Assembly (NCBI GenBank): GCA_026993525.1
Contig: JALWSS010000112.1
Coordinates: 1-59,022 of the forward strand
Origin: Saprospiraceae bacterium
Lineage (GTDB): Bacteria; Bacteroidota; Bacteroidia; Chitinophagales; Saprospiraceae
Length of the DNA stretch: 59,022 bases
Direction of reading: 5' to 3'
Shown: positions 1 to 59,022 of the stretch, in pieces
Layout: each line of letters starts with the position of its first letter
How positions within the stretch are numbered: the first letter of the stretch is position 1
The notes under the pieces: model-generated
Told to the model about the DNA's origin: nothing
Database searches by the model: none
What the model saw: the letters and a program-made list of their open reading frames with translations, nothing else
Made by a program: the position numbers and the translations under genes

Positions 1-131
1 GGGGTTAGGGTTATGGTGGATTATGAAGGGTTATGGGGATTATGGAGGATTATGAAGGGTTATGAAGCCTGCCTGGCGGCAGACAGGGGTTATGAAGGAT
101 TATGAAGGGTTATGAAGGATTATGACCCCGA
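1..131. repeat. Degenerate 10-base tandem array (GGTTATGAAG type)
   Basis: Units such as GGTTATGAAG and GATTATGAAG follow one another with a period of about 10 bases, interrupted at 65-90 by a CCTG/CAGG palindrome. The array continues beyond the left edge of the window. Related decamer arrays occur at 33481-33562 (the complementary strand of the same unit) and 37924-38020. No gene is seen in it. A short CCCCGAT/ATCGGGG palindrome at 122-143 follows directly. Confidence 0.85.
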
Positions 132-256
132 TATTCATCGGGGATGAAGGATAATGATGCCGATACCGAAAGCCGAATCCCGAATCCCGAGCTTGTCTCG
201 GGATTTTCGCTCACAAAGCCCACGGCGAACACAGAGAAAAATCTCCGTGGGCTCAG

Positions 257-332
257 GTTGCAACTTGTAGTTGCGGCCTGAATCGCAAACGCTGGCAGTG
301 GTTCCGAACCCTGCCAGCGTTGGGCGCCCAAA
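257..332 (+). repeat. Double-hairpin REP-like element, copy 1
   Basis: Two adjacent stem-loops: a short one built on GCAAC/GTTGC, then an 11-bp perfect stem AACGCTGGCAG/CTGCCAGCGTT around a 12-base loop. A nearly identical copy in the opposite orientation lies at 7161-7236. The rest of 132-426 holds further CCCGA/TCGGG palindromes and an A/C-rich stretch (AAAAACCTT type) but no credible gene. Confidence 0.8.
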
Positions 333-426
333 AAACACAGAGAGAAAACCTCCGTGGGCTCAGTGGCCTCCGTGAGAGGCAATCAGGCCAAACCTTAAAA
401 ACCAATTCAAAAACCTTGAAAAAACC

Positions 427-1461
427 TCATCTCGCATACAGCCGTTTTTTCAGCCACAGGGCCACATTGACCAGGGCAATGAGCACGGGCACCTCCACCA
501 GCGGCCCCACCACGCCGGTGAAGGCCTGGGGAGAGTTGAGACCGAAAACGGCGATGGCCACGGCGATGGCCAGTTCGAAGTTGTTGCCGGCAGCGGTGAA
601 GCTGACCGCTGCATTTTCTTTGTAGCCAATGCCCATGGACCATGAAATTGCGAAGCTGATGAAAAACATCAGGATGAAATAAACCACCAGTGGTACGGCG
701 ATGGTAACCACATCCATCGGAATGGTGACGATGAGCTCTCCTTTGAGGCTGAACATGAGCACAATGGTGGCCAGCAGGGCAATGAGGGTGATGGGAGAGA
801 CAGCCGGGATGAACTTGCGATTGTACCAATCCTCACCTTTGAGCTTGATGCCGTAGTACCGGCTCAGAAAGCCCGCTATGAAGGGAATGCCCAGGTAGAT
901 CAGCACGCTTTGGGCCACCTCGCCGATGGAAATATCCACCACCTGCCCTTCAAAACCGAAATATCCCGGCAGCACGGTGATGAACAGCCAGGCGTAAAAG
1001 CTGTATGAGAGTACCTGAAACACGCTGTTAAGGGCCACCAGCGCAGCACCGTACTCCCGGCTGCCACCCGCCAGATCGTTCCATACAATGACCATGGCAA
1101 TGCAACGGGCCAGCCCGATGAGGATCAGGCCGGTCATGTAGCCCGGATGGTCTTTCAGGAAAATAATGGCCAGGCCAAACATCAGCACCGGCCCAATGAT
1201 CCAGTTGAGCAACAGCGACAGGGAAAGCAGCTTTTTGTCCTTCAGTACCACCGGAATGAGGCTGTAGTTCACCTTGGCCAACGGCGGGTACATCATCAGG
1301 ATGAGACCAATGGCGATGGGAATGTTGGTGGTGCCGATGGAAAGTGAATCCGTAAATCCGGCAAAACCCGGAAAAAAATAACCGAGACCGACGCCCAGGG
1401 CCATGGCCAGAAAAATCCAAAGGGTCAAAAACCGGTCGAGTAGTTTTAAGCGCTTCTTCAT
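427..1461 (-). CDS. acr3: ACR3-family arsenite efflux transporter
   Basis: Inner-membrane exporter that drives arsenite out of the cell. The 344-residue product has about ten hydrophobic segments, the usual ACR3 size. The family's essential cysteine is visible in GLARCIAMV (Cys120) and the conserved acidic residue in GPLVEVPV (Glu323). I chose the ATG at 1461 because the longer open frame upstream is low-complexity intergenic DNA. The gene stands alone; no arsenate reductase or ArsR repressor lies nearby, so regulation must be by a factor encoded elsewhere. A 16-bp palindrome 60 bases upstream of the start is a candidate operator. A divergent uvrA follows on the other strand. The family call is secure; arsenite as substrate is inferred from the family. 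Confidence 0.93.
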
Positions 1462-1520
1462 GTTGGGTTTTCTTTTGTTGGTTCGCTTCGCAAAATTGCC
1501 GGAGCAAGCCTGTAAATAAT

Positions 1521-1536
1521 CTATTGATCGCAATAG
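1521..1536. promoter_or_regulatory. Candidate operator palindrome upstream of acr3
   Basis: CTATTGATCGCAATAG, two 6-base arms around ATCG, lies about 60 bases before the acr3 start. Its position and symmetry would suit an ArsR/SmtB-type dimeric repressor. That is inference; the sequence only shows the palindrome. Confidence 0.35.
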
Positions 1537-1553
1537 TACGATAAAAGTATTTA

Positions 1554-1605
1554 CGTGACAACGTGACGCGTGATAATCGTGACACGTGACATGTGACAGT
1601 GTGAC
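1554..1605. repeat. 7-base tandem array (CGTGACA type)
   Basis: Degenerate repeats of CGTGACA, CGTGACG and TGTGACA in the acr3-uvrA spacer. The same unit, on the other strand, forms the arrays at 6779-6811 and 39660-39737. A perfect CCCTCCCGA/TCGGGAGGG hairpin at 1614-1640 follows. Confidence 0.8.
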
Positions 1606-1683
1606 CCGCTGGCGCCCTCCCGAAATTTTTTCGGGAGGGCCGGTGCCGCCCAAAAACCGCCCAAAAACCTTCCATAAAAACCT

Positions 1684-1691
1684 TACCTTTG
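1684..1691 (+). promoter_or_regulatory. Bacteroidota -7 box for uvrA
   Basis: TACCTTTG matches the TAnnTTTG consensus and lies about 60 bases before the chosen uvrA start. No clear -33 TTG box is seen. Confidence 0.6.
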
Positions 1692-1751
1692 CACGCTTGT
1701 TTTGGCAGGTACGGATCGCCGGTTGGTGGCCGTCTGCAATTCCCTTTTCAC

Positions 1752-4676
1752 ATGGCGAAATCAGCACAAAAAAAAGCAGCACTTCACCCTTCGGGCAATG
1801 GCCGTAACGGTCATGCGGCCCCGGCTGGCGCCGACATCCGGCGGGCCATTTTCATCAAGGGTGCCCGTGCCAACAACCTGAAAAACATAGACCTGGTCAT
1901 TCCGAAGAACCAGCTGGTGGTGGTCACCGGGGTATCGGGCAGCGGCAAGAGTTCGCTCACCATGGACACCCTGTATGCCGAAGGCCAGCGCCGCTATGTG
2001 GAAAGCCTGAGTTCTTATGCCCGCCAGTTTCTGGGCCGGATGAAAAAGCCGGAGATGGACTACATCAAAGGCATCTGTCCGGCCATCGCCATTGAGCAGA
2101 AGGTCAGCACCAGCAACGCCCGCTCAACGGTGGGCACCCTCACCGAAATTTACGACTACCTGCGCCTGCTTTACGCCCGTGTGGGCCGCACTTTTTCACC
2201 CGTCAGCGGGCAGGAGGTGAAACGGCACTACGTGAGCGATGTGGTGGATTTCATTCTGAAGCAGGAGGCCGGCACCAGGGTGTGGCTGTTCATACCGTTG
2301 CCCGTTCGCTACAAAGACCGCACCCTGAAGCAGGAGCTGAATTTGCTGTTGCAAAAGGGTTACACCCGCATCTGGTGGGACGGCGAGCTGCACGACATTC
2401 AGGAACTGCTGGAGGATGAAAGCTTCGAGTTGCACCACGTTTTGTCGGAATACGAAGGGGAAGACGCCCGGGTACTCATTGACCGTTTTGTGGTGCAACC
2501 CAACGACGAGGAGAACAAAAAGCGCATTGCCGACTCGGTGCAAACGGCCCTGTATGAATCCGAGGGCGAGTGCGTCATTGCGCTGAACAGCGCCGAAGGA
2601 AAAGAAGGCCTCCACACTTTCAACACCCGCTTCGAACTGGACGGGATGGAGTTTCCGGAACCCTCTCCACAGCTCTTCAATTTCAACAACCCTTACGGCG
2701 CCTGCCCCAAATGCGAGGGCTTCAGCCGGGTGATGGGCATTGCCGAAGAAAAAGTCATTCCCAACCCCAACAAAAGCGTTTTTGAGGGGGCCGTGGCCTG
2801 CTGGTCAGGTGAGAAATTCGGCCGCTGGCTGGATGCCTTCCTGAGGGTGGCCCACGAGTTCGGCTTTCCCGTACACAAGCCCTACCGGGAGCTTTCGGAC
2901 AAACAAAAAGACCTGCTGTGGGAGGGCAACGCCCACTTCCGGGGCATCAACGCCTTTTTTGCGGAACTGGAAGAAAAGCTCTACAAAATACAAAACCGGG
3001 TGATGCTGGCCCGCTACCGAGGCCGCACGGTTTGTCCCACCTGCAAGGGGGGCCGGTTGCGCAAAGAAGCCACTTATGTGAAGGTGGCCGGCAAATCCAT
3101 CACCGAGCTGGTGGAAATGCCGGTGGACGAGTTGCTGGCGTTTTTCGAAGAACTTTCTTCACCCGCCTCCGGCGGGCAACACCCGCTCACGGCACAGGAA
3201 CAGAAAATAGCCTCCCGCCTGCTGCTGGAGGTCACCAACCGGCTGCGTTTCATGTGCGACACCGGCCTGAAATACCTCACCCTCAACCGCCTCTCCTCCA
3301 CCCTCTCCGGAGGTGAAACCCAGCGCATCAACCTGACCCGCACCCTGGGCAGCAACCTGACGGCCTCCATGTACATCCTGGATGAACCCAGCATCGGACT
3401 GCACCCGCGGGACACCAGCCGGCTGGTGCGGGTGCTGAAAAGCCTGCGCGACCTGGGCAACACCGTCATCGTTGTGGAACACGAGGAAGACGTCATCAAA
3501 AACGCCGACTACCTGGTGGACATCGGCCCGGCAGCGGGTGTGCACGGCGGCGAGGTAGTTTTTGCCGGACCGTACGAACGCATTTACGACGAAGCCAACG
3601 ACAGCCTGACCGCCAAATACATGAGTGGCCGCATGGTGGTGCCCCTGCCCAAAGTGCGCCGCAAAGCCCTGGCATTTATCGAAGCAAAAGGCTGCCGCCA
3701 ACACAACCTCAAAAACATTGACGTGAAGGTGCCCCTGAACTGCCTCACCGTGGTGACCGGTGTGAGCGGCAGTGGCAAAACCACCCTGGTGAAGGAAATC
3801 CTGTACCCCGCCATCAAACAGCACCTGGGAGAGCCCACCGGCAAGGTGCCCGGTAAGTATGACGAGCTGACGGGGTCGGTCAACCGCCTCACACAGGTAG
3901 AGATGGTCAACCAAAGCCCCATCGGAAAATCGAGCCGCTCCAACCCGGTTTCATACGTAAAGGCTTTTGACGCCATCCGCAACCTGATGGCCGGCCGGCA
4001 GCTCAGCCGTATCAGGGGCTACAAACCGGGGCATTTTTCGTTCAACGTAGAAGGCGGCCGATGCGAAACCTGCAAAGGCGAAGGAGAGCAAGTCGTGGAG
4101 ATGCAGTTCCTGGCCGATGTGCGGCTGGAATGCGAAGACTGCAAGGGCAGGCGCTTCAAGTCCGAAATACTGGACGTCCGTTACAACGAAAAGAACATCT
4201 ACGAAATACTGGAACTGACGGTGGAGGAAGCCCTGGAGTTTTTTGCGGAGCGAAAAGAAATCGTCAACAAAATCCAGCCGCTGTACGACGTGGGCCTGGG
4301 CTATGTAAAACTGGGGCAAAGCAGCAGCACCCTTTCCGGCGGGGAGGCACAGCGGGTCAAACTGGCCAGCTTCCTGGCCAAAGACCGGGCACAGGACCGC
4401 ATCCTGTTCATCTTTGACGAGCCTACCACCGGCCTGCATTTCCACGACATCCGGAAGCTGATGGACGCCCTGAACGCCCTGGTGGAAAACGGCAACACCG
4501 TGCTGGTGGTGGAACACAACATGGAGGTCATCAAAAGCGCCGACTGGGTGATTGACCTCGGCCCCGACGGCGGCAAAAACGGCGGCAACCTGGTCTTCCA
4601 GGGCCGGCCGGAGGAACTCGTCAAAGTGGAAGAAAGCCGGACCGGCAAATACCTCAAAGAAAAACTTGCAAAGTGA
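1752..4676 (+). CDS. uvrA: UvrABC excinuclease subunit A
   Basis: ATPase that recognises DNA damage and loads UvrB in nucleotide excision repair. The 974-residue chain has two ABC modules: Walker [10 protein letters not shown] near residue 60 and GVSGSGKTT in the second half, each with an LSGGE signature and D-loop helices ([21 protein letters not shown]). Later zinc motifs are present (CPKC, CPTC, CETC, CEDC), and the UvrB-binding region is there, which argues against a UvrA2 paralogue. The usual N-terminal CPxCG knuckle is replaced by [10 protein letters not shown] short insertion after FFEEL is encoded by a CCCGCC/GGCGGG palindrome. I chose the ATG at 1752; the frame upstream runs through the promoter box. 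The next gene starts within 15 bases of the stop or overlaps it. Confidence 0.96.
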
Positions 4677-4690
4677 AGAATCAGCCTGGC

Positions 4691-5524
4691 ATGAGCGTCG
4701 AAGAGTTTTTTGAACTTTTCCTGGAAGAACTGAAAAGCCACGAAGCGCTGCACCGCTATTACAAATTCCTGGACGACCCGGCCAAAATGCCCTTCCGCAA
4801 GGTGTATTTCTGCCAACGCCTGCAATACATCCTCGATCGCATTTCCGAAGAAAAAGAAAATGCTGAAGACCGGGAGCTGAAAATCTGGGACTGCGGCTGC
4901 GGCTATGCCACCACACAGATTTTTCTGGCGCTGAACGGCTACGCCTCCCGCGGCTCCACCCTGGAGTTCTATTTCAAAGAGGTGCCGCAACGCCTCAAAT
5001 TTTGGGAACGACACGGCGACATGAGCCTGGTAAAGGTCGATTACGAAGATGTTTTCGAGGCGCCCGTTCAGGAGAACAGCACCGATGTGATCATCGTGCA
5101 AGACACCCTGCACCACCTGGAACCCCTGCAGGACAGCCTCCGCATCTTCCGCCAAACCCTCAAGCCCGGCGGCCTGCTGCTGGCCATCGAGGAGAACGGC
5201 AACAACATCGTCCAAAACCTCAAACTCTTCCGCCAGCGGGGCAACAAACGTATCGTCACCTTTTACGACGAAGGCCTGGGGCGGGAAGTGACCATGGGCA
5301 ACGAAAACATCCGTCCCTGGAAAAAATGGCGACAGGAACTGCTCTCCGCCGGCCTCCAACCGGAAGACGAAAAAATCCAGTACATCCGCTTGTTCCCCCC
5401 TTTTTGGTTCCACAACAAAGCAGCCACAACAGTGACGGCACTGGAGCAGCGCCTCTGGAAAAGACAACCCCTTCTGAAAGAGTACTTTTTCTTCGGGGTC
5501 AATTTTACGGCGAGGAAGACTTGA
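4691..5524 (+). CDS. Class I SAM-dependent methyltransferase
   Basis: Motif I is IWDCGCGYA (residues 65-73), followed by an acidic VDYEDVF stretch, VIIVQDTLHHLE and LKPGGLLLAIEE, all typical of the seven-strand Rossmann methyltransferase fold. The 277-residue product has a helical N-terminal section before the fold. The substrate cannot be told. It is cotranscribed with uvrA: the ATG at 4691 is 15 bases past the uvrA stop, and an in-frame GTG at 4673 would overlap that stop by four bases and is the alternative start. The stop codon at 5522 is the first element of an octamer array. A link to DNA repair is only suggested by position. Confidence 0.85.
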   Translation: MSVEEFFELFLEELKSHEALHRYYKFLDDPAKMPFRKVYFCQRLQYILDRISEEKENAEDRELKIWDCGCGYATTQIFLALNGYASRGSTLEFYFKEVPQRLKFWERHGDMSLVKVDYEDVFEAPVQENSTDVIIVQDTLHHLEPLQDSLRIFRQTLKPGGLLLAIEENGNNIVQNLKLFRQRGNKRIVTFYDEGLGREVTMGNENIRPWKKWRQELLSAGLQPEDEKIQYIRLFPPFWFHNKAATTVTALEQRLWKRQPLLKEYFFFGVNFTARKT

Positions 5525-5691
5525 ACTGAAGAACTGAGGAACTGAGGAACTGAGGATTTGAGCCCCGTGCCGATAATAATCGGCATCGGGGGAGGAACTG
5601 AAGAACTGAAGAACTGAGGAACTGAAGAACTGAGGAACTGAAGAACTGAGGAACTGAGGAACTGAGGAACTGAGCCTGTCCGGCCCGTCTG
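5520..5691. repeat. 8-base tandem array (GAACTGAG type)
   Basis: Repeats of GAACTGAG/GAACTGAA starting at the methyltransferase stop codon, interrupted by a GTGCCGATnATCGGCAT palindrome at about 5565-5590. The period of 8 makes all minus-strand frames open, giving spurious proteins rich in SSVPQFLS. Downstream to 5770 there are a CCGG-rich palindrome and unstructured DNA. Confidence 0.9.
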
Positions 5692-5784
5692 GCCGCCGGA
5701 CAGGGACAGGAAACAAGGGGTTTCAAGATGTTTGATGGGGTAGAGAATGCTTTTTCAAGCCCCGGTAGCTTCATGAGTGTACTA

Positions 5785-5834
5785 CGCTTACAGAACTCTC
5801 AGAACCGGAATGGTGGATTTGTGGGTAATGGGTA
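5785..5834 (+). repeat. Dispersed ~50-base repeat (GTGGGTAATGG family), copy 1
   Basis: This stretch resembles 33429-33480 over its whole length, with the shared core GGTGGATTTGTGGGTAATGG. A shorter inverted copy is at 33002-33026. All copies lie beside short tandem arrays. Function unknown. Confidence 0.65.
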
Positions 5835-5886
5835 ACCCTCTCAACCCCTCTCAACTTCTCTCAACTTCTCTCAACTTCTCTCAACC
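5835..5886. repeat. 10-base tandem array (TTCTCTCAAC type)
   Basis: Five units of TTCTCTCAAC or CCCTCTCAAC. The complementary unit (GTTGAGAGGG) forms the array at 32934-32992 and appears briefly at 6673-6692. Confidence 0.85.
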
Positions 5887-6023
5887 TTATTCCCAGTTCA
5901 TTACTGATTGGCAATTATTCTACTTCTACTCCGTTTTCCGTTGGCACATTAAATTGAGATTAACAGCCCTGAGCGCGGGGCTTCCACCGGCCGTTTGTAT
6001 TTTCGTCTCAAATTTCCAACTCC

Positions 6024-6644
6024 ATGAATTACCACCGTTTTCTTTGGCTTGTCAGCTTTTTTACCGTCGCAATGGCGGCCCATGCCCAGACCAACCTCGG
6101 GAAAACCACCATCAACGGCCAACTGGTCACCATGATGCTGGACGAAAACGGCGACACCCTGCTCATCGCCGACGACCTGATGACCGTGTCGCTCACCTCA
6201 CCCCGCACCTTCAAAAGCCGGAAAGACTACGCCCGCTACCGCTATTACCTGAAATGCGCCGCCATTGTGTACCCCTACGCCAAAGAATCCATCGAGGTGT
6301 TCCGCCAGTTGCAGGAAGAAACAGCAGAAATGCGCAAAGGCAAACGGAAGCGTTACGCCAAGAAACTGCAAAAAAAACTCGACGACAAGTTTGAGGAACC
6401 CCTGAAAAACCTCACCAAAATCCAGGGAAAGATCCTGGTGAAAATGATCGAAAAGGAACTTGACACCCCGCTCTACACCCTCATCAAAACCTACCGGGGT
6501 GGTTTCACCGCAGGCTATTGGAATACCCTCAGCAAATTCTGGGGCTACGACCTGAAACGAGGCTACATGGAAGGCGACGACCCCATCCTCGACGCCGTCC
6601 TGCAGGATTTCCCGCTGACACTGCCGGAGGAGGAAAGGTATTAG
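6024..6644 (+). CDS. DUF4294 domain-containing exported protein
   Basis: 206 residues with a cleavable signal peptide ending near AAHAQ (residue 21), then the DUF4294 pattern: a short beta region with DENGDTLLI, followed by a basic helical section (ARYRYYLKCAAIVYPYAKES) and a lysine-rich helix. The family is almost confined to Bacteroidota and has no assigned function. The product is probably periplasmic. Upstream lies the decamer array, and no promoter box could be assigned with confidence. The downstream gap to 6819 contains short GGTTGAG repeats and a small CACGCGT array. Confidence 0.88.
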   Translation: MNYHRFLWLVSFFTVAMAAHAQTNLGKTTINGQLVTMMLDENGDTLLIADDLMTVSLTSPRTFKSRKDYARYRYYLKCAAIVYPYAKESIEVFRQLQEETAEMRKGKRKRYAKKLQKKLDDKFEEPLKNLTKIQGKILVKMIEKELDTPLYTLIKTYRGGFTAGYWNTLSKFWGYDLKRGYMEGDDPILDAVLQDFPLTLPEEERY

Positions 6645-6778
6645 GGAACTGAGCGACTCTGTATAATTTGCCCGGAGGTTGAGAGGGGTTGAGGTATGCG
6701 ATTCCGTTCTGTTACGTTTAAGCAAAGCTGACATCGGAACAAAGGTTCCCCTCCAATTGAAATAAATATTTCCTGCTT

Positions 6779-6811
6779 CACCTGTCACGCGTTACGCGTC
6801 ACGCATGTCAC
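6779..6811. repeat. Short 7-base array (GTCACGC type)
   Basis: Four to five degenerate units of GTCACGC/GTTACGC immediately before the pterin dehydratase gene. The same unit forms the long array at 39660-39737. Confidence 0.65.
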
Positions 6812-6818
6812 GAACATT

Positions 6819-7061
6819 ATGTGGACCGAAAAAGACAACACACTCCAGCGCACCTTCACCTTCCGCAACTTCACCGAAGCTTTTACTTTCATGACCGAAG
6901 TGGCCTTCGCCGCTGAAAAACTCAACCACCACCCGGACTGGACCAACGTCTGGAACCGGGTCTCCTTCCGCCTCAATACCCACGACGCCGGCGGCATCGT
7001 CACCGGCAAAGACCGGGAACTGGCCCGGGAAATCGACCGGATAGCAGAGAAGTATCTTTGA
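6819..7061 (+). CDS. phhB: 4a-hydroxytetrahydrobiopterin dehydratase (PCD/DCoH)
   Basis: Small cytoplasmic enzyme that dehydrates the 4a-carbinolamine of tetrahydrobiopterin, recycling the cofactor of aromatic amino-acid hydroxylases. The 80-residue product is somewhat shorter than the usual 95-110 but carries the active-site signature KLNHHPDWTNVWNRV (about residues 37-51) and the following HDAGG and D...LA..ID elements. The ATG at 6819 gives a complete core with a short N-terminal strand. No aromatic amino-acid hydroxylase is in the window. In the wider family some members act in molybdopterin chemistry or as stand-alone proteins, so the physiological role is inferred. Confidence 0.9.
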   Translation: MWTEKDNTLQRTFTFRNFTEAFTFMTEVAFAAEKLNHHPDWTNVWNRVSFRLNTHDAGGIVTGKDRELAREIDRIAEKYL

Positions 7062-7160
7062 GGTTTTTAGAAGGTTTTTTCTTGGGTTTTTAGTCCCGAT
7101 CCCGAAGCCGATCCCGAAGAAATTCGGGACGGCTTTCGGGAGCCTCGGGATTCAGATGGT

Positions 7161-7236
7161 TTTTGGCACCCAACGCTGGCAGGGTTCGGAACCACTGCCA
7201 GCGTTTGCAATTCAGGCCGCAACTGAAAGTTGCAAA
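7161..7236 (-). repeat. Double-hairpin REP-like element, copy 2
   Basis: Inverted copy of the element at 257-332: the AACGCTGGCAG/CTGCCAGCGTT stem and the GCAAC/GTTGC stem are both kept, and the loop bases are the same. It is preceded at 7094-7155 by nested CCCGAA/TTCGGG palindromes. The rest of 7062-7360 is leader sequence of the peptidase gene; a near-match to a -7 box (TAACTTG) lies at about 7290. Confidence 0.8.
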
Positions 7237-7360
7237 CACAAATCGTCCTCACCCCTGCTTCCCATCACTTCCATCTTTCCCAAAACTCACTAACTTGCCC
7301 GCTGCCTTTGGCGCTGTTGCCGGGGCGCATAAAAAACATCAAAACCAAATTGCTATTGAG

Positions 7361-9370
7361 ATGAAGAAATTGCATTACCTGCTCCTGTTGGTGCTGGGTT
7401 TGGCAGTGTTTGCCTGCAAGCCCGAACCCACCAAAGAGGCGAAGGATGACTTCAAGTGGACCACTGAATCCTTTGCCGACAAAAAGATCATCCGGTACCA
7501 GGTGCCCGGATTTGACAAACTCAGCCTGGACCAGAAGAAACTGGTCTATTACCTGGTGCAGGCAGGGCTGAGTGGTCGTGACATCATTTACGACCAGAAC
7601 TACCGCTACAACCTGCCCATCCGCAAAGCGCTGGACAAGCTGGTTGCCGGCTATGCCGGCGACAAAAACAGCAATGACTGGAAGGAACTGCTGCTCTATG
7701 CCAAACAGGTCTGGTTTTCCAACGGCATCCACCACCACTACTCCCACGACAAATTCCAGCCGGGCTTCAGCCGGGAGTGGTTCACCGAAGCGCTGGCAAC
7801 GGTGGATGTGACCCTGCCCGACGAGGTGCTGAACGCCATGTTCGACCCCTCCATTGACCCCAAACGGCTGGAGCAAAACCCGGATATTGACAACGTGCTG
7901 GCCTCGGCGGTGAACTACTACGGCCCGGATGTGACCAAAGCCGAAGCCCTGGCCTGGTACAACAACATCACCGCCCCCAACGACCCTGAACCTGTGGAAA
8001 TCGGCCTGAACAGCCGCCTGGAACACGACGCCGACGGCAAGCTGGTCGAAAACGTATGGAAAGCCGACGGGCTCTATGGTCCCGCCATTCAGAAGGTGAT
8101 CGGCTGGCTGGAGAAAGCAGCTTCGGTGGCCGAAAACGAACCCCAACGCAAAGCGCTGGAACTGCTCATAGAATACTACAAAACCGGCGACCTGCGCAAA
8201 TGGAACGAATACAACATCGCCTGGGTCAATGCCACCGAGGGCGACATCGACTACATCAACGGCTTTGTGGAGGTGTACCACGACCCGCTCAGCCGCCACG
8301 GTGCCTACGAGAACATCGTACAGATCACCGACTTTGAGGCTTCTGAGCGCATGTCCATCCTGAGCAAGAATGCCCAGTGGTTTGAGGACAATTCCCCACT
8401 GATGGAAAACCACAAAAAGAAAAATGTGCAGGGCGTGGTTTACAAAGTGGTCACCGTTGCCGGCGAAGCCGGTGATGCCTCTCCTTCAACGCCTATTGGC
8501 GTCAACCTGCCCAACAACAACTGGATCAGGGTGAAGCACGGGTCAAAGTCCGTCAGCCTCGGCAACATCGAAGACGCCTACCACAATGCCAGCGGCCCCG
8601 GCCTGTTGCACGAATTTGCCAACGACGAAGAGGAGATCGCCCGCGCTGAAAAATACGGCGAACTGGGGGGCAAGCTGCACACGGCATTGCACGAGGTGCT
8701 GGGCCACGCATCCGGCCAGATTGAACCCGGGGTTGGCCAGCCTTCGGAAACCCTGCCGGGTTATTCCTCTACATTGGAGGAAGCCAGGGCCGACCTCTTT
8801 GCACTGTATTACCTGATGGACGACAAGCTGGTGGAACTGGGCATTATGCCCTCAACCGAAGTGGGCAAAGCCGAATACGACAGCTACATCCGCAACGGCC
8901 TCATGCTGCAACTGCGCCGCATCGTGCCCGGCAACGACATCCAGGAAGCACACATGCGCAACCGCCAGCTGGTGGCAAAATGGGCCTGGGAAAAAGGAAA
9001 AGCCGACAACGTCATCGAAATGGTGAACAGGGACGGCAAAACCTATTTCGACATCAAAGACTACGACAAACTTCGTCAGCTCTTTGGGGAGTTGCTTCGT
9101 GAAATTCAACGCATCAAATCACAGGGCGACTACGAAGCCGGTAAAAACCTGGTGGAAACCTACGGTGTGAAAGTGGATCAGAACCTCCACAAAGAAGTAC
9201 TGGCACGGGCCGAGAAACTGAACATGCCTCCCTACGGCGGCTTCATTAACCCCCGCCTGGTACCCCTCACCGACGATCAGGGAAATATCACCGATGTCAA
9301 AGTGGAATACCCGGACGACTTCACAAAACAAATGCTGGAATACGCTGAGAATTACAGCTTTTTGGAGTGA
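7361..9370 (+). CDS. Dipeptidyl-peptidase III family (M49) zinc peptidase, lipoprotein
   Basis: Removes dipeptides from the N-terminus of oligopeptides. The hallmark M49 motif HEVLGH (His444, Glu445, His449) replaces the usual HExxH spacing, and the third zinc ligand comes from EEARAD (near residue 473). The chain is 669 residues, about family size. The N-terminus MKKLHYLLLLVLGLAVFACK is a lipoprotein signal with the lipid-carrying cysteine at residue 19, so the enzyme is probably anchored in the cell envelope, in contrast to the cytosolic eukaryotic enzymes. I chose the ATG at 7361 because the signal peptide starts there. The stop codon is directly followed by a heptamer array. Confidence 0.93.
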   Translation: MKKLHYLLLLVLGLAVFACKPEPTKEAKDDFKWTTESFADKKIIRYQVPGFDKLSLDQKKLVYYLVQAGLSGRDIIYDQNYRYNLPIRKALDKLVAGYAGDKNSNDWKELLLYAKQVWFSNGIHHHYSHDKFQPGFSREWFTEALATVDVTLPDEVLNAMFDPSIDPKRLEQNPDIDNVLASAVNYYGPDVTKAEALAWYNNITAPNDPEPVEIGLNSRLEHDADGKLVENVWKADGLYGPAIQKVIGWLEKAASVAENEPQRKALELLIEYYKTGDLRKWNEYNIAWVNATEGDIDYINGFVEVYHDPLSRHGAYENIVQITDFEASERMSILSKNAQWFEDNSPLMENHKKKNVQGVVYKVVTVAGEAGDASPSTPIGVNLPNNNWIRVKHGSKSVSLGNIEDAYHNASGPGLLHEFANDEEEIARAEKYGELGGKLHTALHEVLGHASGQIEPGVGQPSETLPGYSSTLEEARADLFALYYLMDDKLVELGIMPSTEVGKAEYDSYIRNGLMLQLRRIVPGNDIQEAHMRNRQLVAKWAWEKGKADNVIEMVNRDGKTYFDIKDYDKLRQLFGELLREIQRIKSQGDYEAGKNLVETYGVKVDQNLHKEVLARAEKLNMPPYGGFINPRLVPLTDDQGNITDVKVEYPDDFTKQMLEYAENYSFLE

Positions 9371-9491
9371 CGGTTGACGGTTGACGGTTGTCGGTTGTCG
9401 GAAACGGCCAACCGACAACCGACAACTGACAACTGACAACTGACAACTGATAACTGATAACTGATAACTGACAACTGACAACTGACAACCG
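9369..9491. repeat. 7-base tandem array (TGACAAC type)
   Basis: About sixteen units of TGACAAC, TGATAAC, TGACGGT and their complements (CGGTTGT) beginning at the peptidase stop codon. The first part is on the GTTG strand and the second on the CAAC strand, so the whole can fold on itself. Arrays with the same unit lie at 14982-15052 and, in variant form, at 38034-38119. Confidence 0.88.
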
Positions 9492-9500
9492 TCAAACACG

Positions 9501-9547
9501 AAAAAAGTGCATCTGCAAGATTCAACTGCAGATGCACTTTGTTTTTT
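9501..9547. terminator. Bidirectional intrinsic terminator between peptidase and rpsT
   Basis: Perfect 14-bp stem AAAGTGCATCTGCA/TGCAGATGCACTTT with a nine-base loop, flanked by A-rich sequence on the left and T-rich sequence on the right. It serves the converging peptidase and rpsT transcripts. Confidence 0.85.
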
Positions 9548-9568
9548 GCAACGAAGCGGAAGCGGGTT

Positions 9569-9829
9569 TCAGGCCTGCTTCAGTTGGTTGACGTGCTTCA
9601 TCAACTTGCCTTTGAGGTTGGCCGCCTTGTTGGGGTGCCAGGTTTTTTTTCTGGCCAGGCGATCTATCATGCTGACCACCTTCGGCAAAAAGCTCTCGGC
9701 TTCAGCAGCATCCGTCATTTCACGGAGCTTCTTGATGGCGGTGCGAGTGGTCTTTTTGTAAAAACGGTTGCGGATACGCTTTTTGGCGTCCTGCCGAATC
9801 CTCTTTTTTGATGACTTGTGATGTGCCAT
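9569..9829 (-). CDS. rpsT: 30S ribosomal protein S20
   Basis: Binds 16S rRNA in the body of the small subunit. The 86-residue basic product starts MAHHKSSKKRIRQDAKK, contains NRFYKKTTRTAIKKL and is almost entirely helical, as expected for S20. Its size matches the family. A TATCTTTG box lies about 70 bases upstream, and transcription ends at the hairpin shared with the peptidase gene. Confidence 0.97.
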   Translation of the reverse strand: MAHHKSSKKRIRQDAKKRIRNRFYKKTTRTAIKKLREMTDAAEAESFLPKVVSMIDRLARKKTWHPNKAANLKGKLMKHVNQLKQA

Positions 9830-9900
9830 TTATCGAAGAAAGATTTACGATTTCAGTGGTTGAGAAAGGCCGCAAACAGGCCCTTTTTTCAAACGGAGGG

Positions 9901-9908
9901 CAAAGATA
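9901..9908 (-). promoter_or_regulatory. Bacteroidota -7 box for rpsT
   Basis: TATCTTTG on the minus strand, 72 bases before the rpsT start codon. Confidence 0.65.
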
Positions 9909-10002
9909 GGGATACAGATGATAAAACCTAAAGCCTTTGCCATATAATTTTTCCTTCGGAAAATCTCCTTCAGCACCGTTGTCAGACTTTCATTTCAAAA
10001 AT

Positions 10003-10010
10003 TATCTTAG
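10003..10010 (+). promoter_or_regulatory. Possible -7 box for trpB
   Basis: TATCTTAG is one base off the TAnnTTTG consensus and would give a leader of about 110 bases. No attenuator or riboswitch fold is evident in the leader. Confidence 0.35.
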
Positions 10011-10127
10011 CACCAAACATTCCCCTGCCCACGGAAGATTTTTCAAAACCATTTTCCGGAAACCAACCAAACACCGGCCTTAACAGCAAGCCGGCTCAAC
10101 CCGATAACTTCACAAAAGGTATTCAAA

Positions 10128-11489
10128 ATGAAGCAGTACAAGATTTTGCTCGAAGAGCAGGAAATTCCCACACATTGGTACAACATCGTAGCGGATATGG
10201 CCAACAAGCCGCTGCCTCCGTTGCATCCCGGCACCAAAGAACCCATCGGCCCGGACGCCCTGGCGCCGCTGTTTCCGATGGAGCTGATCAAACAGGAAGT
10301 GACGGCCGACAAATGGGTGGAAATTCCCGAACAGGTAAGGGAAGTTTACAAGCTCTGGCGCCCCACCCCCATGTACCGGGCCTGGCGCCTGGAAGCCGCC
10401 CTGGACACCCCCGCCAAAATCTATTACAAATACGAAGGGGTCAGCCCCAGCGGCTCCCACAAACCCAACACCGCCGTGCCACAGGCCTGGTACAACAAAG
10501 AGGAAGGGGTGAAACGAATCACCACCGAAACCGGCGCCGGTCAGTGGGGCAGCGCCCTCAGCTTTGCCTGCAACCTCTTTGGCATTGAGTGCGAAGTGTA
10601 CATGGTGAAGATCAGCTACCAGCAGAAGCCCTACCGCAAAGTGCTCATGAACACCTGGGGGGCCAAAGTGTACGCCTCACCTACCGACCTGACCGAAGCC
10701 GGCCGCAAAATACTGGCCGAGAACCCGGATTCTCCGGGCAGCCTCGGCATCGCCATTTCCGAAGCGGTGGAAAAAGCGGCCACCGATCCCAACACCAAAT
10801 ACGCCCTGGGCAGCGTACTCAACCACGTGCTTATGCACCAGACCGTCATCGGCCAGGAAGCCATCAAACAAATGGAAAAAGCCGGTGACCTGCCCGACAT
10901 CGTGGTGGCACCCTTCGGCGGTGGCTCCAATTTTGCCGGCATCAGCTTTCCTTTCCTTCGGTTAAATCTGGAGGAGGGCAAAAACATCCGCTGCATCGCC
11001 AGCGAGCCGGCCAGTTGCCCCAAGCTGACCAAAGGAGTGTTCCGCTATGACTTTGGCGACACCGTGGGCATGACCCCACTGCTGCCCATGTACACCCTGG
11101 GCCACAATTTCGTGCCCGCTCCCATCCACGCAGGCGGACTGCGCTACCACGGTGCCGGGGTCATCGTCAGCCAGTTGTTGAAAGACAAGCTCATAGAGGC
11201 CCGTGCCCACGACCAGCTCGAATGCTTCGAAGCCGGATTGACCTTCGCCAAAGCCGAGGGAATCGTGCCGGCACCGGAAACCACCCACGCCATTGCGACA
11301 GCGATACAAGAGGCCAATAAGTGCAAAGAGGAAGGCACTGCCAAAACCATCCTCATCCACCTCTGCGGCCACGGCTATTTCGACCTGGCGGCTTACGAAA
11401 ACTACCTCAGTGGCAACATGAAACGCCATGAACTGACCGATGAGGAAATTCAACATGCCATCGCCCGGATTGATACGCCGGAAATTTGA
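10128..11489 (+). CDS. trpB: Tryptophan synthase beta-like protein, TrpB2 type
   Basis: PLP enzyme of the fold II family that condenses indole with serine. The 453-residue chain is longer than classical TrpB and has the TrpB2 N-terminal extension with [13 protein letters not shown]. The PLP lysine is Lys112 in GSHKPNTA, and the phosphate loop is [21 protein letters not shown] and [13 protein letters not shown] are typical of TrpB2. It stands alone, away from any trp operon, as TrpB2 usually does; such enzymes often act without TrpA, perhaps as indole salvage. The stop is followed within about 20 bases by an octamer array. Confidence 0.93.
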
Positions 11490-11504
11490 TTTGTTGAGGA
11501 TTTG

Positions 11505-11630
11505 AAGAACTGAGGAATTGAGGAACTGAGGAACTGAGGAATTGAGGAACTGAGGAACTGAGGAACTGAGGAACTGAGGAACTGAGGAACTGAGGAACTG
11601 AGGAATTGAGGAACTGAGGAACTGAGGAAT
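11505..11630. repeat. 8-base tandem array (GAACTGAG type), left of MITE-1 copy A
   Basis: About fifteen units of GAACTGAG/GAATTGAG after trpB. The array ends exactly where the inverted-repeat element begins and resumes on its other side in the same orientation. Confidence 0.9.
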
Positions 11631-11878
11631 GAGTGCACTGCAAAAAGTTATATCCTTGTCGAAAAATGTAACTTCATCTGAACATAAGTCGGACGGAGTC
11701 CGACAAGATGGGGTCCCGGACATCCCGAAGAAATTTCGGGACGGAACCAGCGTAGTTGCTGGCGCCTCCCGAGATGGACTCGGGATGTCCGGTGCCTTAT
11801 CCAGCCGGACTCCGTCCGGCATGTGAGCATTCAAATTTCCGTCGGAATTAATGAATTTGGGTTTTTTGCAGTGGACTC
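11631..11878 (+). mobile_element. MITE-1 copy A (non-autonomous inverted-repeat element)
   Basis: 248 bases bounded by inverted repeats GAGTGCACTGCAAAAA and TTTTTGCAGTGGACTC. The interior has no gene but several hairpins: GTCGGACGGAGTCCGAC, CCCGAA/TTCGGG and CCGGACTCCGTCCGG. Near-identical copies lie at 24601-24833 (opposite orientation) and 47872-48105. All are embedded in octamer arrays. No transposase is present in the window. Confidence 0.85.
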
Positions 11879-11968
11879 AGGAATTGAGGAATTGAGGAAC
11901 TGAGGAACTGAGGAACTGAGGAATTGAGGAACTGAGGAACTGAGGAACTGAGGAATTGAGGAACTGAG
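11879..11968. repeat. 8-base tandem array (GAATTGAG type), right of MITE-1 copy A
   Basis: Ten to eleven units continuing the array interrupted by the element. A CCCGAAGG/CTTTCGGG palindrome follows at 11971-12002. From 12003 to 12197 there are more CCCGA palindromes, short TCTCTAAAC repeats and nothing that codes. Confidence 0.88.
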
Positions 11969-12197
11969 TCCCCCGATCCCGAAGGCTTTCGGGATATCGG
12001 GGCAAAAAGTCATTTTCTATTGAAATTGGCGTAAGTCCCGTTGGTTTTGAGAAGTCGAGTTCACTATAAATTATTGGTTTACATATGTTTAGAAACGACC
12101 GAGCGCAACCCCTGTCTGCCGCCAGGCAGGTCTCTAAACTTCTCTAAACCTCCCGACCCGAACTTGATTCGGGATCGGGATCAACTACTCTAAACCA

Positions 12198-12224
12198 CTG
12201 AGCGCACTTTTTGCAGTGCGGTCA
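12198..12224. mobile_element. Collapsed MITE-1: fused terminal repeats
   Basis: Reads as a MITE-1 left end (TGAGCGCACT) joined directly to a right end (TTTTTGCAGTGCGGTCA), with the interior missing. As in the full copies, an octamer array follows immediately. Confidence 0.55.
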
Positions 12225-12437
12225 GGAACTGAGGAACTGAGAGGGGCTAGCACATCAATTCTTCGATTCTTCGATTCTTCGATTCTTCAATTCCTCGATT
12301 CTTCAATTCCTCGATTCCTCGATTCTTCGATTCCTCAATTCCTCGATTCCTCGATTCTTCGATTCCTCAATTCCTCGATTCCTCGATTCCTCGATTCCTC
12401 GATTCCTCGATTCCTCGACTCCTCGATTCCTCAACAC
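12225..12437. repeat. Two opposed 8-base arrays meeting at a GCTAGC centre
   Basis: A short GAACTGAG stretch (12225-12242) is followed by a GGGGCTAGC junction and about 22 units of CGATTCCT/CGATTCTT running up to the protease stop codon. The same design, with the same GCTAGC junction, recurs at 24834-25014 and, with 7-base units, at 35032-35215. Confidence 0.85.
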
Positions 12438-12438
12438 T

Positions 12439-13611
12439 TCATTGCAGTTCCACTTCCACCTCATAGGTTTCGTCCTTGCGCCAGTACTGTACTTTGACGC
12501 GGTCGCCGGGTTGGTGTTTTTCGAGGATGAGGAGCAGGTCTCCCCGGTTGTTGACGGGTTCGCCGTCAACGGAGAGGAGCACATCGCCCATGATGATGCG
12601 GCCATAGCGGTCGCGGTAGGTGGGTTTCAGGCCGGCTTTTTCAGCCGGGCCTCCTTTTTCGATGTCCGTCAGCAGCAGGCCCTTTTTGATGCCCAGGCGG
12701 CGGGCAGTGCTTTGCGAAGCGTAATCGATGCCGAGGGAAGGCCGGATGATCTTTCCGTTTTTGATCAGTTCAGGCACCACCCAGCTTACCTCATCCACGG
12801 GAATGGAGAAGCCGATGCCGGCAGATGCCCCGCTGGGGCTGTAGATGGCCGTGTTGACACCGATGAGGCTGCCGGAGGAATTGAGCAGGGGCCCGCCGGA
12901 GTTGCCGGGGTTGATGGCCGCATCGGTCTGGATGACACCCCGGATGGGTGTGCCGTCGGCGGCTTTGATCTCACGGCCCAGGGCGCTGATGACGCCGGTG
13001 GTCAGGGTCTGGTCCAGGCCGAAAGGGTTGCCGATGGCGAAAACGCTCTGCCCCACCATGAGGTTGTCAGAGCTGCCTACGGGGATGGGGCTCAGCAATT
13101 TGGCAGGTGCCTTGATCTTCAGAACGGCCAGGTCTTTCTCGGGAGCGCCGCCGACGTACTCAGCATCCCAGGTGCTGTGGTCGGCGAGGGTTACCTGGGC
13201 TTTGCTGGCGTCTTCAATGACGTGGTAGTTGGTGATGATGTGGCCTTTTTTGTCCCATACAAAACCGGAGCCGCTGCCCGCCGGAATTTCGTACACGTCG
13301 TAAGTCCAGAAATCCCGCTGGAGTTTGGAAGTGGTGATGTAAGCCACCGAAGGCGCTGCGTTTTCAAACAGTGAGATGGTGGCCCGTTCCAGTTCGGCCA
13401 GGGTGTTGTTGAGAGGAGCCGTGTTGGTTGGGGGAGTTTCCTCATTGATGAGGGCCGCTCCGGGAGCGGCATTTTCTTCTTCTTCGTAAACTTGTTCGGA
13501 GGCAGAACTTTCCGGGGAGTCCTTTTTCAGGGTTTGGGTCTGCCAGGCGGTGCCGGCCAAAAACCCGCCGCCCAGCAGGGCAAGGGCGAGTAAAAACTTT
13601 AGAATTTTCAT
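12439..13611 (-). CDS. HtrA/DegP-like trypsin-fold serine protease with one PDZ domain
   Basis: Periplasmic S1C-family quality-control protease. Residues 1-27 form an N-terminal signal or membrane anchor, followed by an acidic, proline-rich linker. The catalytic triad is visible as His130 (ITNYHVIED), Asp160 (APEKDLAVLK) and Ser238 (INPGNSGGPL). A single PDZ domain fills about residues 290-385. At 390 residues it is closer to DegS/HtrA than to two-PDZ DegP. The ATG at 13611 begins a clean signal; an in-frame upstream ATG at 13629 would add six residues. The gene diverges from the acyltransferase next door. An octamer array ends right at its stop codon. Confidence 0.95.
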   Translation of the reverse strand: MKILKFLLALALLGGGFLAGTAWQTQTLKKDSPESSASEQVYEEEENAAPGAALINEETPPTNTAPLNNTLAELERATISLFENAAPSVAYITTSKLQRDFWTYDVYEIPAGSGSGFVWDKKGHIITNYHVIEDASKAQVTLADHSTWDAEYVGGAPEKDLAVLKIKAPAKLLSPIPVGSSDNLMVGQSVFAIGNPFGLDQTLTTGVISALGREIKAADGTPIRGVIQTDAAINPGNSGGPLLNSSGSLIGVNTAIYSPSGASAGIGFSIPVDEVSWVVPELIKNGKIIRPSLGIDYASQSTARRLGIKKGLLLTDIEKGGPAEKAGLKPTYRDRYGRIIMGDVLLSVDGEPVNNRGDLLLILEKHQPGDRVKVQYWRKDETYEVEVELQ

Positions 13612-13676
13612 CCTGTTGAGATTGTTCAACTGTGAGTTTCATCCTGCCAGCAACTGGCGAGGCTGCTTGGAAACAC

Positions 13677-13684
13677 TATATTTG
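13677..13684 (+). promoter_or_regulatory. Bacteroidota -7 box inside the apparent acyltransferase frame
   Basis: TATATTTG lies within the 5' part of the open frame that begins with GTG at 13632. If it is used, transcription starts near 13691 and the true start codon must be further downstream. Confidence 0.55.
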
Positions 13685-13712
13685 GCACTTTCGTTCACGC
13701 AAATGTAGCTGC

Positions 13713-15020
13713 TTGAATCCTTTTCTGATCCTGTTGTACTACCTGTTGAAGGCGGTGGTTTACGTCTCGCTACGGGCGTTCCACGGGCGGGTCAGTGTTG
13801 TGAACAAAAAGCTGGCTGCCCATGCTGCGCCGCTCATCGTGGTCAGCAACCACCCGGCCACCCTGCTCGATCCGTTGCACGCCGTGGTCAATGTCAAGGG
13901 CATCGTGTTTTTTCTGGCCAATGCCAGTTTGTTCAAATACAAGCTCAGTGCCTGGCTGCTCAACCGGCTCTATTGCATCCCTGTTGAACGGGTGCAGGAC
14001 GTGAACGGCCGCCCGCTTCGCAATGAGCAAAACTTTGCCCGGGCCCGCCAGCACCTCTCAAATGGCGGCAAATTGTATGTGGCCGTGGAGGGCAGCAGCT
14101 ATGCAGAGCGTCGCTTGCGCAAGGTGAAAACCGGTACCGCCCGCATCGCACTGCGGGCAGAGGCAGCGCACAACTTCAGGCTGGGCATTTCCATACTGCC
14201 CACCGGGCTGAATTACGAAGACCCCAACGCATTTCGCAAACCCGTGCTGGTCATTTACGACAAACCCATCAGGGTTGCCGATTTTCAGGAACTGTACGAA
14301 AAGGATGAGCCGGAAGCCGTGCTGGCACTCACCAACGCCATTGCGGAGCGACTGGACAAACTCATCATCAACACAACCGACGACGGGGAGGACCTCCTCC
14401 TTCGGCAAATGGAGACCCTGCTGCAAAACGAGGAACCGCTGCCACTGTACCGGCATTTTTTGCGAACCAAAGAACTCCAGCAAAAACTGAAAAAACTGGC
14501 AGCCGAATCGCCCCAGGCCCATGCCGGTTTTGCGAAGCGGGTGAAAAGCTATTTTGAAAAGCTCAACAGCCTGGGCATTTCCGACGAGGCCCTCATCACT
14601 CCGCTCTGCCCCATCCGGATGACCCTGCTCACCTTCGGGCTGCCCTTTGCCCTGGCCGGTTGGCTGATGCACCGGCCTCCCGGTTTCAGTCTAAGAGCCC
14701 TCAGCCGGAGCCTGAACAAAGACATTCACTGGATGTCCACCTATAATTATGTGCCCAGCCTGGTGATCTACCCCCTGTTCTACTGGCTGGAGGTGAGCAT
14801 TTTCACCCATTGGCTGCCCGGCTGGGGCTGGGCCTTCCTGGCGGGGTTTGTGCTGCTGGGTCTTTGGTGGGAATGGTACCGTGAGGCAGCCAGGCTGTTT
14901 TTTCAGCAGGTGAAAATCCTGACCGGCAACAGGACCTACAAGACCGCCATTGCGCAAGCGAAGGAAATGAGGAAGCAGTTGGCAGTTGGCAGTTGGCGGT
15001 TGACAACCGACAACGGATAA
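13713..15020 (+). CDS. PlsC-type glycerophospholipid acyltransferase, membrane-bound
   Basis: Transfers an acyl chain to a glycerol-phosphate lipid precursor at the inner membrane. The acyltransferase motif I is SNHPATLLDP (His-x5-Asp), followed by the RLYCIPVERV block and a VAVEGSSYAERRL block resembling motif III. The C-terminal third has two to three hydrophobic segments. There is no ATG in the first part of the frame; a -7 box at 13677 argues for TTG at 13713 (435 residues) rather than GTG at 13632. The last dozen residues (QLAVGSWRLTTDNG) are encoded by the start of a heptamer array, so the tail is probably recent and non-essential. Confidence 0.85.
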   Translation: MNPFLILLYYLLKAVVYVSLRAFHGRVSVVNKKLAAHAAPLIVVSNHPATLLDPLHAVVNVKGIVFFLANASLFKYKLSAWLLNRLYCIPVERVQDVNGRPLRNEQNFARARQHLSNGGKLYVAVEGSSYAERRLRKVKTGTARIALRAEAAHNFRLGISILPTGLNYEDPNAFRKPVLVIYDKPIRVADFQELYEKDEPEAVLALTNAIAERLDKLIINTTDDGEDLLLRQMETLLQNEEPLPLYRHFLRTKELQQKLKKLAAESPQAHAGFAKRVKSYFEKLNSLGISDEALITPLCPIRMTLLTFGLPFALAGWLMHRPPGFSLRALSRSLNKDIHWMSTYNYVPSLVIYPLFYWLEVSIFTHWLPGWGWAFLAGFVLLGLWWEWYREAARLFFQQVKILTGNRTYKTAIAQAKEMRKQLAVGSWRLTTDNG

Positions 15021-15052
15021 CTGATAACCGACAACCGATAACCGATAACCCA
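14982..15052. repeat. 7-base tandem array (GATAACC/GGCAGTT type) overlapping a gene end
   Basis: Units of TTGGCAG, GACAACC and GATAACC. The first 39 bases lie inside the acyltransferase reading frame and encode its C-terminus. The array ends shortly before the next gene. Confidence 0.85.
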
Positions 15053-15078
15053 TTCCCCCAGGAAATAACCTGAATTCC

Positions 15079-16233
15079 ATGCTTCACTCCCTGTTTATAT
15101 GGATTTTCATCGGGGCAACTGTGGTGCAATTGTTTTTCTGGTTGTATTTTTTTCGAAGATTGGCCGTTTACCGGGAAACAATCCCCGCTCAGCCTCCGTA
15201 TAGGAACGGTGAACAAGATCCAACCAACGAATTTCCCCGTGAACATCCTTCCGCCCAGCCAGTTTCCATCATCATTTGTGAACGAAATGATGCTGACAAG
15301 CTGTTGCCCCGCCTTGACCGTTTCCTAAGCCAATCCGACCGTTCCTTCGAGCTTTTGGTCATCAGCCATAATTCCTATAGGAAAATTCAAGATATACTCT
15401 CACCTTCACACCGTCAAACGAGACACCTTCGCCTGATCAGCCACCACGACGGCCGTGTAGGAAAAAAGTTCGCGCTGGCCCGAGGCATTCAGGAAGCAAG
15501 GAACGAGATACTACTACTTACTGATGCTGACTGCCTGCCGGCAAGCAGCCACTGGATGCACAAGATGGCAGCGAAAATTGACGATGGAGCTGACATCGTT
15601 CTGGGTTTTGCCCCTTACACGGAGGCACCGGGACTGTTGAACAAATTCATTCGCTTCGAAACTTGTTACACGGCCATCCAGTTCATGAGCTTTGCTCTTG
15701 CCGGCCTTCCTTACATGGGTGTGGGCAGAAACCTGGCCTACACCAAAAGCCTCTACATCAGCACCGGCGGTTTCAAACAGCATGAACACATCGCCTCCGG
15801 CGACGACGACTTGTTCGTCAATGCGGCCGCCCGGACCCGCCATGTCAGCATTCAAATTGACCCGGACACCTTTGTTTACAGTCCGGCAAAAACAACGTGG
15901 ACATCCTGGTTCAGGCAGAAAACCAGGCACTTTTCCACTGGCAGACTATATAAACTACACCACCAGCTTTTATTGGGATTATTGGCTATGAGTCACACAC
16001 TACACTACGTGGGGGGCATCTTGGTAGGAATTGAGATTGACCCTATTTATACACTGGCAGGATACGTGGTGCGAATGAGTGTAGTAACAGCTCTTAGCAG
16101 TGTCATCCTGAGCAAATTGCAGCATCGAAAGCTGCGATGGTGGGTACCCGCTCTTGACGCACTGTTTGTGTTGTACTATTTCGTATTTGCGCCCCGGGTC
16201 TTGTGGAACACTAACACCCAACGATGGAATTGA
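15079..16233 (+). CDS. GT2-family glycosyltransferase, membrane-anchored
   Basis: Adds a sugar from a nucleotide donor to a lipid or polysaccharide acceptor on the cytoplasmic face of the membrane. The first 30 residues are a hydrophobic anchor. The GT-A fold follows: PVSIIICERND, the metal-binding DxD as TDADC (Asp149, Asp151), GDDDLF as the base region and RQKTRHF as the RxxRH/QxxRW-like acceptor motif. Two to three C-terminal hydrophobic segments complete the 384 residues. It overlaps the following sigma-factor gene by ten bases, suggesting coupled translation. The sugar and acceptor are unknown. Confidence 0.88.
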   Translation: MLHSLFIWIFIGATVVQLFFWLYFFRRLAVYRETIPAQPPYRNGEQDPTNEFPREHPSAQPVSIIICERNDADKLLPRLDRFLSQSDRSFELLVISHNSYRKIQDILSPSHRQTRHLRLISHHDGRVGKKFALARGIQEARNEILLLTDADCLPASSHWMHKMAAKIDDGADIVLGFAPYTEAPGLLNKFIRFETCYTAIQFMSFALAGLPYMGVGRNLAYTKSLYISTGGFKQHEHIASGDDDLFVNAAARTRHVSIQIDPDTFVYSPAKTTWTSWFRQKTRHFSTGRLYKLHHQLLLGLLAMSHTLHYVGGILVGIEIDPIYTLAGYVVRMSVVTALSSVILSKLQHRKLRWWVPALDALFVLYYFVFAPRVLWNTNTQRWN

Positions 16234-16892
16234 CAGCTACAACAACAACAGCGAAGACCAACCTTTCACCGAAGGCCCATGAAGATTACAAACTCGTAAA
16301 AGCCGCTATCGCCGGAGACGAACGCGCCTACGCAGCGCTGCTCGACCGCTACCGCGCCCCGGTTTACAACCACCTCTACAAGATGGTGCGCAACCACGAC
16401 GACGCCGAAGACCTCACCCTGGAGGCTTTCGGCAAGGCTTTCAACAAGCTCTCAACCTATGCGCCCCACTACGCCTTCTCAACCTGGCTCTTCAAAATTG
16501 CAGTGAACAACTGCATAGATCACATCCGTAAAAAGCGCCTCCGCTTCCTCTCCATTGACCAACCCATGGAGCAGGGCGGCGAAAAGGACTTCACCGGCAG
16601 CATCCGGGCTTACACCCGCACGCCGGAAGAGGAGGTGATCCGAAACCAGCGCCTGCAAATGGTGCAAAACACCCTCACCCTGCTCAACGAAAAGTACCGC
16701 CTCATGATCGAGCTGCGCTACTACCAGGAACTGAGCTACGAGGAAATAGCCAACGAGCTGGAAATACCGCTCGGCACCGTAAAGGCACAACTCTTCCGTG
16801 CCAAAGAAATGCTCTACAACCTGATGCAAAAACCAGGATGCGCCGCCTACCTGGAAACCACCCGCAAATACAACCGATCCAAACTCAACTAA
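16224..16892 (+). CDS. ECF-type RNA polymerase sigma factor
   Basis: 222-residue sigma-70 family member with region 2 at about residues 25-105 (RAYAALLDRYRAPVYNHLYKM, DDAEDLTLEAFGKAF, FSTWLFKIAVNNCIDHIRKKR) and region 4 at about 150-210 (ELSYEEIANELEIPLGTVKAQLFRAKEML). No anti-sigma factor or extra domain lies beside it; it is joined by a ten-base overlap to a glycosyltransferase, an unusual pairing that suggests constitutive low-level expression or control from a distance. Its stop codon is the first base of a tandem hairpin array. Confidence 0.94.
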   Translation: MELTATTTTAKTNLSPKAHEDYKLVKAAIAGDERAYAALLDRYRAPVYNHLYKMVRNHDDAEDLTLEAFGKAFNKLSTYAPHYAFSTWLFKIAVNNCIDHIRKKRLRFLSIDQPMEQGGEKDFTGSIRAYTRTPEEEVIRNQRLQMVQNTLTLLNEKYRLMIELRYYQELSYEEIANELEIPLGTVKAQLFRAKEMLYNLMQKPGCAAYLETTRKYNRSKLN

Positions 16893-16984
16893 ACTCCACC
16901 AAAGGTGGACTAAACTCCGCCGCAAGGTGGACTAAACGGCCGCAGGCCCTAAACGCCGCCGCAAGGCGGACTAAACGGCCACAG
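16890..16984. repeat. Tandem CTAAAC-spaced hairpins with GCAA loops
   Basis: At least four stem-loops in a row, each introduced by TAAAC: TCCACC-AAA-GGTGGA, TCCGCC-GCAA-GGTGGA, GGCC-GCA-GGCC and GCCGCC-GCAA-GGCGGA. The C-GCAA-G loops are GNRA tetraloops. They lie between the ends of two converging genes and may act on both transcripts. No T-tract follows, so a classical terminator is not shown. Confidence 0.75.
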
Positions 16985-17000
16985 CGCCAGTCAGGCAGGT

Positions 17001-17804
17001 TCACTTTACTTTCGCCTTACTGATCACCTTCGTGAACACGCCTGGCAGGAAGCGTTTGAGGTACACAGCCATTACCTCGGTTTTGCCGATGCAGGCTTCT
17101 TCCTTTCGCTTCGCAATGGCTTTGAGTGCTTTCTTCGCAAACTGTTGCGGAGTCAGTCCGGCGGCGGTGCGTTCGTCCATTTTTTGCTGCGGGCGGCCGT
17201 CGGCGGTGAGGGCATTCAGGCTGATGTTGGTCTTTACAAAGCCCGGACAGAGCAGGGTCACCTGGATGTTGTCCCGCCACACCTCCGCCCGCAGGGATTC
17301 GAAAAAGCCGTGCAGGCCGTGCTTCGCCGCTGCATACGACGAGCGCCAGGGCCCGCCGAATTTCCCCATCAGGCTGGTAATCACCACAAATTGCCCGCTG
17401 CCCCGCTCCAGAAAATGTGGCAACACGGCCTTGCTCAGTGCAATGGTGCCCAGCAGGTTCACTTCGATCAGTTTTTCGTCCACCTCCAGGGCGGTGTCTT
17501 TGACCAGCGAGCGCTGCGACAGTCCGGCGTTGTTGATGAGGATATCCACTCCCCCACTCTGCTCAATGATTTTGGGAACCAGATCAGCAAAACTGTGGTA
17601 ATCCGCAAGGTCGAGCGGCCGCACCCACAACTTGATGCTTTCATTCGCCTGCCGGCAACGTTCGGCCACAGCCCGCAGCTTGTCTATCCGCCGGGCCGAT
17701 AAAATCAGATTGGCTCCTGCCCCGGCCAATGCAAGTGCCATCGCCTCCCCAATACCGGAAGAAGCTCCCGTCAGCCAGACCGTTTTTCCTTTGAAGTAAT
17801 TCAT
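17001..17804 (-). CDS. Short-chain dehydrogenase/reductase (SDR)
   Basis: NAD(P)-dependent oxidoreductase with a Rossmann fold. The cofactor loop is TGASSGIG (residues 12-19), NNAG stabilises the sheet, and the catalytic set is Ser144, Tyr157 and Lys161 (SSYAAAK). At 267 residues it is a classical SDR; its C-terminal part (FFESLRAEVW, CPGFVKTNIS) resembles DHRS7/11-like proteins. The substrate cannot be inferred. It stands alone, converging with the sigma-factor gene and divergent from a glycosyltransferase. Confidence 0.92.
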   Translation of the reverse strand: MNYFKGKTVWLTGASSGIGEAMALALAGAGANLILSARRIDKLRAVAERCRQANESIKLWVRPLDLADYHSFADLVPKIIEQSGGVDILINNAGLSQRSLVKDTALEVDEKLIEVNLLGTIALSKAVLPHFLERGSGQFVVITSLMGKFGGPWRSSYAAAKHGLHGFFESLRAEVWRDNIQVTLLCPGFVKTNISLNALTADGRPQQKMDERTAAGLTPQQFAKKALKAIAKRKEEACIGKTEVMAVYLKRFLPGVFTKVISKAKVK

Positions 17805-17962
17805 GGTGAAAGTATTTGTACGCTAATTGACTATTCAAAAACCAGGATGGCAATTTGGAGCGCAACCGAAAGCTACACCCCAATGTGGCTCCCTCGATTC
17901 CTCTCCCGATCCCGAATCCCGAAAGCCTTCGGGATCGGGATCGGGACTCAATTCCTCCTCCC

Positions 17963-17970
17963 TACCTTTG
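17963..17970 (+). promoter_or_regulatory. Bacteroidota -7 box for the second glycosyltransferase
   Basis: TACCTTTG ends only 17 bases before the ATG at 17988, giving a leader of about ten bases. A nested CCCGAT/ATCGGG palindrome at 17909-17944 sits where upstream promoter contacts would be. Confidence 0.65.
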
Positions 17971-17987
17971 TCCGGCAAATAAAAACA

Positions 17988-19226
17988 ATGACCCGTTACC
18001 TCCAGGAAAAAGTTTCCAAAGCGCCGGTATTCCTCAACAAACCCTCACCGCTGTTGGGCATGGTGGTGGTAGTTCCCTGTTGCAACGAGCCGCACCTGCT
18101 ACTCAGCCTGATGGCCTTGAAGCGTTGTCAGTTGCCGGACTGCGATGTGGAGGTGATCGTAGTGGTCAATGACGGAGAGCATGCCCAACCGGCAATCAAA
18201 CAACAAAACCAGGCGACATTCCATCAGGCCGTAAAATGGGCCCGGCATAACAGCAACTCCCGTCTCCGCTTCCTCATCCATTACGAAGCTGATATGCCGA
18301 AAAAGCACGCCGGTGTGGGCCTGGCCCGCAAAACCGGCATGGACGAGGCTTGTTTTCGCTTCGCAAAAGCCGGACTGGAAGACGGCATCATCGTGTGTTT
18401 TGATGCCGACAGCCGTTGCGACGAAAATTACCTTCGGGAAATTCACCGGCACTTCAATCAGCACCCCAACTGTCCCGCTTGCAGCATTTACTTCGAGCAC
18501 CCGCTGAGCGGCGCCGACTTTGAACCCGAAGTGTACGAAGCCATCGCCCGATACGAGCTGCACCTGCGCTATTACATCCACGCCCAGCGCCTGGCCGGCG
18601 TGCCACATGCCTTCCAGACCATTGGTTCCGCAATGGCCGTGCGCAGCAGCGCCTACCAGCAACAGGGCGGCATGAATCGCCGCAAGGCCGGAGAAGATTT
18701 TTACTTTTTGCACAAATTCACACCCCTGCCAGGCTTTGCAGAACTAAGCAGCACCAGGGTCATTCCCTCTCCCCGTCCTTCCGACCGGGTCCCCTTCGGC
18801 ACAGGCAAGGCCGTCGGTAAAATTCTGAAAAACAATGGCCGGCTGTTCACCTACCACCCCGAAGGATTCCGCCAATTGCGCAGCTTCCTGCAACAGGACC
18901 TCTATAGCACCCCCCCACCGGAGCTAAAGCTACCCCCCCTCATCGGGCAGTTCCTCGCTTCGCAAAATTTTTCTGAAAAGTGGTCGGAAACAAAGACACA
19001 CACCGCATCTGAGCAGTCCTTCAGGCAACGCTTCTTCCGTTGGTTCGACGCCTTCATGGTGATGAAATACGCCCACTTTGTCCGCGACAACGGCTACCCC
19101 AATGTGCCGGTGGAAGAAGCTGCAAACTGGCTGGCGAGGGAGAAAGGACATACCGCCTCCGGGCCAACAACCGTCTGCTTACTGAACTGGTACAGGGCAA
19201 TTGACAGCGGAAGAAAATTTCATTAA
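17988..19226 (+). CDS. GT2-family glycosyltransferase, apparently soluble
   Basis: GT-A fold enzyme of 412 residues: MVVVVPCCNEP starts the nucleotide-binding domain, and the metal-binding motif is CFDADSRC (Asp139, Asp141) with a following GEDFYFLHKF stretch. There are no clear membrane segments. The length and the NEP.LL...L pattern resemble hypothetical GT2 proteins of Bacteroidota. The start was set at the ATG just after a -7 box. Two copies of the GCTTCGCAA motif lie in it in different frames. The acceptor is unknown; the acyltransferase and other GT2 nearby suggest envelope glycolipid work, which is only context. Confidence 0.8.
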   Translation: MTRYLQEKVSKAPVFLNKPSPLLGMVVVVPCCNEPHLLLSLMALKRCQLPDCDVEVIVVVNDGEHAQPAIKQQNQATFHQAVKWARHNSNSRLRFLIHYEADMPKKHAGVGLARKTGMDEACFRFAKAGLEDGIIVCFDADSRCDENYLREIHRHFNQHPNCPACSIYFEHPLSGADFEPEVYEAIARYELHLRYYIHAQRLAGVPHAFQTIGSAMAVRSSAYQQQGGMNRRKAGEDFYFLHKFTPLPGFAELSSTRVIPSPRPSDRVPFGTGKAVGKILKNNGRLFTYHPEGFRQLRSFLQQDLYSTPPPELKLPPLIGQFLASQNFSEKWSETKTHTASEQSFRQRFFRWFDAFMVMKYAHFVRDNGYPNVPVEEAANWLAREKGHTASGPTTVCLLNWYRAIDSGRKFH

Positions 19227-19402
19227 AAGATTGACACAGTGGCCATACTATGACCATAGCAAAACTATTCATGATACTTCACTGATCAATGTGATGCCAT
19301 GGTTTTAGGATTATCACTTAACAATAACACCATATCCGAAAAATATTTTTTTAGCCATAAGTTATTGTCTTTTATAAATTTAGCCTACCTTGGCACAGTG
19401 CT

Positions 19403-19416
19403 TATCCAATTGGATA
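19403..19416. promoter_or_regulatory. Candidate operator palindrome TATCCAATTGGATA
   Basis: A perfect 14-bp palindrome about 90 bases upstream of the small membrane protein gene, placed just downstream of a near-consensus -7 box (TACCTTGG at 19386-19393). The remainder of 19227-19505 is AT-rich and shows no gene. Confidence 0.35.
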
Positions 19417-19505
19417 GACGAAGGTTGTAGCATTGAAATAAACGACATTCGTATATTCCACTCCTGTCAATACGCAATTAGTCCTGCAAACAAGAGAAAT
19501 TGGCA

Positions 19506-19859
19506 ATGAAAACATTATTGACAATTACAGGATTGATCAATGCAATTTACATGCTGGCAGACGGTGTATTTGTTATAATAAACGGAAAATACATCGGACC
19601 CGAAAAGCCAGGACCATGGTCAAAAATATTCACAAGCCTGAATATTGATGTATTCAAGCTCGGACCAATGTTCATTATTTTTGGATTGCTATGGTTTTTG
19701 TTCGTTTATGGGTTACTGACCTCACAAAACTGGACTTATTGGTACGGAATAACCTTGTCAATTGCAACTCTGTGGTATTTGCCTATCGGTACTTTCATTT
19801 CGATCGGAGTTATCGTGTTATTGCTTGTTTATAGAAACAAATTTGGAATATGAAATCAT
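19506..19859 (+). CDS. Small hypothetical membrane protein
   Basis: About 115 residues with three hydrophobic segments (about 1-25, 50-70 and 80-110), ending in YRNKFGI just before a TGA within the 19850s. No family is recognised. The base composition is visibly AT-richer than in the neighbouring genes on either side, which suggests acquisition by transfer. I chose the ATG at 19506 over a TTG two codons earlier. It may be a truncated or complete small integral membrane protein. Confidence 0.55.
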
Positions 19860-19897
19860 TCGTAGCTGATTTCAGAAAATAGAATCCTCATAAAAAA

Positions 19898-20044
19898 ATG
19901 TACGGGCAGAATGAAAATATATTTGAATTCGACAACAAAGACGAAGCAAAGGGTTGCAGCAAATGTCTTGAATTTATGTCTGACACAATCGTTGTTACTT
20001 TTTCTGAAAACCATTTCATTGAAGAATTACCATTTAAAAAATAA
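19898..20044 (+). CDS. Possible 48-residue hypothetical protein
   Basis: ATG at 19898 to TAA at 20042-20044. The product begins MYGQNENIFEFDNKDEAKG and has a C-S-K-C pair followed by a hydrophobic strand and an acidic end. It is AT-rich like its neighbours. It could be a genuine small gene or the remnant of a longer one. The stretch 20045-20256 shows no further gene. Confidence 0.3.
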   Translation: MYGQNENIFEFDNKDEAKGCSKCLEFMSDTIVVTFSENHFIEELPFKK

Positions 20045-20256
20045 ATCAATGAAAGATTACTTCTGAAATTCAAGTATGTTTCTTTTTGCTCAAAACGGAG
20101 TAACTTGAACAGAAATCCAGAATTTGCTCCAGAACCCTATCTCCCTATCAAAAATTGAAGACAGCGGCTGATATTTCAAAACCCTTACAAGCCTGACAAA
20201 GGTGGATCCGAAATTCAAAACAATCACAAGAAGATACAAAACCCCAAAAGCAAGAA

Positions 20257-20355
20257 TATACTCAAAACGAAGTGGTTAGGGCCGCCATCCCGATCTCTCC
20301 ATCCACACTTGACGAGAGTGACCGGTTATTCTCAAACCACTTAGAGTCGAGTATA
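20257..20355 (+). mobile_element. MITE-2 copy 1
   Basis: 99 bases from TATACTCAAAACGAAGTGG to the matching end CCACTTAGAGTCGAGTATA, with ACACTTGACGAGAGTG inside. Relatives are at 21953-22093, 46530-46633 and a half copy at 42371-42419. The ends are imperfect inverted repeats. This copy and the one at 21953 lie on the two sides of the symporter gene in opposite orientation. Confidence 0.8.
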
Positions 20356-20490
20356 GAAATGAAAAATTAGTAACAAATTGAGTGTCAGAAAGCAGGCAAC
20401 ACTGTATAACCGATAATTGCTTCCTTACGTCAGCAGCTACGGTTATCCAAACCGTGAAATTGAAATGTTTCATTCAATCAATCGTAAGGA

Positions 20491-21897
20491 ATGGTAATTA
20501 TAATCAGCATCTTCGCATATCTGATATTCCAGGTCATATTGGGGCTGTGGATTTCCCGAAATATTGCTTCGGAATCAGACTATGTATTAGCGGGCAGAAG
20601 CCTGGGGTACACCCTAACAACTTTTGGGATCTTTGCCACATGGTTTGCGGCAGAAGGCATTATGTCAGCCACTGGGGCAGTATATGAAGGAGGAATTCCT
20701 GCAATCACTGCCGAACATATCACCTGGGCATTTGGAATTATCGTATTAGGTATATTCTTTTCCGTGCGATTGCGTAAGATGGAGCTCACTACATTTGGCG
20801 ATTTGTTCAGAAACCGATATGGCAGATTAATTGAAAAACTGGTAACCTTCATCCTGATTCCCCCTTCACTTTTTTGGATCGCAGGACAAATCAGAGCTTT
20901 TGGCGTGGTAATATCAGGTTTTTCGGACATAAGCATCACTGTTGCTGTTTCGATAGCTGCTGCATCAGTAATAATATACACCACGTTTGGAGGCATGCTG
21001 GCTGATTCCTACACCGATCTGATTCAGGGGCTAATGTTAATCCTGGGTCTGGTATTATTGGTGGGATATATGGTTGCCGATGGCGGCCTCCAGGTTTTAG
21101 ACAGAATCCCGGTTGAGCACTTTCAACTGTCATCCTCCGACGCACCAATTCTCGGACGGATTCAATCCTGGATGATAGGTATATTCGGAACCATCATAGC
21201 CGTAGAACTGATAGCAAGAATTCTCGCAGCCAAATCTCCAAAAGTAGCAAAATGGTCAACCATTATGGGTGGTGTGCTATTTATCATCATTTTATGTTTA
21301 CCAATTCTGATGGGATTTGTGGGAACGCACCTTTTTGAAAGCCTCAAAGATTCTGAACAACTCATAATTTTACAGGCAGAACATTATATGCCTACCGTCC
21401 TGTTTATTTTATTTCTGGGAGCGCTTGTTTCCGCTATCTTATCAACGGTTGACAGTTCATTGCTGGCAATTGGTTCTTTATTGGCCCATAATGTTGTACT
21501 ACAAATTGTTAAGAACCCAAATGAAAAGAAAAAGTTGTTTGTAAACAGGTTGATGGTTGTAACTATAGGAGTCCTGGCTTATATCCTGGCTATAAGCGCT
21601 GATAGCGTCCATCAAATCGTTTATGCAGGTGCATCTATAGGGACAGCAGGAATCGTAGTCATATACCTCTTTTCATTTCAGAGTAAATTTGGTGGCAAAT
21701 GGGCAGCATTAACTTCTCTGTGTCTTGGCATAATTATCCCGCTCGTTGGAGATCATTTTGTCAACTTTATTGCTTACCCATACCTGACTGGTTTTGTCCT
21801 GGCTTTGATTGGATATGTGGGTGTTGGATGGTGGGAATACTCCTTTCAACGAAAAAATCAATTGAGCAACGCCTATAAACCTTTGGATAACAAGTGA
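20491..21897 (+). CDS. Sodium:solute symporter family (SSS) transporter
   Basis: Inner-membrane, Na+-coupled uptake protein of 468 residues with about twelve to thirteen hydrophobic segments. Family marks include ESDYVLAGRSLGY near the N-terminus, the ATWFAAEGIMSATGAVYEGG segment and GGMLADSYTDLIQG. The AT-rich composition differs from the surrounding core genes, and the gene is bracketed by inverted MITE-2 copies, so recent transfer is likely. The solute (sugar, amino acid, proline or similar) cannot be deduced. Confidence 0.92.
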   Translation: MVIIISIFAYLIFQVILGLWISRNIASESDYVLAGRSLGYTLTTFGIFATWFAAEGIMSATGAVYEGGIPAITAEHITWAFGIIVLGIFFSVRLRKMELTTFGDLFRNRYGRLIEKLVTFILIPPSLFWIAGQIRAFGVVISGFSDISITVAVSIAAASVIIYTTFGGMLADSYTDLIQGLMLILGLVLLVGYMVADGGLQVLDRIPVEHFQLSSSDAPILGRIQSWMIGIFGTIIAVELIARILAAKSPKVAKWSTIMGGVLFIIILCLPILMGFVGTHLFESLKDSEQLIILQAEHYMPTVLFILFLGALVSAILSTVDSSLLAIGSLLAHNVVLQIVKNPNEKKKLFVNRLMVVTIGVLAYILAISADSVHQIVYAGASIGTAGIVVIYLFSFQSKFGGKWAALTSLCLGIIIPLVGDHFVNFIAYPYLTGFVLALIGYVGVGWWEYSFQRKNQLSNAYKPLDNK

Positions 21898-21952
21898 TTA
21901 AATCAGGCCAAGTGTTTGTAATTGAAGACACCGAACAAACATGAGGGGCTTT

Positions 21953-22093
21953 TATACTTGACTCGAAGTGGTTTGAGAATAACCCATCACTCTCGTCAAG
22001 TCTGGATGGGGAGTTTGGGTCCCGAATCCCGAATCCCGAAGAATTTCGGGACGGGATCGGGATCGACGCCCAAACCACTTCGTTTTGAGTATA
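21953..22093 (-). mobile_element. MITE-2 copy 2
   Basis: 141 bases from TATACTTGACTCGAAGTGG to CCACTTCGTTTTGAGTATA. The central hairpin slot, which is a GGGCGGC/GCCGCCC palindrome in other copies, is here occupied by nested CCCGAA/TTCGGG palindromes. Downstream, 22094-22487 contains no confident gene: two short frames (28 and 35 codons, the first very basic) and an AAAAACCTTTC repeat just before 22487. Confidence 0.8.
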
Positions 22094-22487
22094 ACCACCC
22101 GGCCAACAGCGAATTTGAAATGCTACTTACCGACAGTAGCTTTGTGCCATAACCAAAGTTGCGAAAATGATGAAAAGAAAAAAGCGATCCAGATGTGCTA
22201 AAGTATTGAAACGCTGTAAAAAAGGTGAGCGTTCCAATTTTTCCAGGTATTGAAGAAAGAATGGCCGGCAATTCAAAAACGAATGTCCATCCCCAAACAA
22301 CATCAACAATGATTCGAAAGCCGACAAGCGTAAAAGCTTGCATCCACTTGTGGAACGGAAACGGCTAAAACGGTTTTTATCCTGGTACTCCCACTGCCTT
22401 TCCAGGTATCGAGGGAAACGCCACTCAAAAAAACCACGAAAAACCTTTCAAAAAAACCTTTCAAAAACATCCTCAAAAAACCTCCCC

Positions 22488-23117
22488 TCATGGTTTAATA
22501 AAAATCCTCGGATGCCTTTTGTCCAGGCCCTGGCGATAGGGGCCCTGGATTATCAGGTTTTCCGGGTGCCAGTCCCAGGCATCGGGGTTGTAGATGCCGG
22601 TGAAGCTGTAGATGATGGCGGTGCCGGGGTCCAGGGCCGTGATATCGTTGCCGGGATTGGAGTTGACGGAGTTGGGCAACTGGTTGAAAGGGTCATCGTC
22701 GGGCATGAGGTACATCCATTCGGGGTACTGGCCTTGTTTGGCTTTAAAGGTAAAGAGCAGGGTTTCTTCTCCATCCTGCAGCACGATGGGCGGATCGGCC
22801 GTCATCATTCCGAAGGAGATGTAATCGCCGTTGGGGTTTTCTTTGGGGGTGGGCACGAAGGCATTTTGTTCCCATGTTCCGGAAAAACTGCGCAGGTCGA
22901 AAAAGCGGGAGCCGGGCGGCACCACCAGGGTGACCTGACCGGAGCCGATGATGGTAAATTTCGGGATTTTGACACCGGGTTCCGGCCGGGCGAAAACGCC
23001 CCATGCCGTGCTGTCAGGAAGCCATTGCAGCTTGAACTGAACCTGAGCGGTAGCACTGTTATTTGCGAAGAGAAAAAGAAAGAGTACAAAGGCTGTGAAA
23101 GCTTGCACGGTTCTCAT
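22488..23117 (-). CDS. Exported hypothetical protein
   Basis: 209 residues with a signal peptide ending near SATAQ (residue 25). The remainder looks like a beta-rich domain: FKLQWLPDSTAWGVFARPEPG, a VTLVVPPGSRFFDL strand pair and an acidic DDDPFNQLPNSVNSNPGN loop. Similar openings are seen at the start of large secreted proteins of Saprospiria, but I cannot assign a family. No type IX sorting tail is visible. The gene runs in the same direction as the lipid kinase downstream and is not clearly part of its operon. Confidence 0.65.
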   Translation of the reverse strand: MRTVQAFTAFVLFLFLFANNSATAQVQFKLQWLPDSTAWGVFARPEPGVKIPKFTIIGSGQVTLVVPPGSRFFDLRSFSGTWEQNAFVPTPKENPNGDYISFGMMTADPPIVLQDGEETLLFTFKAKQGQYPEWMYLMPDDDPFNQLPNSVNSNPGNDITALDPGTAIIYSFTGIYNPDAWDWHPENLIIQGPYRQGLDKRHPRIFIKP

Positions 23118-23206
23118 AATTCCAGGCTTTTTAATCGTGATTACGGGACTACACCAATTGGGGGGGGAACTAGCTCAAAAAAGGCAACATTGATGCCAAG
23201 GGAGGC

Positions 23207-24133
23207 TCAGGAGAGTGCGGCCGATTCAGCCTCTGCTCCGGCTAAGCTCTCAGGGTAGGATCCGGGAGCCATCACCAGCAGGCTTTTGGGAACGATTCGG
23301 ATTTCTGCCGGGCCATCCAGGTCGTACCCTTCTCCATCGAGGTGAAAGGCTGCGGGGCCTTTGGGTTGCAGGGTCACCCGCTGGCAGGTGTAACACTCCA
23401 CCAACGGACTTTTGTGAAAGGAATGGTTGAGAAAGCGCCAGCTTTCCAGCAGGTAGCGCCATTTGGGTGCCTTGTTCACGATGAGCACTTCCAGTTTTCC
23501 ATCGTTGAATTTTGCCGGAGGCACGATGGTGAAGCCATAGCCGTAAACGGGGGCGTTGGCCACCTCTACCAGAAAACAAATGCGGTGCAGCTTGCGGCCA
23601 TCCAGTTCCATATCCACATCCAGCATGCGGTATTTGAAGGACTCGTTCAGGGTGTAGAGGAAATATCCGATAAAGCCCCGCACCCGGCTTTGCCTGAATC
23701 GCTTCGCAACGAGGGCATCAAAACCGATGCCTGCCAGGTTGACGAAGGGAATGTCGTTGAGCAGGGCCGTATCTATTCGGATGAGCCTCCCACTGTTGAG
23801 GAAAGAAATGGCCTTCGGGATGTTGCGGCCCATGCCCAGGTGCCCGGCAAAGCCATTGCCGGAACCGCAAGGCAAAACGCCCAAAGCCGTGGAGGTATGC
23901 ACCAGGCTGCCGGCCACTTCGTTGACCGAACCGTCGCCGCCACAAGCCACCACCATGTAACAACCGGCTTCGGCTGCCTCGGCAGCCAATATGCGGGCAT
24001 GACCGGCGTATTCGGTATAGCACAATTCATAGTCGTACTGCTCCAGGTCGAGGTTCTCCCTGATGAGCTTCGGCAAATTCCGCTTTCGGTTGTTGCCCGA
24101 AAAAGGATTGGCTATGAATCGCACTTTTTTCAC
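23207..24133 (-). CDS. YegS/DagK-like lipid kinase
   Basis: Phosphorylates diacylglycerol or a related lipid at the inner membrane. The DAGK catalytic motif is CGGDGSVNEV (residues 64-73), preceded by FIANPFSG and followed by LPCGSGNGFAGHLGM. At 308 residues it is the usual size. Its start is GTG at 24133, which overlaps the upstream gtrA-like stop codon (GTGA), so the two are translationally coupled. A GtrA partner points to lipid-linked sugar or lipid recycling work at the membrane. The 89-base gap to the exported protein gene is G-rich and has no feature. Confidence 0.92.
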   Translation of the reverse strand: MKKVRFIANPFSGNNRKRNLPKLIRENLDLEQYDYELCYTEYAGHARILAAEAAEAGCYMVVACGGDGSVNEVAGSLVHTSTALGVLPCGSGNGFAGHLGMGRNIPKAISFLNSGRLIRIDTALLNDIPFVNLAGIGFDALVAKRFRQSRVRGFIGYFLYTLNESFKYRMLDVDMELDGRKLHRICFLVEVANAPVYGYGFTIVPPAKFNDGKLEVLIVNKAPKWRYLLESWRFLNHSFHKSPLVECYTCQRVTLQPKGPAAFHLDGEGYDLDGPAEIRIVPKSLLVMAPGSYPESLAGAEAESAALS

Positions 24134-24540
24134 CTGAATACGAAATAGCGAAAGGTTAAGAAGTTGACCGTGAGGCCGATAGCACTGGCCACGATGACCT
24201 TTGACCAAAGGTAGGGCATGTGGTATGCTTCGGTGATCAGCCACACGCCCAGCGTGTTGAGGTAAATGCTGAGGCCCGAGGCCAACGCATACCGCACAGC
24301 CTGCCAGGTCCAGCGTTTGTCACTGCGCTTGAAGGCCCAGTGGCGACAAAGTAAAAAGCTTGTGAGCGCACCACAAAATGCCCCGCCGGCATTGGACCAA
24401 ACGTAATAGACCCCTGCAACTTCCGTGAGGAGAACGGTGACCAGAAAATCAACCGATGTAGCCGCTATGGCAGCACCCTGTGCCCTCACCCAGGAGGTGA
24501 AGAAGGACACGGTGCGGGTTGATGTTTTGGTTCGTTCCAA
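24130..24540 (-). CDS. GtrA-family membrane protein
   Basis: 136 residues with four hydrophobic segments (about 22-40, 45-62, 80-100 and 110-132), fitting the GtrA family, whose members are thought to help move or present polyprenyl-linked sugars across the inner membrane. Hallmarks are SVDFLVTVLLTE, GAFCGALTSFLLCRHWAF and NFLTFRYFVF. The stop overlaps the start of the lipid kinase by four bases. An octamer array begins just upstream of its start, separating it from pgpA. Confidence 0.9.
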   Translation of the reverse strand: MERTKTSTRTVSFFTSWVRAQGAAIAATSVDFLVTVLLTEVAGVYYVWSNAGGAFCGALTSFLLCRHWAFKRSDKRWTWQAVRYALASGLSIYLNTLGVWLITEAYHMPYLWSKVIVASAIGLTVNFLTFRYFVFR

Positions 24541-24549
24541 TAGATGATG

Positions 24550-24600
24550 ATTTGAGGAAATGAGGAACTGAAGAACTGAAGAACTGAAGAATTGAGGAAT
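24550..24600. repeat. 8-base tandem array (GAACTGAA type), left of MITE-1 copy B
   Basis: Five to six units of GAACTGAA/GAATTGAG between the gtrA-like start and the MITE-1 element. Confidence 0.8.
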
Positions 24601-24833
24601 GAGTCCACTGCAAAAACCCCCAATTCATTAATTCCGACGGAAATTTGAATGCTCACATGCCGGACGGAGTCCGGCTGGATGAGGCACCGGACGTCCCGAA
24701 GGATTTCGGGAGGCGCCAGCAGTGACGCTGGTTCCGGACTCCGTCCGGGACCATATCTTGTCGGACTCCGTCCGACTTATGTTCAGATGAAGTTACATCT
24801 TTCGACGAGGATATAACTTTTTGCAGTGCTCTC
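24601..24833 (-). mobile_element. MITE-1 copy B
   Basis: 233 bases bounded by GAGTCCACTGCAAAAA and TTTTTGCAGTGCTCTC, inverted relative to copy A. The interior follows copy A closely, including the GTCGGACTCCGTCCGAC hairpin and the GTTACATCTTTCGACGAGG stretch. It lies between octamer units on both sides. Confidence 0.85.
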
Positions 24834-25014
24834 AGGAATTGAGGAATTGAGATTTTGGGGCTAGCTCTTTCGATTCCTCTCCCGACGAATGTCGGGACTC
24901 AATTCCTCGATTCCTCGATTCTTCGATTCTTCGATTCCTCGATTCCTCGATTCCTCGATTCCTCGATTCTTCGATTCCTCGATTCCTCGATTCCTCGATT
25001 CTTCGATTCCTCAA
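24834..25014. repeat. Opposed 8-base arrays with GCTAGC centre, ending in the pgpA stop codon
   Basis: A short GAATTGAG stretch leads to GGGGCTAGCTC, then a CCCGAC/GTCGGG palindrome, then about seventeen units of CGATTCCT/CGATTCTT. The last unit supplies the TGA stop of pgpA on the minus strand. Confidence 0.85.
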
Positions 25015-25499
25015 TTAGCAAAGAATTCATTTGCGAAGATAAACAAGTGCAAAAGGATGCCCGAATAGATGCCCGCCAGCACATCGTCGGCCATGACGCC
25101 CCAGCCGCCTGGCAGGGCTTCGGCCCGTTTGATGCCGAGCGGCTTCCAGATGTCAAAAATCCGGAACAGGACAAAGGCCGCCAGCAGCCAGGGCCAGGTC
25201 AGTGGGATGCCGAGCATGGCCACCCACAATCCCACCATTTCATCCACCACCACTTTGGACGGGTCATGGCCCCATTCTTCGGCCAGTGCATTGGCGGCGG
25301 CCACGCCCAAACCGCCGAAAAGCAGGATGAGGGCGAGCAACCAGTGGGTCTTGAACCCGCTGCCCGAAAAACTTTCAGGCTGCCAGATATGGAACAGCCA
25401 CAGGATCAGACAGGCCAGCGCCGCCCCCATGGTGCCGGGAGCCAGCGGACTGTAGCCCGCTCCGAATCCTGTGGCTATGAGCTTCCAAAAATATTTCAT
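25011..25499 (-). CDS. pgpA: Phosphatidylglycerophosphatase A family protein
   Basis: Membrane phosphatase of 162 residues. The family blocks are all visible: GFGAGYSPLAPGTMG (11-25), DPSKVVVDEMVG (79-90), FRIFDIWKP (112-120) and GVMADDVLAG (134-143). The start is 60 bases after the inositol-phosphate synthase gene, with which it very likely forms an operon. PgpA normally dephosphorylates phosphatidylglycerophosphate; next to an inositol-phosphate synthase in Bacteroidota it may instead, or also, dephosphorylate phosphatidylinositol phosphate. That reassignment is inference from context. The stop codon lies within a tandem array. Confidence 0.92.
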   Translation of the reverse strand: MKYFWKLIATGFGAGYSPLAPGTMGAALACLILWLFHIWQPESFSGSGFKTHWLLALILLFGGLGVAAANALAEEWGHDPSKVVVDEMVGLWVAMLGIPLTWPWLLAAFVLFRIFDIWKPLGIKRAEALPGGWGVMADDVLAGIYSGILLHLFIFANEFFAN

Positions 25500-25559
25500 C
25501 CATCAAACTACCTGTACATTAATGCTGGCCACCCATGTGGTGCTCCCGGGCAGTACTTG

Positions 25560-26867
25560 TTACTGCTCATCGTAATAATAATCCATGCCGAGGTGGGTGA
25601 TCAAATCCTCGCCCATGAGGTGGCGAAGGGTGTTGAGCAACTTCTCGTTCTGAACGAAGATGTCGTGCTGTGGCTTGAGTCCTTCGGCGGCCTGAGGCGA
25701 CTTGAAGTAGAAGGACAGCCATTCCTGAATGCCGTAAAGATCTGAGCGGCCTGCAAGGTCGAGGAACAAGGCAAGATCGAGGACAATGGGTGCTGCCAGG
25801 ATGCTGTCGCGGCAGAGGAAGTCAATTTTAATTTGCATGCCATAGCCCAGCCAGCCGAAGATGTCAATGTTGTCCCAGCCTTCTTTGTTGTCGCCGTGAG
25901 GTGGATAGTAGTTGATCCGTACCTTGTGGTAGAGGTTTTTGTAAAGCTCGGGGTTTTCGTCCGGGTGCAGGATTTGCTCCAGTACACCCAGTTTGGAGAC
26001 TTCTTTGGTCTTGAAGCTGTCGGGGTCATCCAGCACTTCCCCGTCGCGGTTGCCAAGGATGTTGGTGGAGAACCACCCCCGGATGCCCAATGACCGGACT
26101 TTGAGGCCCGGAGCCAGGATGGTTTTCATCAGGGTCTGGCCGGTTTTGAAATCCTTTCCGGCAATGGGTGTTTTGGTCTGTTTGGCCAGTTCGACAATGG
26201 CCGGCACATCGCAACTGAGATTGGGAGCGCCATTGGCATAGGGAATGCCCATTTTCACAGCCGCATAGCAATATATCATGCTGGGTGGAATGGCGGGGTC
26301 GTTGTTGCGAAGGCCTTCTTCCAACTTCCCGATGGAGGAATGAACATCGGAAGCCTCGGTGTAAACCTCCGTAGATCCGCACCATACCATCACGAGGCGT
26401 TCGCAGTTGTTTTCTTCTTTGAAACGACGGATGTCGTCCATCAGCGCTTCGGCCAGTTCCATCTTGTTTTTACCCTGCTTCACCCAGGTGCCATCCAGTT
26501 TCTTTACATACTTTTTGTCGAAAACGGCCTTCATGGGTTTGATGGCTTCCAGTTCGGGTTTGAGTTGGTCCAGCAGGCGCTGGTCCAGCACCTGTGCATT
26601 GGAAGCAGATTCATACATGTTGTCTTCGAAAATATCCCAACCACCGAAAACGACCTCGTCAAGTTTGGCAAGAGGAATGAAATCCTTTATCAACGGATTC
26701 CTGTTTTCGGTGCGTTTCCCCAGACGGATACGGCCCATTTGCGAAAGCGATCCGATGGGCGCTGAAATGCCTTTGTTTACGGCCAACACTCCGGCAATGA
26801 AAGTGGATGCCACAGCACCCATACCGGGCGTCAGTATGCCCAACTTACCTTGTGGTTCTTTTACCAT
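25560..26867 (-). CDS. ino1: Myo-inositol-1-phosphate synthase
   Basis: Converts glucose 6-phosphate to inositol 1-phosphate with NAD+. The 435-residue chain begins with the NAD-binding strand and glycine loop LGILTPGMGAVAST, and has the conserved NGAPNLSCDVPA, GKDFKTGQTLMKT and STNILGNRDGEVL blocks. I chose the ATG at 26867; the frame upstream passes through the -7 box. It heads a probable operon with pgpA, providing the inositol headgroup for membrane lipids, a pathway known in Bacteroidota. The CDP-alcohol transferase that would join inositol phosphate to the lipid is not in the window. Confidence 0.95.
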   Translation of the reverse strand: MVKEPQGKLGILTPGMGAVASTFIAGVLAVNKGISAPIGSLSQMGRIRLGKRTENRNPLIKDFIPLAKLDEVVFGGWDIFEDNMYESASNAQVLDQRLLDQLKPELEAIKPMKAVFDKKYVKKLDGTWVKQGKNKMELAEALMDDIRRFKEENNCERLVMVWCGSTEVYTEASDVHSSIGKLEEGLRNNDPAIPPSMIYCYAAVKMGIPYANGAPNLSCDVPAIVELAKQTKTPIAGKDFKTGQTLMKTILAPGLKVRSLGIRGWFSTNILGNRDGEVLDDPDSFKTKEVSKLGVLEQILHPDENPELYKNLYHKVRINYYPPHGDNKEGWDNIDIFGWLGYGMQIKIDFLCRDSILAAPIVLDLALFLDLAGRSDLYGIQEWLSFYFKSPQAAEGLKPQHDIFVQNEKLLNTLRHLMGEDLITHLGMDYYYDEQ

Positions 26868-26963
26868 GATACAGAATAGTTTAATGGTGTTTGTGTGATG
26901 GGTGGGTAGGCGATTGGCCCGGATTTGATGACTGAAATTGACCCCACCTGCTAAAAAGCCGCG

Positions 26964-26971
26964 CAAAGGTA
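26964..26971 (-). promoter_or_regulatory. Bacteroidota -7 box for ino1
   Basis: TACCTTTG on the minus strand about 97 bases before the ino1 ATG. The remainder of 26868-27173 shows no gene or clear structure. Confidence 0.65.
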
Positions 26972-27173
26972 TAAAATCCGACTACCCTTGCGGACTGGAA
27001 AGAAAGTCGCCACCCGGAATAAAGTTGTACCTGCAACCAATTTATCCGCAAACGGTAGTCTGTGGTAGATGAAGGCCGCAATGAAATAGACTTCAAAGAG
27101 CAGCCGGCCGTACCGGATTTACCCCGATTGAATCTTCTTTTGCACCAGGTGTTTTTTTATCTGGAAAACTCCT

Positions 27174-27181
27174 TAACTTTG
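27174..27181 (+). promoter_or_regulatory. Bacteroidota -7 box for rpsU
   Basis: TAACTTTG about 75 bases before the rpsU start; the longer frame through it is therefore not coding. Confidence 0.65.
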
Positions 27182-27256
27182 CCGCCCTTTTTGAACACAG
27201 ACTTCGATGCAGCGTTTCAGCAAACGCCATTGACTAAAAAAGTAAAACTTGTTTAT

Positions 27257-27451
27257 ATGCTGATCATTGATGTAAAAAACGGCGAATCAATAGACCAGGC
27301 ACTGCGCCGCTACAAGCGCAAATTCCAGCGTACACAGATCATCAAGGAGTTGCGCCGGCGCAAGGAATTCACCAAGCCAAGTGTTCAGCGCAGGAACCAG
27401 ATTCTGAAAGCTGTTTACAAGCAGAAGAAACAGCGCCTCGAAAACCTCTGA
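27257..27451 (+). CDS. rpsU: 30S ribosomal protein S21
   Basis: Small-subunit protein near the platform that helps mRNA selection. The 64 residues begin MLIIDVKNGESIDQALRRYKR and continue with the basic helices RRRKEFTKPSVQRR and KAVYKQKKQRLENL, the standard S21 pattern and length. The ATG at 27257 gives the exact family N-terminus. The gene is followed by a strong hairpin shared with the converging tRNA gene. Confidence 0.97.
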   Translation: MLIIDVKNGESIDQALRRYKRKFQRTQIIKELRRRKEFTKPSVQRRNQILKAVYKQKKQRLENL

Positions 27452-27537
27452 CAAGCGCGTTGCAACTCAGAGCACCCCTGGTGCCCGGGAGTTGGTGCCG
27501 GCACAGATGAGGGGCAGCATGGTGTTGCATGGCCTTT

Positions 27538-27581
27538 AACACAGAAAGGGCTTCGTCAATTGGCGAAGCCCTTTCTGTGTT
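27538..27581. terminator. Bidirectional hairpin between rpsU and tRNA-Gly
   Basis: Perfect 18-bp stem beginning AACACAGAAAGGGCTTCG with an eight-base loop (TCAATTGG). It has no long T-tract, but its position between two converging RNA ends fits a terminator or 3'-end stabiliser. Confidence 0.75.
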
Positions 27582-27587
27582 ATCCGG

Positions 27588-27660
27588 AGCGGCAAACGGG
27601 ACTCGAACCCGCGACCCTCAGCTTGGGAAACTGATGCTCTACCAACTGAGCTATTGCCGC
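27588..27660 (-). tRNA. tRNA-Gly (anticodon CCC)
   Basis: On the minus strand: acceptor GCGGCAA pairing with TTGCCGC, D-arm GCTC-AGTTGGTA-GAGC, anticodon arm TCAGT-TTCCCAA-GCTGA with CCC in the centre, T-arm GCGGG-TTCGAGT-CCCGT, discriminator T. CCC reads GGG glycine codons, and the U73 discriminator is typical of bacterial glycine tRNAs. The CCA end is not encoded. Confidence 0.93.
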
Positions 27661-27782
27661 TTGTTTGGTCTGAGCGGGGTCAAATTTAAGACACCGGGCA
27701 GATACACACCCCCAGGCCTGAAAAAAAATCATTATCTCTGCCTTCGGAAAACAACTTTTCACAAATCCAAAACCGCAAAGCG

Positions 27783-28175
27783 ATGGACCACCCTGTTATT
27801 GCCACCATTGGCAAAGAACATTACGAGACCAGAATGCGCTTCGGAAAACACGAACTCATCGCCGACGAGCCCGAACACATTGGCGGCACCGACAAAGGGC
27901 CTTCTGCCGGCACTTACCTGAAGATGTCATTGGCAGCGTGCACCGCCATCACCCTGCGCATGTACGCTGACCGCAAAGGCTGGGAGGTGGATGAATTCAT
28001 TGTGAAAGTGGATTATCAACGACAGGAAGGCACCACCCGCTTTCACCGAACGGTGGAAGTGAAAGGCAACCTGGACGAAAAGCAGCGCAAACGCATCTTG
28101 CAGATCGCCAACCTGTGCCCCATCCACAAAACGCTATCGGGACCCATTGAAATTGAAACGGAATTGGTGCCCTGA
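27783..28175 (+). CDS. OsmC/Ohr family protein
   Basis: Thiol-dependent peroxide-handling fold. The 130-residue product carries the two reactive cysteines of the family: Cys53 in LAACTAITLRM and Cys112 in ANLCPIHKTL. It belongs to the OsmC-like group rather than Ohr judging from HIGGTDKGPSAGTYL. It likely reduces organic hydroperoxides in the cytoplasm, using cellular thiols. It stands alone. Confidence 0.9.
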   Translation: MDHPVIATIGKEHYETRMRFGKHELIADEPEHIGGTDKGPSAGTYLKMSLAACTAITLRMYADRKGWEVDEFIVKVDYQRQEGTTRFHRTVEVKGNLDEKQRKRILQIANLCPIHKTLSGPIEIETELVP

Positions 28176-28193
28176 CCCTGCCTTTTTATCTTC

Positions 28194-28475
28194 ATGCCAG
28201 ATTTACCCCTCAGAATTCAGAAAACGGAAAGCTATTCAGGATGTCACTCAGAAAATCTTTTCATGGAGCTGATCCCCGTATCTGCCGCGGTATTGCTGCC
28301 GCTGATGCTCAACAAGCCGTAGGGAAACCGGAAAGATGTCCGGTTCTTGAACAAGTTCAGCAACGCCATTGCCGAAGAAAAAAAAGAGCGGAAAAAGAAG
28401 CCATATTCGCTTTGCTGATACAAATAAGCAATCTTGTGAACAGTGAACATCGTCTGCCGGACGTGCACAAAAACT
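28194..28475 (+). pseudogene. Possible degenerate small gene with an in-frame stop
   Basis: From ATG 28194 a frame encodes 42 residues including the hydrophobic stretch MELIPVSAAVLLPLMLNKP, then a TAG at 28320-28322, then continues in the same frame as GNRKDVRFLNKFSNAIAEEKK to a TGA near 28420. It could be a decayed small membrane protein gene or chance. The whole interval 28176-28543 contains nothing better. Confidence 0.25.
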
Positions 28476-28543
28476 ACCTTTCCTAAACCCACCAATGACA
28501 AGCTGCCGGAAACGCTCATTGCACCCTCCTACCCTCTCAAACC

Positions 28544-29791
28544 ATGATTAGAAATAAAAAAGTACTCATCCTCGGTGCCGGCCCCGGCGGCTGCGCGGCT
28601 GCGCTGAAACTCGCCGCCACGGGCATACCCTGTACCCTGGTTGACAAGGCCACATTTCCCCGCGACAAGATCTGCGGGGATGCCATCAGCGGAAAAGCCT
28701 TGACCATTCTGCGCCGTATTGACCCCGGCATTGCGAAGCGACTGGAAGAAAGAACGGAACTGCACACCCGCATCTGGGGCATCCGTTTTGTAGCGCCAAA
28801 CGGCCTGGCCACCGATGTGCCGTTCCGGAAAAATTACGACCCCGACGCCGATCCTGTGCAGGGCCTCGTTTCCCGAAGGATGGACTTTGACAACTTCCTG
28901 GTGGAGGAAGTGAAAAAGCAAAAAGCGGTTGAGTTTGTGGAAGGCTGCCACATTGATGAAATAGAAAAAACTGCCACCGGCTTCGGCCTGTCGGCCAACG
29001 GGGGTGCCTGGCGCAGAGAAACTCCCTTGCTCATTGTTGCGGACGGCGCAAATTCAAAGTTCTCGAGGCGCCATGCCGGATTGGCCAAAGACCCCGGCCA
29101 CTATGCGGCGGCGGTGAGGGCGTATTACAAAAACGTGAAAGGCCTCCATCCGGATGGCTTCATCGAACTGCACTTTCTCAAATCCATCACGCCGGGTTAT
29201 TTCTGGATATTCCCATTGCCCGACGGGCATGCCAACGCGGGCCTGGGTATGCGCAGTGATTTTGTGAGCAAAAAGCGCTACAACCTGAAAAAGGAAATGA
29301 CCCGCCTGTTGGCCACCCACCCCGACCTGAAGCTCCGTTTTGCCGAAGCGGAACAACTGACGGCCATCCGTGGCTTCCCGCTACCACTGGGCTCCAGGCG
29401 GCTGCCGCTCTCCGGCGATCACTACATGCTGGTTGGCGATGCCGGCCACCTGATAGACCCACTGAGCGGTGAAGGCATCGGCAATGCCATTTACAGCGGC
29501 TTCATTGCTGCCGAACAGGCAGCGAAGTGCCTTTCTGAAAACAACTTTGGCGCAGACTTTCTGAAACCTTATGACGAGCGGATAGCAAGGGTGCTGGGAG
29601 CCGAAATGAGGATCAGCTACCAGTTGCAGAAGCTGATGTCCAAAATGTGGCTGGTGAATTTCAGCGCCAGGCTGGTGGCCAGAAACCCCAACCTGATCTA
29701 CACCATATCAGACATGTACGCCGATCTGTCCATGCGCCAAAAGGCACTGAATCCACTTTTCTGGTTGAAGATGATGTTGGGGAAGAAATAA
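28544..29791 (+). CDS. FAD-dependent oxidoreductase, geranylgeranyl-reductase-like
   Basis: Flavoprotein of 415 residues. The N-terminal dinucleotide-binding motif is LILGAGPGGCAAA (residues 8-20) and the second FAD motif is VGDAGHLIDPLSGEGIGNA (from residue 297). The PRDKICGDAISG segment is typical of geranylgeranyl reductase and related family members that reduce isoprenoid chains or hydroxylate lipids. The C-terminus is basic and may touch the membrane. The substrate is unknown. Confidence 0.88.
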   Translation: MIRNKKVLILGAGPGGCAAALKLAATGIPCTLVDKATFPRDKICGDAISGKALTILRRIDPGIAKRLEERTELHTRIWGIRFVAPNGLATDVPFRKNYDPDADPVQGLVSRRMDFDNFLVEEVKKQKAVEFVEGCHIDEIEKTATGFGLSANGGAWRRETPLLIVADGANSKFSRRHAGLAKDPGHYAAAVRAYYKNVKGLHPDGFIELHFLKSITPGYFWIFPLPDGHANAGLGMRSDFVSKKRYNLKKEMTRLLATHPDLKLRFAEAEQLTAIRGFPLPLGSRRLPLSGDHYMLVGDAGHLIDPLSGEGIGNAIYSGFIAAEQAAKCLSENNFGADFLKPYDERIARVLGAEMRISYQLQKLMSKMWLVNFSARLVARNPNLIYTISDMYADLSMRQKALNPLFWLKMMLGKK

Positions 29792-29929
29792 AAAATGGTG
29801 TTGGGCCATCGGTGGGTTTTTCAAAAGTTGTGGAAGAAATATTGATATACGCCCAACACCAGCGAGGAGGATATTGATTGGATGCTGAAACCCTCCCCAA
29901 AGGGAAATTACACGTCAAAAATAATCATT

Positions 29930-30583
29930 TTAATCTTCATCGGCAAACACATCGGGTTCTTCTGAACCGGCAGCTTCCTCCAATTCTTCTTCCGTGCTGC
30001 TGATTTCCACTTCTTCATCAACAGGAAGCACCTCATCCTCGATTACCAGGTCTTCGTCTTCCTCATCCAGTTCAACCGGTTTGCCTGAAGATTTAGCCGG
30101 TTTCCTGACAACCTTAGTAATAACTTTTGGTTCGGATTTCACCTTTTTGAGCTTCTTTTTCCGCTCTTGCTTTTCCTCGTCATCGTCTTCCTTCACCTTT
30201 CTGGGGGGTATCACTTTGCCTTCCACGCTCTTTGTGGCGGTAGGCACAGCCAGCAGGCGGCGTTTGTCTATGAGCTTGCCGGTCACCACACATATCCCGT
30301 AGGTTTTGTTGCGAATTCGGACGAGTGCATTCTCCAGGTCCTGGAGGTACTTGCGCTGGCGGATGGCCATGTTATTGAGGAACTCGATGTCGTTGTTGGT
30401 ATTGCTGTCGTCCATCCAGTCGCCACCATGCTCGTCACTGGTGTTCTCACTGATCTCGAGGATTTGCTCCTGGAGGTACTCCAACTCCTCTTTGGCTTTC
30501 TCCAGCTTCTTCTCGAGGATGGCCTTGAACTCAGCCAATTCAGCATCGGAATAGCGAACCACTTCATTTGCTTTTTCCTTCAT
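29930..30583 (-). CDS. TraR/DksA family protein with degenerate zinc finger and acidic tail
   Basis: 217 residues. The first 110 form the coiled-coil part typical of DksA-like RNA-polymerase secondary-channel proteins, with SDEHGGDWMDDSNTNND at the tip. The finger region keeps YGICVVTGKLIDKRRLLAVPTAT but has only one of four zinc cysteines, a common Bacteroidota variant. A lysine-rich section and a long Glu/Asp-rich C-terminal tail (about 160-217) follow, which is unusual. It probably modulates transcription initiation. ATG 30583 was preferred to the GTG one codon earlier. Confidence 0.82.
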   Translation of the reverse strand: MKEKANEVVRYSDAELAEFKAILEKKLEKAKEELEYLQEQILEISENTSDEHGGDWMDDSNTNNDIEFLNNMAIRQRKYLQDLENALVRIRNKTYGICVVTGKLIDKRRLLAVPTATKSVEGKVIPPRKVKEDDDEEKQERKKKLKKVKSEPKVITKVVRKPAKSSGKPVELDEEDEDLVIEDEVLPVDEEVEISSTEEELEEAAGSEEPDVFADED

Positions 30584-30800
30584 CACAAAGGTTTTTTAAT
30601 TGGAAGTGCGGCAAATAAAAAGTAAAAATGGAATTGTGTCAAGAAAATTTTGGCCCGGCATCACAGCCTTGCAAACATTTTGCAATTGTCACAAATCACA
30701 GACATAGATACACTAAAAATGCAAGAATTGCCAAATAATCTACCAGGTTGCCAAAGTATGGCAGAAACATGAAAGAAACAACCATATAAATAAAGCATTC

Positions 30801-31832
30801 TCACCACATCAGCCAGTGCCACCTGACTTGCCCCATGGTGTTGTACTCCAGGCCCGGAGCGGGGATTTTGATCCAGTTGAGAACGCCAAGTGCCAGCTTC
30901 ACCCACCGTTTCCGTGTGGGTATTCGCCGAAGGTCAATGTCAGGCGAGAGGTAGAACTGCGTGTAGCGGGGATATGTTCGCTGGTCCAGCGAAAAAGTTG
31001 TGCCTTCTTCGGTGGTCCATTGATTTCCGAAACCGCCATAGAGATTTCCGGCCCCGTAGCCTACGGCAATGTTGAGCCAGAGCGGAATGCCGCAACTGCG
31101 GGCCTTTGAAGAGAAGGAGCACACATTGGCCGAAGCCCAGATGGTCATGGCGTTGTAGTCTTTTACGAAGGCCTCGATGGGGGAAGTTCCGTACAACTGC
31201 CGGGCCCTTTCCAGGAGGCTGGACATCTGGCTGCGGCTCACATCCCAGATGGGGTCGGCAGGGTAGTCGGGTCTGGTTCCGGAAACCTTCAACAGGATTC
31301 GCTGCTCTGCCCAGGCCAGGTCCTGGGCCAGAAAAGCACCCGCCCCCAGACCGTTGAAGGCCATGTCGCTCCAGGAAAAGCCCCAGTTGGCAGAGTATCC
31401 GTCCATGACCTCGATGGTGGTTTGAATGCCCAGGCCAATGCCAACGGCTGTCCAGCGTGCTGCGCTGGTGCTCATGCCCGTCCATCTGGCGCCCTGGTGG
31501 GCGTAGTTGCATTCCATGTAGGCAGAGAAAAGGTGCCCGGCTTTGTCAACGAATCGCCACTCCCCCCAGTCGTTGAAGGTGTGAAACCCCATCAGTTCAT
31601 AATCCTCGTACCAGGCTTTCCAAAGCCCCAAAGAGGCCACGCCATAAATGGTGGCACCCGTTGATGCGGCAATCAGAAAGCGGGATTTGTGAAAAGTATC
31701 CGCAGGTTCGAGAGACAACACCGGTGGGAGCTCCGGAGGGTGGGCATTTGCCGAAGGAAGCTGCGCAAAAGCTGAATGCTTGCACAACAAAATCAAGATC
31801 ACTCCGGCAATGAGAGGTAAACGCCAGGACAT
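30801..31832 (-). CDS. DUF2279 (YfiM-like) exported protein
   Basis: 343 residues with a signal peptide ending near AFAQ (residue 24). The DUF2279 domain is recognised by HTFNDWGEWRFVDKAGHLFSAY and the following helices with GIGLGIQTTIEVMDGYSANWGFSWSDMAFN. The C-terminal half has alternating strands ending in MGQVRWHWLMW, which could insert into the outer membrane. Function is unknown. The stretch 30584-30800 upstream of the dksA-like gene is AT-rich and featureless. Confidence 0.82.
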   Translation of the reverse strand: MSWRLPLIAGVILILLCKHSAFAQLPSANAHPPELPPVLSLEPADTFHKSRFLIAASTGATIYGVASLGLWKAWYEDYELMGFHTFNDWGEWRFVDKAGHLFSAYMECNYAHQGARWTGMSTSAARWTAVGIGLGIQTTIEVMDGYSANWGFSWSDMAFNGLGAGAFLAQDLAWAEQRILLKVSGTRPDYPADPIWDVSRSQMSSLLERARQLYGTSPIEAFVKDYNAMTIWASANVCSFSSKARSCGIPLWLNIAVGYGAGNLYGGFGNQWTTEEGTTFSLDQRTYPRYTQFYLSPDIDLRRIPTRKRWVKLALGVLNWIKIPAPGLEYNTMGQVRWHWLMW

Positions 31833-32093
31833 TTTTAGGGAATTAGAGGTAAAGAAAACAGCGACAGGCCATTTGTCACATCAAAATTTTCTTCAATACA
31901 AATAAAGGGCCTGTTTTTGGATTTTCCTGTCAGCTTAAAGATAAACAGGAGAATATTATAGGTCCGGCGGTCTTGAATTTTTATTCGTTAATCAGATTTT
32001 CCCTTCGGTAACAGCAGCTTTTGAGTTAGTTTGGCAACATCCCCCCGAGCCGGGTGGGTGATTTCTCAAACCGTCATTAAAATCTATTGCGAT

Positions 32094-32930
32094 ATGATCA
32101 ACAAACCTGCCGAACAAGGGCGCAGATGGATGCCCACGCTCATCTTTGTATTCATCGGATTCGTACTTCTTATCATCCTGACCAGTTCCACCTTCCTCAC
32201 CATTGAGGCGGGCGAACGGGGGGTGATCTTCCGTCCGTTCTCATCCGGTCTGGACAAGGAAAATATCTTCCAGCCGGGATTCCACGTCGTGGCCCCCTGG
32301 AACTCCATGTATATTTACGACGTGAGGGAAAAACAACTGGAAGAGGAAATGGAAGTGCTCTCCAAAAACGGTCTGAACATCAGGGTTGATGTAACCGTGC
32401 GTTTCAACCCTACCTACGACAAGATCGGCGACCTGCACGAAAAATTCGGCAAAGATTACGTCAACACCCTGGTGCGGCCGGAAGTCCGCTCAGCAGTCAG
32501 GCAAGTCATCGGTCGTTTTGAGCCGGAAGAATTGTATTCCACCAGGCGCGAGGAGGTGCAAGGCATGATCACCACTGACATAGAAACAAGCCTCAAACGC
32601 AACTATGTTGACCTCAAGGCAACGCTCATCCGTGACATTGCCCTGCCCGACAAAGTGAAAAACGCCATCGAAGAAAAAATTGAAGCGGAGCAGTTGGCCC
32701 TTAAATACGAGTACATCCTGGCCCAGGAACGCAAGGAGGCCGAACGGAAAATCATCGAGGCCCAGGCCAAATCCGACGCCAACCGGATTCTCAACGCCAG
32801 CCTGACTGACAAGATCCTAAGGGACAAAGGCATCGAAGCCACCATCAAACTGGCTGAATCTCCCAACAGTAAAATTGTGATCGTGGGCAGTGGCTCCGAC
32901 GGCTTGCCCCTGATTCTGGGAGGGAATTAA
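32094..32930 (+). CDS. Prohibitin/SPFH-domain membrane protein
   Basis: 278 residues: a short cytoplasmic N-terminus, one transmembrane helix (about 13-35), an SPFH domain beginning TIEAGERGVIFRPFSSGL, and a long charged coiled coil (AIEEKIEAEQLALKYEYILAQ onward). Such proteins form ring-like scaffolds that hold proteases or organise membrane domains. I chose the ATG at 32094; the frame upstream has no signal. Decamer arrays begin at its stop codon. Confidence 0.93.
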   Translation: MINKPAEQGRRWMPTLIFVFIGFVLLIILTSSTFLTIEAGERGVIFRPFSSGLDKENIFQPGFHVVAPWNSMYIYDVREKQLEEEMEVLSKNGLNIRVDVTVRFNPTYDKIGDLHEKFGKDYVNTLVRPEVRSAVRQVIGRFEPEELYSTRREEVQGMITTDIETSLKRNYVDLKATLIRDIALPDKVKNAIEEKIEAEQLALKYEYILAQERKEAERKIIEAQAKSDANRILNASLTDKILRDKGIEATIKLAESPNSKIVIVGSGSDGLPLILGGN

Positions 32931-32933
32931 AGA

Positions 32934-32992
32934 AGGGTCGAGAGGGGTTGATCCCGACTTTCGTCGGGAGGTTGAGAGGGGTTGAGAGGGGT
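32934..32992. repeat. 10-base array (GTTGAGAGGG type)
   Basis: Four to five units of GTTGAGAGGG with a CCCGAC/GTCGGG palindrome inside, beginning immediately after the prohibitin stop. Confidence 0.8.
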
Positions 32993-33001
32993 TCCTAATC
33001 A

Positions 33002-33480
33002 ATCCTATCCATTACCCACAATTCCCCATCACACTGGGAAATACCTCTGCAACCCGACTTCATTGATTGTGAAAAAAAACATTTTATACCCTGTTGCCTA
33101 AGCTGGGGCAAAAAGCTGTGATGACATCAGCCATCTTGTAACCCGCTGTTTCCTGCCTTGTCGACAGACGGGACTTACAGAACAAGTAACGGTGGAAATC
33201 ATTATCGAAAGAGGCCTTTGGCTAAAACTTAAGTCGGACGGAGTCCGACAAGATGGGGCACCGGACAGAGTCCGGCGCCAGCAGTAACGCTGGTGCCGGA
33301 CTCTGTCCGGTACCCCCTCCAGCCGGACTTTGTCCGGCAGATATTATCATGCATAACCCACTTATAATGAAGAATTTGACTATTGCAGGGAACTCAGCTA
33401 TAAAGCCGGCAATTTCAAAAATATATTTCGCTTGCAGAGCCCTCATATCCAGAATGGTGGATTTGTGGGTAATGGATAGG
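33002..33480. repeat. Inverted pair of the GTGGGTAATGG repeat enclosing a MITE-1 relic
   Basis: The left arm (33002-33026) and right arm (33429-33480, full-length copy of the 5785-5834 repeat) are inverted to one another. Between them, 33231-33340 resembles the MITE-1 interior (GTCGGACGGAGTCCGAC, CCAGCxxxxACGCTGG and CCGGACTxxGTCCGG hairpins) but lacks the MITE-1 ends. No gene is present in 32931-33560. Confidence 0.6.
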
Positions 33481-33562
33481 GTTTATAATCCTCATAATCC
33501 TTCATAATCCTCATAATCCTCATAATCCTCCATCCCCGATGAATATCGGGGCCATAATCCTC
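33481..33562. repeat. 10-base array (CATAATCCTC type) reaching into the gatB stop codon
   Basis: Six to seven units of CATAATCCTC/CATAATCCTT, interrupted by a CCCCGAT/ATCGGGG palindrome. The last unit supplies the stop codon of gatB on the minus strand. Confidence 0.85.
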
Positions 33563-35006
33563 ACAATCCCTGCTCCAGAAGCTTCACCAACAACTCACGG
33601 CCGGCCTTCGGGTCGGCCTTTCCTTTTGAGGCCTTCATCAACTCACCCATAAAAAAGCCGATCAGTCCTTTTTTTCCCTTCCGGTAAATTTCGGCCTCTT
33701 CCGGGTTTGCCCCGATCACCTGTCGGGCCAGTTGTTCCAGGTAGTTTTCGTCAGAAACCTGCAAGAGGTTCAGTTTTTCCGCCAGCGCCAAAGGTTGCAG
33801 ATCGGGGTTTTCAATCATGCCCATAAAGAGCTGCTGATTGGCAGCGCTGGCACTGACCTTATTGGCATCCACAAGGCCAATCAACTCCGCCAGGGCATTT
33901 ACCGGAACGGGGAAATCCTCCACGCCTGCCCTGTGTTCGTTCAGCCAGGGATTGACCTTGTTGATGATGAGATTGGCCGCGGCCTTGTAGTTCTTCGTGC
34001 TGTCGCACAATTTCAAATACAACCCGGCCACATCCGGCTCCTGGGTCAGCAATCCGGCATCGTAATCAGAAAGTCCGAATTCAGAAGTGAACTGCGCATA
34101 AAGCTGCCAGGGCAGGGCCGGCAAACGGCTTTTCTCTCCGGCAATAAATTTCTTCGTCAAAACCACCGGTGGCAGATCGGGGTCGGGAAAATAGCGATAG
34201 TCGTGGGCATCTTCTTTGCCCCTCAGGGGGTGCGTTTTTCCGGAAGCAGGGTCAAATTTGAGGGTCTGTTTACGGATGGGTTTCCCGCTGTCCAGCAGTT
34301 CGGCCTGGCGCTTCGCTTCAAACCCGATGGCCTGCCGGGCAAAGCGCATGGAATTGAGGTTTTTGATCTCGCACCTTTCCCCCAGTTCCCTGCTGCCCTT
34401 TTTCCGAAGGGAGATATTTACATCACAGCGCATGGAGCCCTCCTGCATGTTGCCATCTGAGATGCCCAGGTACCGGGCCAGTTGGCGCATTCCGGTCATA
34501 AAGGCATCCACCTCCCCGGCTGAATACAGGTCCGGTTCCGTAACGATTTCGAGCAGGGGCACGCCGGCCCGGTTCAGGTCAACCAGGGAGTTGTCCGGAT
34601 CAACATCGTGGATGGACTTTCCCGCATCCTCCTCCATGTGGATGTGGTGGATGCGCACCTCCCGCCACCTTTCTCCAACCCTGATGGGCATTGCCCCTCC
34701 CACACAAACCGGCATGGCGTCCTGGGTTATCTGATACCCTTTCGGCAAATCGGTGTAGAAATAATTCTTCCGGTCGAAACGGTTCTCCAGGTTGATTTTG
34801 CAGCCCAGGGCCAGCCCCAGGCGCACGGCGTACCTCACCTGTGCTTCGTTCAATCGGGGCAAAGTGCCCGGATGAGCCAGCGAAACCACACCCACATGGC
34901 TGTTGGGCGCAGCGCCAAAACCCGCATCATCACCACAAAATGCCTTGCTCCGGGTGCTCAGCTGCAAGTGGACTTCCAGGCCTATGACTGTTTCGTAATT
35001 GCTCAT
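33561..35006 (-). CDS. gatB: Aspartyl/glutamyl-tRNA amidotransferase subunit B
   Basis: Kinase subunit of GatCAB that activates misacylated Glu-tRNA-Gln or Asp-tRNA-Asn for amidation. The 481 residues begin YETVIGLEVHLQLST and include the GLPxG-like region and the tRNA-binding YqeY-like C-terminal domain (VIGANPEEAEIYRKGKKGLIGFFMGELMKA). The size is standard. GatA and GatC are not adjacent, which is common in Bacteroidota. Confidence 0.96.
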   Translation of the reverse strand: MSNYETVIGLEVHLQLSTRSKAFCGDDAGFGAAPNSHVGVVSLAHPGTLPRLNEAQVRYAVRLGLALGCKINLENRFDRKNYFYTDLPKGYQITQDAMPVCVGGAMPIRVGERWREVRIHHIHMEEDAGKSIHDVDPDNSLVDLNRAGVPLLEIVTEPDLYSAGEVDAFMTGMRQLARYLGISDGNMQEGSMRCDVNISLRKKGSRELGERCEIKNLNSMRFARQAIGFEAKRQAELLDSGKPIRKQTLKFDPASGKTHPLRGKEDAHDYRYFPDPDLPPVVLTKKFIAGEKSRLPALPWQLYAQFTSEFGLSDYDAGLLTQEPDVAGLYLKLCDSTKNYKAAANLIINKVNPWLNEHRAGVEDFPVPVNALAELIGLVDANKVSASAANQQLFMGMIENPDLQPLALAEKLNLLQVSDENYLEQLARQVIGANPEEAEIYRKGKKGLIGFFMGELMKASKGKADPKAGRELLVKLLEQGL

Positions 35007-35031
35007 TTTGTTGAACGATCGGCTTTTAGGG

Positions 35032-35215
35032 GGTGTAGGGTGTAGGGTGTAGAGTTTAGGGTGTAGAGTTTAGGGTGTAGGGTGTAGGGTTGGAAGAGCT
35101 AGCTCTCCTCATCCCTCCCCCGATGGCTATCGGGGCATCCCTCATCCCTCATCCCTCATCCCTCCCCGATGCCGAAAGCCTTCGGCATCGGCACGGGGCA
35201 TCCCTCATCCCTATG
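35032..35215. repeat. Opposed 7-base arrays with a perfect GAGCTAGCTC centre
   Basis: GGTGTAG/AGTTTAG units on the left meet the palindrome AGAGCTAGCTCT (35095-35106), then CATCCCT units on the right, interrupted by CCCCGAT and GCCGAAAG palindromes. The right part ends a few bases before the purH stop codon. It fills the whole gatB-purH gap. Confidence 0.85.
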
Positions 35216-35218
35216 ATA

Positions 35219-36739
35219 TCAGTGCCGGAAGTGCCTTGTTCCGGTCATCACCATGGCCATACCGTGCTCATCGCAGAAGCTGATGCTGTCCTGGTCTTTG
35301 ATGGAACCACCGGGTTGTATCACTGCCTGAATGCCGGCTTCATGGGCAATTTCCACACTGTCGGAAAATGGAAAGAAGGCATCGCTGGCCATCACGGCGC
35401 CGGTGGTATCAAAACCGAAGAGGCGGGCCTTGGAAATGGCCTGTCGCAGGGCATCCACCCGGTTGGGCTGGCCACATCCCATGCCGATGAGCTGGCGGTT
35501 TTTCGTCAGGGCGATGGTGTTTGACTTGAGGTGCTTGGCGCAGATATTGGCGAAGAGCAATTCCTGTATCTGCTCTTTGGTAGGGGCCACTTTGGTGACC
35601 ACCCTCAAATCCTCCGGGGTTTCATTTTTCAGGTCGGTGTCCTGCTCCACCACACCGTTCAGCAGGCTTCGGAAAGAGCGCTTATGCACGTGGTAGTTTT
35701 TCAGTCTCAGCAAGATCCTTTTCTTTTTCTTCGCAAGGTGTGCAAAAGCATCTTCTTCAAAATCCGGCGCAATCAACACTTCGTAAAACAACTGGTCAAT
35801 CGCTTCGGCAGTTTCCAAATTGACCGGCCGGTTGCAGATGAAAATGCCCCCGAAGGCGGAGACATTGTCGCAGGCCAGGGCGGCGTCCCAGGCGTCTTTC
35901 AGGGTTGAGCGGATGGCCACCCCACAGGCGTTGGTGTGTTTCAGAATGGCGAAAGTGGGGTCCTCGTCTTTGAATTCCCGCATGATCTGAACAGCCGCAT
36001 CAATGTCAACGAGGTTGTTGTAAGAAATGGCCTTGCCGTTGAGTTGCTCCAGCATGTCTTCCAGATGGCCGTAAAAAAAACCTTGCTGGTGCGGGTTCTC
36101 GCCATAGCGCAGTGGCGCAACCTCGTGGATGCTGTGTTTGAAAACCGGCTCGTCGTTGCCCCGGTTGAAATAATTGAAAATGGCCGTATCGTAATCAGAG
36201 GAGACCATGAATGCCCGGCGGGCCAGCTCTCTGCGCTGCCCGAGCGTCAAGCCACCATTGCCCTCATGGTACAGTTGCAGAAACAGGTTGTACTCCGCCT
36301 GGGAAGGTACGATGGCCACGTCTTTGTAATTTTTGGCTGCGGCGCGGATCAGCGAAATCCCCCCGATGTCAATTTTTTCAATAATGGCCGGTTCATCGTC
36401 GGTATTGGCCACCGTTTGCTGAAAGGGGTACAAGTCCACAATGACCAGGTCAATTTCAGGAATATCGTACTTGCCGAGTTCCTGCAGGTGGGCATCCTCT
36501 CTTCGTGCCAGAATTCCCCCGAACACTTTCGGGTGCAGGGTTTTCACCCGCCCGTCCAGAATTGAAGGGTAGCTGGTCAGGTCTTCCACGGCCGCTACCG
36601 GCACACCGAGTTTTTCGATGTAAGCCTGAGTGCCTCCGGTGGAGTAAATAGTGACGCCATTGCCGTGCAGCGCTTTGATGATGTCTTCCAGTCCTTCTTT
36701 GTGGAAGACAGAGATGAGGGCGGTGCGGATTTTTTTCAT
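35219..36739 (-). CDS. purH: Bifunctional AICAR transformylase/IMP cyclohydrolase
   Basis: Catalyses the last two steps of IMP synthesis in the cytoplasm. The 506 residues comprise the N-terminal cyclohydrolase (MGS-like) domain to about 200 ([41 protein letters not shown]) and the transformylase domain with [11 protein letters not shown]..., CGQPNRVDA and SDAFFPF. I chose the ATG at 36739 because the longer frame upstream crosses the promoter. It follows the gatB spacer with no other purine genes around. Confidence 0.97.
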
Positions 36740-36823
36740 TGCGGAAAGCGATTGATTATTGGTGAAGCCTCCAATTTTCAGTTGCCGGAAAGTCGGCCGG
36801 GGCCGGGTTTGTTTTTGAAGGCG

Positions 36824-36831
36824 CAAAGGTA
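36824..36831 (-). promoter_or_regulatory. Bacteroidota -7 box for purH
   Basis: TACCTTTG on the minus strand, 85 bases before the purH start. No purine riboswitch fold is apparent in the leader. Confidence 0.65.
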
Positions 36832-37003
36832 AGCTTACTTCCAAAAACCGCCGATGACAAATGCCAAATGCCGACGCCTGAAATCTGACTTATCAACAAA
36901 GCGTCTTTGCCTCGCTTCGCAATGGGGGCTTACTTGGCGGTCGGAACGAGGTTCAACAACAAGCAGTTTTTCCGCATCCAATAATTTCATACAGGTTCTG
37001 ATA

Positions 37004-37035
37004 GCCGGACTGCCCCAGGCAGCCGGTTTTTTTTT
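37004..37035 (+). terminator. Orphan intrinsic terminator
   Basis: GCCGG-A-CTGCC-CCA-GGCAG-CCGG followed by nine T. No protein gene lies upstream on the plus strand after the purH promoter, so it may end a small RNA or a sod leader transcript. The remainder of 36840-37233 has no credible gene. Confidence 0.55.
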
Positions 37036-37233
37036 GCCTCCCTCTCGTGGTCCTTTTTCTTCGCAAAACCACATTAAACAAAATTTCAGCGACCATGTTC
37101 TTCCAATGTCTGCCGGGTTCGTTACTTTCGGCGCTGCCGGAGGGCCCGCAAGTCTGATACTCGCCAAAAGGCCTGATCCGTACCCGGTTCCTGATTACTC
37201 AAAGTCTTTAAACCCATCAAAATTCAAATCATT

Positions 37234-37866
37234 ATGGCATTTAAACTTCCAGATCTTCCCTACGCTTATGACGCCTTGGAGCCCTACATTGACGCCAGAA
37301 CGATGGAAATCCACCACACCAAACACCACGCAGGATATACCAACAAATTGAACAACGCCATAGAAGGCACCGAACTGGCAGGGAAAAGCATCGAAGACAT
37401 CCTGGGCAACGTATCCAAATACAGCACCGCTGTCCGCAACAACGGTGGTGGCTATTACAACCACTGCCTGTACTGGGAGATCATGTCGCCAAACGGAGGT
37501 GGAGAACCCACCACTCAGATGAACATCGCCAAAGCGATCGAAAGAGATTTCGGCTCATTTGAGAACTTCAAAAACGAATTCATCAACGCCGCCCTCACCC
37601 GCTTCGGCTCCGGGTGGGCCTGGCTCTGCACCGATGACAATGACCGCCTCTTCGTCAGTTCAACTCCCAACCAGGACAACCCCCTGATGGACGTGGTGGA
37701 CCAGCGTGGCGTGCCCGTACTCGGCATCGATGTTTGGGAACACGCCTACTACCTGAATTACCAGAACCGCCGTGCGGAATATGTGAATGCCTTCATGAAC
37801 CTCATCAACTGGCAGGAAGTGACCAAACGCTTCAACGAAGCCAACGAAGGAGCCATGAAAGCCTGA
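37234..37866 (+). CDS. Iron/manganese superoxide dismutase
   Basis: Converts superoxide to oxygen and hydrogen peroxide in the cytoplasm. The 210 residues carry the four metal ligands: His27 (MEIHHTKHH), His77 (YYNHCLYW), Asp166 and His170 ([17 protein letters not shown]). The helical N-terminal and mixed C-terminal domains are of standard length. I cannot tell iron from manganese preference by eye. The gene ends in a strong terminator, followed by tandem arrays. Confidence 0.96.
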
Positions 37867-37892
37867 GAACCATCTTCTTGCTTGTACAGCAA

Positions 37893-37926
37893 AAGGTTGT
37901 TGCCGAGAGGCAGCAACCTTTTTTTG
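37893..37926 (+). terminator. Intrinsic terminator of the superoxide dismutase gene
   Basis: 12-bp stem AAGGTTGTTGCC/GGCAGCAACCTT with a GAGA loop and a T-run. Confidence 0.9.
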
Positions 37927-38020
37927 AGGGGTTTTGGAGGGTTTTGGAGGTTTTTGAATGGTTATGAAAGTTTTTGAATGGTTATGGAGGTTTTTGTGGG
38001 TTTTTGAAGGTTTTTGTAGA
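37924..38020. repeat. 10-base array (GGTTTTTGAA / GGTTATGAAA type)
   Basis: Nine to ten units starting in the terminator's T-run. The unit is related to that at 1-131 (GGTTATGAAG). Confidence 0.85.
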
Positions 38021-38033
38021 GGGTGCATCCGGC

Positions 38034-38119
38034 ACCAACTGCCAACTGCCAACTGAATACTGCCAACTGATCACTGCCAACTGTTCACTGCCAACTGTTC
38101 ACTGCCAACTGATTACTGA
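38034..38119. repeat. 7-base array (CAACTGC type)
   Basis: About twelve units of CAACTGC, CAACTGT, GATCACTG and similar, between the decamer array and the ahcY promoter. Confidence 0.85.
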
Positions 38120-38150
38120 CCACCGCGCAACAACAAAGCCCTGTAAACAC

Positions 38151-38158
38151 TATCTTTG
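38151..38158 (+). promoter_or_regulatory. Bacteroidota -7 box for ahcY
   Basis: TATCTTTG 60 bases before the ahcY start. No SAH riboswitch is recognised in the short leader. Confidence 0.7.
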
Positions 38159-38217
38159 CGGCGCAAAAAACAGCCGGGCACCCCACCCGGCTCTCAACCA
38201 ATCACAAAATATATTCA

Positions 38218-39531
<1,314 letters not shown>

Positions 39532-39545
39532 TACCCGGGTGTCAA

Positions 39546-39588
39546 GACAAAAAAAAGAGGCCGTGGTTCCATGGCCTCTTTTTTTTGT
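39546..39588. terminator. Bidirectional intrinsic terminator after ahcY
   Basis: Long stem built on AAAAGAGGCC/GGCCTCTTTT with A-run and T-run on either side. A CCCGAGG/CTCGGG palindrome follows at 39603-39622. Confidence 0.9.
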
Positions 39589-39659
39589 CTTGAAGTTTTT
39601 GATCCCGAGGCAAGCTCGGGATTGAATGTTTTTTTGGCAACCAATTTCAGGACAAGTCA

Positions 39660-39737
39660 CCCTGTCACGCGTCACGTGTCACCCGTCACGTGTCACGCGT
39701 CACGTGTCACGCGTCACGTGTCACGCGTCACGCCTCA
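39660..39737. repeat. 7-base array (GTCACGT/GTCACGC type)
   Basis: About eleven near-perfect units alternating GTCACGT and GTCACGC, ending three bases before the DUF5916 stop codon. Confidence 0.9.
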
Positions 39738-39739
39738 CC

Positions 39740-41902
39740 TCAAATCGCAATTCGCCACACCAGTTTCACGCCGGAGGAGGTTTCCCTGAGGCGTTTGAAT
39801 CGGAGCTGCTCATCGTAGCCCTGGTTGAAGACGAGGTAAAAATCACTGCCGATTCTGGGAATCCAGTGCATGCGGAAATTGTAGCCGATAAAATCCTCTT
39901 CGGAATTCCACTGTGCAAAGATGGAAGCGTTCAGCCTGGGGGTAAAGGCATAGACCGCCCGGCCGGACAGCTCGTGGCTGAAGATATCTCCTTCGGGTAA
40001 GGCCACGTGGTTGTACTGCCATTCTGAAGAAAGGTTCAGGTGTTTGTTTACATTGAGGGTGAGTTCTGTACCCAGGCTCTGAATATTGCCGGTGTAAAAG
40101 GTGCCGACACTGAACTCCATCTGCCCTGCCAGTCTCCTGCCGGAGAAGGTCTGCACCTCTGCGGAGAAATTGCGCATGTTGTACTCACCGGCAGGGATTA
40201 CCAGCCCGTCGCCCAATTCAAAATCTCTGTCGGGGTGGTCGTATTCAAAGTTGAAGTTGAGCTGGAAACTTTCCCCGCTTTGCAGTTCAAAGCCCAGGGG
40301 TCTGACGCCGTACTCCCAGCTTTCCACCGTGCCTGTGGCGGCGTCCTGGTAGAGGAACAGGCGCCAGGGCATAAAATTCATTTTGCGAACACCCAGGCTG
40401 GTGAACCACCTTGGTGTAAAGCGGAAAAAGGACACGTAGTTCCGGTAATCCTTGCGGAAAGTGAAGCCCATGCCCGGGATGAAATTCTCCGGCACATAAG
40501 TGGTGCTCGTATAGATGTCCACCAGGTCGTTCGGGTAGTCGGCGTAGAAGCGGTATCCGATGTTTCTTTCGTCGTCAACATTGCTGTCGTGGCTGCCGAA
40601 GAACATGCCCCCGATGGTCAGGTTTTTATTCTTCATAAATTCGGAAGTTTCGTAAACGGCATCGGCACCGAAGACCAGATTGGAATAGCCGTCCCGCTGC
40701 ACGGAGGTCATGATGACGCCAACGTTGGACTGCCGCCCCACGTCTTGCCGAAGGCGAAGCATGGAGTAGTTGGTGGAGGGCGTTTCGCCTTTTTCACGGG
40801 TCTGAATGCTCAGGAAACCGATGTTGGTTTTTCCGGCCTTGCCGAAGACCCTGGCGCCGCCAAGGATGGGCACCTGCTCGTTGGCGTCGTTGATGCCGAT
40901 GCGGCGGCTGTAAAAAAGGTTGTTGGGGCCACCCAGGCTGAATGAGTAATTGTTGGCCCCTTCGAGAAAGAACTCCCGTTTTTCAGGATAAAAAAGTGAA
41001 AACCGGGACAGGTTGGTCTGTATCCGGTCGGACTCCACCTGGGCGAAATCGGTGTTGACGGTGAGGTTGAGTTTGAGGGTACTCAACAGGTTTTTGTTGA
41101 TGTCAATGCCGAGCTTGTGTGTGCCGTCGGCTTTGATGTCTTTCTCTTTTGTGACACCGAGCAGGGCGTAGGGCTTCAGCTCCAGCCGGAGTTTTCCCCT
41201 GATGTTTTCGAGGCCCACCAGGGTGCCCGCCTGCGACATGTTTTCAAAGTTGTAGTTGCGGTTCCAGCCCTGCCAGCGCACTATTTCGTTGTTGTGCAAA
41301 ATTTGGCGCTGAAACTGAATGCCCCAGCCGTTTGCTCCGGACTGGCGGTACTGGAGGGTGGAAAAAGGGATGTAAATCTCTGCAAACCAGCCTTCTGTGT
41401 TGCGTTTCACCATGGCATCCCAGACGCCGTTCCAGTCCAGGCTGATGTCTTCGATGCCTTCTATGAGGCCGTCGGCCCGGGCGCCGTTGGCGTTGACGGC
41501 AAAGGCGTAGCCGGTTCTTTTGTCGTTAAACGGGGAAATGCCGATGGCCACAATGTCGTCAGCTTCCACGTCAAAATCCCGCTCCAGGAATTTTGCGACG
41601 ATGGTTTCGGGGTCTTTGTAATAGCACCAGATGCCGATGTACAGGGCCGTTTCGGTATATACCACCGCCACTTCCGTTCGCTCTGTTGCGGGCTGGTCCT
41701 GGTTGGGTTCCACCTGGGTGAAGTTACTGATGTGCATGGCCTGTTGCCAGGCAGGTTCGTCCAGGACGCCATCGAAGCGGATGGCTTTGTCAATCCGGTA
41801 GGCCACCAAACTGTCGGGCATGCTTCGCTGCGCAATATTTTGGGAAGAAAAAAGGAAGAATAACGCAAGTGTCAAACCTGCAACCAGCCGGGAAGATTTC
41901 AT
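39740..41902 (-). CDS. DUF5916 outer-membrane protein with CBM9-like domain
   Basis: 720 residues. A signal peptide ends near NIAQ (residue 24). A CBM9-like beta sandwich follows (IDKAIRFDGVLDEPAWQQA, ALYIGIWCYY, WFAEIYIPFSTLQYR) to about 210, and the rest is made of alternating amphipathic strands ending in SGVKLVWRIAI, as expected of an outer-membrane barrel. Such proteins are common in Bacteroidota and have no proven role. I chose the ATG at 41902 rather than the GTG at 41914. Confidence 0.88.
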   Translation of the reverse strand: MKSSRLVAGLTLALFFLFSSQNIAQRSMPDSLVAYRIDKAIRFDGVLDEPAWQQAMHISNFTQVEPNQDQPATERTEVAVVYTETALYIGIWCYYKDPETIVAKFLERDFDVEADDIVAIGISPFNDKRTGYAFAVNANGARADGLIEGIEDISLDWNGVWDAMVKRNTEGWFAEIYIPFSTLQYRQSGANGWGIQFQRQILHNNEIVRWQGWNRNYNFENMSQAGTLVGLENIRGKLRLELKPYALLGVTKEKDIKADGTHKLGIDINKNLLSTLKLNLTVNTDFAQVESDRIQTNLSRFSLFYPEKREFFLEGANNYSFSLGGPNNLFYSRRIGINDANEQVPILGGARVFGKAGKTNIGFLSIQTREKGETPSTNYSMLRLRQDVGRQSNVGVIMTSVQRDGYSNLVFGADAVYETSEFMKNKNLTIGGMFFGSHDSNVDDERNIGYRFYADYPNDLVDIYTSTTYVPENFIPGMGFTFRKDYRNYVSFFRFTPRWFTSLGVRKMNFMPWRLFLYQDAATGTVESWEYGVRPLGFELQSGESFQLNFNFEYDHPDRDFELGDGLVIPAGEYNMRNFSAEVQTFSGRRLAGQMEFSVGTFYTGNIQSLGTELTLNVNKHLNLSSEWQYNHVALPEGDIFSHELSGRAVYAFTPRLNASIFAQWNSEEDFIGYNFRMHWIPRIGSDFYLVFNQGYDEQLRFKRLRETSSGVKLVWRIAI

Positions 41903-42010
41903 GATTTTCAGCACGGTATTATTGGTTGTTCTCTTTCAGCTATGGCCGTGCAAGGTAAAAATCTTTGCGAAACCGCATCTTGCTACCCGAGATGATAATT
42001 GGCAATAGGT

Positions 42011-42364
42011 TCAGGACCTCAGCTCCAAATAATCGCCTGACATTTTAACGGATATCGTGACCTCAGCATCCAATACTTTGAAAATCTTCAGAATCGTATT
42101 GATACTTGCATTGCTGGCACTTCGCTCAATTTTCGATACCCACGCTTTCCGGACACCCAACAACTGACCAAGTTGTTCCTGTGTCATCCCTCTTCTTTTT
42201 CTTGCTTCCCGAACGAGATTCCCTATAATTTCCATTTTGAGCTCGTACTCATATTGAGCTCTTTGCGGACTTCCTTCCGGGCCGATGAACTCATCTTTTA
42301 TCTTGTCCAGTGAATATATATCCAAGTCGAAGTAGTTTGGGAAGATTTCAGCTTTGTACTTCAT
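42011..42364 (-). CDS. XRE-family HTH antitoxin
   Basis: 117 residues with an HTH domain at about 48-100 (LVREARKRRGMTQEQLGQLLGVRKAWVSKIERS). The acidic N-terminal part may bind the toxin. It lies downstream of a RelE-like toxin on the same strand, the HigB-HigA order, but separated by 116 bases containing half of a MITE-2 element instead of the usual short gap. It likely neutralises the toxin and represses the operon. Confidence 0.85.
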   Translation of the reverse strand: MKYKAEIFPNYFDLDIYSLDKIKDEFIGPEGSPQRAQYEYELKMEIIGNLVREARKRRGMTQEQLGQLLGVRKAWVSKIERSASNASINTILKIFKVLDAEVTISVKMSGDYLELRS

Positions 42365-42370
42365 GAGGGG

Positions 42371-42419
42371 TTGGGAGTTTGGGCGGCTCCGCCGCCCAAA
42401 CCACTTCGTTTTGAGTATA
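42371..42419 (-). mobile_element. MITE-2 half copy between toxin and antitoxin
   Basis: Contains GGGAGTTTGGGCGGC-TCC-GCCGCCC and the end CCACTTCGTTTTGAGTATA; the other half of the element is missing. On the transcript of the toxin-antitoxin pair the GGGCGGC/GCCGCCC stem would form a stable hairpin. Confidence 0.75.
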
Positions 42420-42480
42420 GTTTTGCCTTTTCCGTTGCCATGATTCGGGTGTTATTTATACTGCTCGAAATAAACTTCTC

Positions 42481-42789
42481 TCAACCGGATTGCCTTTTCA
42501 ATTTCTTTTTTGGGGGTTTCTGCTGGTCTTTGATGAATCCATGCCTGGCAATAACCAGGGTTTGCTTTTTGTTCCTTTTGTCCCAAAAGGCCAGCACCCT
42601 GATTTGAGATCTTCCAAAACGAATCCTGAATTCCCAGATATCGCTTTGCAATTTTTTGAAAACAGATGGGTCACGTGTGTAGGTTGCCAGGTCAATTTTG
42701 GAAATGACCTTCCGCCGGATCTTATCTTCCAACTGAAATAAAAACTGCCTGGCATCTTCCATAAAAACTACTTTAAAAAGCCGCTTCAT
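42481..42789 (-). CDS. RelE/ParE-superfamily toxin, HigB-like
   Basis: 102 residues with the strand-rich RelE layout: FKVVFMEDARQFLFQLEDKIRRKV, LQSDIWEFRIRFGRSQIRVLAFWDKRNKKQTLVIARHGFIKD and a lysine-rich C-terminus. The pattern resembles the phage-derived Gp49/HigB subgroup, which cleave mRNA on the ribosome. The ATG at 42789 is preferred to a GTG two codons earlier. It is the first gene of the pair. Confidence 0.88.
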   Translation of the reverse strand: MKRLFKVVFMEDARQFLFQLEDKIRRKVISKIDLATYTRDPSVFKKLQSDIWEFRIRFGRSQIRVLAFWDKRNKKQTLVIARHGFIKDQQKPPKKKLKRQSG

Positions 42790-43026
42790 TATCACTTGGT
42801 TGCGAATCCAAAGCTAAGATTTGTTTCCATAAATAGAAACAAATCGCCTTCACTCCTGCGATTTTTCAGGTCAGCAATCATCAAGCAATGAACAAACCAA
42901 AACTGCCCTGTTTTTCCCCGGTATTAGGCCTTGGCCAATGCTCCCGGGTAAAATAATCTTTACTAAACCGCATCTTTGCACCGTGAATGACATTTTCCTC
43001 CCTGGCCTGAACCAAAACCAATCGAG

Positions 43027-44148
43027 ATGCCACACCGCCCAAACCTTTTTGACGAATTTCCGCCGGTCAGCAAAGCCGAATGGCTCGAGAAGATCAAACA
43101 GGACCTCAAGGGGAAGGCCGTTGAAGACCTCAACTGGCAGGTGGGCACCTTGAAGGTCTCCCCGTTTCACCACCTGGACGAGCGCAAAGACCACAGCCCC
43201 TCATTGACCGAAGGCCAGGGTTGGTTGATTGGCGAAGACCTGCCCGCCCACGACCTGACCGCCGCCAACAAGCTGGCCCACAAAGCGCTTTTGGCAGGGG
43301 TGGAGTCGCTTCAGTTTTACATTGATGAACCCCTGGGCGATCACCGGCTGGAGGGCCTGCTGGAGGGAGTGGACCTCTCTGCTGTCCGCATCCAGTTTTA
43401 CGAAGAAAACAAAAACGCCAATCCGGGCGGGCTGCTGCACCACTTGTTCCACATTGTGAAAAACAGAAAGCTTGACCCGGCCACTCTTACGGGAGCTGTC
43501 AACTGGACACCCCACGCCACCCTCGTTCAGGATGACCTGGAAGAATTGCTTCGCTTCGCAACGGCGCATTTTCCGAAGGTGAGGGTACTGCCGGTGAATG
43601 TGGAGCAAAGCAAGGACCCGGCAACGGAACTGGCCGCCATGCTGCGCCAACTGGACCACTGGCTGGTCACCATGACGCAGGCCGGATTCAGCAGCCGGGA
43701 TGTACTGAACCACACCCAGGTTTACCTGAGGGTCAATGCCAATTATTTCGTTTCGCTGTGCAAATTCCGGGCTGCCAGGATGTTGTTCCACCACCTTGCC
43801 GGGGCGTGGGAGGCCCCTGCAGGAACGCCTTTCATGGATGCCTCATTTGCAGCCTGGGAAAGTGCCGAATCTCCGTACAACAACCTGATTCAGGCCACGA
43901 CCCAGGCCATGTCGGCCATTGCAGGCGGGGCTGACCGGCTGACCGTGCTGCCGGCCGACGTTCAGGATCCGGCAAGGGAGGAGAGCAGCCCCACTTTTCG
44001 GCGACTGGCCCGGAACCTGCACCACATATTGCGCAGCGAAAGCTACCTGGATGCTGTAACCGATCCGGCAGCAGGGAGTTATTTTTTCGAAGATCTCACG
44101 GAAAAGCTGGCGGCTGAAGCGTGGCGGCGTTTTGCCGAAGGGGAATAA
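43027..44148 (+). CDS. mutA: Methylmalonyl-CoA mutase small subunit-like protein
   Basis: 373 residues matching the beta/small subunit of methylmalonyl-CoA mutase: FPPVSKAEWLEKIKQDLKGKAVEDLNW at the start, SRDVLNHTQVYLRVNANYF and ATTQAMSAIAGGADRLTVLPAD, ITDPAAGSYFFEDLTEKLA-type ending. There is no B12-binding domain, as expected for the small subunit, and it is shorter than usual at the C-terminus. The catalytic large subunit is not adjacent, which is odd. A CATCTTTG box 55 bases upstream is a weak promoter match. Confidence 0.88.
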   Translation: MPHRPNLFDEFPPVSKAEWLEKIKQDLKGKAVEDLNWQVGTLKVSPFHHLDERKDHSPSLTEGQGWLIGEDLPAHDLTAANKLAHKALLAGVESLQFYIDEPLGDHRLEGLLEGVDLSAVRIQFYEENKNANPGGLLHHLFHIVKNRKLDPATLTGAVNWTPHATLVQDDLEELLRFATAHFPKVRVLPVNVEQSKDPATELAAMLRQLDHWLVTMTQAGFSSRDVLNHTQVYLRVNANYFVSLCKFRAARMLFHHLAGAWEAPAGTPFMDASFAAWESAESPYNNLIQATTQAMSAIAGGADRLTVLPADVQDPAREESSPTFRRLARNLHHILRSESYLDAVTDPAAGSYFFEDLTEKLAAEAWRRFAEGE

Positions 44149-44197
44149 AAAAAACGAAACCCCGGTGCCGCAAACGATCATTTGAAACACCGGGGTT
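44147..44197. terminator. Shared terminator of mutA and fbaA
   Basis: Stem AACCCCGGTG/CACCGGGGTT with a 20-base loop. The A-run at 44147-44157 is a T-run for the minus-strand fbaA transcript. Confidence 0.8.
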
Positions 44198-44218
44198 GAG
44201 GGCTGAACCTGAGTTCGG

Positions 44219-45307
44219 CTATTTGGCATTTCTGCCCATGCAATTCAAATCTTCAAACGCCACTTTGAGGCGCTTCACAAAGCTCTCCTCGCCTTTGCGC
44301 AGCCAGGCCCTGGGGTCGTAGAATTTCTTGTTCGGCTTGTCATCACCTTCCGGGTTGCCGATCTGGGCTTGCAGGTAGTCTTTCTTTTCTTCGTAATAAT
44401 TGCGCACACCATCCCAAAACGCCCATTGCATATCGGTGTCAATGTTCATCTTGATGGCACCGTAGCCGATGGCTTCACGGATTTCCTCGCGGGAGGAGCC
44501 CGAACCGCCGTGGAAGACGAAGTTGATAGGATTGGGCCGCCCGGTCTTGAATTTTTCGTGAACGTACTCCTGAGAATTTTTCAGAATGACGGGTTGCAAT
44601 TGAACATTGCCGGGTTTGTACACACCGTGCACATTGCCAAAGGCAGCGGCCACCGTGAAGCGGTTGCTCACCTGGATGAGCTGTTCGTAGGCGTAGCCCA
44701 CTTCTTCGGGCTGGGTGTAGAGGCGTGAGCTGTCCACATCGGTGTTGTCAACGCCGTCTTCTTCACCTCCGGTAACACCGAGTTCGATTTCGAGGGTCAT
44801 GCCGATGGCCGACATGCGCTCCAGGTATTTTTTGCTGATGGCAATGTTCTCCTCGATGGGCTCTTCGGAAAGGTCGAGCATGTGGCTGCTGTAGAGCGGG
44901 TAGCCGCGTTGCTCATAGAAGCGCTCGCCGGCCTCCAGCAGGCCATCCACCCAGGGCAGCAGTTTTTTGGCGCAGTGATCGGTGTGCAGGATCACAGTCA
45001 CGCCGTAAGCCTGGGCAAGGGTATGTATGTGCATGGCGCCGGAGATGCCTCCCAGCACCGCGGCTTTCTGGTTTTCGTTGGAAAGGCCTTTGCCGGCAAA
45101 GAAATGCGCTCCGCCGTTGGAGAACTGGATGATCACGGGCGAGTTCACCTCACGGGCAGTCTCGAGCACTGCGTTGACGGAGTTGGTGCCCACTACGTTG
45201 ACAGCCGGCAATGCAAAGTCGTTGTCGTTGGCGTAATTGAAAAGTTCGGTTACTTCGTCGCCATGTAGTACCCCGGGACGAAAACGGGTGTTGCTGGTTA
45301 AATTCAT
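44219..45307 (-). CDS. fbaA: Fructose-bisphosphate aldolase, class II
   Basis: Zinc-dependent glycolytic and gluconeogenic aldolase. The 362 residues contain the metal site LHTDHCAKKLLPW (His108, Asp110, His111), the ELGVTGGEEDGVDN loop and GGSGSSREEI for phosphate binding. It is closest to the E. coli FbaA (class IIA) type. A near-consensus -7 box (TACCTTCG) lies about 35 bases upstream. Confidence 0.97.
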   Translation of the reverse strand: MNLTSNTRFRPGVLHGDEVTELFNYANDNDFALPAVNVVGTNSVNAVLETAREVNSPVIIQFSNGGAHFFAGKGLSNENQKAAVLGGISGAMHIHTLAQAYGVTVILHTDHCAKKLLPWVDGLLEAGERFYEQRGYPLYSSHMLDLSEEPIEENIAISKKYLERMSAIGMTLEIELGVTGGEEDGVDNTDVDSSRLYTQPEEVGYAYEQLIQVSNRFTVAAAFGNVHGVYKPGNVQLQPVILKNSQEYVHEKFKTGRPNPINFVFHGGSGSSREEIREAIGYGAIKMNIDTDMQWAFWDGVRNYYEEKKDYLQAQIGNPEGDDKPNKKFYDPRAWLRKGEESFVKRLKVAFEDLNCMGRNAK

Positions 45308-45394
45308 CGTTCCAAAGGATTTTGTTTTGAGCTGCGAAGGTAGGAATTCTGAAGCTGGAACGATGAACGCCGAAAATGATCCTCGCCAGCAAAT

Positions 45395-45955
45395 TCAAAA
45401 GGCCACATCCTCCACCGGTTCTTCTTCCAGGGGCGATGGTATCCACTCCTGAATGTCCTTTTTGAAATTGGCTTCGAGAAACTGTGCGAGGTCATCGAGG
45501 CTGAGCGAGGTTTTGATGCTGAAGAAGGCCATTTCGCCTTCTTCCTCGCTGTTGTAAATCACGACGAGGTTTTTCACCAGGCCGCCCGATTCCCTGATCA
45601 GGAATTCGAAGTGGATTCCCTCGCTTCGCACCCTGATCAGGTCTTCGAAGCTTTCCCGGTGAAGGTCTTGTCTGAGTTGTTCAATGCGCGCGCCGGGGAT
45701 GGTATGGTCTTCATTGTAGAGGAAGCGCATTTTGCCGATGCTCTTGATGAGTTCCTTGCTCAATTCCCGGTTTTCAATTTCCGTGTTTTTGTCAATGGCG
45801 ATCTTGCCGGCAATGCGCAGCAACCAGCCGGGCAGCTTGCCGCGAACCTCGGCGTTTCGCTTGTTCTCGCGATAAAACCGGTTAAGCGCCGGCGTCTGGC
45901 TGTATGCTTCTCCGGCAACGAAAAACAGGGCAATGAAAAGGAACAGGAATCTCAT
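45395..45955 (-). CDS. DUF4252 exported protein (1)
   Basis: 186 residues with a signal peptide ending near AYSQ (residue 20), then a DUF4252 domain: DKNTEIENRELSKELIKSIGKMRFLY, a VRSEGIHFEFLIRESGGLVKNLVVIYNSEEE block and FSIKTSLSLDDLAQF. The family is found beside ECF sigma factors in Bacteroidota. It is the last gene of a four-gene set and 30 bases from its paralogue. Function is unknown. Confidence 0.87.
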   Translation of the reverse strand: MRFLFLFIALFFVAGEAYSQTPALNRFYRENKRNAEVRGKLPGWLLRIAGKIAIDKNTEIENRELSKELIKSIGKMRFLYNEDHTIPGARIEQLRQDLHRESFEDLIRVRSEGIHFEFLIRESGGLVKNLVVIYNSEEEGEMAFFSIKTSLSLDDLAQFLEANFKKDIQEWIPSPLEEEPVEDVAF

Positions 45956-45985
45956 GGTTGGGTGTTTATCGGGTGATTGAAGCGG

Positions 45986-46504
45986 TCAGGGACGGTGGTT
46001 GTCATTTTCTTCTGCTTTTCCATCTTCCTCATAGGCCTTGGTCAGTTGGCCCACTTTTTCAAGGTCAATGTTTCCGGTGAAAGATATCAGGACAAACTCC
46101 TCTTCACTGCCCACCAGGAGGAGCAATTCACTCAGGTTGTCGCCATTTTCTTTCACGAGGAACTGGACGTTTTCGTTCTCCGTGCTTCTGACGGTCATCA
46201 TGGGTTCGTATTCCCTGGTGTCAATGGCTTTGAGGGCTTCTTCGTAAAACAGCAGGCCGTTCTCTTCGGCAACAAGAATACGGATTCCCTTCAGGTCCTG
46301 GACGACCTCCTTGATGGCTTCGGCTTTTTCGTCGTCGAGCTCCAGCTCCATTTTGTTGACCATGTCGAACATTTTGCCGCTCACATATATGACGGTGAAA
46401 CGCTCGTCGTCAACGTACTTTTGGAAATACTTGCTGATGGCGTCGTTTTGTGCTCCGGCCAGTGTGGCCAGAAACATTGCAAAAAAGAAAGTGATAGCTT
46501 TCAT
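45986..46504 (-). CDS. DUF4252 exported protein (2)
   Basis: 172 residues, signal peptide ending near LAGAQ (residue 19), then DUF4252 (VSGKMFDMVNKMELE, LKGIRILVAEENG, EYEPMMTVRSTENENVQFLVKENGDNLSELLLLVGSEEEFVLISF). It precedes its paralogue and follows a MITE-2 copy that separates it from the anti-sigma gene. Charged C-terminal end. Confidence 0.87.
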   Translation of the reverse strand: MKAITFFFAMFLATLAGAQNDAISKYFQKYVDDERFTVIYVSGKMFDMVNKMELELDDEKAEAIKEVVQDLKGIRILVAEENGLLFYEEALKAIDTREYEPMMTVRSTENENVQFLVKENGDNLSELLLLVGSEEEFVLISFTGNIDLEKVGQLTKAYEEDGKAEENDNHRP

Positions 46505-46529
46505 AATTGATTCGATTTGTACGGTGAAA

Positions 46530-46633
46530 TATACTCAAAACGAAGTGGTTTGGGCGGCGTACGCCGCCCAAACTCCCCATCCACACTTGACAAGAGTGAT
46601 GGGTTATTCTCAAACCACTTCGAGTCGAGTATA
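46530..46633 (+). mobile_element. MITE-2 copy 3
   Basis: 104 bases from TATACTCAAAACGAAGTGG to CCACTTCGAGTCGAGTATA, with a perfect GGGCGGCGTACGCCGCCC palindrome in the slot. It lies inside the sigma/anti-sigma/DUF4252 set, upstream of the first DUF4252 gene. Confidence 0.85.
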
Positions 46634-46644
46634 ATCGGGTGCAT

Positions 46645-47124
46645 TCAGTTCAGGTATTTGGCCACCTTGCGGGTTTCGGCCATGCTTCGGGTGGTTGTTT
46701 TGGCTCCTTTGCCGAGCTTGTCGGCCAGCAGTTCCAAAGCTTTCATTGTCTCTTCATAGGCCTGTTGTTCATCGGTCACCTCGTACTTGCTCCAGTCAAT
46801 AGCCTGTTGCCGGTGTTGCTGTACGGGCAAGAGCAGGTAGGCTCCGGTCAGCACAGCGGCAAGGGCGGCAACCCTGAGCAATTGCCTGCGCCGGGAATTG
46901 ATGCGAACCAGTTTGGCAGGCCTGTCCATTTCTGCCAGCAGCTTGCCTTCGAAATCACTGCTCAGGCTGTTTTCTTTTTCTTCTTCGAAAAACTGAAACA
47001 GTGGCCGGTATTGCCGGAGGTCTTCCCCGAGTTCTTCACTGAGCATGTAGGCCCTCAACGCAGTTTCTTCCTCCAATGAAGTTTCAGCCCTGAAATACTT
47101 TTCCAACAATTCTCGGTAATTCAT
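46645..47124 (-). CDS. Putative anti-sigma factor, single-pass membrane protein
   Basis: About 159 residues. An N-terminal acidic helical region (NYRELLEKYFRAETSLEEETALRAYM) faces the cytoplasm, one hydrophobic helix lies at about 86-102 (LRVAALAAVLTGAYLLLPV), and a short exported part follows. This layout, directly downstream of an ECF sigma-factor gene, is that of an anti-sigma factor, although no ZAS zinc motif is visible. The call rests on context and topology. Confidence 0.65.
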   Translation of the reverse strand: MNYRELLEKYFRAETSLEEETALRAYMLSEELGEDLRQYRPLFQFFEEEKENSLSSDFEGKLLAEMDRPAKLVRINSRRRQLLRVAALAAVLTGAYLLLPVQQHRQQAIDWSKYEVTDEQQAYEETMKALELLADKLGKGAKTTTRSMAETRKVAKYLN

Positions 47125-47151
47125 CATTCAATAATTTTGATCCGTCTGGTT

Positions 47152-47676
47152 TTACCGGCTGCGGTCCGTGAAGGCTTCCACATCCTGTTTGAGCAGTTGC
47201 TCCCGCACAGCTTTCCGGGCACGGAAGAGGTAAACCTTTACCTGTTCGAGGCTGATATCCAGCGCCTCCGCAATTTCCTGATAGGTGTATTGTTCGATGT
47301 CTCTCAGGTGCATGATCTGCTGCTGTTTTTGCGGCAGTTGCGCCATGAACTTCCTAACCTGCTCCACCAGGTCCTTGTTGGCCGCTGAGTGGTAAGGGTT
47401 CGGGGCATTGTCTTCGCGGTCCAGCCCGGGGTGCAATGGCTGAACCCTTTGGCGTTTCGATCGCAATTTGTCAATGGACAGGTTTCGGGTAGCAGTCATA
47501 CACCAGGCGTCAAGGTTATTGATCTCGTGGAGGTAGTCTTTGTTCTTCCACAATTTGATGAACACCTCCTGCACCACGTCCTCGGCTTCTTCCACATTGC
47601 TCAGCATTCTGTAGGCAAAGCGGAAGAGCTTGTTTTTCAGCGGTTGGATGTTCGTCAGAAAGGTTTGTGGATTCAT
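47152..47676 (-). CDS. ECF-type RNA polymerase sigma factor
   Basis: 174 residues: region 2 (NKLFRFAYRMLSNVEEAEDVVQEVFIKLW, NLDAWCMTATRNLSIDKLR) and region 4 (LPQKQQQIMHLRDIEQYTYQEIAEALDISLEQVKVYLFRARKAV). It is the first gene of a set with a putative anti-sigma factor and two DUF4252 proteins, which it probably controls together with its own expression. The gap to the next gene is 27 bases. Confidence 0.95.
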   Translation of the reverse strand: MNPQTFLTNIQPLKNKLFRFAYRMLSNVEEAEDVVQEVFIKLWKNKDYLHEINNLDAWCMTATRNLSIDKLRSKRQRVQPLHPGLDREDNAPNPYHSAANKDLVEQVRKFMAQLPQKQQQIMHLRDIEQYTYQEIAEALDISLEQVKVYLFRARKAVREQLLKQDVEAFTDRSR

Positions 47677-47729
47677 GACATTGCAACGACGACCGGCGGT
47701 TTTGATTTGTTACAAGCAGTTTGTTTTTA

Positions 47730-47840
47730 TTGAGGAACTGATTTGATGAGGAATTGAGCCTGTCCGGCTGGCGCCCTGTCTAGCCGACAGGCAGGCAGGC
47801 CAGACGGGGAACTGATTTGATGAGGAATTGAGGAACTGAA
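47730..47840. repeat. 8-base array (GAATTGAG / GAACTGAT type)
   Basis: Irregular GAACTGAT, GAATTGAG and GAGGAATT units with an inserted CTGTCxxGCCGACAG palindrome, leading to MITE-1 copy C. Confidence 0.75.
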
Positions 47841-47871
47841 CGCCAGTAGCAAAGACCCAAAGTCAATTCCT

Positions 47872-48105
47872 GAGTCCACTGCAAAAAGTGGTATTTGCGT
47901 CAAAAGAGGTTATTCCTTCTGGAAAAATGTCGGACAGAGTCCGACAAGATATGGTCCCGGACGGAGTCCGGAACCAGCGTCACTGCTGGCGCCTCCCGAG
48001 ATGGACTCGGGATGTCCGGTGCCTCTTCCAGCCGGACTCCGTCCGGCATGTGAGCATTCAAATTTCCGTCGGAATTAATGAATTGAGGGTTTTTGCAGTG
48101 CACTC
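47872..48105 (+). mobile_element. MITE-1 copy C
   Basis: 234 bases bounded by GAGTCCACTGCAAAAA and TTTTTGCAGTGCACTC, in the same orientation as copy A. The left interior differs from copies A and B (AGTGGTATTTGCGTC), while the right two thirds are nearly identical. Octamer arrays flank it, but here the right one is on the opposite strand. Confidence 0.85.
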
Positions 48106-48236
48106 ATTCCTCAATTCTTCAATTCCTCATTTCTTCTCCCATCCCGAAGGCTTTCGGGATCGGGATCAATTCCTCAATTCCTCATTTCCTCATTTCCTCA
48201 TTTCCTCATTTCCTCATTTCCTCATTTCCTATCATT
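48106..48236. repeat. 8-base array (TCATTTCC / TCAATTCC type)
   Basis: Units of TCAATTCC and TCATTTCC with a CCCGAAGG/CTTTCGGG palindrome inside, ending about 50 bases before the permease start. It is the complementary-strand version of the GAATTGAG unit. Confidence 0.85.
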
Positions 48237-48284
48237 TGGTAAAACCGCTGGCAGATGCGCCGCAATTGCCGTTTTTTTGTGGCG

Positions 48285-49928
48285 ATGAGAATTCGGATAA
48301 AGATATTTGATCGTTTGCTGGTAAAGAGTTTTGTGCCGCCGTTTGCGGTCACGTTTTTTATTGCCCTGTTCGTCTTTGTGATGCAGACCCTTTGGCTGTA
48401 CATTGACGAAATAGCCGGCAAGGGGGTGGGGTTTTTCCTGATGGTGGAGTTGGTGGCTTACCTTTCCGTTTCGATGATACCGATGGCATTGCCGGTGGCG
48501 GTACTCATTTCTTCGGTAATGGTATTGGGGAACATGGCCGAAAGGTACGAGTTGTCCAGCATGAAGTCGGCAGGGATCAGCCTCTGGCGGGTCATGCGGC
48601 CCTTGATGATCCTGACGATGGGGATTTCTGTTTTTTCCTTTTTCTGTTCCAATTATTTCATTCCGGTTTCCAATCTCAAGTTCAAGTCCCGTCTGTATGA
48701 TATCCGCCGGCAAAAGCCTACGCTCAGCCTGGAGGAAAGTATTTTCAACGACGATTTTCAGGGGTATTCTATCAGGATTGGTGACAAATTGCCCGACAAC
48801 CAGACGATCAAAAACGTCCTGCTTTACGACAACCAAAGTGCCGGCCAGGGGCGCCTGTTGGCGGTAATGGCTGACAGCGGGCAGATGTACGGCTCTGCCG
48901 ACGGCAAGTACTTTGTGATGCACTTCTTCAACGGCCACCAGTACCTGGAGCCCAAACCCGTGATGAAAGAAGGAAAGCGCAACAAGCCTTTCATGCGGGC
49001 CCGCTTTGAAGAATGGACCAAAGTCTTCGACCTGGATGAATTTGAACTGGACCGCACCGATGAAGCCCTGTTCAAATCCCACTACTCCATGCTCAGCAAC
49101 CGGCAACTGGCCCAGGCCATTGATTCCATTGACCAGGACATTGCGAAGCGAATAGAAAAAAATGCCGGGCAGGTGAAACGCCAATACTACCTGCTGGAGA
49201 AACAGTTGAATGACCGGATGAGGCGGCAGCGTTTCGAAGAAAACAAGAAGCGGGACCTGGTGAATACGCTCACCAAAATCCCGGATTCAGTTCCGGCAGA
49301 AAGTGAGCAGGCAGGAAAAGGCAAACAATTGCTTTCCCAATCGAAAAAGGGTCTGCCACCCAAACCAGTCATCGAGCCAGATTCGGAGAAAGTGAAAAAA
49401 CGGGTGTTCGACCTGAGCGACAAAGACTTCAATCCGGCTGAGTACAGCAGCTTTATCGAGTCGCTGCCCAAAACCCTGCGAACGGAATACATGGGAAAAG
49501 CAAAGCTGTCCATCAAAAGTGTTTTGGACCAGAGCCTCAACCTGCAATCCAACCTGAAGCGAATCCGTGAGAACCGGGTGAAATACGTATTCGAGTTCCA
49601 TACGAAATTCAGCTTTGCCCTGGCTTGTTTCATCTTTCTGTTTGTTGGTGCGCCCATGGGGGCCATCGTCCGCAAAGGGGGCTTTGGCTGGCCGCTGCTC
49701 ATTTCCATCGTCTTCTTTATGCTGTTCATCATCATCAGCATCTTCAGCAAAAACATTGCGGAGCGATTCGTCATAGAGGCCACTCCGGCTGCCTGGATGA
49801 ACTGCCTGATCATTTTCCCGATGGGCCTTTTGCTGACCTTCTGGGCCATGCGGGACCAGAGCCTCCAGCAAATTGCCGATGCGCTGCTGCCAGGCAATTG
49901 GAAGTGGTTCAGAAGGAGTAAAAAATGA
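48285..49928 (+). CDS. LptF/LptG-family (YjgP/YjgQ) permease
   Basis: Inner-membrane part of the lipopolysaccharide export machine that works with LptB. The 547 residues show three hydrophobic segments near the N-terminus (FDRLLVKSFVPPFAVTFFIALFV, SMIPMALPVAVLISSVMVLG, MTMGISVFSFF-type) and three near the C-terminus, with a periplasmic beta-jellyroll between. The large size with a charged middle insert (about 270-400) is typical of Bacteroidota. I chose the ATG at 48285 over one ten codons earlier, which lies in non-conserved sequence. Confidence 0.92.
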   Translation: MRIRIKIFDRLLVKSFVPPFAVTFFIALFVFVMQTLWLYIDEIAGKGVGFFLMVELVAYLSVSMIPMALPVAVLISSVMVLGNMAERYELSSMKSAGISLWRVMRPLMILTMGISVFSFFCSNYFIPVSNLKFKSRLYDIRRQKPTLSLEESIFNDDFQGYSIRIGDKLPDNQTIKNVLLYDNQSAGQGRLLAVMADSGQMYGSADGKYFVMHFFNGHQYLEPKPVMKEGKRNKPFMRARFEEWTKVFDLDEFELDRTDEALFKSHYSMLSNRQLAQAIDSIDQDIAKRIEKNAGQVKRQYYLLEKQLNDRMRRQRFEENKKRDLVNTLTKIPDSVPAESEQAGKGKQLLSQSKKGLPPKPVIEPDSEKVKKRVFDLSDKDFNPAEYSSFIESLPKTLRTEYMGKAKLSIKSVLDQSLNLQSNLKRIRENRVKYVFEFHTKFSFALACFIFLFVGAPMGAIVRKGGFGWPLLISIVFFMLFIIISIFSKNIAERFVIEATPAAWMNCLIIFPMGLLLTFWAMRDQSLQQIADALLPGNWKWFRRSKK

Positions 49929-50133
49929 TCTTCACCGCAGCATTCCATTTTTTATTCCACCTTGCCCGGTGGCAGCCACATTTATCACTTTTCCATTCCG
50001 GGATTACGGCAAAAAGTTTTTTATAAATACCTTTCGGCCTCGTTGAAAAATCCTGTTGGCCCGTTTTCTCACATTCTGCGGATGACTACAACGGGACTCT
50101 CCACTTGATCACAAAAACTAAACTGACTTTAGA

Positions 50134-51687
50134 ATGAGTACAAACAACGAAGCATGGGGCTCGCGGGTCGGGCTTGTTCTGGCCATGGCGGGCAACGCTG
50201 TAGGTCTTGGTAATTTTCTCCGCTTTCCGGTACAGGCCATCAACAATGGGGGTGGCACTTTTATTATTCCCTACCTGGTGTGCTTCCTTCTGATGGGTTT
50301 GCCACTGTTGTTCGTGGAATGGAGTATGGGCCGCTTTGGCGGTGCCCGCGGGCACCACAGCACGCCTTTCATCCTGGATGCAATGGACAAAAAGCGCCAT
50401 TTCTGGAAGTACCTGGGGGTGTTTGGTCTTTTCACCAACATTGCTGTTGCAGCTTACTATTGCTACATAGAATCCTGGGCACTGGCGTATGCATTTGACA
50501 GTGTGATGAACGTTTTCGGGGGCATGACGCAGGAAGAAGTTGCCGCGCATTTTCAAAGTTATGTCGGTTTGGGAAGCACCGAACCCATCGTATTCTGGAT
50601 ACTGTGCCTGGCATTGAACACCTGGGTATTGTCGCGGGGCCTCAGTGGTGGTATTGAAATGGTGGCCAAGATCGCCATGCCCTTGCTGATTATGTTTGGC
50701 GTGTTGCTCGCCATTCAGGGCCTCACGCTGGAAGCCGGTGAAAAAGGCGCCGTTTACGACGGTGTGTTTGGCCTCAACTGGCTTTGGGAACCCGACTTCA
50801 GCACCATCTGGAAAGCCGATGTGTGGCTGGCTGCAGCCGGACAGATATTCTTTACCCTCTCGGTGGGCATGGGTACCATCCAATGCTATGCTTCCTATCT
50901 GCGCAGCCGCGACGACATCGCACTGAATGCCATGAGTGCAGGCTGGATGAACGAGTTTGTCGAAGTGGTACTCGGAGCGGCCGTTGTAATCCCCATTTCC
51001 GTGGGTTATTTCGGCATTGACAAAGTGGTAGAGATCGTACAAAGCGGCGGAGGCTTCGGGCTCGCCTTCCAGACCCTGCCCTTCCTGTTCCACAAATGGG
51101 GTGAGGTACTCTCCATCGTTGCCGGCTTCAGCTGGTTTGGACTGCTGTTTTTTGCCGGTATCACTTCTTCCCTCGCAATGGGCACTCCGTTCATGGGCTT
51201 CCTGCAGGACGAGTTCGGCTTCAACCGCAAGAAGGCAGCCTGGACCTTTGGCCTGATCATCCTTCTGCTCGGCTTGCCTACGGTTGTATTCTACAACGAA
51301 GGGGTATTTGCCGAGTACGACTACTGGGCCGGCACCGTCTCGCTGGTGGTTTTTGCCGTGGCGGAGATCATCGTATTCTCCTGGGTCTTTGGCATGGAAA
51401 AAGGCTGGGAAGAGATCAACCGTGGCGCCGATATCAAAGTGCCCGTCATTTTCAAGTTCATCATCAAATGGATCACACCGCTCATCCTGCTGGCCGTATT
51501 CATCGGCTCCCTGCCAGGCATCTGGGACGCCATCACCTTCAACGCTAACTCGGGCTACCTGGCCGTTGAAGAAAACAAGCCCTACATCATCTTTGCCAGG
51601 CTCTTGCTGATGGGCGTTTACGTGGCCATTTGCTACCTGGTCTGGATCGCCTACAAGCGCAGAATGAAGGAAGGCAGGGAAACCTGA
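50134..51687 (+). CDS. Neurotransmitter:sodium symporter (NSS) family transporter, MetP-like
   Basis: LeuT-fold amino-acid uptake protein of 517 residues with about twelve membrane segments. The sodium and substrate site in the first helix is visible as VLAMAGNAVGLGNFLRFPVQAINNGGGTFIIPYL. A tiny partner gene follows 93 bases later, as in the MetPS methionine/alanine transporter of Corynebacterium, so methionine or another neutral amino acid is a likely but unproven substrate. The 49929-50133 spacer shows no riboswitch-like fold. Confidence 0.94.
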   Translation: MSTNNEAWGSRVGLVLAMAGNAVGLGNFLRFPVQAINNGGGTFIIPYLVCFLLMGLPLLFVEWSMGRFGGARGHHSTPFILDAMDKKRHFWKYLGVFGLFTNIAVAAYYCYIESWALAYAFDSVMNVFGGMTQEEVAAHFQSYVGLGSTEPIVFWILCLALNTWVLSRGLSGGIEMVAKIAMPLLIMFGVLLAIQGLTLEAGEKGAVYDGVFGLNWLWEPDFSTIWKADVWLAAAGQIFFTLSVGMGTIQCYASYLRSRDDIALNAMSAGWMNEFVEVVLGAAVVIPISVGYFGIDKVVEIVQSGGGFGLAFQTLPFLFHKWGEVLSIVAGFSWFGLLFFAGITSSLAMGTPFMGFLQDEFGFNRKKAAWTFGLIILLLGLPTVVFYNEGVFAEYDYWAGTVSLVVFAVAEIIVFSWVFGMEKGWEEINRGADIKVPVIFKFIIKWITPLILLAVFIGSLPGIWDAITFNANSGYLAVEENKPYIIFARLLLMGVYVAICYLVWIAYKRRMKEGRET

Positions 51688-51717
51688 TCACCCTAAGTTC
51701 TCAGCCTCTTTACAACA

Positions 51718-51749
51718 CCGGAGGAAGGCACTCCAATGTCTTCCTTCGG
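51718..51749 (+). promoter_or_regulatory. Intercistronic hairpin between NSS transporter and MetS-like genes
   Basis: CCGGAGGAAG pairs over 10 bp (one G-U) with CTTCCTTCGG around a 12-base loop. No T-run follows, so it more likely stabilises or tunes the message than ends it. Confidence 0.55.
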
Positions 51750-51780
51750 TAAACTTAAACCGAAAAAACACCATTCAGAT

Positions 51781-51909
51781 ATGAGTAAATCCGCTTTGAT
51801 CATGTGGCTGACGTCCAACCTGATCGTCACCGCATTCACCATTTACTTCTTCATCAAAGTGCTCAGAACCCCTGACAAAGGGGAAGAAGATTTTCCGCCG
51901 GGTCCGTGA
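51781..51909 (+). CDS. metS: MetS-like small subunit of NSS transporter
   Basis: 42 residues: MSKSALIMWLTSNLIVTAFTIYFFIKVLRTP forms one transmembrane helix, followed by a short acidic, proline-rich tail. Its size, topology and position right after an NSS transporter match the MetS small subunits needed for transport by some bacterial NSS proteins. It would be missed by annotation with a length cut-off. Confidence 0.75.
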   Translation: MSKSALIMWLTSNLIVTAFTIYFFIKVLRTPDKGEEDFPPGP

Positions 51910-51974
51910 TGGGGGGATAGTTATCTATTCTCAAAAAGAATGAGTGGTGGTGCAACATTTTAATATTGGCACTG

Positions 51975-51992
51975 TTTTAACTTAACTTAAAA
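51975..51992. promoter_or_regulatory. Possible autoregulatory site before the TAC cassette
   Basis: TTTTAACTTAACTTAAAA is an imperfect inverted repeat directly before the toxin start; ATTCTCAAAAAGAAT (about 51938-51952) is a second inverted repeat. HTH antitoxins usually bind such sites in their own promoter. Assignment is inference. Confidence 0.35.
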
Positions 51993-52532
51993 GTGAATAC
52001 CTTTGTCCTCGAGATTTGGGAAGACAGCTTTGAACAGGTAACTTTTTACACTGTTAGATGGGAATCTTCTCAAGAAAGTGAGACTGACAAGTTTTTTTCG
52101 AGGTTTCTTCAAGGTAAGGAAGAATTCAGGGAAGATTTCCATGAACTTGTCGCCCTGATCGAAGACATTGGAAATCGCAAAAGTGCCAAGCCTCACTATT
52201 TTTCAAGGCAAGTAGCAACCATTAGCGAACTGCCTCCAAAGATGAAGGTCAAAATTGAAGAGTTGACTTTGAACCTCACGAGCAATCGTCTGAGGTTGTT
52301 TTGTCTCAGGGTGAGTGATCATATAGTCATTCTTTTCAATGGAGGGGTCAAGACCAGTCAAAAAACACAAGACAGCCCTGACCTGGCTTCAAAGCTTAGA
52401 GATGCATGGGATTTTGCCAAAGTCATTCTTGAAGAGCTTCAGGATTCATACGGATCAATCAATTTGGACAATTTCTCCCGGCGAATCATCGATGACAAGG
52501 GCAATGACGACCAGATAATTTTTGAAAGATGA
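51993..52532 (+). CDS. Candidate toxin of a toxin-antitoxin-chaperone cassette
   Basis: 179 residues beginning NTFVLEIWEDSFEQVTFYTVRWE, with a mixed middle part and the block LRLFCLRVSDHIVILFNGGVKTSQ, which resembles the core strands of RelE/HigB-like toxins. It is almost twice as long as classical HigB, so a separate toxin family or an extended RelE-type fold are both possible. The start is GTG at 51993; TACCTTTG, a -7-like box, falls within the first codons and may be chance. Its stop overlaps the antitoxin ATG by four bases (ATGA). AT-rich composition compared with the neighbours suggests transfer. Confidence 0.7.
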   Translation: MNTFVLEIWEDSFEQVTFYTVRWESSQESETDKFFSRFLQGKEEFREDFHELVALIEDIGNRKSAKPHYFSRQVATISELPPKMKVKIEELTLNLTSNRLRLFCLRVSDHIVILFNGGVKTSQKTQDSPDLASKLRDAWDFAKVILEELQDSYGSINLDNFSRRIIDDKGNDDQIIFER

Positions 52533-52939
52533 AAAACAAGCTGTTTGAAAAAGCACTCGCTGAAGTTCCTGCAGAGACCAAAGTCTTTGTCAGAAAATAC
52601 ACCGACATCGTTGACAGGATCAACTATTTGTTGAAACAGAAAAAGCTCACCCAAAAGCAGCTTGCTGAGCGTATGGGCAAGCGGGAATCAGAAATCAGCA
52701 AGTGGCTGAAAAGCGGTCAAAACCTGACGCTGAAATCCATTGCAAAGCTGGAAGTCGCATTGGAAGAAGAGATCATTTCTGTTCCCAAGCCTGAAATTAC
52801 ATATCCTACATGGCAACGGATGCCTTCGGAAAGTTTCAAAATAACGCTTAAAACCTCCAAAGAAAATCAATTTGTTACCGAAAGATTTGAAACTATCACA
52901 ACTAAAGATTTGCAATCATTGGATCCTTCATTAGCATAA
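52529..52939 (+). CDS. HTH antitoxin with C-terminal chaperone-addiction-like tail
   Basis: 136 residues. The XRE-type HTH lies at about 30-82 (INYLLKQKKLTQKQLAERMGKRESEISKWLKSG). After it comes a tail of more than 50 residues (84-136) with alternating hydrophobic and charged residues (ITYPTWQRMPSESFKITLKT). In TAC systems such tails make the antitoxin depend on the SecB-like chaperone. The SecB-like gene starts six bases downstream. The ATG overlaps the toxin stop codon, so translation is coupled. Confidence 0.85.
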   Translation: MKNKLFEKALAEVPAETKVFVRKYTDIVDRINYLLKQKKLTQKQLAERMGKRESEISKWLKSGQNLTLKSIAKLEVALEEEIISVPKPEITYPTWQRMPSESFKITLKTSKENQFVTERFETITTKDLQSLDPSLA

Positions 52940-52945
52940 TAACCC

Positions 52946-53395
52946 ATGAAGACTAAATTTTCGCCTGAAAAGATTGCTTTACTAGACTACAGAGTGATGA
53001 ACATCTCTTTGAAAGACACCTTTGAATCTCTAAATCTGGAAAATCCTGAAATTGCTGTTGAGTATGGGTATGAAATGTCATTTAATTTAGAGGAAAAGCT
53101 AATGCGTTCAGACCTGAAAATTACTCTGACCATTAAAAATGAGCAATTAACTGAATTATCAGAGGCATTTTTTCAAATCTTATTTTTGTACAAGGTTGAA
53201 AACATCGAACAGCTAATCTGGAAAGAAGATAAAAATTATATTACAGACGACTTATTATCATCATCTATCGCCGCAATATCCTACTCAACTGCAAGAGGTG
53301 TTATCCGAAATTACCTTACTGATACATCATTTCAGGAGTTTGTACTACCAATAATAAGTCCCTCAATTCTTCTTGAACCATCTAAGAAAAAATAA
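52946..53395 (+). CDS. SecB-like chaperone of a TAC cassette
   Basis: 149 residues. The SecB fold is recognised by YEMSFNLEEKLMRSDLKITLTIK (central strands), EAFFQILFLYKVENIE, and the hallmark C-terminal block YSTARGVIRNYLTDTSFQEF (113-132) followed by LPIISPSILL, equivalent to the YPYARxxI...T..FPxLxLxPVNFxAL of SecB. The sequence is far from housekeeping SecB, and most Bacteroidota lack the latter. Placed third after toxin and antitoxin, it most likely folds and protects the antitoxin, as Rv1957 does in Mycobacterium tuberculosis. Its 3' end overlaps the methyltransferase frame. Confidence 0.85.
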   Translation: MKTKFSPEKIALLDYRVMNISLKDTFESLNLENPEIAVEYGYEMSFNLEEKLMRSDLKITLTIKNEQLTELSEAFFQILFLYKVENIEQLIWKEDKNYITDDLLSSSIAAISYSTARGVIRNYLTDTSFQEFVLPIISPSILLEPSKKK

Positions 53396-54266
53396 AAACC
53401 AAAGATCTTCAGTCATCCACAACGACTCCATCTTAGCGGCCTATCGCTTTTGGAGTCCATCCTACAACATTCATTTCGGGTACTGGCAATGGGGCATCAA
53501 CCCTTTTGACAGAGAGGCAATGTTGGAGGCCCTGAACGAAGAAGTGCTGAAAAGCCTGCAATTGTTGCCTTCGGCCCGGGCAAGGTTGCTCGATGCAGGC
53601 TGTGGTACCGGGGCCACCTTGCGTTATCTGTCAGCGCACTTGCCGCATGTTGAACTGCACGGCATCGGACTGGCCCCCGGGCTGATTGAAATGGGCCGGC
53701 AGTTGAACGGGCAAAACGGGGTTGCCAAACGCATTCAACTCCGTTGCGGCGATTTCCAACGGCTGCCGTTCCCTCGGAATTTTTTTGATGCCATCGTCGC
53801 AATAGAAAGTGTGTGCTACGCCACCGGAAAGGACAAAGCTGACTTGGCGAGGGAATTTTCCAGGGTGCTGACCGGCGGTGGGACCCTGGTGGTGGTGGAT
53901 GTTTTCATGAAGTCCGGTAAAATGCCCCCCCGGCCATTCAGGTGGATATTGAGAAAGGTGACAGAAAGCTGGGCCATCGGGCAAGTGGGGGTTTTGCCAC
54001 AATTCATCAAACAACTTGAATTACACGGCCTCGAGGTACACGCTGTCCGGAACTTGTCAATGAATAGCATTCCCTCGGCGCTGCACATTCCTTTGGTGGT
54101 AGCAAGATTATTGGCTTCGGCCATATTGCGCAGCGAAGAAAACAGAAAGGGAAAACTACAGTACGCAAAGGCGCTCTTCTCAACACTACTCACCGGTATT
54201 TTGACACCCTACCTGGCTTATACGCTCCTGGTAGCTGAAAAATCTTCCGGGCAAGGTGACAAATGA
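53373..54266 (+). CDS. SAM-dependent methyltransferase with uncertain start
   Basis: Up to 297 residues. Motif I is RLLDAGCGTG (71-80), then GDFQRLPFPRNFFDAIVAIESVCYA and VLTGGGTLVVVDVF, typical of the UbiE/gamma-tocopherol/C-24 sterol methyltransferase group acting on lipophilic substrates. The conserved FWSPSYNIHFGYWQWG stretch (27-42) precedes it, but no ATG lies upstream of it in frame; the first is at 53520, which would cut into the fold. TTG at 53373, inside the SecB-like gene, is the only usual alternative. The 5' end was probably displaced by the TAC cassette. The C-terminus contains hydrophobic helices. Confidence 0.7.
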   Translation: MNHLRKNKNQRSSVIHNDSILAAYRFWSPSYNIHFGYWQWGINPFDREAMLEALNEEVLKSLQLLPSARARLLDAGCGTGATLRYLSAHLPHVELHGIGLAPGLIEMGRQLNGQNGVAKRIQLRCGDFQRLPFPRNFFDAIVAIESVCYATGKDKADLAREFSRVLTGGGTLVVVDVFMKSGKMPPRPFRWILRKVTESWAIGQVGVLPQFIKQLELHGLEVHAVRNLSMNSIPSALHIPLVVARLLASAILRSEENRKGKLQYAKALFSTLLTGILTPYLAYTLLVAEKSSGQGDK

Positions 54267-54345
54267 CACCTGCACCGGATGACCCCGCTCAGTGACTATT
54301 GCCCGGCTGGCGTATAAAATTTGCAATGAACAAAATCAATCGGCG

Positions 54346-54774
54346 ATGAAAACATCTATGAAAAGTCCTGCTCTATTCATTGCGCTTGTTTTCACTGGAA
54401 TTCTTCTCAGTTCAACGGGTTGCGAAGAGCAAAAAGCCAGAAAAGCGGCGATAAGGGAAGGGGAAGTGTATTTCAAATCTTACTGTGCCCTCTGCCACGG
54501 CGAAAACGCCGACGGCAAAGGCGATATGGCTTCCATGTTAGACACCCCTCCGATGGACCTCACCACCATTGCGAAGCGAAGAGGAGGAGAATTTCCCGAA
54601 GATGAAATCGCAAGGATCATTGCAACGGCCGAGAGGACGCCAGGCCACAGCCTCGGAGAAATGCCGGCGTGGTGGGAAACCCTCAAAAGGGCTGAAAACA
54701 TTGATGACCCCGAAGTGGTCAGGCAAAAAATTGAAAACATAGTTGCCTACCTGAAAACCCTCCAAAAAGAATAA
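54346..54774 (+). CDS. Cytochrome c lipoprotein
   Basis: 142 residues. A lipoprotein signal (LLSSTGC, Cys26) is followed by one haem-binding CALCH motif (residues 47-51) in GEVYFKSYCALCHGENADGKGDM, and a GEMPAWW segment supplying the probable axial methionine. It is likely a periplasm-facing electron carrier anchored to a membrane. I chose the ATG at 54346; one four codons later is possible. It has its own terminator and no oxidase genes beside it. Confidence 0.9.
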   Translation: MKTSMKSPALFIALVFTGILLSSTGCEEQKARKAAIREGEVYFKSYCALCHGENADGKGDMASMLDTPPMDLTTIAKRRGGEFPEDEIARIIATAERTPGHSLGEMPAWWETLKRAENIDDPEVVRQKIENIVAYLKTLQKE

Positions 54775-54795
54775 ATCCCTCAGTACCAGTTGCTA

Positions 54796-54832
54796 AAAAG
54801 GGGCCTTGCAACTGCAAAGCCCCTTTCCTTTT
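54796..54832. terminator. Terminator shared by cytochrome c and secDF
   Basis: AAAGGGGC...GCCCCTTT stem with GCA-rich inner pairing (TTGCAACTGCAA) and T-rich flank, between two converging genes. Confidence 0.85.
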
Positions 54833-54853
54833 GCCGGAGAAAATCGCCGGTCT

Positions 54854-57800
54854 TTATGCCTTGGCCGTATGGCGCTTGATCGTCTTGCGGTCTTTGGCCT
54901 TCGATTTCCTGGAGATCTTAATGTCGCCTTTGGTAAGGTCTGACATGATGGGCGATGCAATGAAGATGGAGGAGTAGGTACCCACTACCACACCCAACAC
55001 CAGGGCAAAGGCGAATCCTTTGATGCTTCCGCTACCAAACAGCCAGAGTACGAAGACGGTGAACAAGGTGGTAAGACCCGTGATCAGCGTACGGCTCATG
55101 GTGCTGTTGATGGCTGCATTGATGATGTCATTTTTCTCCTTGTCCGGAAAGAGTCCGGAGTATTCCCGGATACGGTCGTAAACGATAACGGTATCATTCA
55201 CGGAGTAACCGATGATGGTCAGAATGGCGGCGATGAATGCCTGGTCCACTTCCATCGGGAAGGGCAAGATGCCATGGAGCAATGAGAACACAGACACCAC
55301 CACGAGGGCGTCGTGGGCGGTAGCGGCCACAGCCCCCAGGGAGTATTGCCACTTGTTGAAACGCACCAGGATGTAGAGGAAGATAACCAGCAAACCGAAG
55401 AAAACGGCCTCACCGGCACTGTTCCGGAGGTCGTCAGCCACAGTTGGTCCCACCTTGCTGAAAGAGGTCACGTGGGTTTTGCCCACAATGTCGGGATTCT
55501 TGAAATCCTCCAGCGATTCGCCGGCGTTGAATGAGGCCAGGCCTTCGTGCAATTTGGCAATGACCTTTTCGGGCGCATCATCGGCAGGGTCGTCAACCAG
55601 GTAATCAGTGACGATATTGTAAGTATTTTCAGTGTTTACCGCTTTTACAATGGGCGCTTCACCCAGGACTGTTTCCAGGGTGGTACGGATGGATTCGGCA
55701 TCCACCTGCTCACCTGCAAACTCAACGTTGACCGAGTAGCCGCCCCTGAAGTCCACCCCAAGGTCGAAACCACGGGTAAAGACAGAAACAATCCCCATGA
55801 TGATGATGGAAGCAGAAATGATGTAAAATACTTTTCTGCGCTTCATCCAATCTACGTCAAGGTTGGCAAGAACATTTTTGGTTGCATTGGTCCAGACGGT
55901 GAAATTGCGCCCTTTGGCCAGCCACCACTCGATGATCAGCCGGCTCACCAACACCGCTGTGAACAGCGTGGTCATGATACCGATGGCCAGGATCACACCG
56001 AATCCTTTGATGGGCCCGAGACCAAAGACGATCAGAACAAAAGAAGTCAACAGGGTGGTCACGTTACCGTCAATGATGGCTGAATAGGAGTTCTGGTATC
56101 CGTCTCGCACGGCAGCGGCTATGGTTTTACCGGCCCTCAGTTCCTCCCTCACGCGCTCGTAAATGATCACGTTGGCATCAACGGCCATACCGATGGTCAG
56201 TACGATACCGGCAATACCCGGCAGGGTCAGTACGGTACCGGCAGAGGCTACGGCAGCCAGCAGGAAAACCACGTTGAGGAACAACACTGCAATGGAAACA
56301 AAGCCCGCCGTTCCGTAATAAAATACCATGAAAACCAGCACCAGCAGAAATCCGATCAGAAGGGCATTCAAACTCTTGCTGATATTTTTGGCACCCAGCG
56401 ATGGGCCCACCACCGATTCCTGAATGATCTGCGTACGGGCAGGCAACTTGCCGATCTGAAGAATGTTGGCGAGGTCTTGTGCCTCCTGAACGGTAAACTG
56501 ACCCGTGATTTGCGAATCACCCGAAGTGATGGGGTTGATCACACGGGGAGCCGAAACAACCTGGCTGTCGAGTACGATGGCAATTTCACGGTTGTTGTCA
56601 TTGGCGGCCTTGGTGGTCATGCGGCCCCAGATACGGGCGCCCTCAGAGTCCATTTTCAGGCTGATGGCCAACTGGCCGGAAGTAGGATCGGTAGTGACAA
56701 ATGCGTCGGTGACGTGATCGCCTTCCAGCGGAGCCTTTTCTTTGCCCGGCTCTTTTTTGATCATGTAGAGCTCATACAGTTCTTTATCTGATGGGGTCGT
56801 TTCGTTATCGAGGTTTTTTACCGGAGAGCGGGACCACAACAGCATGGCATCCCTGGGGAACAACTCTTTGATGCCGGGTTTATTGAGCATCTCCATCACG
56901 GCCTTCTGCTTGTTCTTTTCGGCGGTGCCGATCGGAGCCAGACCAAGCGCACCGGAGTTGTTCAACGTAAAAATGTCAAACAATGGCCCCTGGGTACTGG
57001 ACAGGTTGTTGAGGCTGTCGGCAGCACTCGTTTCAGCAACTTGGGTGGAATCGGTCTCCACGGCAGTTGAATCAGTTGCAGTTTCTTCAGAAGCGGTGAT
57101 CTTTTCCTGCTCCTGCATTTTGCGAAGCTGCTCATTGGCTTTGATAAAAGGCTCTATCACCCCCGGATCGGTGATTCTGTAAACGTTCCAGAATTCCAGT
57201 TTGGCGGCAGCCTGAAGGTATGAGCGGGCACGCTGAGGGTTGTCAACACCCGGCAATTCAACCAGGATGAGGTCACGGCCGGCATCCAAAGATACGTTCG
57301 GACCGATGACGCCCAGCTTGTCAATACGCTCTTTGAGCAGCTTGTAGGTGAGATCAACGGTTTCGTTGGCTTTTTCCCGAAGTATCCTGATCACCTCACC
57401 ATCAGGCGTGTTGATGTTGATCTTGTCGGAAAGCGTTTCGTTGCGCTTGAAAAGTGAATTCAGGGGTTTGCCGTTGGTGGTTTCACGCCAGGCCTGCGCA
57501 AACAGGGTGATAAAATCTTCCTGTGAATTCTTCTGGGCCTCTTTGGCTTTTGCCAGTGCGGCTTCCAGCTCAGGGTTCTGCACATTACCGGCCAGGGTTC
57601 TGATGAAATCACTCAAATCAACCTGGAGCAATACACTCATACCGCCTTTCAGGTCAAGACCAAAGTTGAGCTGAGAACCTTTGAGGTCCTGATAAGTGTA
57701 AGACTTGAGAAGGGGAATTTTAAAAATAACCTCTGAAGACATGGAGTCCAGGTAGGCAGCATAGGCTTTTTTGTAGGCCTGGTTTTGCTCGTCTTCCGAA

Positions 57801-57937
57801 ACCTGTGCAGCAACGCTATTCGCATACTTGTCGGCTGCATTCTCCACACTTCGTGTCGGCAGGATGAGCAAAAACTGGTAAACCGACACGATCGCCAGCG
57901 CAATGAGGAAGAACTTGATGATTCCTTTTCCTTGCAT
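54854..57937 (-). CDS. secDF: SecDF fusion protein translocase subunit
   Basis: Uses the proton gradient to help Sec-driven export from the periplasmic side. The 1027-residue chain joins SecD (to about 690) and SecF: one N-terminal helix, a long periplasmic P1 region with inserted low-complexity Ser/Thr/Glu stretch (about 280-320), then the NFGLDLKGG motif, the D-containing DANVIIYERVREELRAGK motif, and in SecF GVDFRGG, YSVNDTVIVYDRIREYSG. Twelve membrane segments are expected. Fused SecDF is usual in Bacteroidota. Confidence 0.97.
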   Translation of the reverse strand: MQGKGIIKFFLIALAIVSVYQFLLILPTRSVENAADKYANSVAAQVSEDEQNQAYKKAYAAYLDSMSSEVIFKIPLLKSYTYQDLKGSQLNFGLDLKGGMSVLLQVDLSDFIRTLAGNVQNPELEAALAKAKEAQKNSQEDFITLFAQAWRETTNGKPLNSLFKRNETLSDKININTPDGEVIRILREKANETVDLTYKLLKERIDKLGVIGPNVSLDAGRDLILVELPGVDNPQRARSYLQAAAKLEFWNVYRITDPGVIEPFIKANEQLRKMQEQEKITASEETATDSTAVETDSTQVAETSAADSLNNLSSTQGPLFDIFTLNNSGALGLAPIGTAEKNKQKAVMEMLNKPGIKELFPRDAMLLWSRSPVKNLDNETTPSDKELYELYMIKKEPGKEKAPLEGDHVTDAFVTTDPTSGQLAISLKMDSEGARIWGRMTTKAANDNNREIAIVLDSQVVSAPRVINPITSGDSQITGQFTVQEAQDLANILQIGKLPARTQIIQESVVGPSLGAKNISKSLNALLIGFLLVLVFMVFYYGTAGFVSIAVLFLNVVFLLAAVASAGTVLTLPGIAGIVLTIGMAVDANVIIYERVREELRAGKTIAAAVRDGYQNSYSAIIDGNVTTLLTSFVLIVFGLGPIKGFGVILAIGIMTTLFTAVLVSRLIIEWWLAKGRNFTVWTNATKNVLANLDVDWMKRRKVFYIISASIIIMGIVSVFTRGFDLGVDFRGGYSVNVEFAGEQVDAESIRTTLETVLGEAPIVKAVNTENTYNIVTDYLVDDPADDAPEKVIAKLHEGLASFNAGESLEDFKNPDIVGKTHVTSFSKVGPTVADDLRNSAGEAVFFGLLVIFLYILVRFNKWQYSLGAVAATAHDALVVVSVFSLLHGILPFPMEVDQAFIAAILTIIGYSVNDTVIVYDRIREYSGLFPDKEKNDIINAAINSTMSRTLITGLTTLFTVFVLWLFGSGSIKGFAFALVLGVVVGTYSSIFIASPIMSDLTKGDIKISRKSKAKDRKTIKRHTAKA

Positions 57938-58161
57938 GACAGCAACAATTTTTTGAGGAAAATCGGGGGATGGCCCGGCAGCTTAGTCAGTTCGTTTTCC
58001 TGAAGTGCCGGAGAACCTATCGCTTTGCCCTGTTTTCCATTTGAGATACATTCAGGAGAAATCCTGAGGGTTAACGAGTTAAAGTTGGTACAATACTTTC
58101 TTTTTCAGCTACTTAGGGATAGTTTTTTCTACCCTGCAGAGAGCCTTCCGAAAAAACTGCG

Positions 58162-58169
58162 CAAATATA
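58162..58169 (-). promoter_or_regulatory. Bacteroidota -7 box for secDF
   Basis: TATATTTG on the minus strand; it would give a leader of about 215 bases. No secretion-arrest ORF was identified in that leader. The remainder of 58170-58425 shows no gene. Confidence 0.6.
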
Positions 58170-58425
58170 AGCCTTTTACCGTTTCTCCTATTTTTTGTTT
58201 CGCCTCCGGCAATGGCAGAACAAAGCAATTGTTTCTGCTTTGGGTGTTACTTTTTCCCCTGGCTCCGTCAGAAAACCGGTTCGTGGGAAAATACTGTGAA
58301 ACACTGCGCAATTCAGACGCAAAAACCGTTACCTCCCCCGAACCATCTTTTTAACTTTCGGCATTCATTTTCCGACGCCACTTGCTCCAAAGTGGCAGGA
58401 GCTAATCAAAATCATCAAAACAACA

Positions 58426-58932
58426 ATGGGACTATTTTCTTTCCTCAAAAATGCAGGCGCTGCCCTCGTAGGTGGAGGCGGCAAAAGCAAGCCTGAAAAA
58501 CCAGCCGCCGATGTGCCCGCAGCCGACGATGCCATGAAAAGACTGGCCGACCAGCAGTTGGCCATGCGACTCACCAACCACGTGGTTGCCCTGGAACTGA
58601 AGGTTGACGACCTGAAAATTGACGTTGACGATGACAAAGCAACGGTGAGCGGAACGGTGCCCTCACAATCTGAGCGTGAAAAGGTCATCCTCGCCATCGG
58701 CAATGTGGCCGGTATCGCTTCAGTGGAAGACAACCTCAACGTAGAAAAGCCGGAACCTGAAGCCACTTTTTACGAAGTGAAATCAGGCGACACACTCTCC
58801 AAAATTTCCAAAATGCACTACGGTTCTTACAACAAGTACATGATCATCTTTGAGGCCAACAAGCCCATGTTGAAAGATCCTGACAAAATTTACCCGGGGC
58901 AGGTACTTCGCATCCCGCCCCTCGAAGGCTAA
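58426..58932 (+). CDS. lysM: BON-LysM domain protein (Kbp/YgaU-like)
   Basis: 168 residues: an Ala/Gly-rich N-terminus, a BON domain at about 40-107 (VDDLKIDVDDDKATVSGTVPSQSEREKVILAIGN) and a LysM domain at about 116-164 (YEVKSGDTLSKISKMHYGSYNKYMIIFEANKPML...YPGQVLRIP). This arrangement matches the potassium-binding protein Kbp (YgaU) of E. coli, a cytoplasmic K+ sensor. No signal peptide is visible. Confidence 0.93.
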   Translation: MGLFSFLKNAGAALVGGGGKSKPEKPAADVPAADDAMKRLADQQLAMRLTNHVVALELKVDDLKIDVDDDKATVSGTVPSQSEREKVILAIGNVAGIASVEDNLNVEKPEPEATFYEVKSGDTLSKISKMHYGSYNKYMIIFEANKPMLKDPDKIYPGQVLRIPPLEG

Positions 58933-58953
58933 TTTGCTTGCGAAAGGGTTTTG

Positions 58954-58984
58954 CAGCCGGTCCCGTTCAGTGGCCGGCTGTTTT
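58954..58984 (+). terminator. Terminator after the LysM gene
   Basis: CAGCCGG pairs with CCGGCTG around a 17-base loop, followed by four T. Confidence 0.65.
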
Positions 58985-59022
58985 CGTAACGGCGATCTCC
59001 AGATCGCCAACCCATGTAACGG

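Follow-up and report, generated by a model that had tools for sequence, protein, structure and literature searches.

A probable toxin–antitoxin–chaperone cassette with a divergent HigB-like toxin in a Saprospiraceae bacterium

Introduction

The closest described systems are the toxin–antitoxin–chaperone (TAC) modules. In M. tuberculosis HigB1-HigA1-Rv1957, chaperone addiction was demonstrated by deletion and grafting, and HigA1 binds SecB through the stretch WHRLSSYRG, with PT before it in a primer (PMC5105189). HigA1 residues W108, R110 and Y114 make the main SecB contacts (PMC6377645), and the ClpX recognition signal consists of the last two residues, Val-Ala, so that the degron and the SecB site both lie in the C-terminal tail (PMC8165232). 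The catalytic basic residues of the HigB-TAC toxin are R68, R77 and K95, and Q98 and K99 are also named (PMC9098466). Rv1957 is a partial substitute for E. coli SecB, and SecB proteins outside the alpha-, beta- and gamma-proteobacteria are often associated with toxin–antitoxin (TA) genes (44 of 70), with varied toxin families (Sala et al. 2014, PMC4257090). In two further systems a phage protein competes for the chaperone. E. coli HigBAC, which comprises a HigB/Gp49-type toxin, an antitoxin and a SecB-like chaperone, has an anti-lambda defence role in which the competitor is a lambda tail protein (PMC11980606). In CmdTAC, whose toxin CmdT is an ADP-ribosyltransferase, a capsid protein draws off the SecB-like chaperone and the antitoxin is degraded (PMC11618068).

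The window analysed here is a 59,022-nucleotide stretch of a Saprospiraceae genome (GCA_026993525.1, contig JALWSS010000112.1, positions 1 to 59,022). For its cassette and relatives we computed gene order, two modelled folds, the coupling of antitoxin tail and chaperone, degron-like ends, a palindrome, and the linkage of three relatives to phage genes. In our judgement the cassette is probably a tripartite type II TAC module, horizontally acquired and carrying the full wiring of the mechanism proposed below. It belongs to a known TAC class, in a divergent and little-described branch, and may have an antiviral use.

Results and Discussion

Organization of the cassette

Three genes make up the cassette:

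51993..52532, forward strand: toxin gene, GTG start, 179 aa (ORF list)
52529..52939, forward strand: antitoxin gene, 136 aa, Xre/HTH_3 (HTH_3 E 1.3e-8; PADLOC PDLC04760)
52946..53395, forward strand: SecB-like chaperone gene, 149 aa

The ORF list reproduces all three reading frames of the original prediction, which had described a TAC cassette, with the same coordinates and lengths. The four-base ATGA overlap expected between the toxin and HTH genes spans 52529-52532, and the third gene follows after a six-base gap at 52940-52945. The cassette is AT-rich, as had been noticed, with a GC content of 0.34-0.43 in 500-base windows vs about 0.47-0.57 in its neighbours. That the toxin-HTH-SecB order goes beyond chance was open to a check proposed at the outset, namely whether the three genes co-occur elsewhere; 67 of 89 loci, including the window, keep the same order, and the proposal stands. 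This conserved order, which is also that of the M. tuberculosis locus (PMC4257090, in part), and the SecB-fold matches described below support the TAC reading well.

The defence-system library PADLOC-DB, which covers both known and candidate systems, has PDC-M64 models that match all three proteins: the toxin (PDLC04753, PDC-M64B; E 2.7e-39), the antitoxin over residues 1-89 only (PDLC04760; E 2.8e-33) and the chaperone (E 8.5e-26). We take PDC to mean phage defence candidate. PDC-M64 also matches five other toxins (L010, L012, L017, L006 and L002) and the L002 antitoxin, which represent four divergent relatives and one SecB-less pair. PADLOC-DB gives no description of PDC-M64, and in the literature searched, which was mostly open-access with preprints outside it, we found neither the name nor a paper that covers SecB-like proteins, antitoxins and Bacteroidota together. 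The divergent HigB-like TAC branch has been modelled, as PDC-M64, and is undescribed in that literature, though an earlier account elsewhere may exist. It has a shared palindrome and a history of coupled change of tail and chaperone.

Predicted structure of the toxin

The predicted model of the toxin has the RelE/HigB fold of the BECR-fold superfamily, to which one N-terminal strand and a three-strand C-terminal extension are added. Among known structures it is matched best by M. tuberculosis HigB1, the TAC toxin, and by a TA toxin from pneumococcus. The best Foldseek E is only 0.018, and residues 80-87 of the model have pLDDT values <50. A new fold had been considered for this protein and is ruled out by the RelE/HigB matches; the fold also separates it from the ADP-ribosyltransferase CmdT. 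Compared with the chain numbered to 127 in 7awk, the 179-aa toxin is distinguished by its added end strands and by the lack of a sequence match, and a PDB sequence search with it matched no chain. It scores 20.7 bits against Pfam Gp49 (PF05973), below the gathering cut-off of 23.9 and thus unlike the Gp49-type HigBAC toxin; of 22 aligned family members, the window's toxin alone reaches Gp49 at E 0.1. The N-terminal block FVLEIWEDxxxxVTFYTVRWE, singled out in the original prediction, is conserved in the nearest relatives. The accompanying suggestion of a new toxin family holds in part: the sequence does fall below the Gp49 cut-off, but the fold is that of RelE/HigB and the family is already covered by PDC-M64. 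As modelled, the toxin is a long divergent HigB branch and no new kind of toxin.

In an alignment of 22 toxin members, R101, K120 and Q126 are invariant. The K120-x-x-Q123-K124 residues of the window's toxin repeat the spacing of K95, Q98 and K99 in HigB-TAC, and R101 and K120 are spaced much like R77 and K95, in both cases a match of spacing only; a counterpart of R68 was not found. We infer that the protein is toxic and acts as an RNase, most likely cleaving mRNA at the ribosomal A site. It might instead be a RelE-fold protein that has ceased to be a nuclease and has another role, such as acting on gyrase, the target of ParE, or serving in regulation. The ParE-type structures in its fold list and the lack of a sequence match to a solved toxin would fit such a protein, but HigB structures come first in that list, and the invariance of R101 and K120 and the HigB-TAC spacing (PMC9098466) lead us to regard a non-nuclease as quite improbable.

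Predicted structure of the chaperone

The third protein had been called SecB-like from two sequence blocks, both of which are present:

53282..53341, forward strand: stretch coding for YSTARGVIRNYLTDTSFQEF, partly within the long helix 102-123 of the model
53345..53374, forward strand: stretch coding for LPIISPSILL, the second conserved SecB-like block (P135 and P139 invariant in 17 members)

Residues S114, T115, R117 and G118 are invariant or nearly so in the 17 chaperone members. Because a PDB profile search gave SecB at an E of 1.1 only, the SecB call was decided by predicted structure: the AlphaFold2 model has a SecB fold and is matched by Foldseek and VIA-align to SecB and Rv1957, and the call is upheld. 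Identity to the M. tuberculosis TAC chaperone is 11% over the structural alignment. In its own genome the gene has no second copy that we could find and no PF02556 SecB lies above the family cut-off; since PF02556 also misses the window's chaperone, a divergent SecB could be overlooked there. The chaperone profile matches 76 of 395 phylum genomes.

Relatives of the cassette

Counting its own genome in each case, the toxin matches 31 of 296 phylum genomes, and alignment A4 matches 29 of 395 genomes of the class and 3 of the 14 genomes of the genus. A collection scan yielded 44 named loci, all of which we take by their names to belong to Bacteroidota. The first locus set comprises 87 loci with readable toxin and antitoxin genes, the window included, and 83 different toxins. 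Left out were short HigB types (L027, L029, L103), duplicates or near-duplicates (L018, L040, L070, L079, L084, L089), loci at contig ends (L020, L088), loci in which a complete pair was not found (L075, L091, L101, L102), and L095, with a broken antitoxin and chaperone. Two toxin-scan matches without loci and later weak matches such as L181, L185 and L186 lie outside the set. The antitoxin of L085 was assigned by eye, L086, L094 and L157 were retained despite a stop in the toxin frame, and the toxins of L100 and L104 are of a second long family. With the addition of L203 and L204, both from the window's genus, the total is 89 loci; by coordinates, the chaperone gene adjoins the antitoxin gene in 67 and is absent in 22. 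In L095 the antitoxin frame is broken and the chaperone gene is split, and the toxin frame is open over 167 aa.

Coupling of antitoxin tail and chaperone

The HTH_3 match of the antitoxin covers residues 33-79, and a 53-residue tail lies beyond it. Features of this tail are as follows:

52778..52936, forward strand: antitoxin C-terminal tail, candidate chaperone-addiction (ChAD) segment (residues 84-136, 53 aa)
52805..52819, forward strand: PTWQR in the tail, resembling PTWHR at the HigA1 SecB-binding site
52928..52936, forward strand: Ser-Leu-Ala antitoxin C-terminus, candidate ClpX degron, which ends like the pattern [VAILM][AGS]

All 67 SecB-linked loci have antitoxin tails of 30-93 aa, and 16 of the 22 SecB-less loci have tails of 6-20 aa. 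Six SecB-less loci depart from this pattern by having long tails: L014 and L019, in which the tail is changed and rich in proline, L030, which sits on a very long branch, L063, L203 and L204. A Mann-Whitney test on tail length (p 4e-8) ignores relatedness and was given no weight. The 89-row toxin tree implies at least 11 switches between loci with and without SecB, and at least 7 between those with and without a tail; gain cannot be separated from loss because the tree is long-branched and unrooted. Ten independent pairs can be drawn from the 89 loci: in 6-7 of these, tail and chaperone differ in the same way, in none do they differ in opposite ways, and 3-4 have no tail difference (sign test, p 0.016-0.031). 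Dropping L086, L094 and L157 leaves 5-6 same and 0 opposite (p 0.031-0.063), and when L085, L100 and L104 are also removed (87-row tree) they are 4-5 same and 0 opposite (p 0.063-0.125). Earlier runs gave 2-3 agreeing and 0 opposite pairs for 68 loci (p 0.25-0.5, underpowered) and p 0.016-0.031 for 87 loci. The direction of the coupling is therefore constant and its significance is borderline. Tail distances also correlate with chaperone distances beyond the toxin (partial Mantel, 0.32) and beyond the HTH (0.37; p 0.0002, 52 of the 67 loci), in a test that is prone to over-confidence. This co-change and co-variation beyond the rest of the operon suggests a dedicated dependency, in keeping with the chaperone addiction demonstrated in M. 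tuberculosis (PMC5105189).

The coupling has exceptions within the window's own genus. The L203 and L204 antitoxins have 80-residue tails ending in KKK, no adjacent SecB-like gene was found, and every Pfam match of the L203 antitoxin falls within its first 80 residues; this is apparently a different way to build an antitoxin. L014 and L019 are close relatives with proline-rich replaced tails in which a SecB gene was not found, possibly reflecting a recent loss; tail and gene are both present in L015 and L024, their near neighbours.

A TA pair that merely sits beside a SecB serving general protein export would be in keeping with the partial replacement of E. coli SecB by Rv1957 (PMC4257090), and with the fact that no other SecB is recognised in the genome, where a divergent one could escape PF02556. 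The conservation of gene order across 67 of the 89 loci, the six-base spacing and the tail-chaperone coupling all speak against it, as does the presence of the chaperone profile in only 76 of 395 phylum genomes, which is unlike a core export gene, and we consider this arrangement highly improbable.

Like HigA1, the window's antitoxin combines an HTH, a C-terminal tail, a hydrophobic degron-like end and PTWxR. The tail contains PTWQRMPSESF, which scores 27; when this tail is shuffled 100,000 times, 0.057% of the shuffles reach that value. It is the best of the 67 tails in its PTWxR likeness (the runner-up scores 18). The likeness was noticed post hoc and is restricted to the window's tail, so we treat it as a lead only.

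Degron-like C-termini

An end of the form [VAILM][AGS] occurs in 55 of the 67 SecB-linked antitoxins vs 6.9% of 217 background ORFs, which were ORFs of >=250 aa and may include frames that are not genes. Counted by tail cluster, with the first member of each, it occurs in 15 of 22 (one cluster has 38 members). It is also found in 6 of 20 SecB-less antitoxins, and the pattern was chosen post hoc, after the sequences had been viewed.

A palindrome over the toxin start

The start codon of the toxin lies within a palindrome:

51982..51997, forward strand: candidate antitoxin operator TTAACTTAAAAGTGAA, containing the toxin GTG start codon 51993-51995

The region upstream of the toxin contains TTMACTTATAAGTKAA or a variant of it. 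The pattern TTMACTTAWAAGTKAA has a single match in the entire genome of 5.16 Mb, at 51982-51997, and a control pattern has 0. Between -150 and +8 relative to the assigned start, 60 of 87 loci carry the exact core ACTTNNAAGT, namely 47 of the 67 that have the chaperone gene and 13 of the 20 that do not. By comparison, it occurs in 60 of 18,485 equal-length segments from other parts of the loci and in 0.5% of upstream segments after shuffling; it is missing from 27 of the 87 loci. For these counts the start calls are mechanical, related loci are each counted, and the pattern was picked after viewing upstream sequences. Among the 62 listed copies, 27 start at -11, with the start codon inside, and 25 between -40 and -43. 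As assigned, 63 of the 87 toxins have a GTG start. Since the palindrome is common to loci with and without the chaperone, it is most simply a candidate operator of the antitoxin itself. We list it as a possible difference from the M. tuberculosis TAC locus.

Genomic setting and phage linkage

In six other genomes of the genus, G731, G733, G736, G737, G738 and G742, the flanking genes, for a Na+ symporter, a small protein and a methyltransferase, adjoin one another and the cassette is absent from between them; the methyltransferase counterparts are 34-39% identical. G736 carries the toxin family on another contig. The small protein, of 57 aa (51736-51909), directly follows the symporter gene, has counterparts in the six genomes, and gave no match in Pfam or NCBIfam. 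Near the SecB-like gene is secDF (54854-57937, reverse strand; NF009585, 1110 bits). Its proximity was considered as a functional linkage and set aside, as an insertion site is simpler; with the cassette's place empty in relatives, the nearness is probably coincidence.

Terminase genes follow the cassette in Flavobacterium L062, in viral contig L205 and in L059 and L064. L205 carries the terminase proteins of L062 at 100% identity, and PHROGs identify its small (E 1.5e-30) and large (E 1.4e-33) terminase subunits. A scan of viral contigs gave one relative. The toxin had no match in phage records at E 0.001, and the chaperone had none in 72,556 plasmid records.

These data bear on two further readings. 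A plain addiction or selfish module, in which the SecB gene adds stability and senses nothing, would account for the patchy spread (3 of 14 genus genomes, including its own) and for an AT-rich insertion at a site that is empty in relatives. We consider it unlikely: tail and chaperone tend to change together and co-vary beyond the rest of the operon, and the chaperone has no match among the plasmid records. The second reading retains the TAC wiring but makes it a sentinel of stress or export, triggered when aggregated or unexported protein, with no phage protein involved, occupies the chaperone, as in the model proposed for Rv1957 (PMC4257090). The nearby secDF and the lack of a PF02556 SecB above the family cut-off are in its favour; the contiguous flanks in six same-genus genomes make the place look like an insertion site, and phage terminase genes beside three relatives and the listing of the module by PADLOC also tell against it. 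We think such a trigger rather unlikely.

Proposed mechanism

The mechanism that we favour, with a phage trigger, would work as follows. The antitoxin would bind and neutralise the toxin and repress the operon at the palindrome overlapping the toxin's start codon. Its C-terminal tail would depend on the chaperone and carry a ClpX-type degron at its end; with the chaperone holding the tail, the antitoxin would fold, keep the degron hidden and survive. A competitor, most plausibly newly made phage structural proteins, would draw the chaperone away and leave the tail exposed. The antitoxin would then be degraded by a Clp protease, and the toxin would cleave mRNA on ribosomes and stop translation. 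The steps parallel those of CmdTAC, from which the cassette differs in its toxin, and the phage role proposed here by inference is one that HigBAC is reported to have (PMC11980606).

On a broader scale, the cassette might belong to a large Bacteroidota TAC branch in which three controls converge, namely an operator at the start codon, a fast-evolving, SecB-demanding tail that ends in a degron, and repeated joint change of tail and chaperone. This is a tentative proposal, about which we are more doubtful than confident. If true, the branch would be a natural experiment on how chaperone addiction is gained or shed, in which the chaperone's competitors in nature are phage proteins. Natural variants of one TA family with and without SecB exist in related organisms, so the chaperone dependence of a short tail, and its gain or loss, can be tested without grafts. 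PDC-M64, until now a PADLOC candidate without a description, gains a concrete and testable mechanism.

Related toxin and chaperone genes

The SecB-less Mucilaginibacter pair L002/L040 is short-tailed. In some of the SecB-less pairs of Mucilaginibacter, a similar 109-aa protein occupies the chaperone position (L002:2349-2678, L038:4852-5181 and L043:4852-5181); it is absent after the SecB-less pairs of L037 and L045. In L101, a single 291-aa ORF (L101:1718-2593) combines an HTH antitoxin with a SecB-like part beside a 65-aa toxin fragment, and is either a natural antitoxin-chaperone fusion or the outcome of stop-codon loss, the assembly here being fragmented.

By eye, a small gene and an HTH gene lie upstream of the SecB-like gene in 15 of the 20 neighbourhoods L136-L155. 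The small genes of L136, L137, L139 and L142 have no Pfam match, and that of L152 is a PF09907 HigB; the SecB-like genes of this group pair with several toxin types. The second long toxin-like family (about 170-200 aa; L137, L140, L143-L146, L150, L151, L100 and L104) has an LR-YAI...ITGGAIKL stretch and is followed by HTH and SecB-like genes. The L137 toxin matches PDC-M64B over residues 128-179 only, with an E of 3.9e-7.
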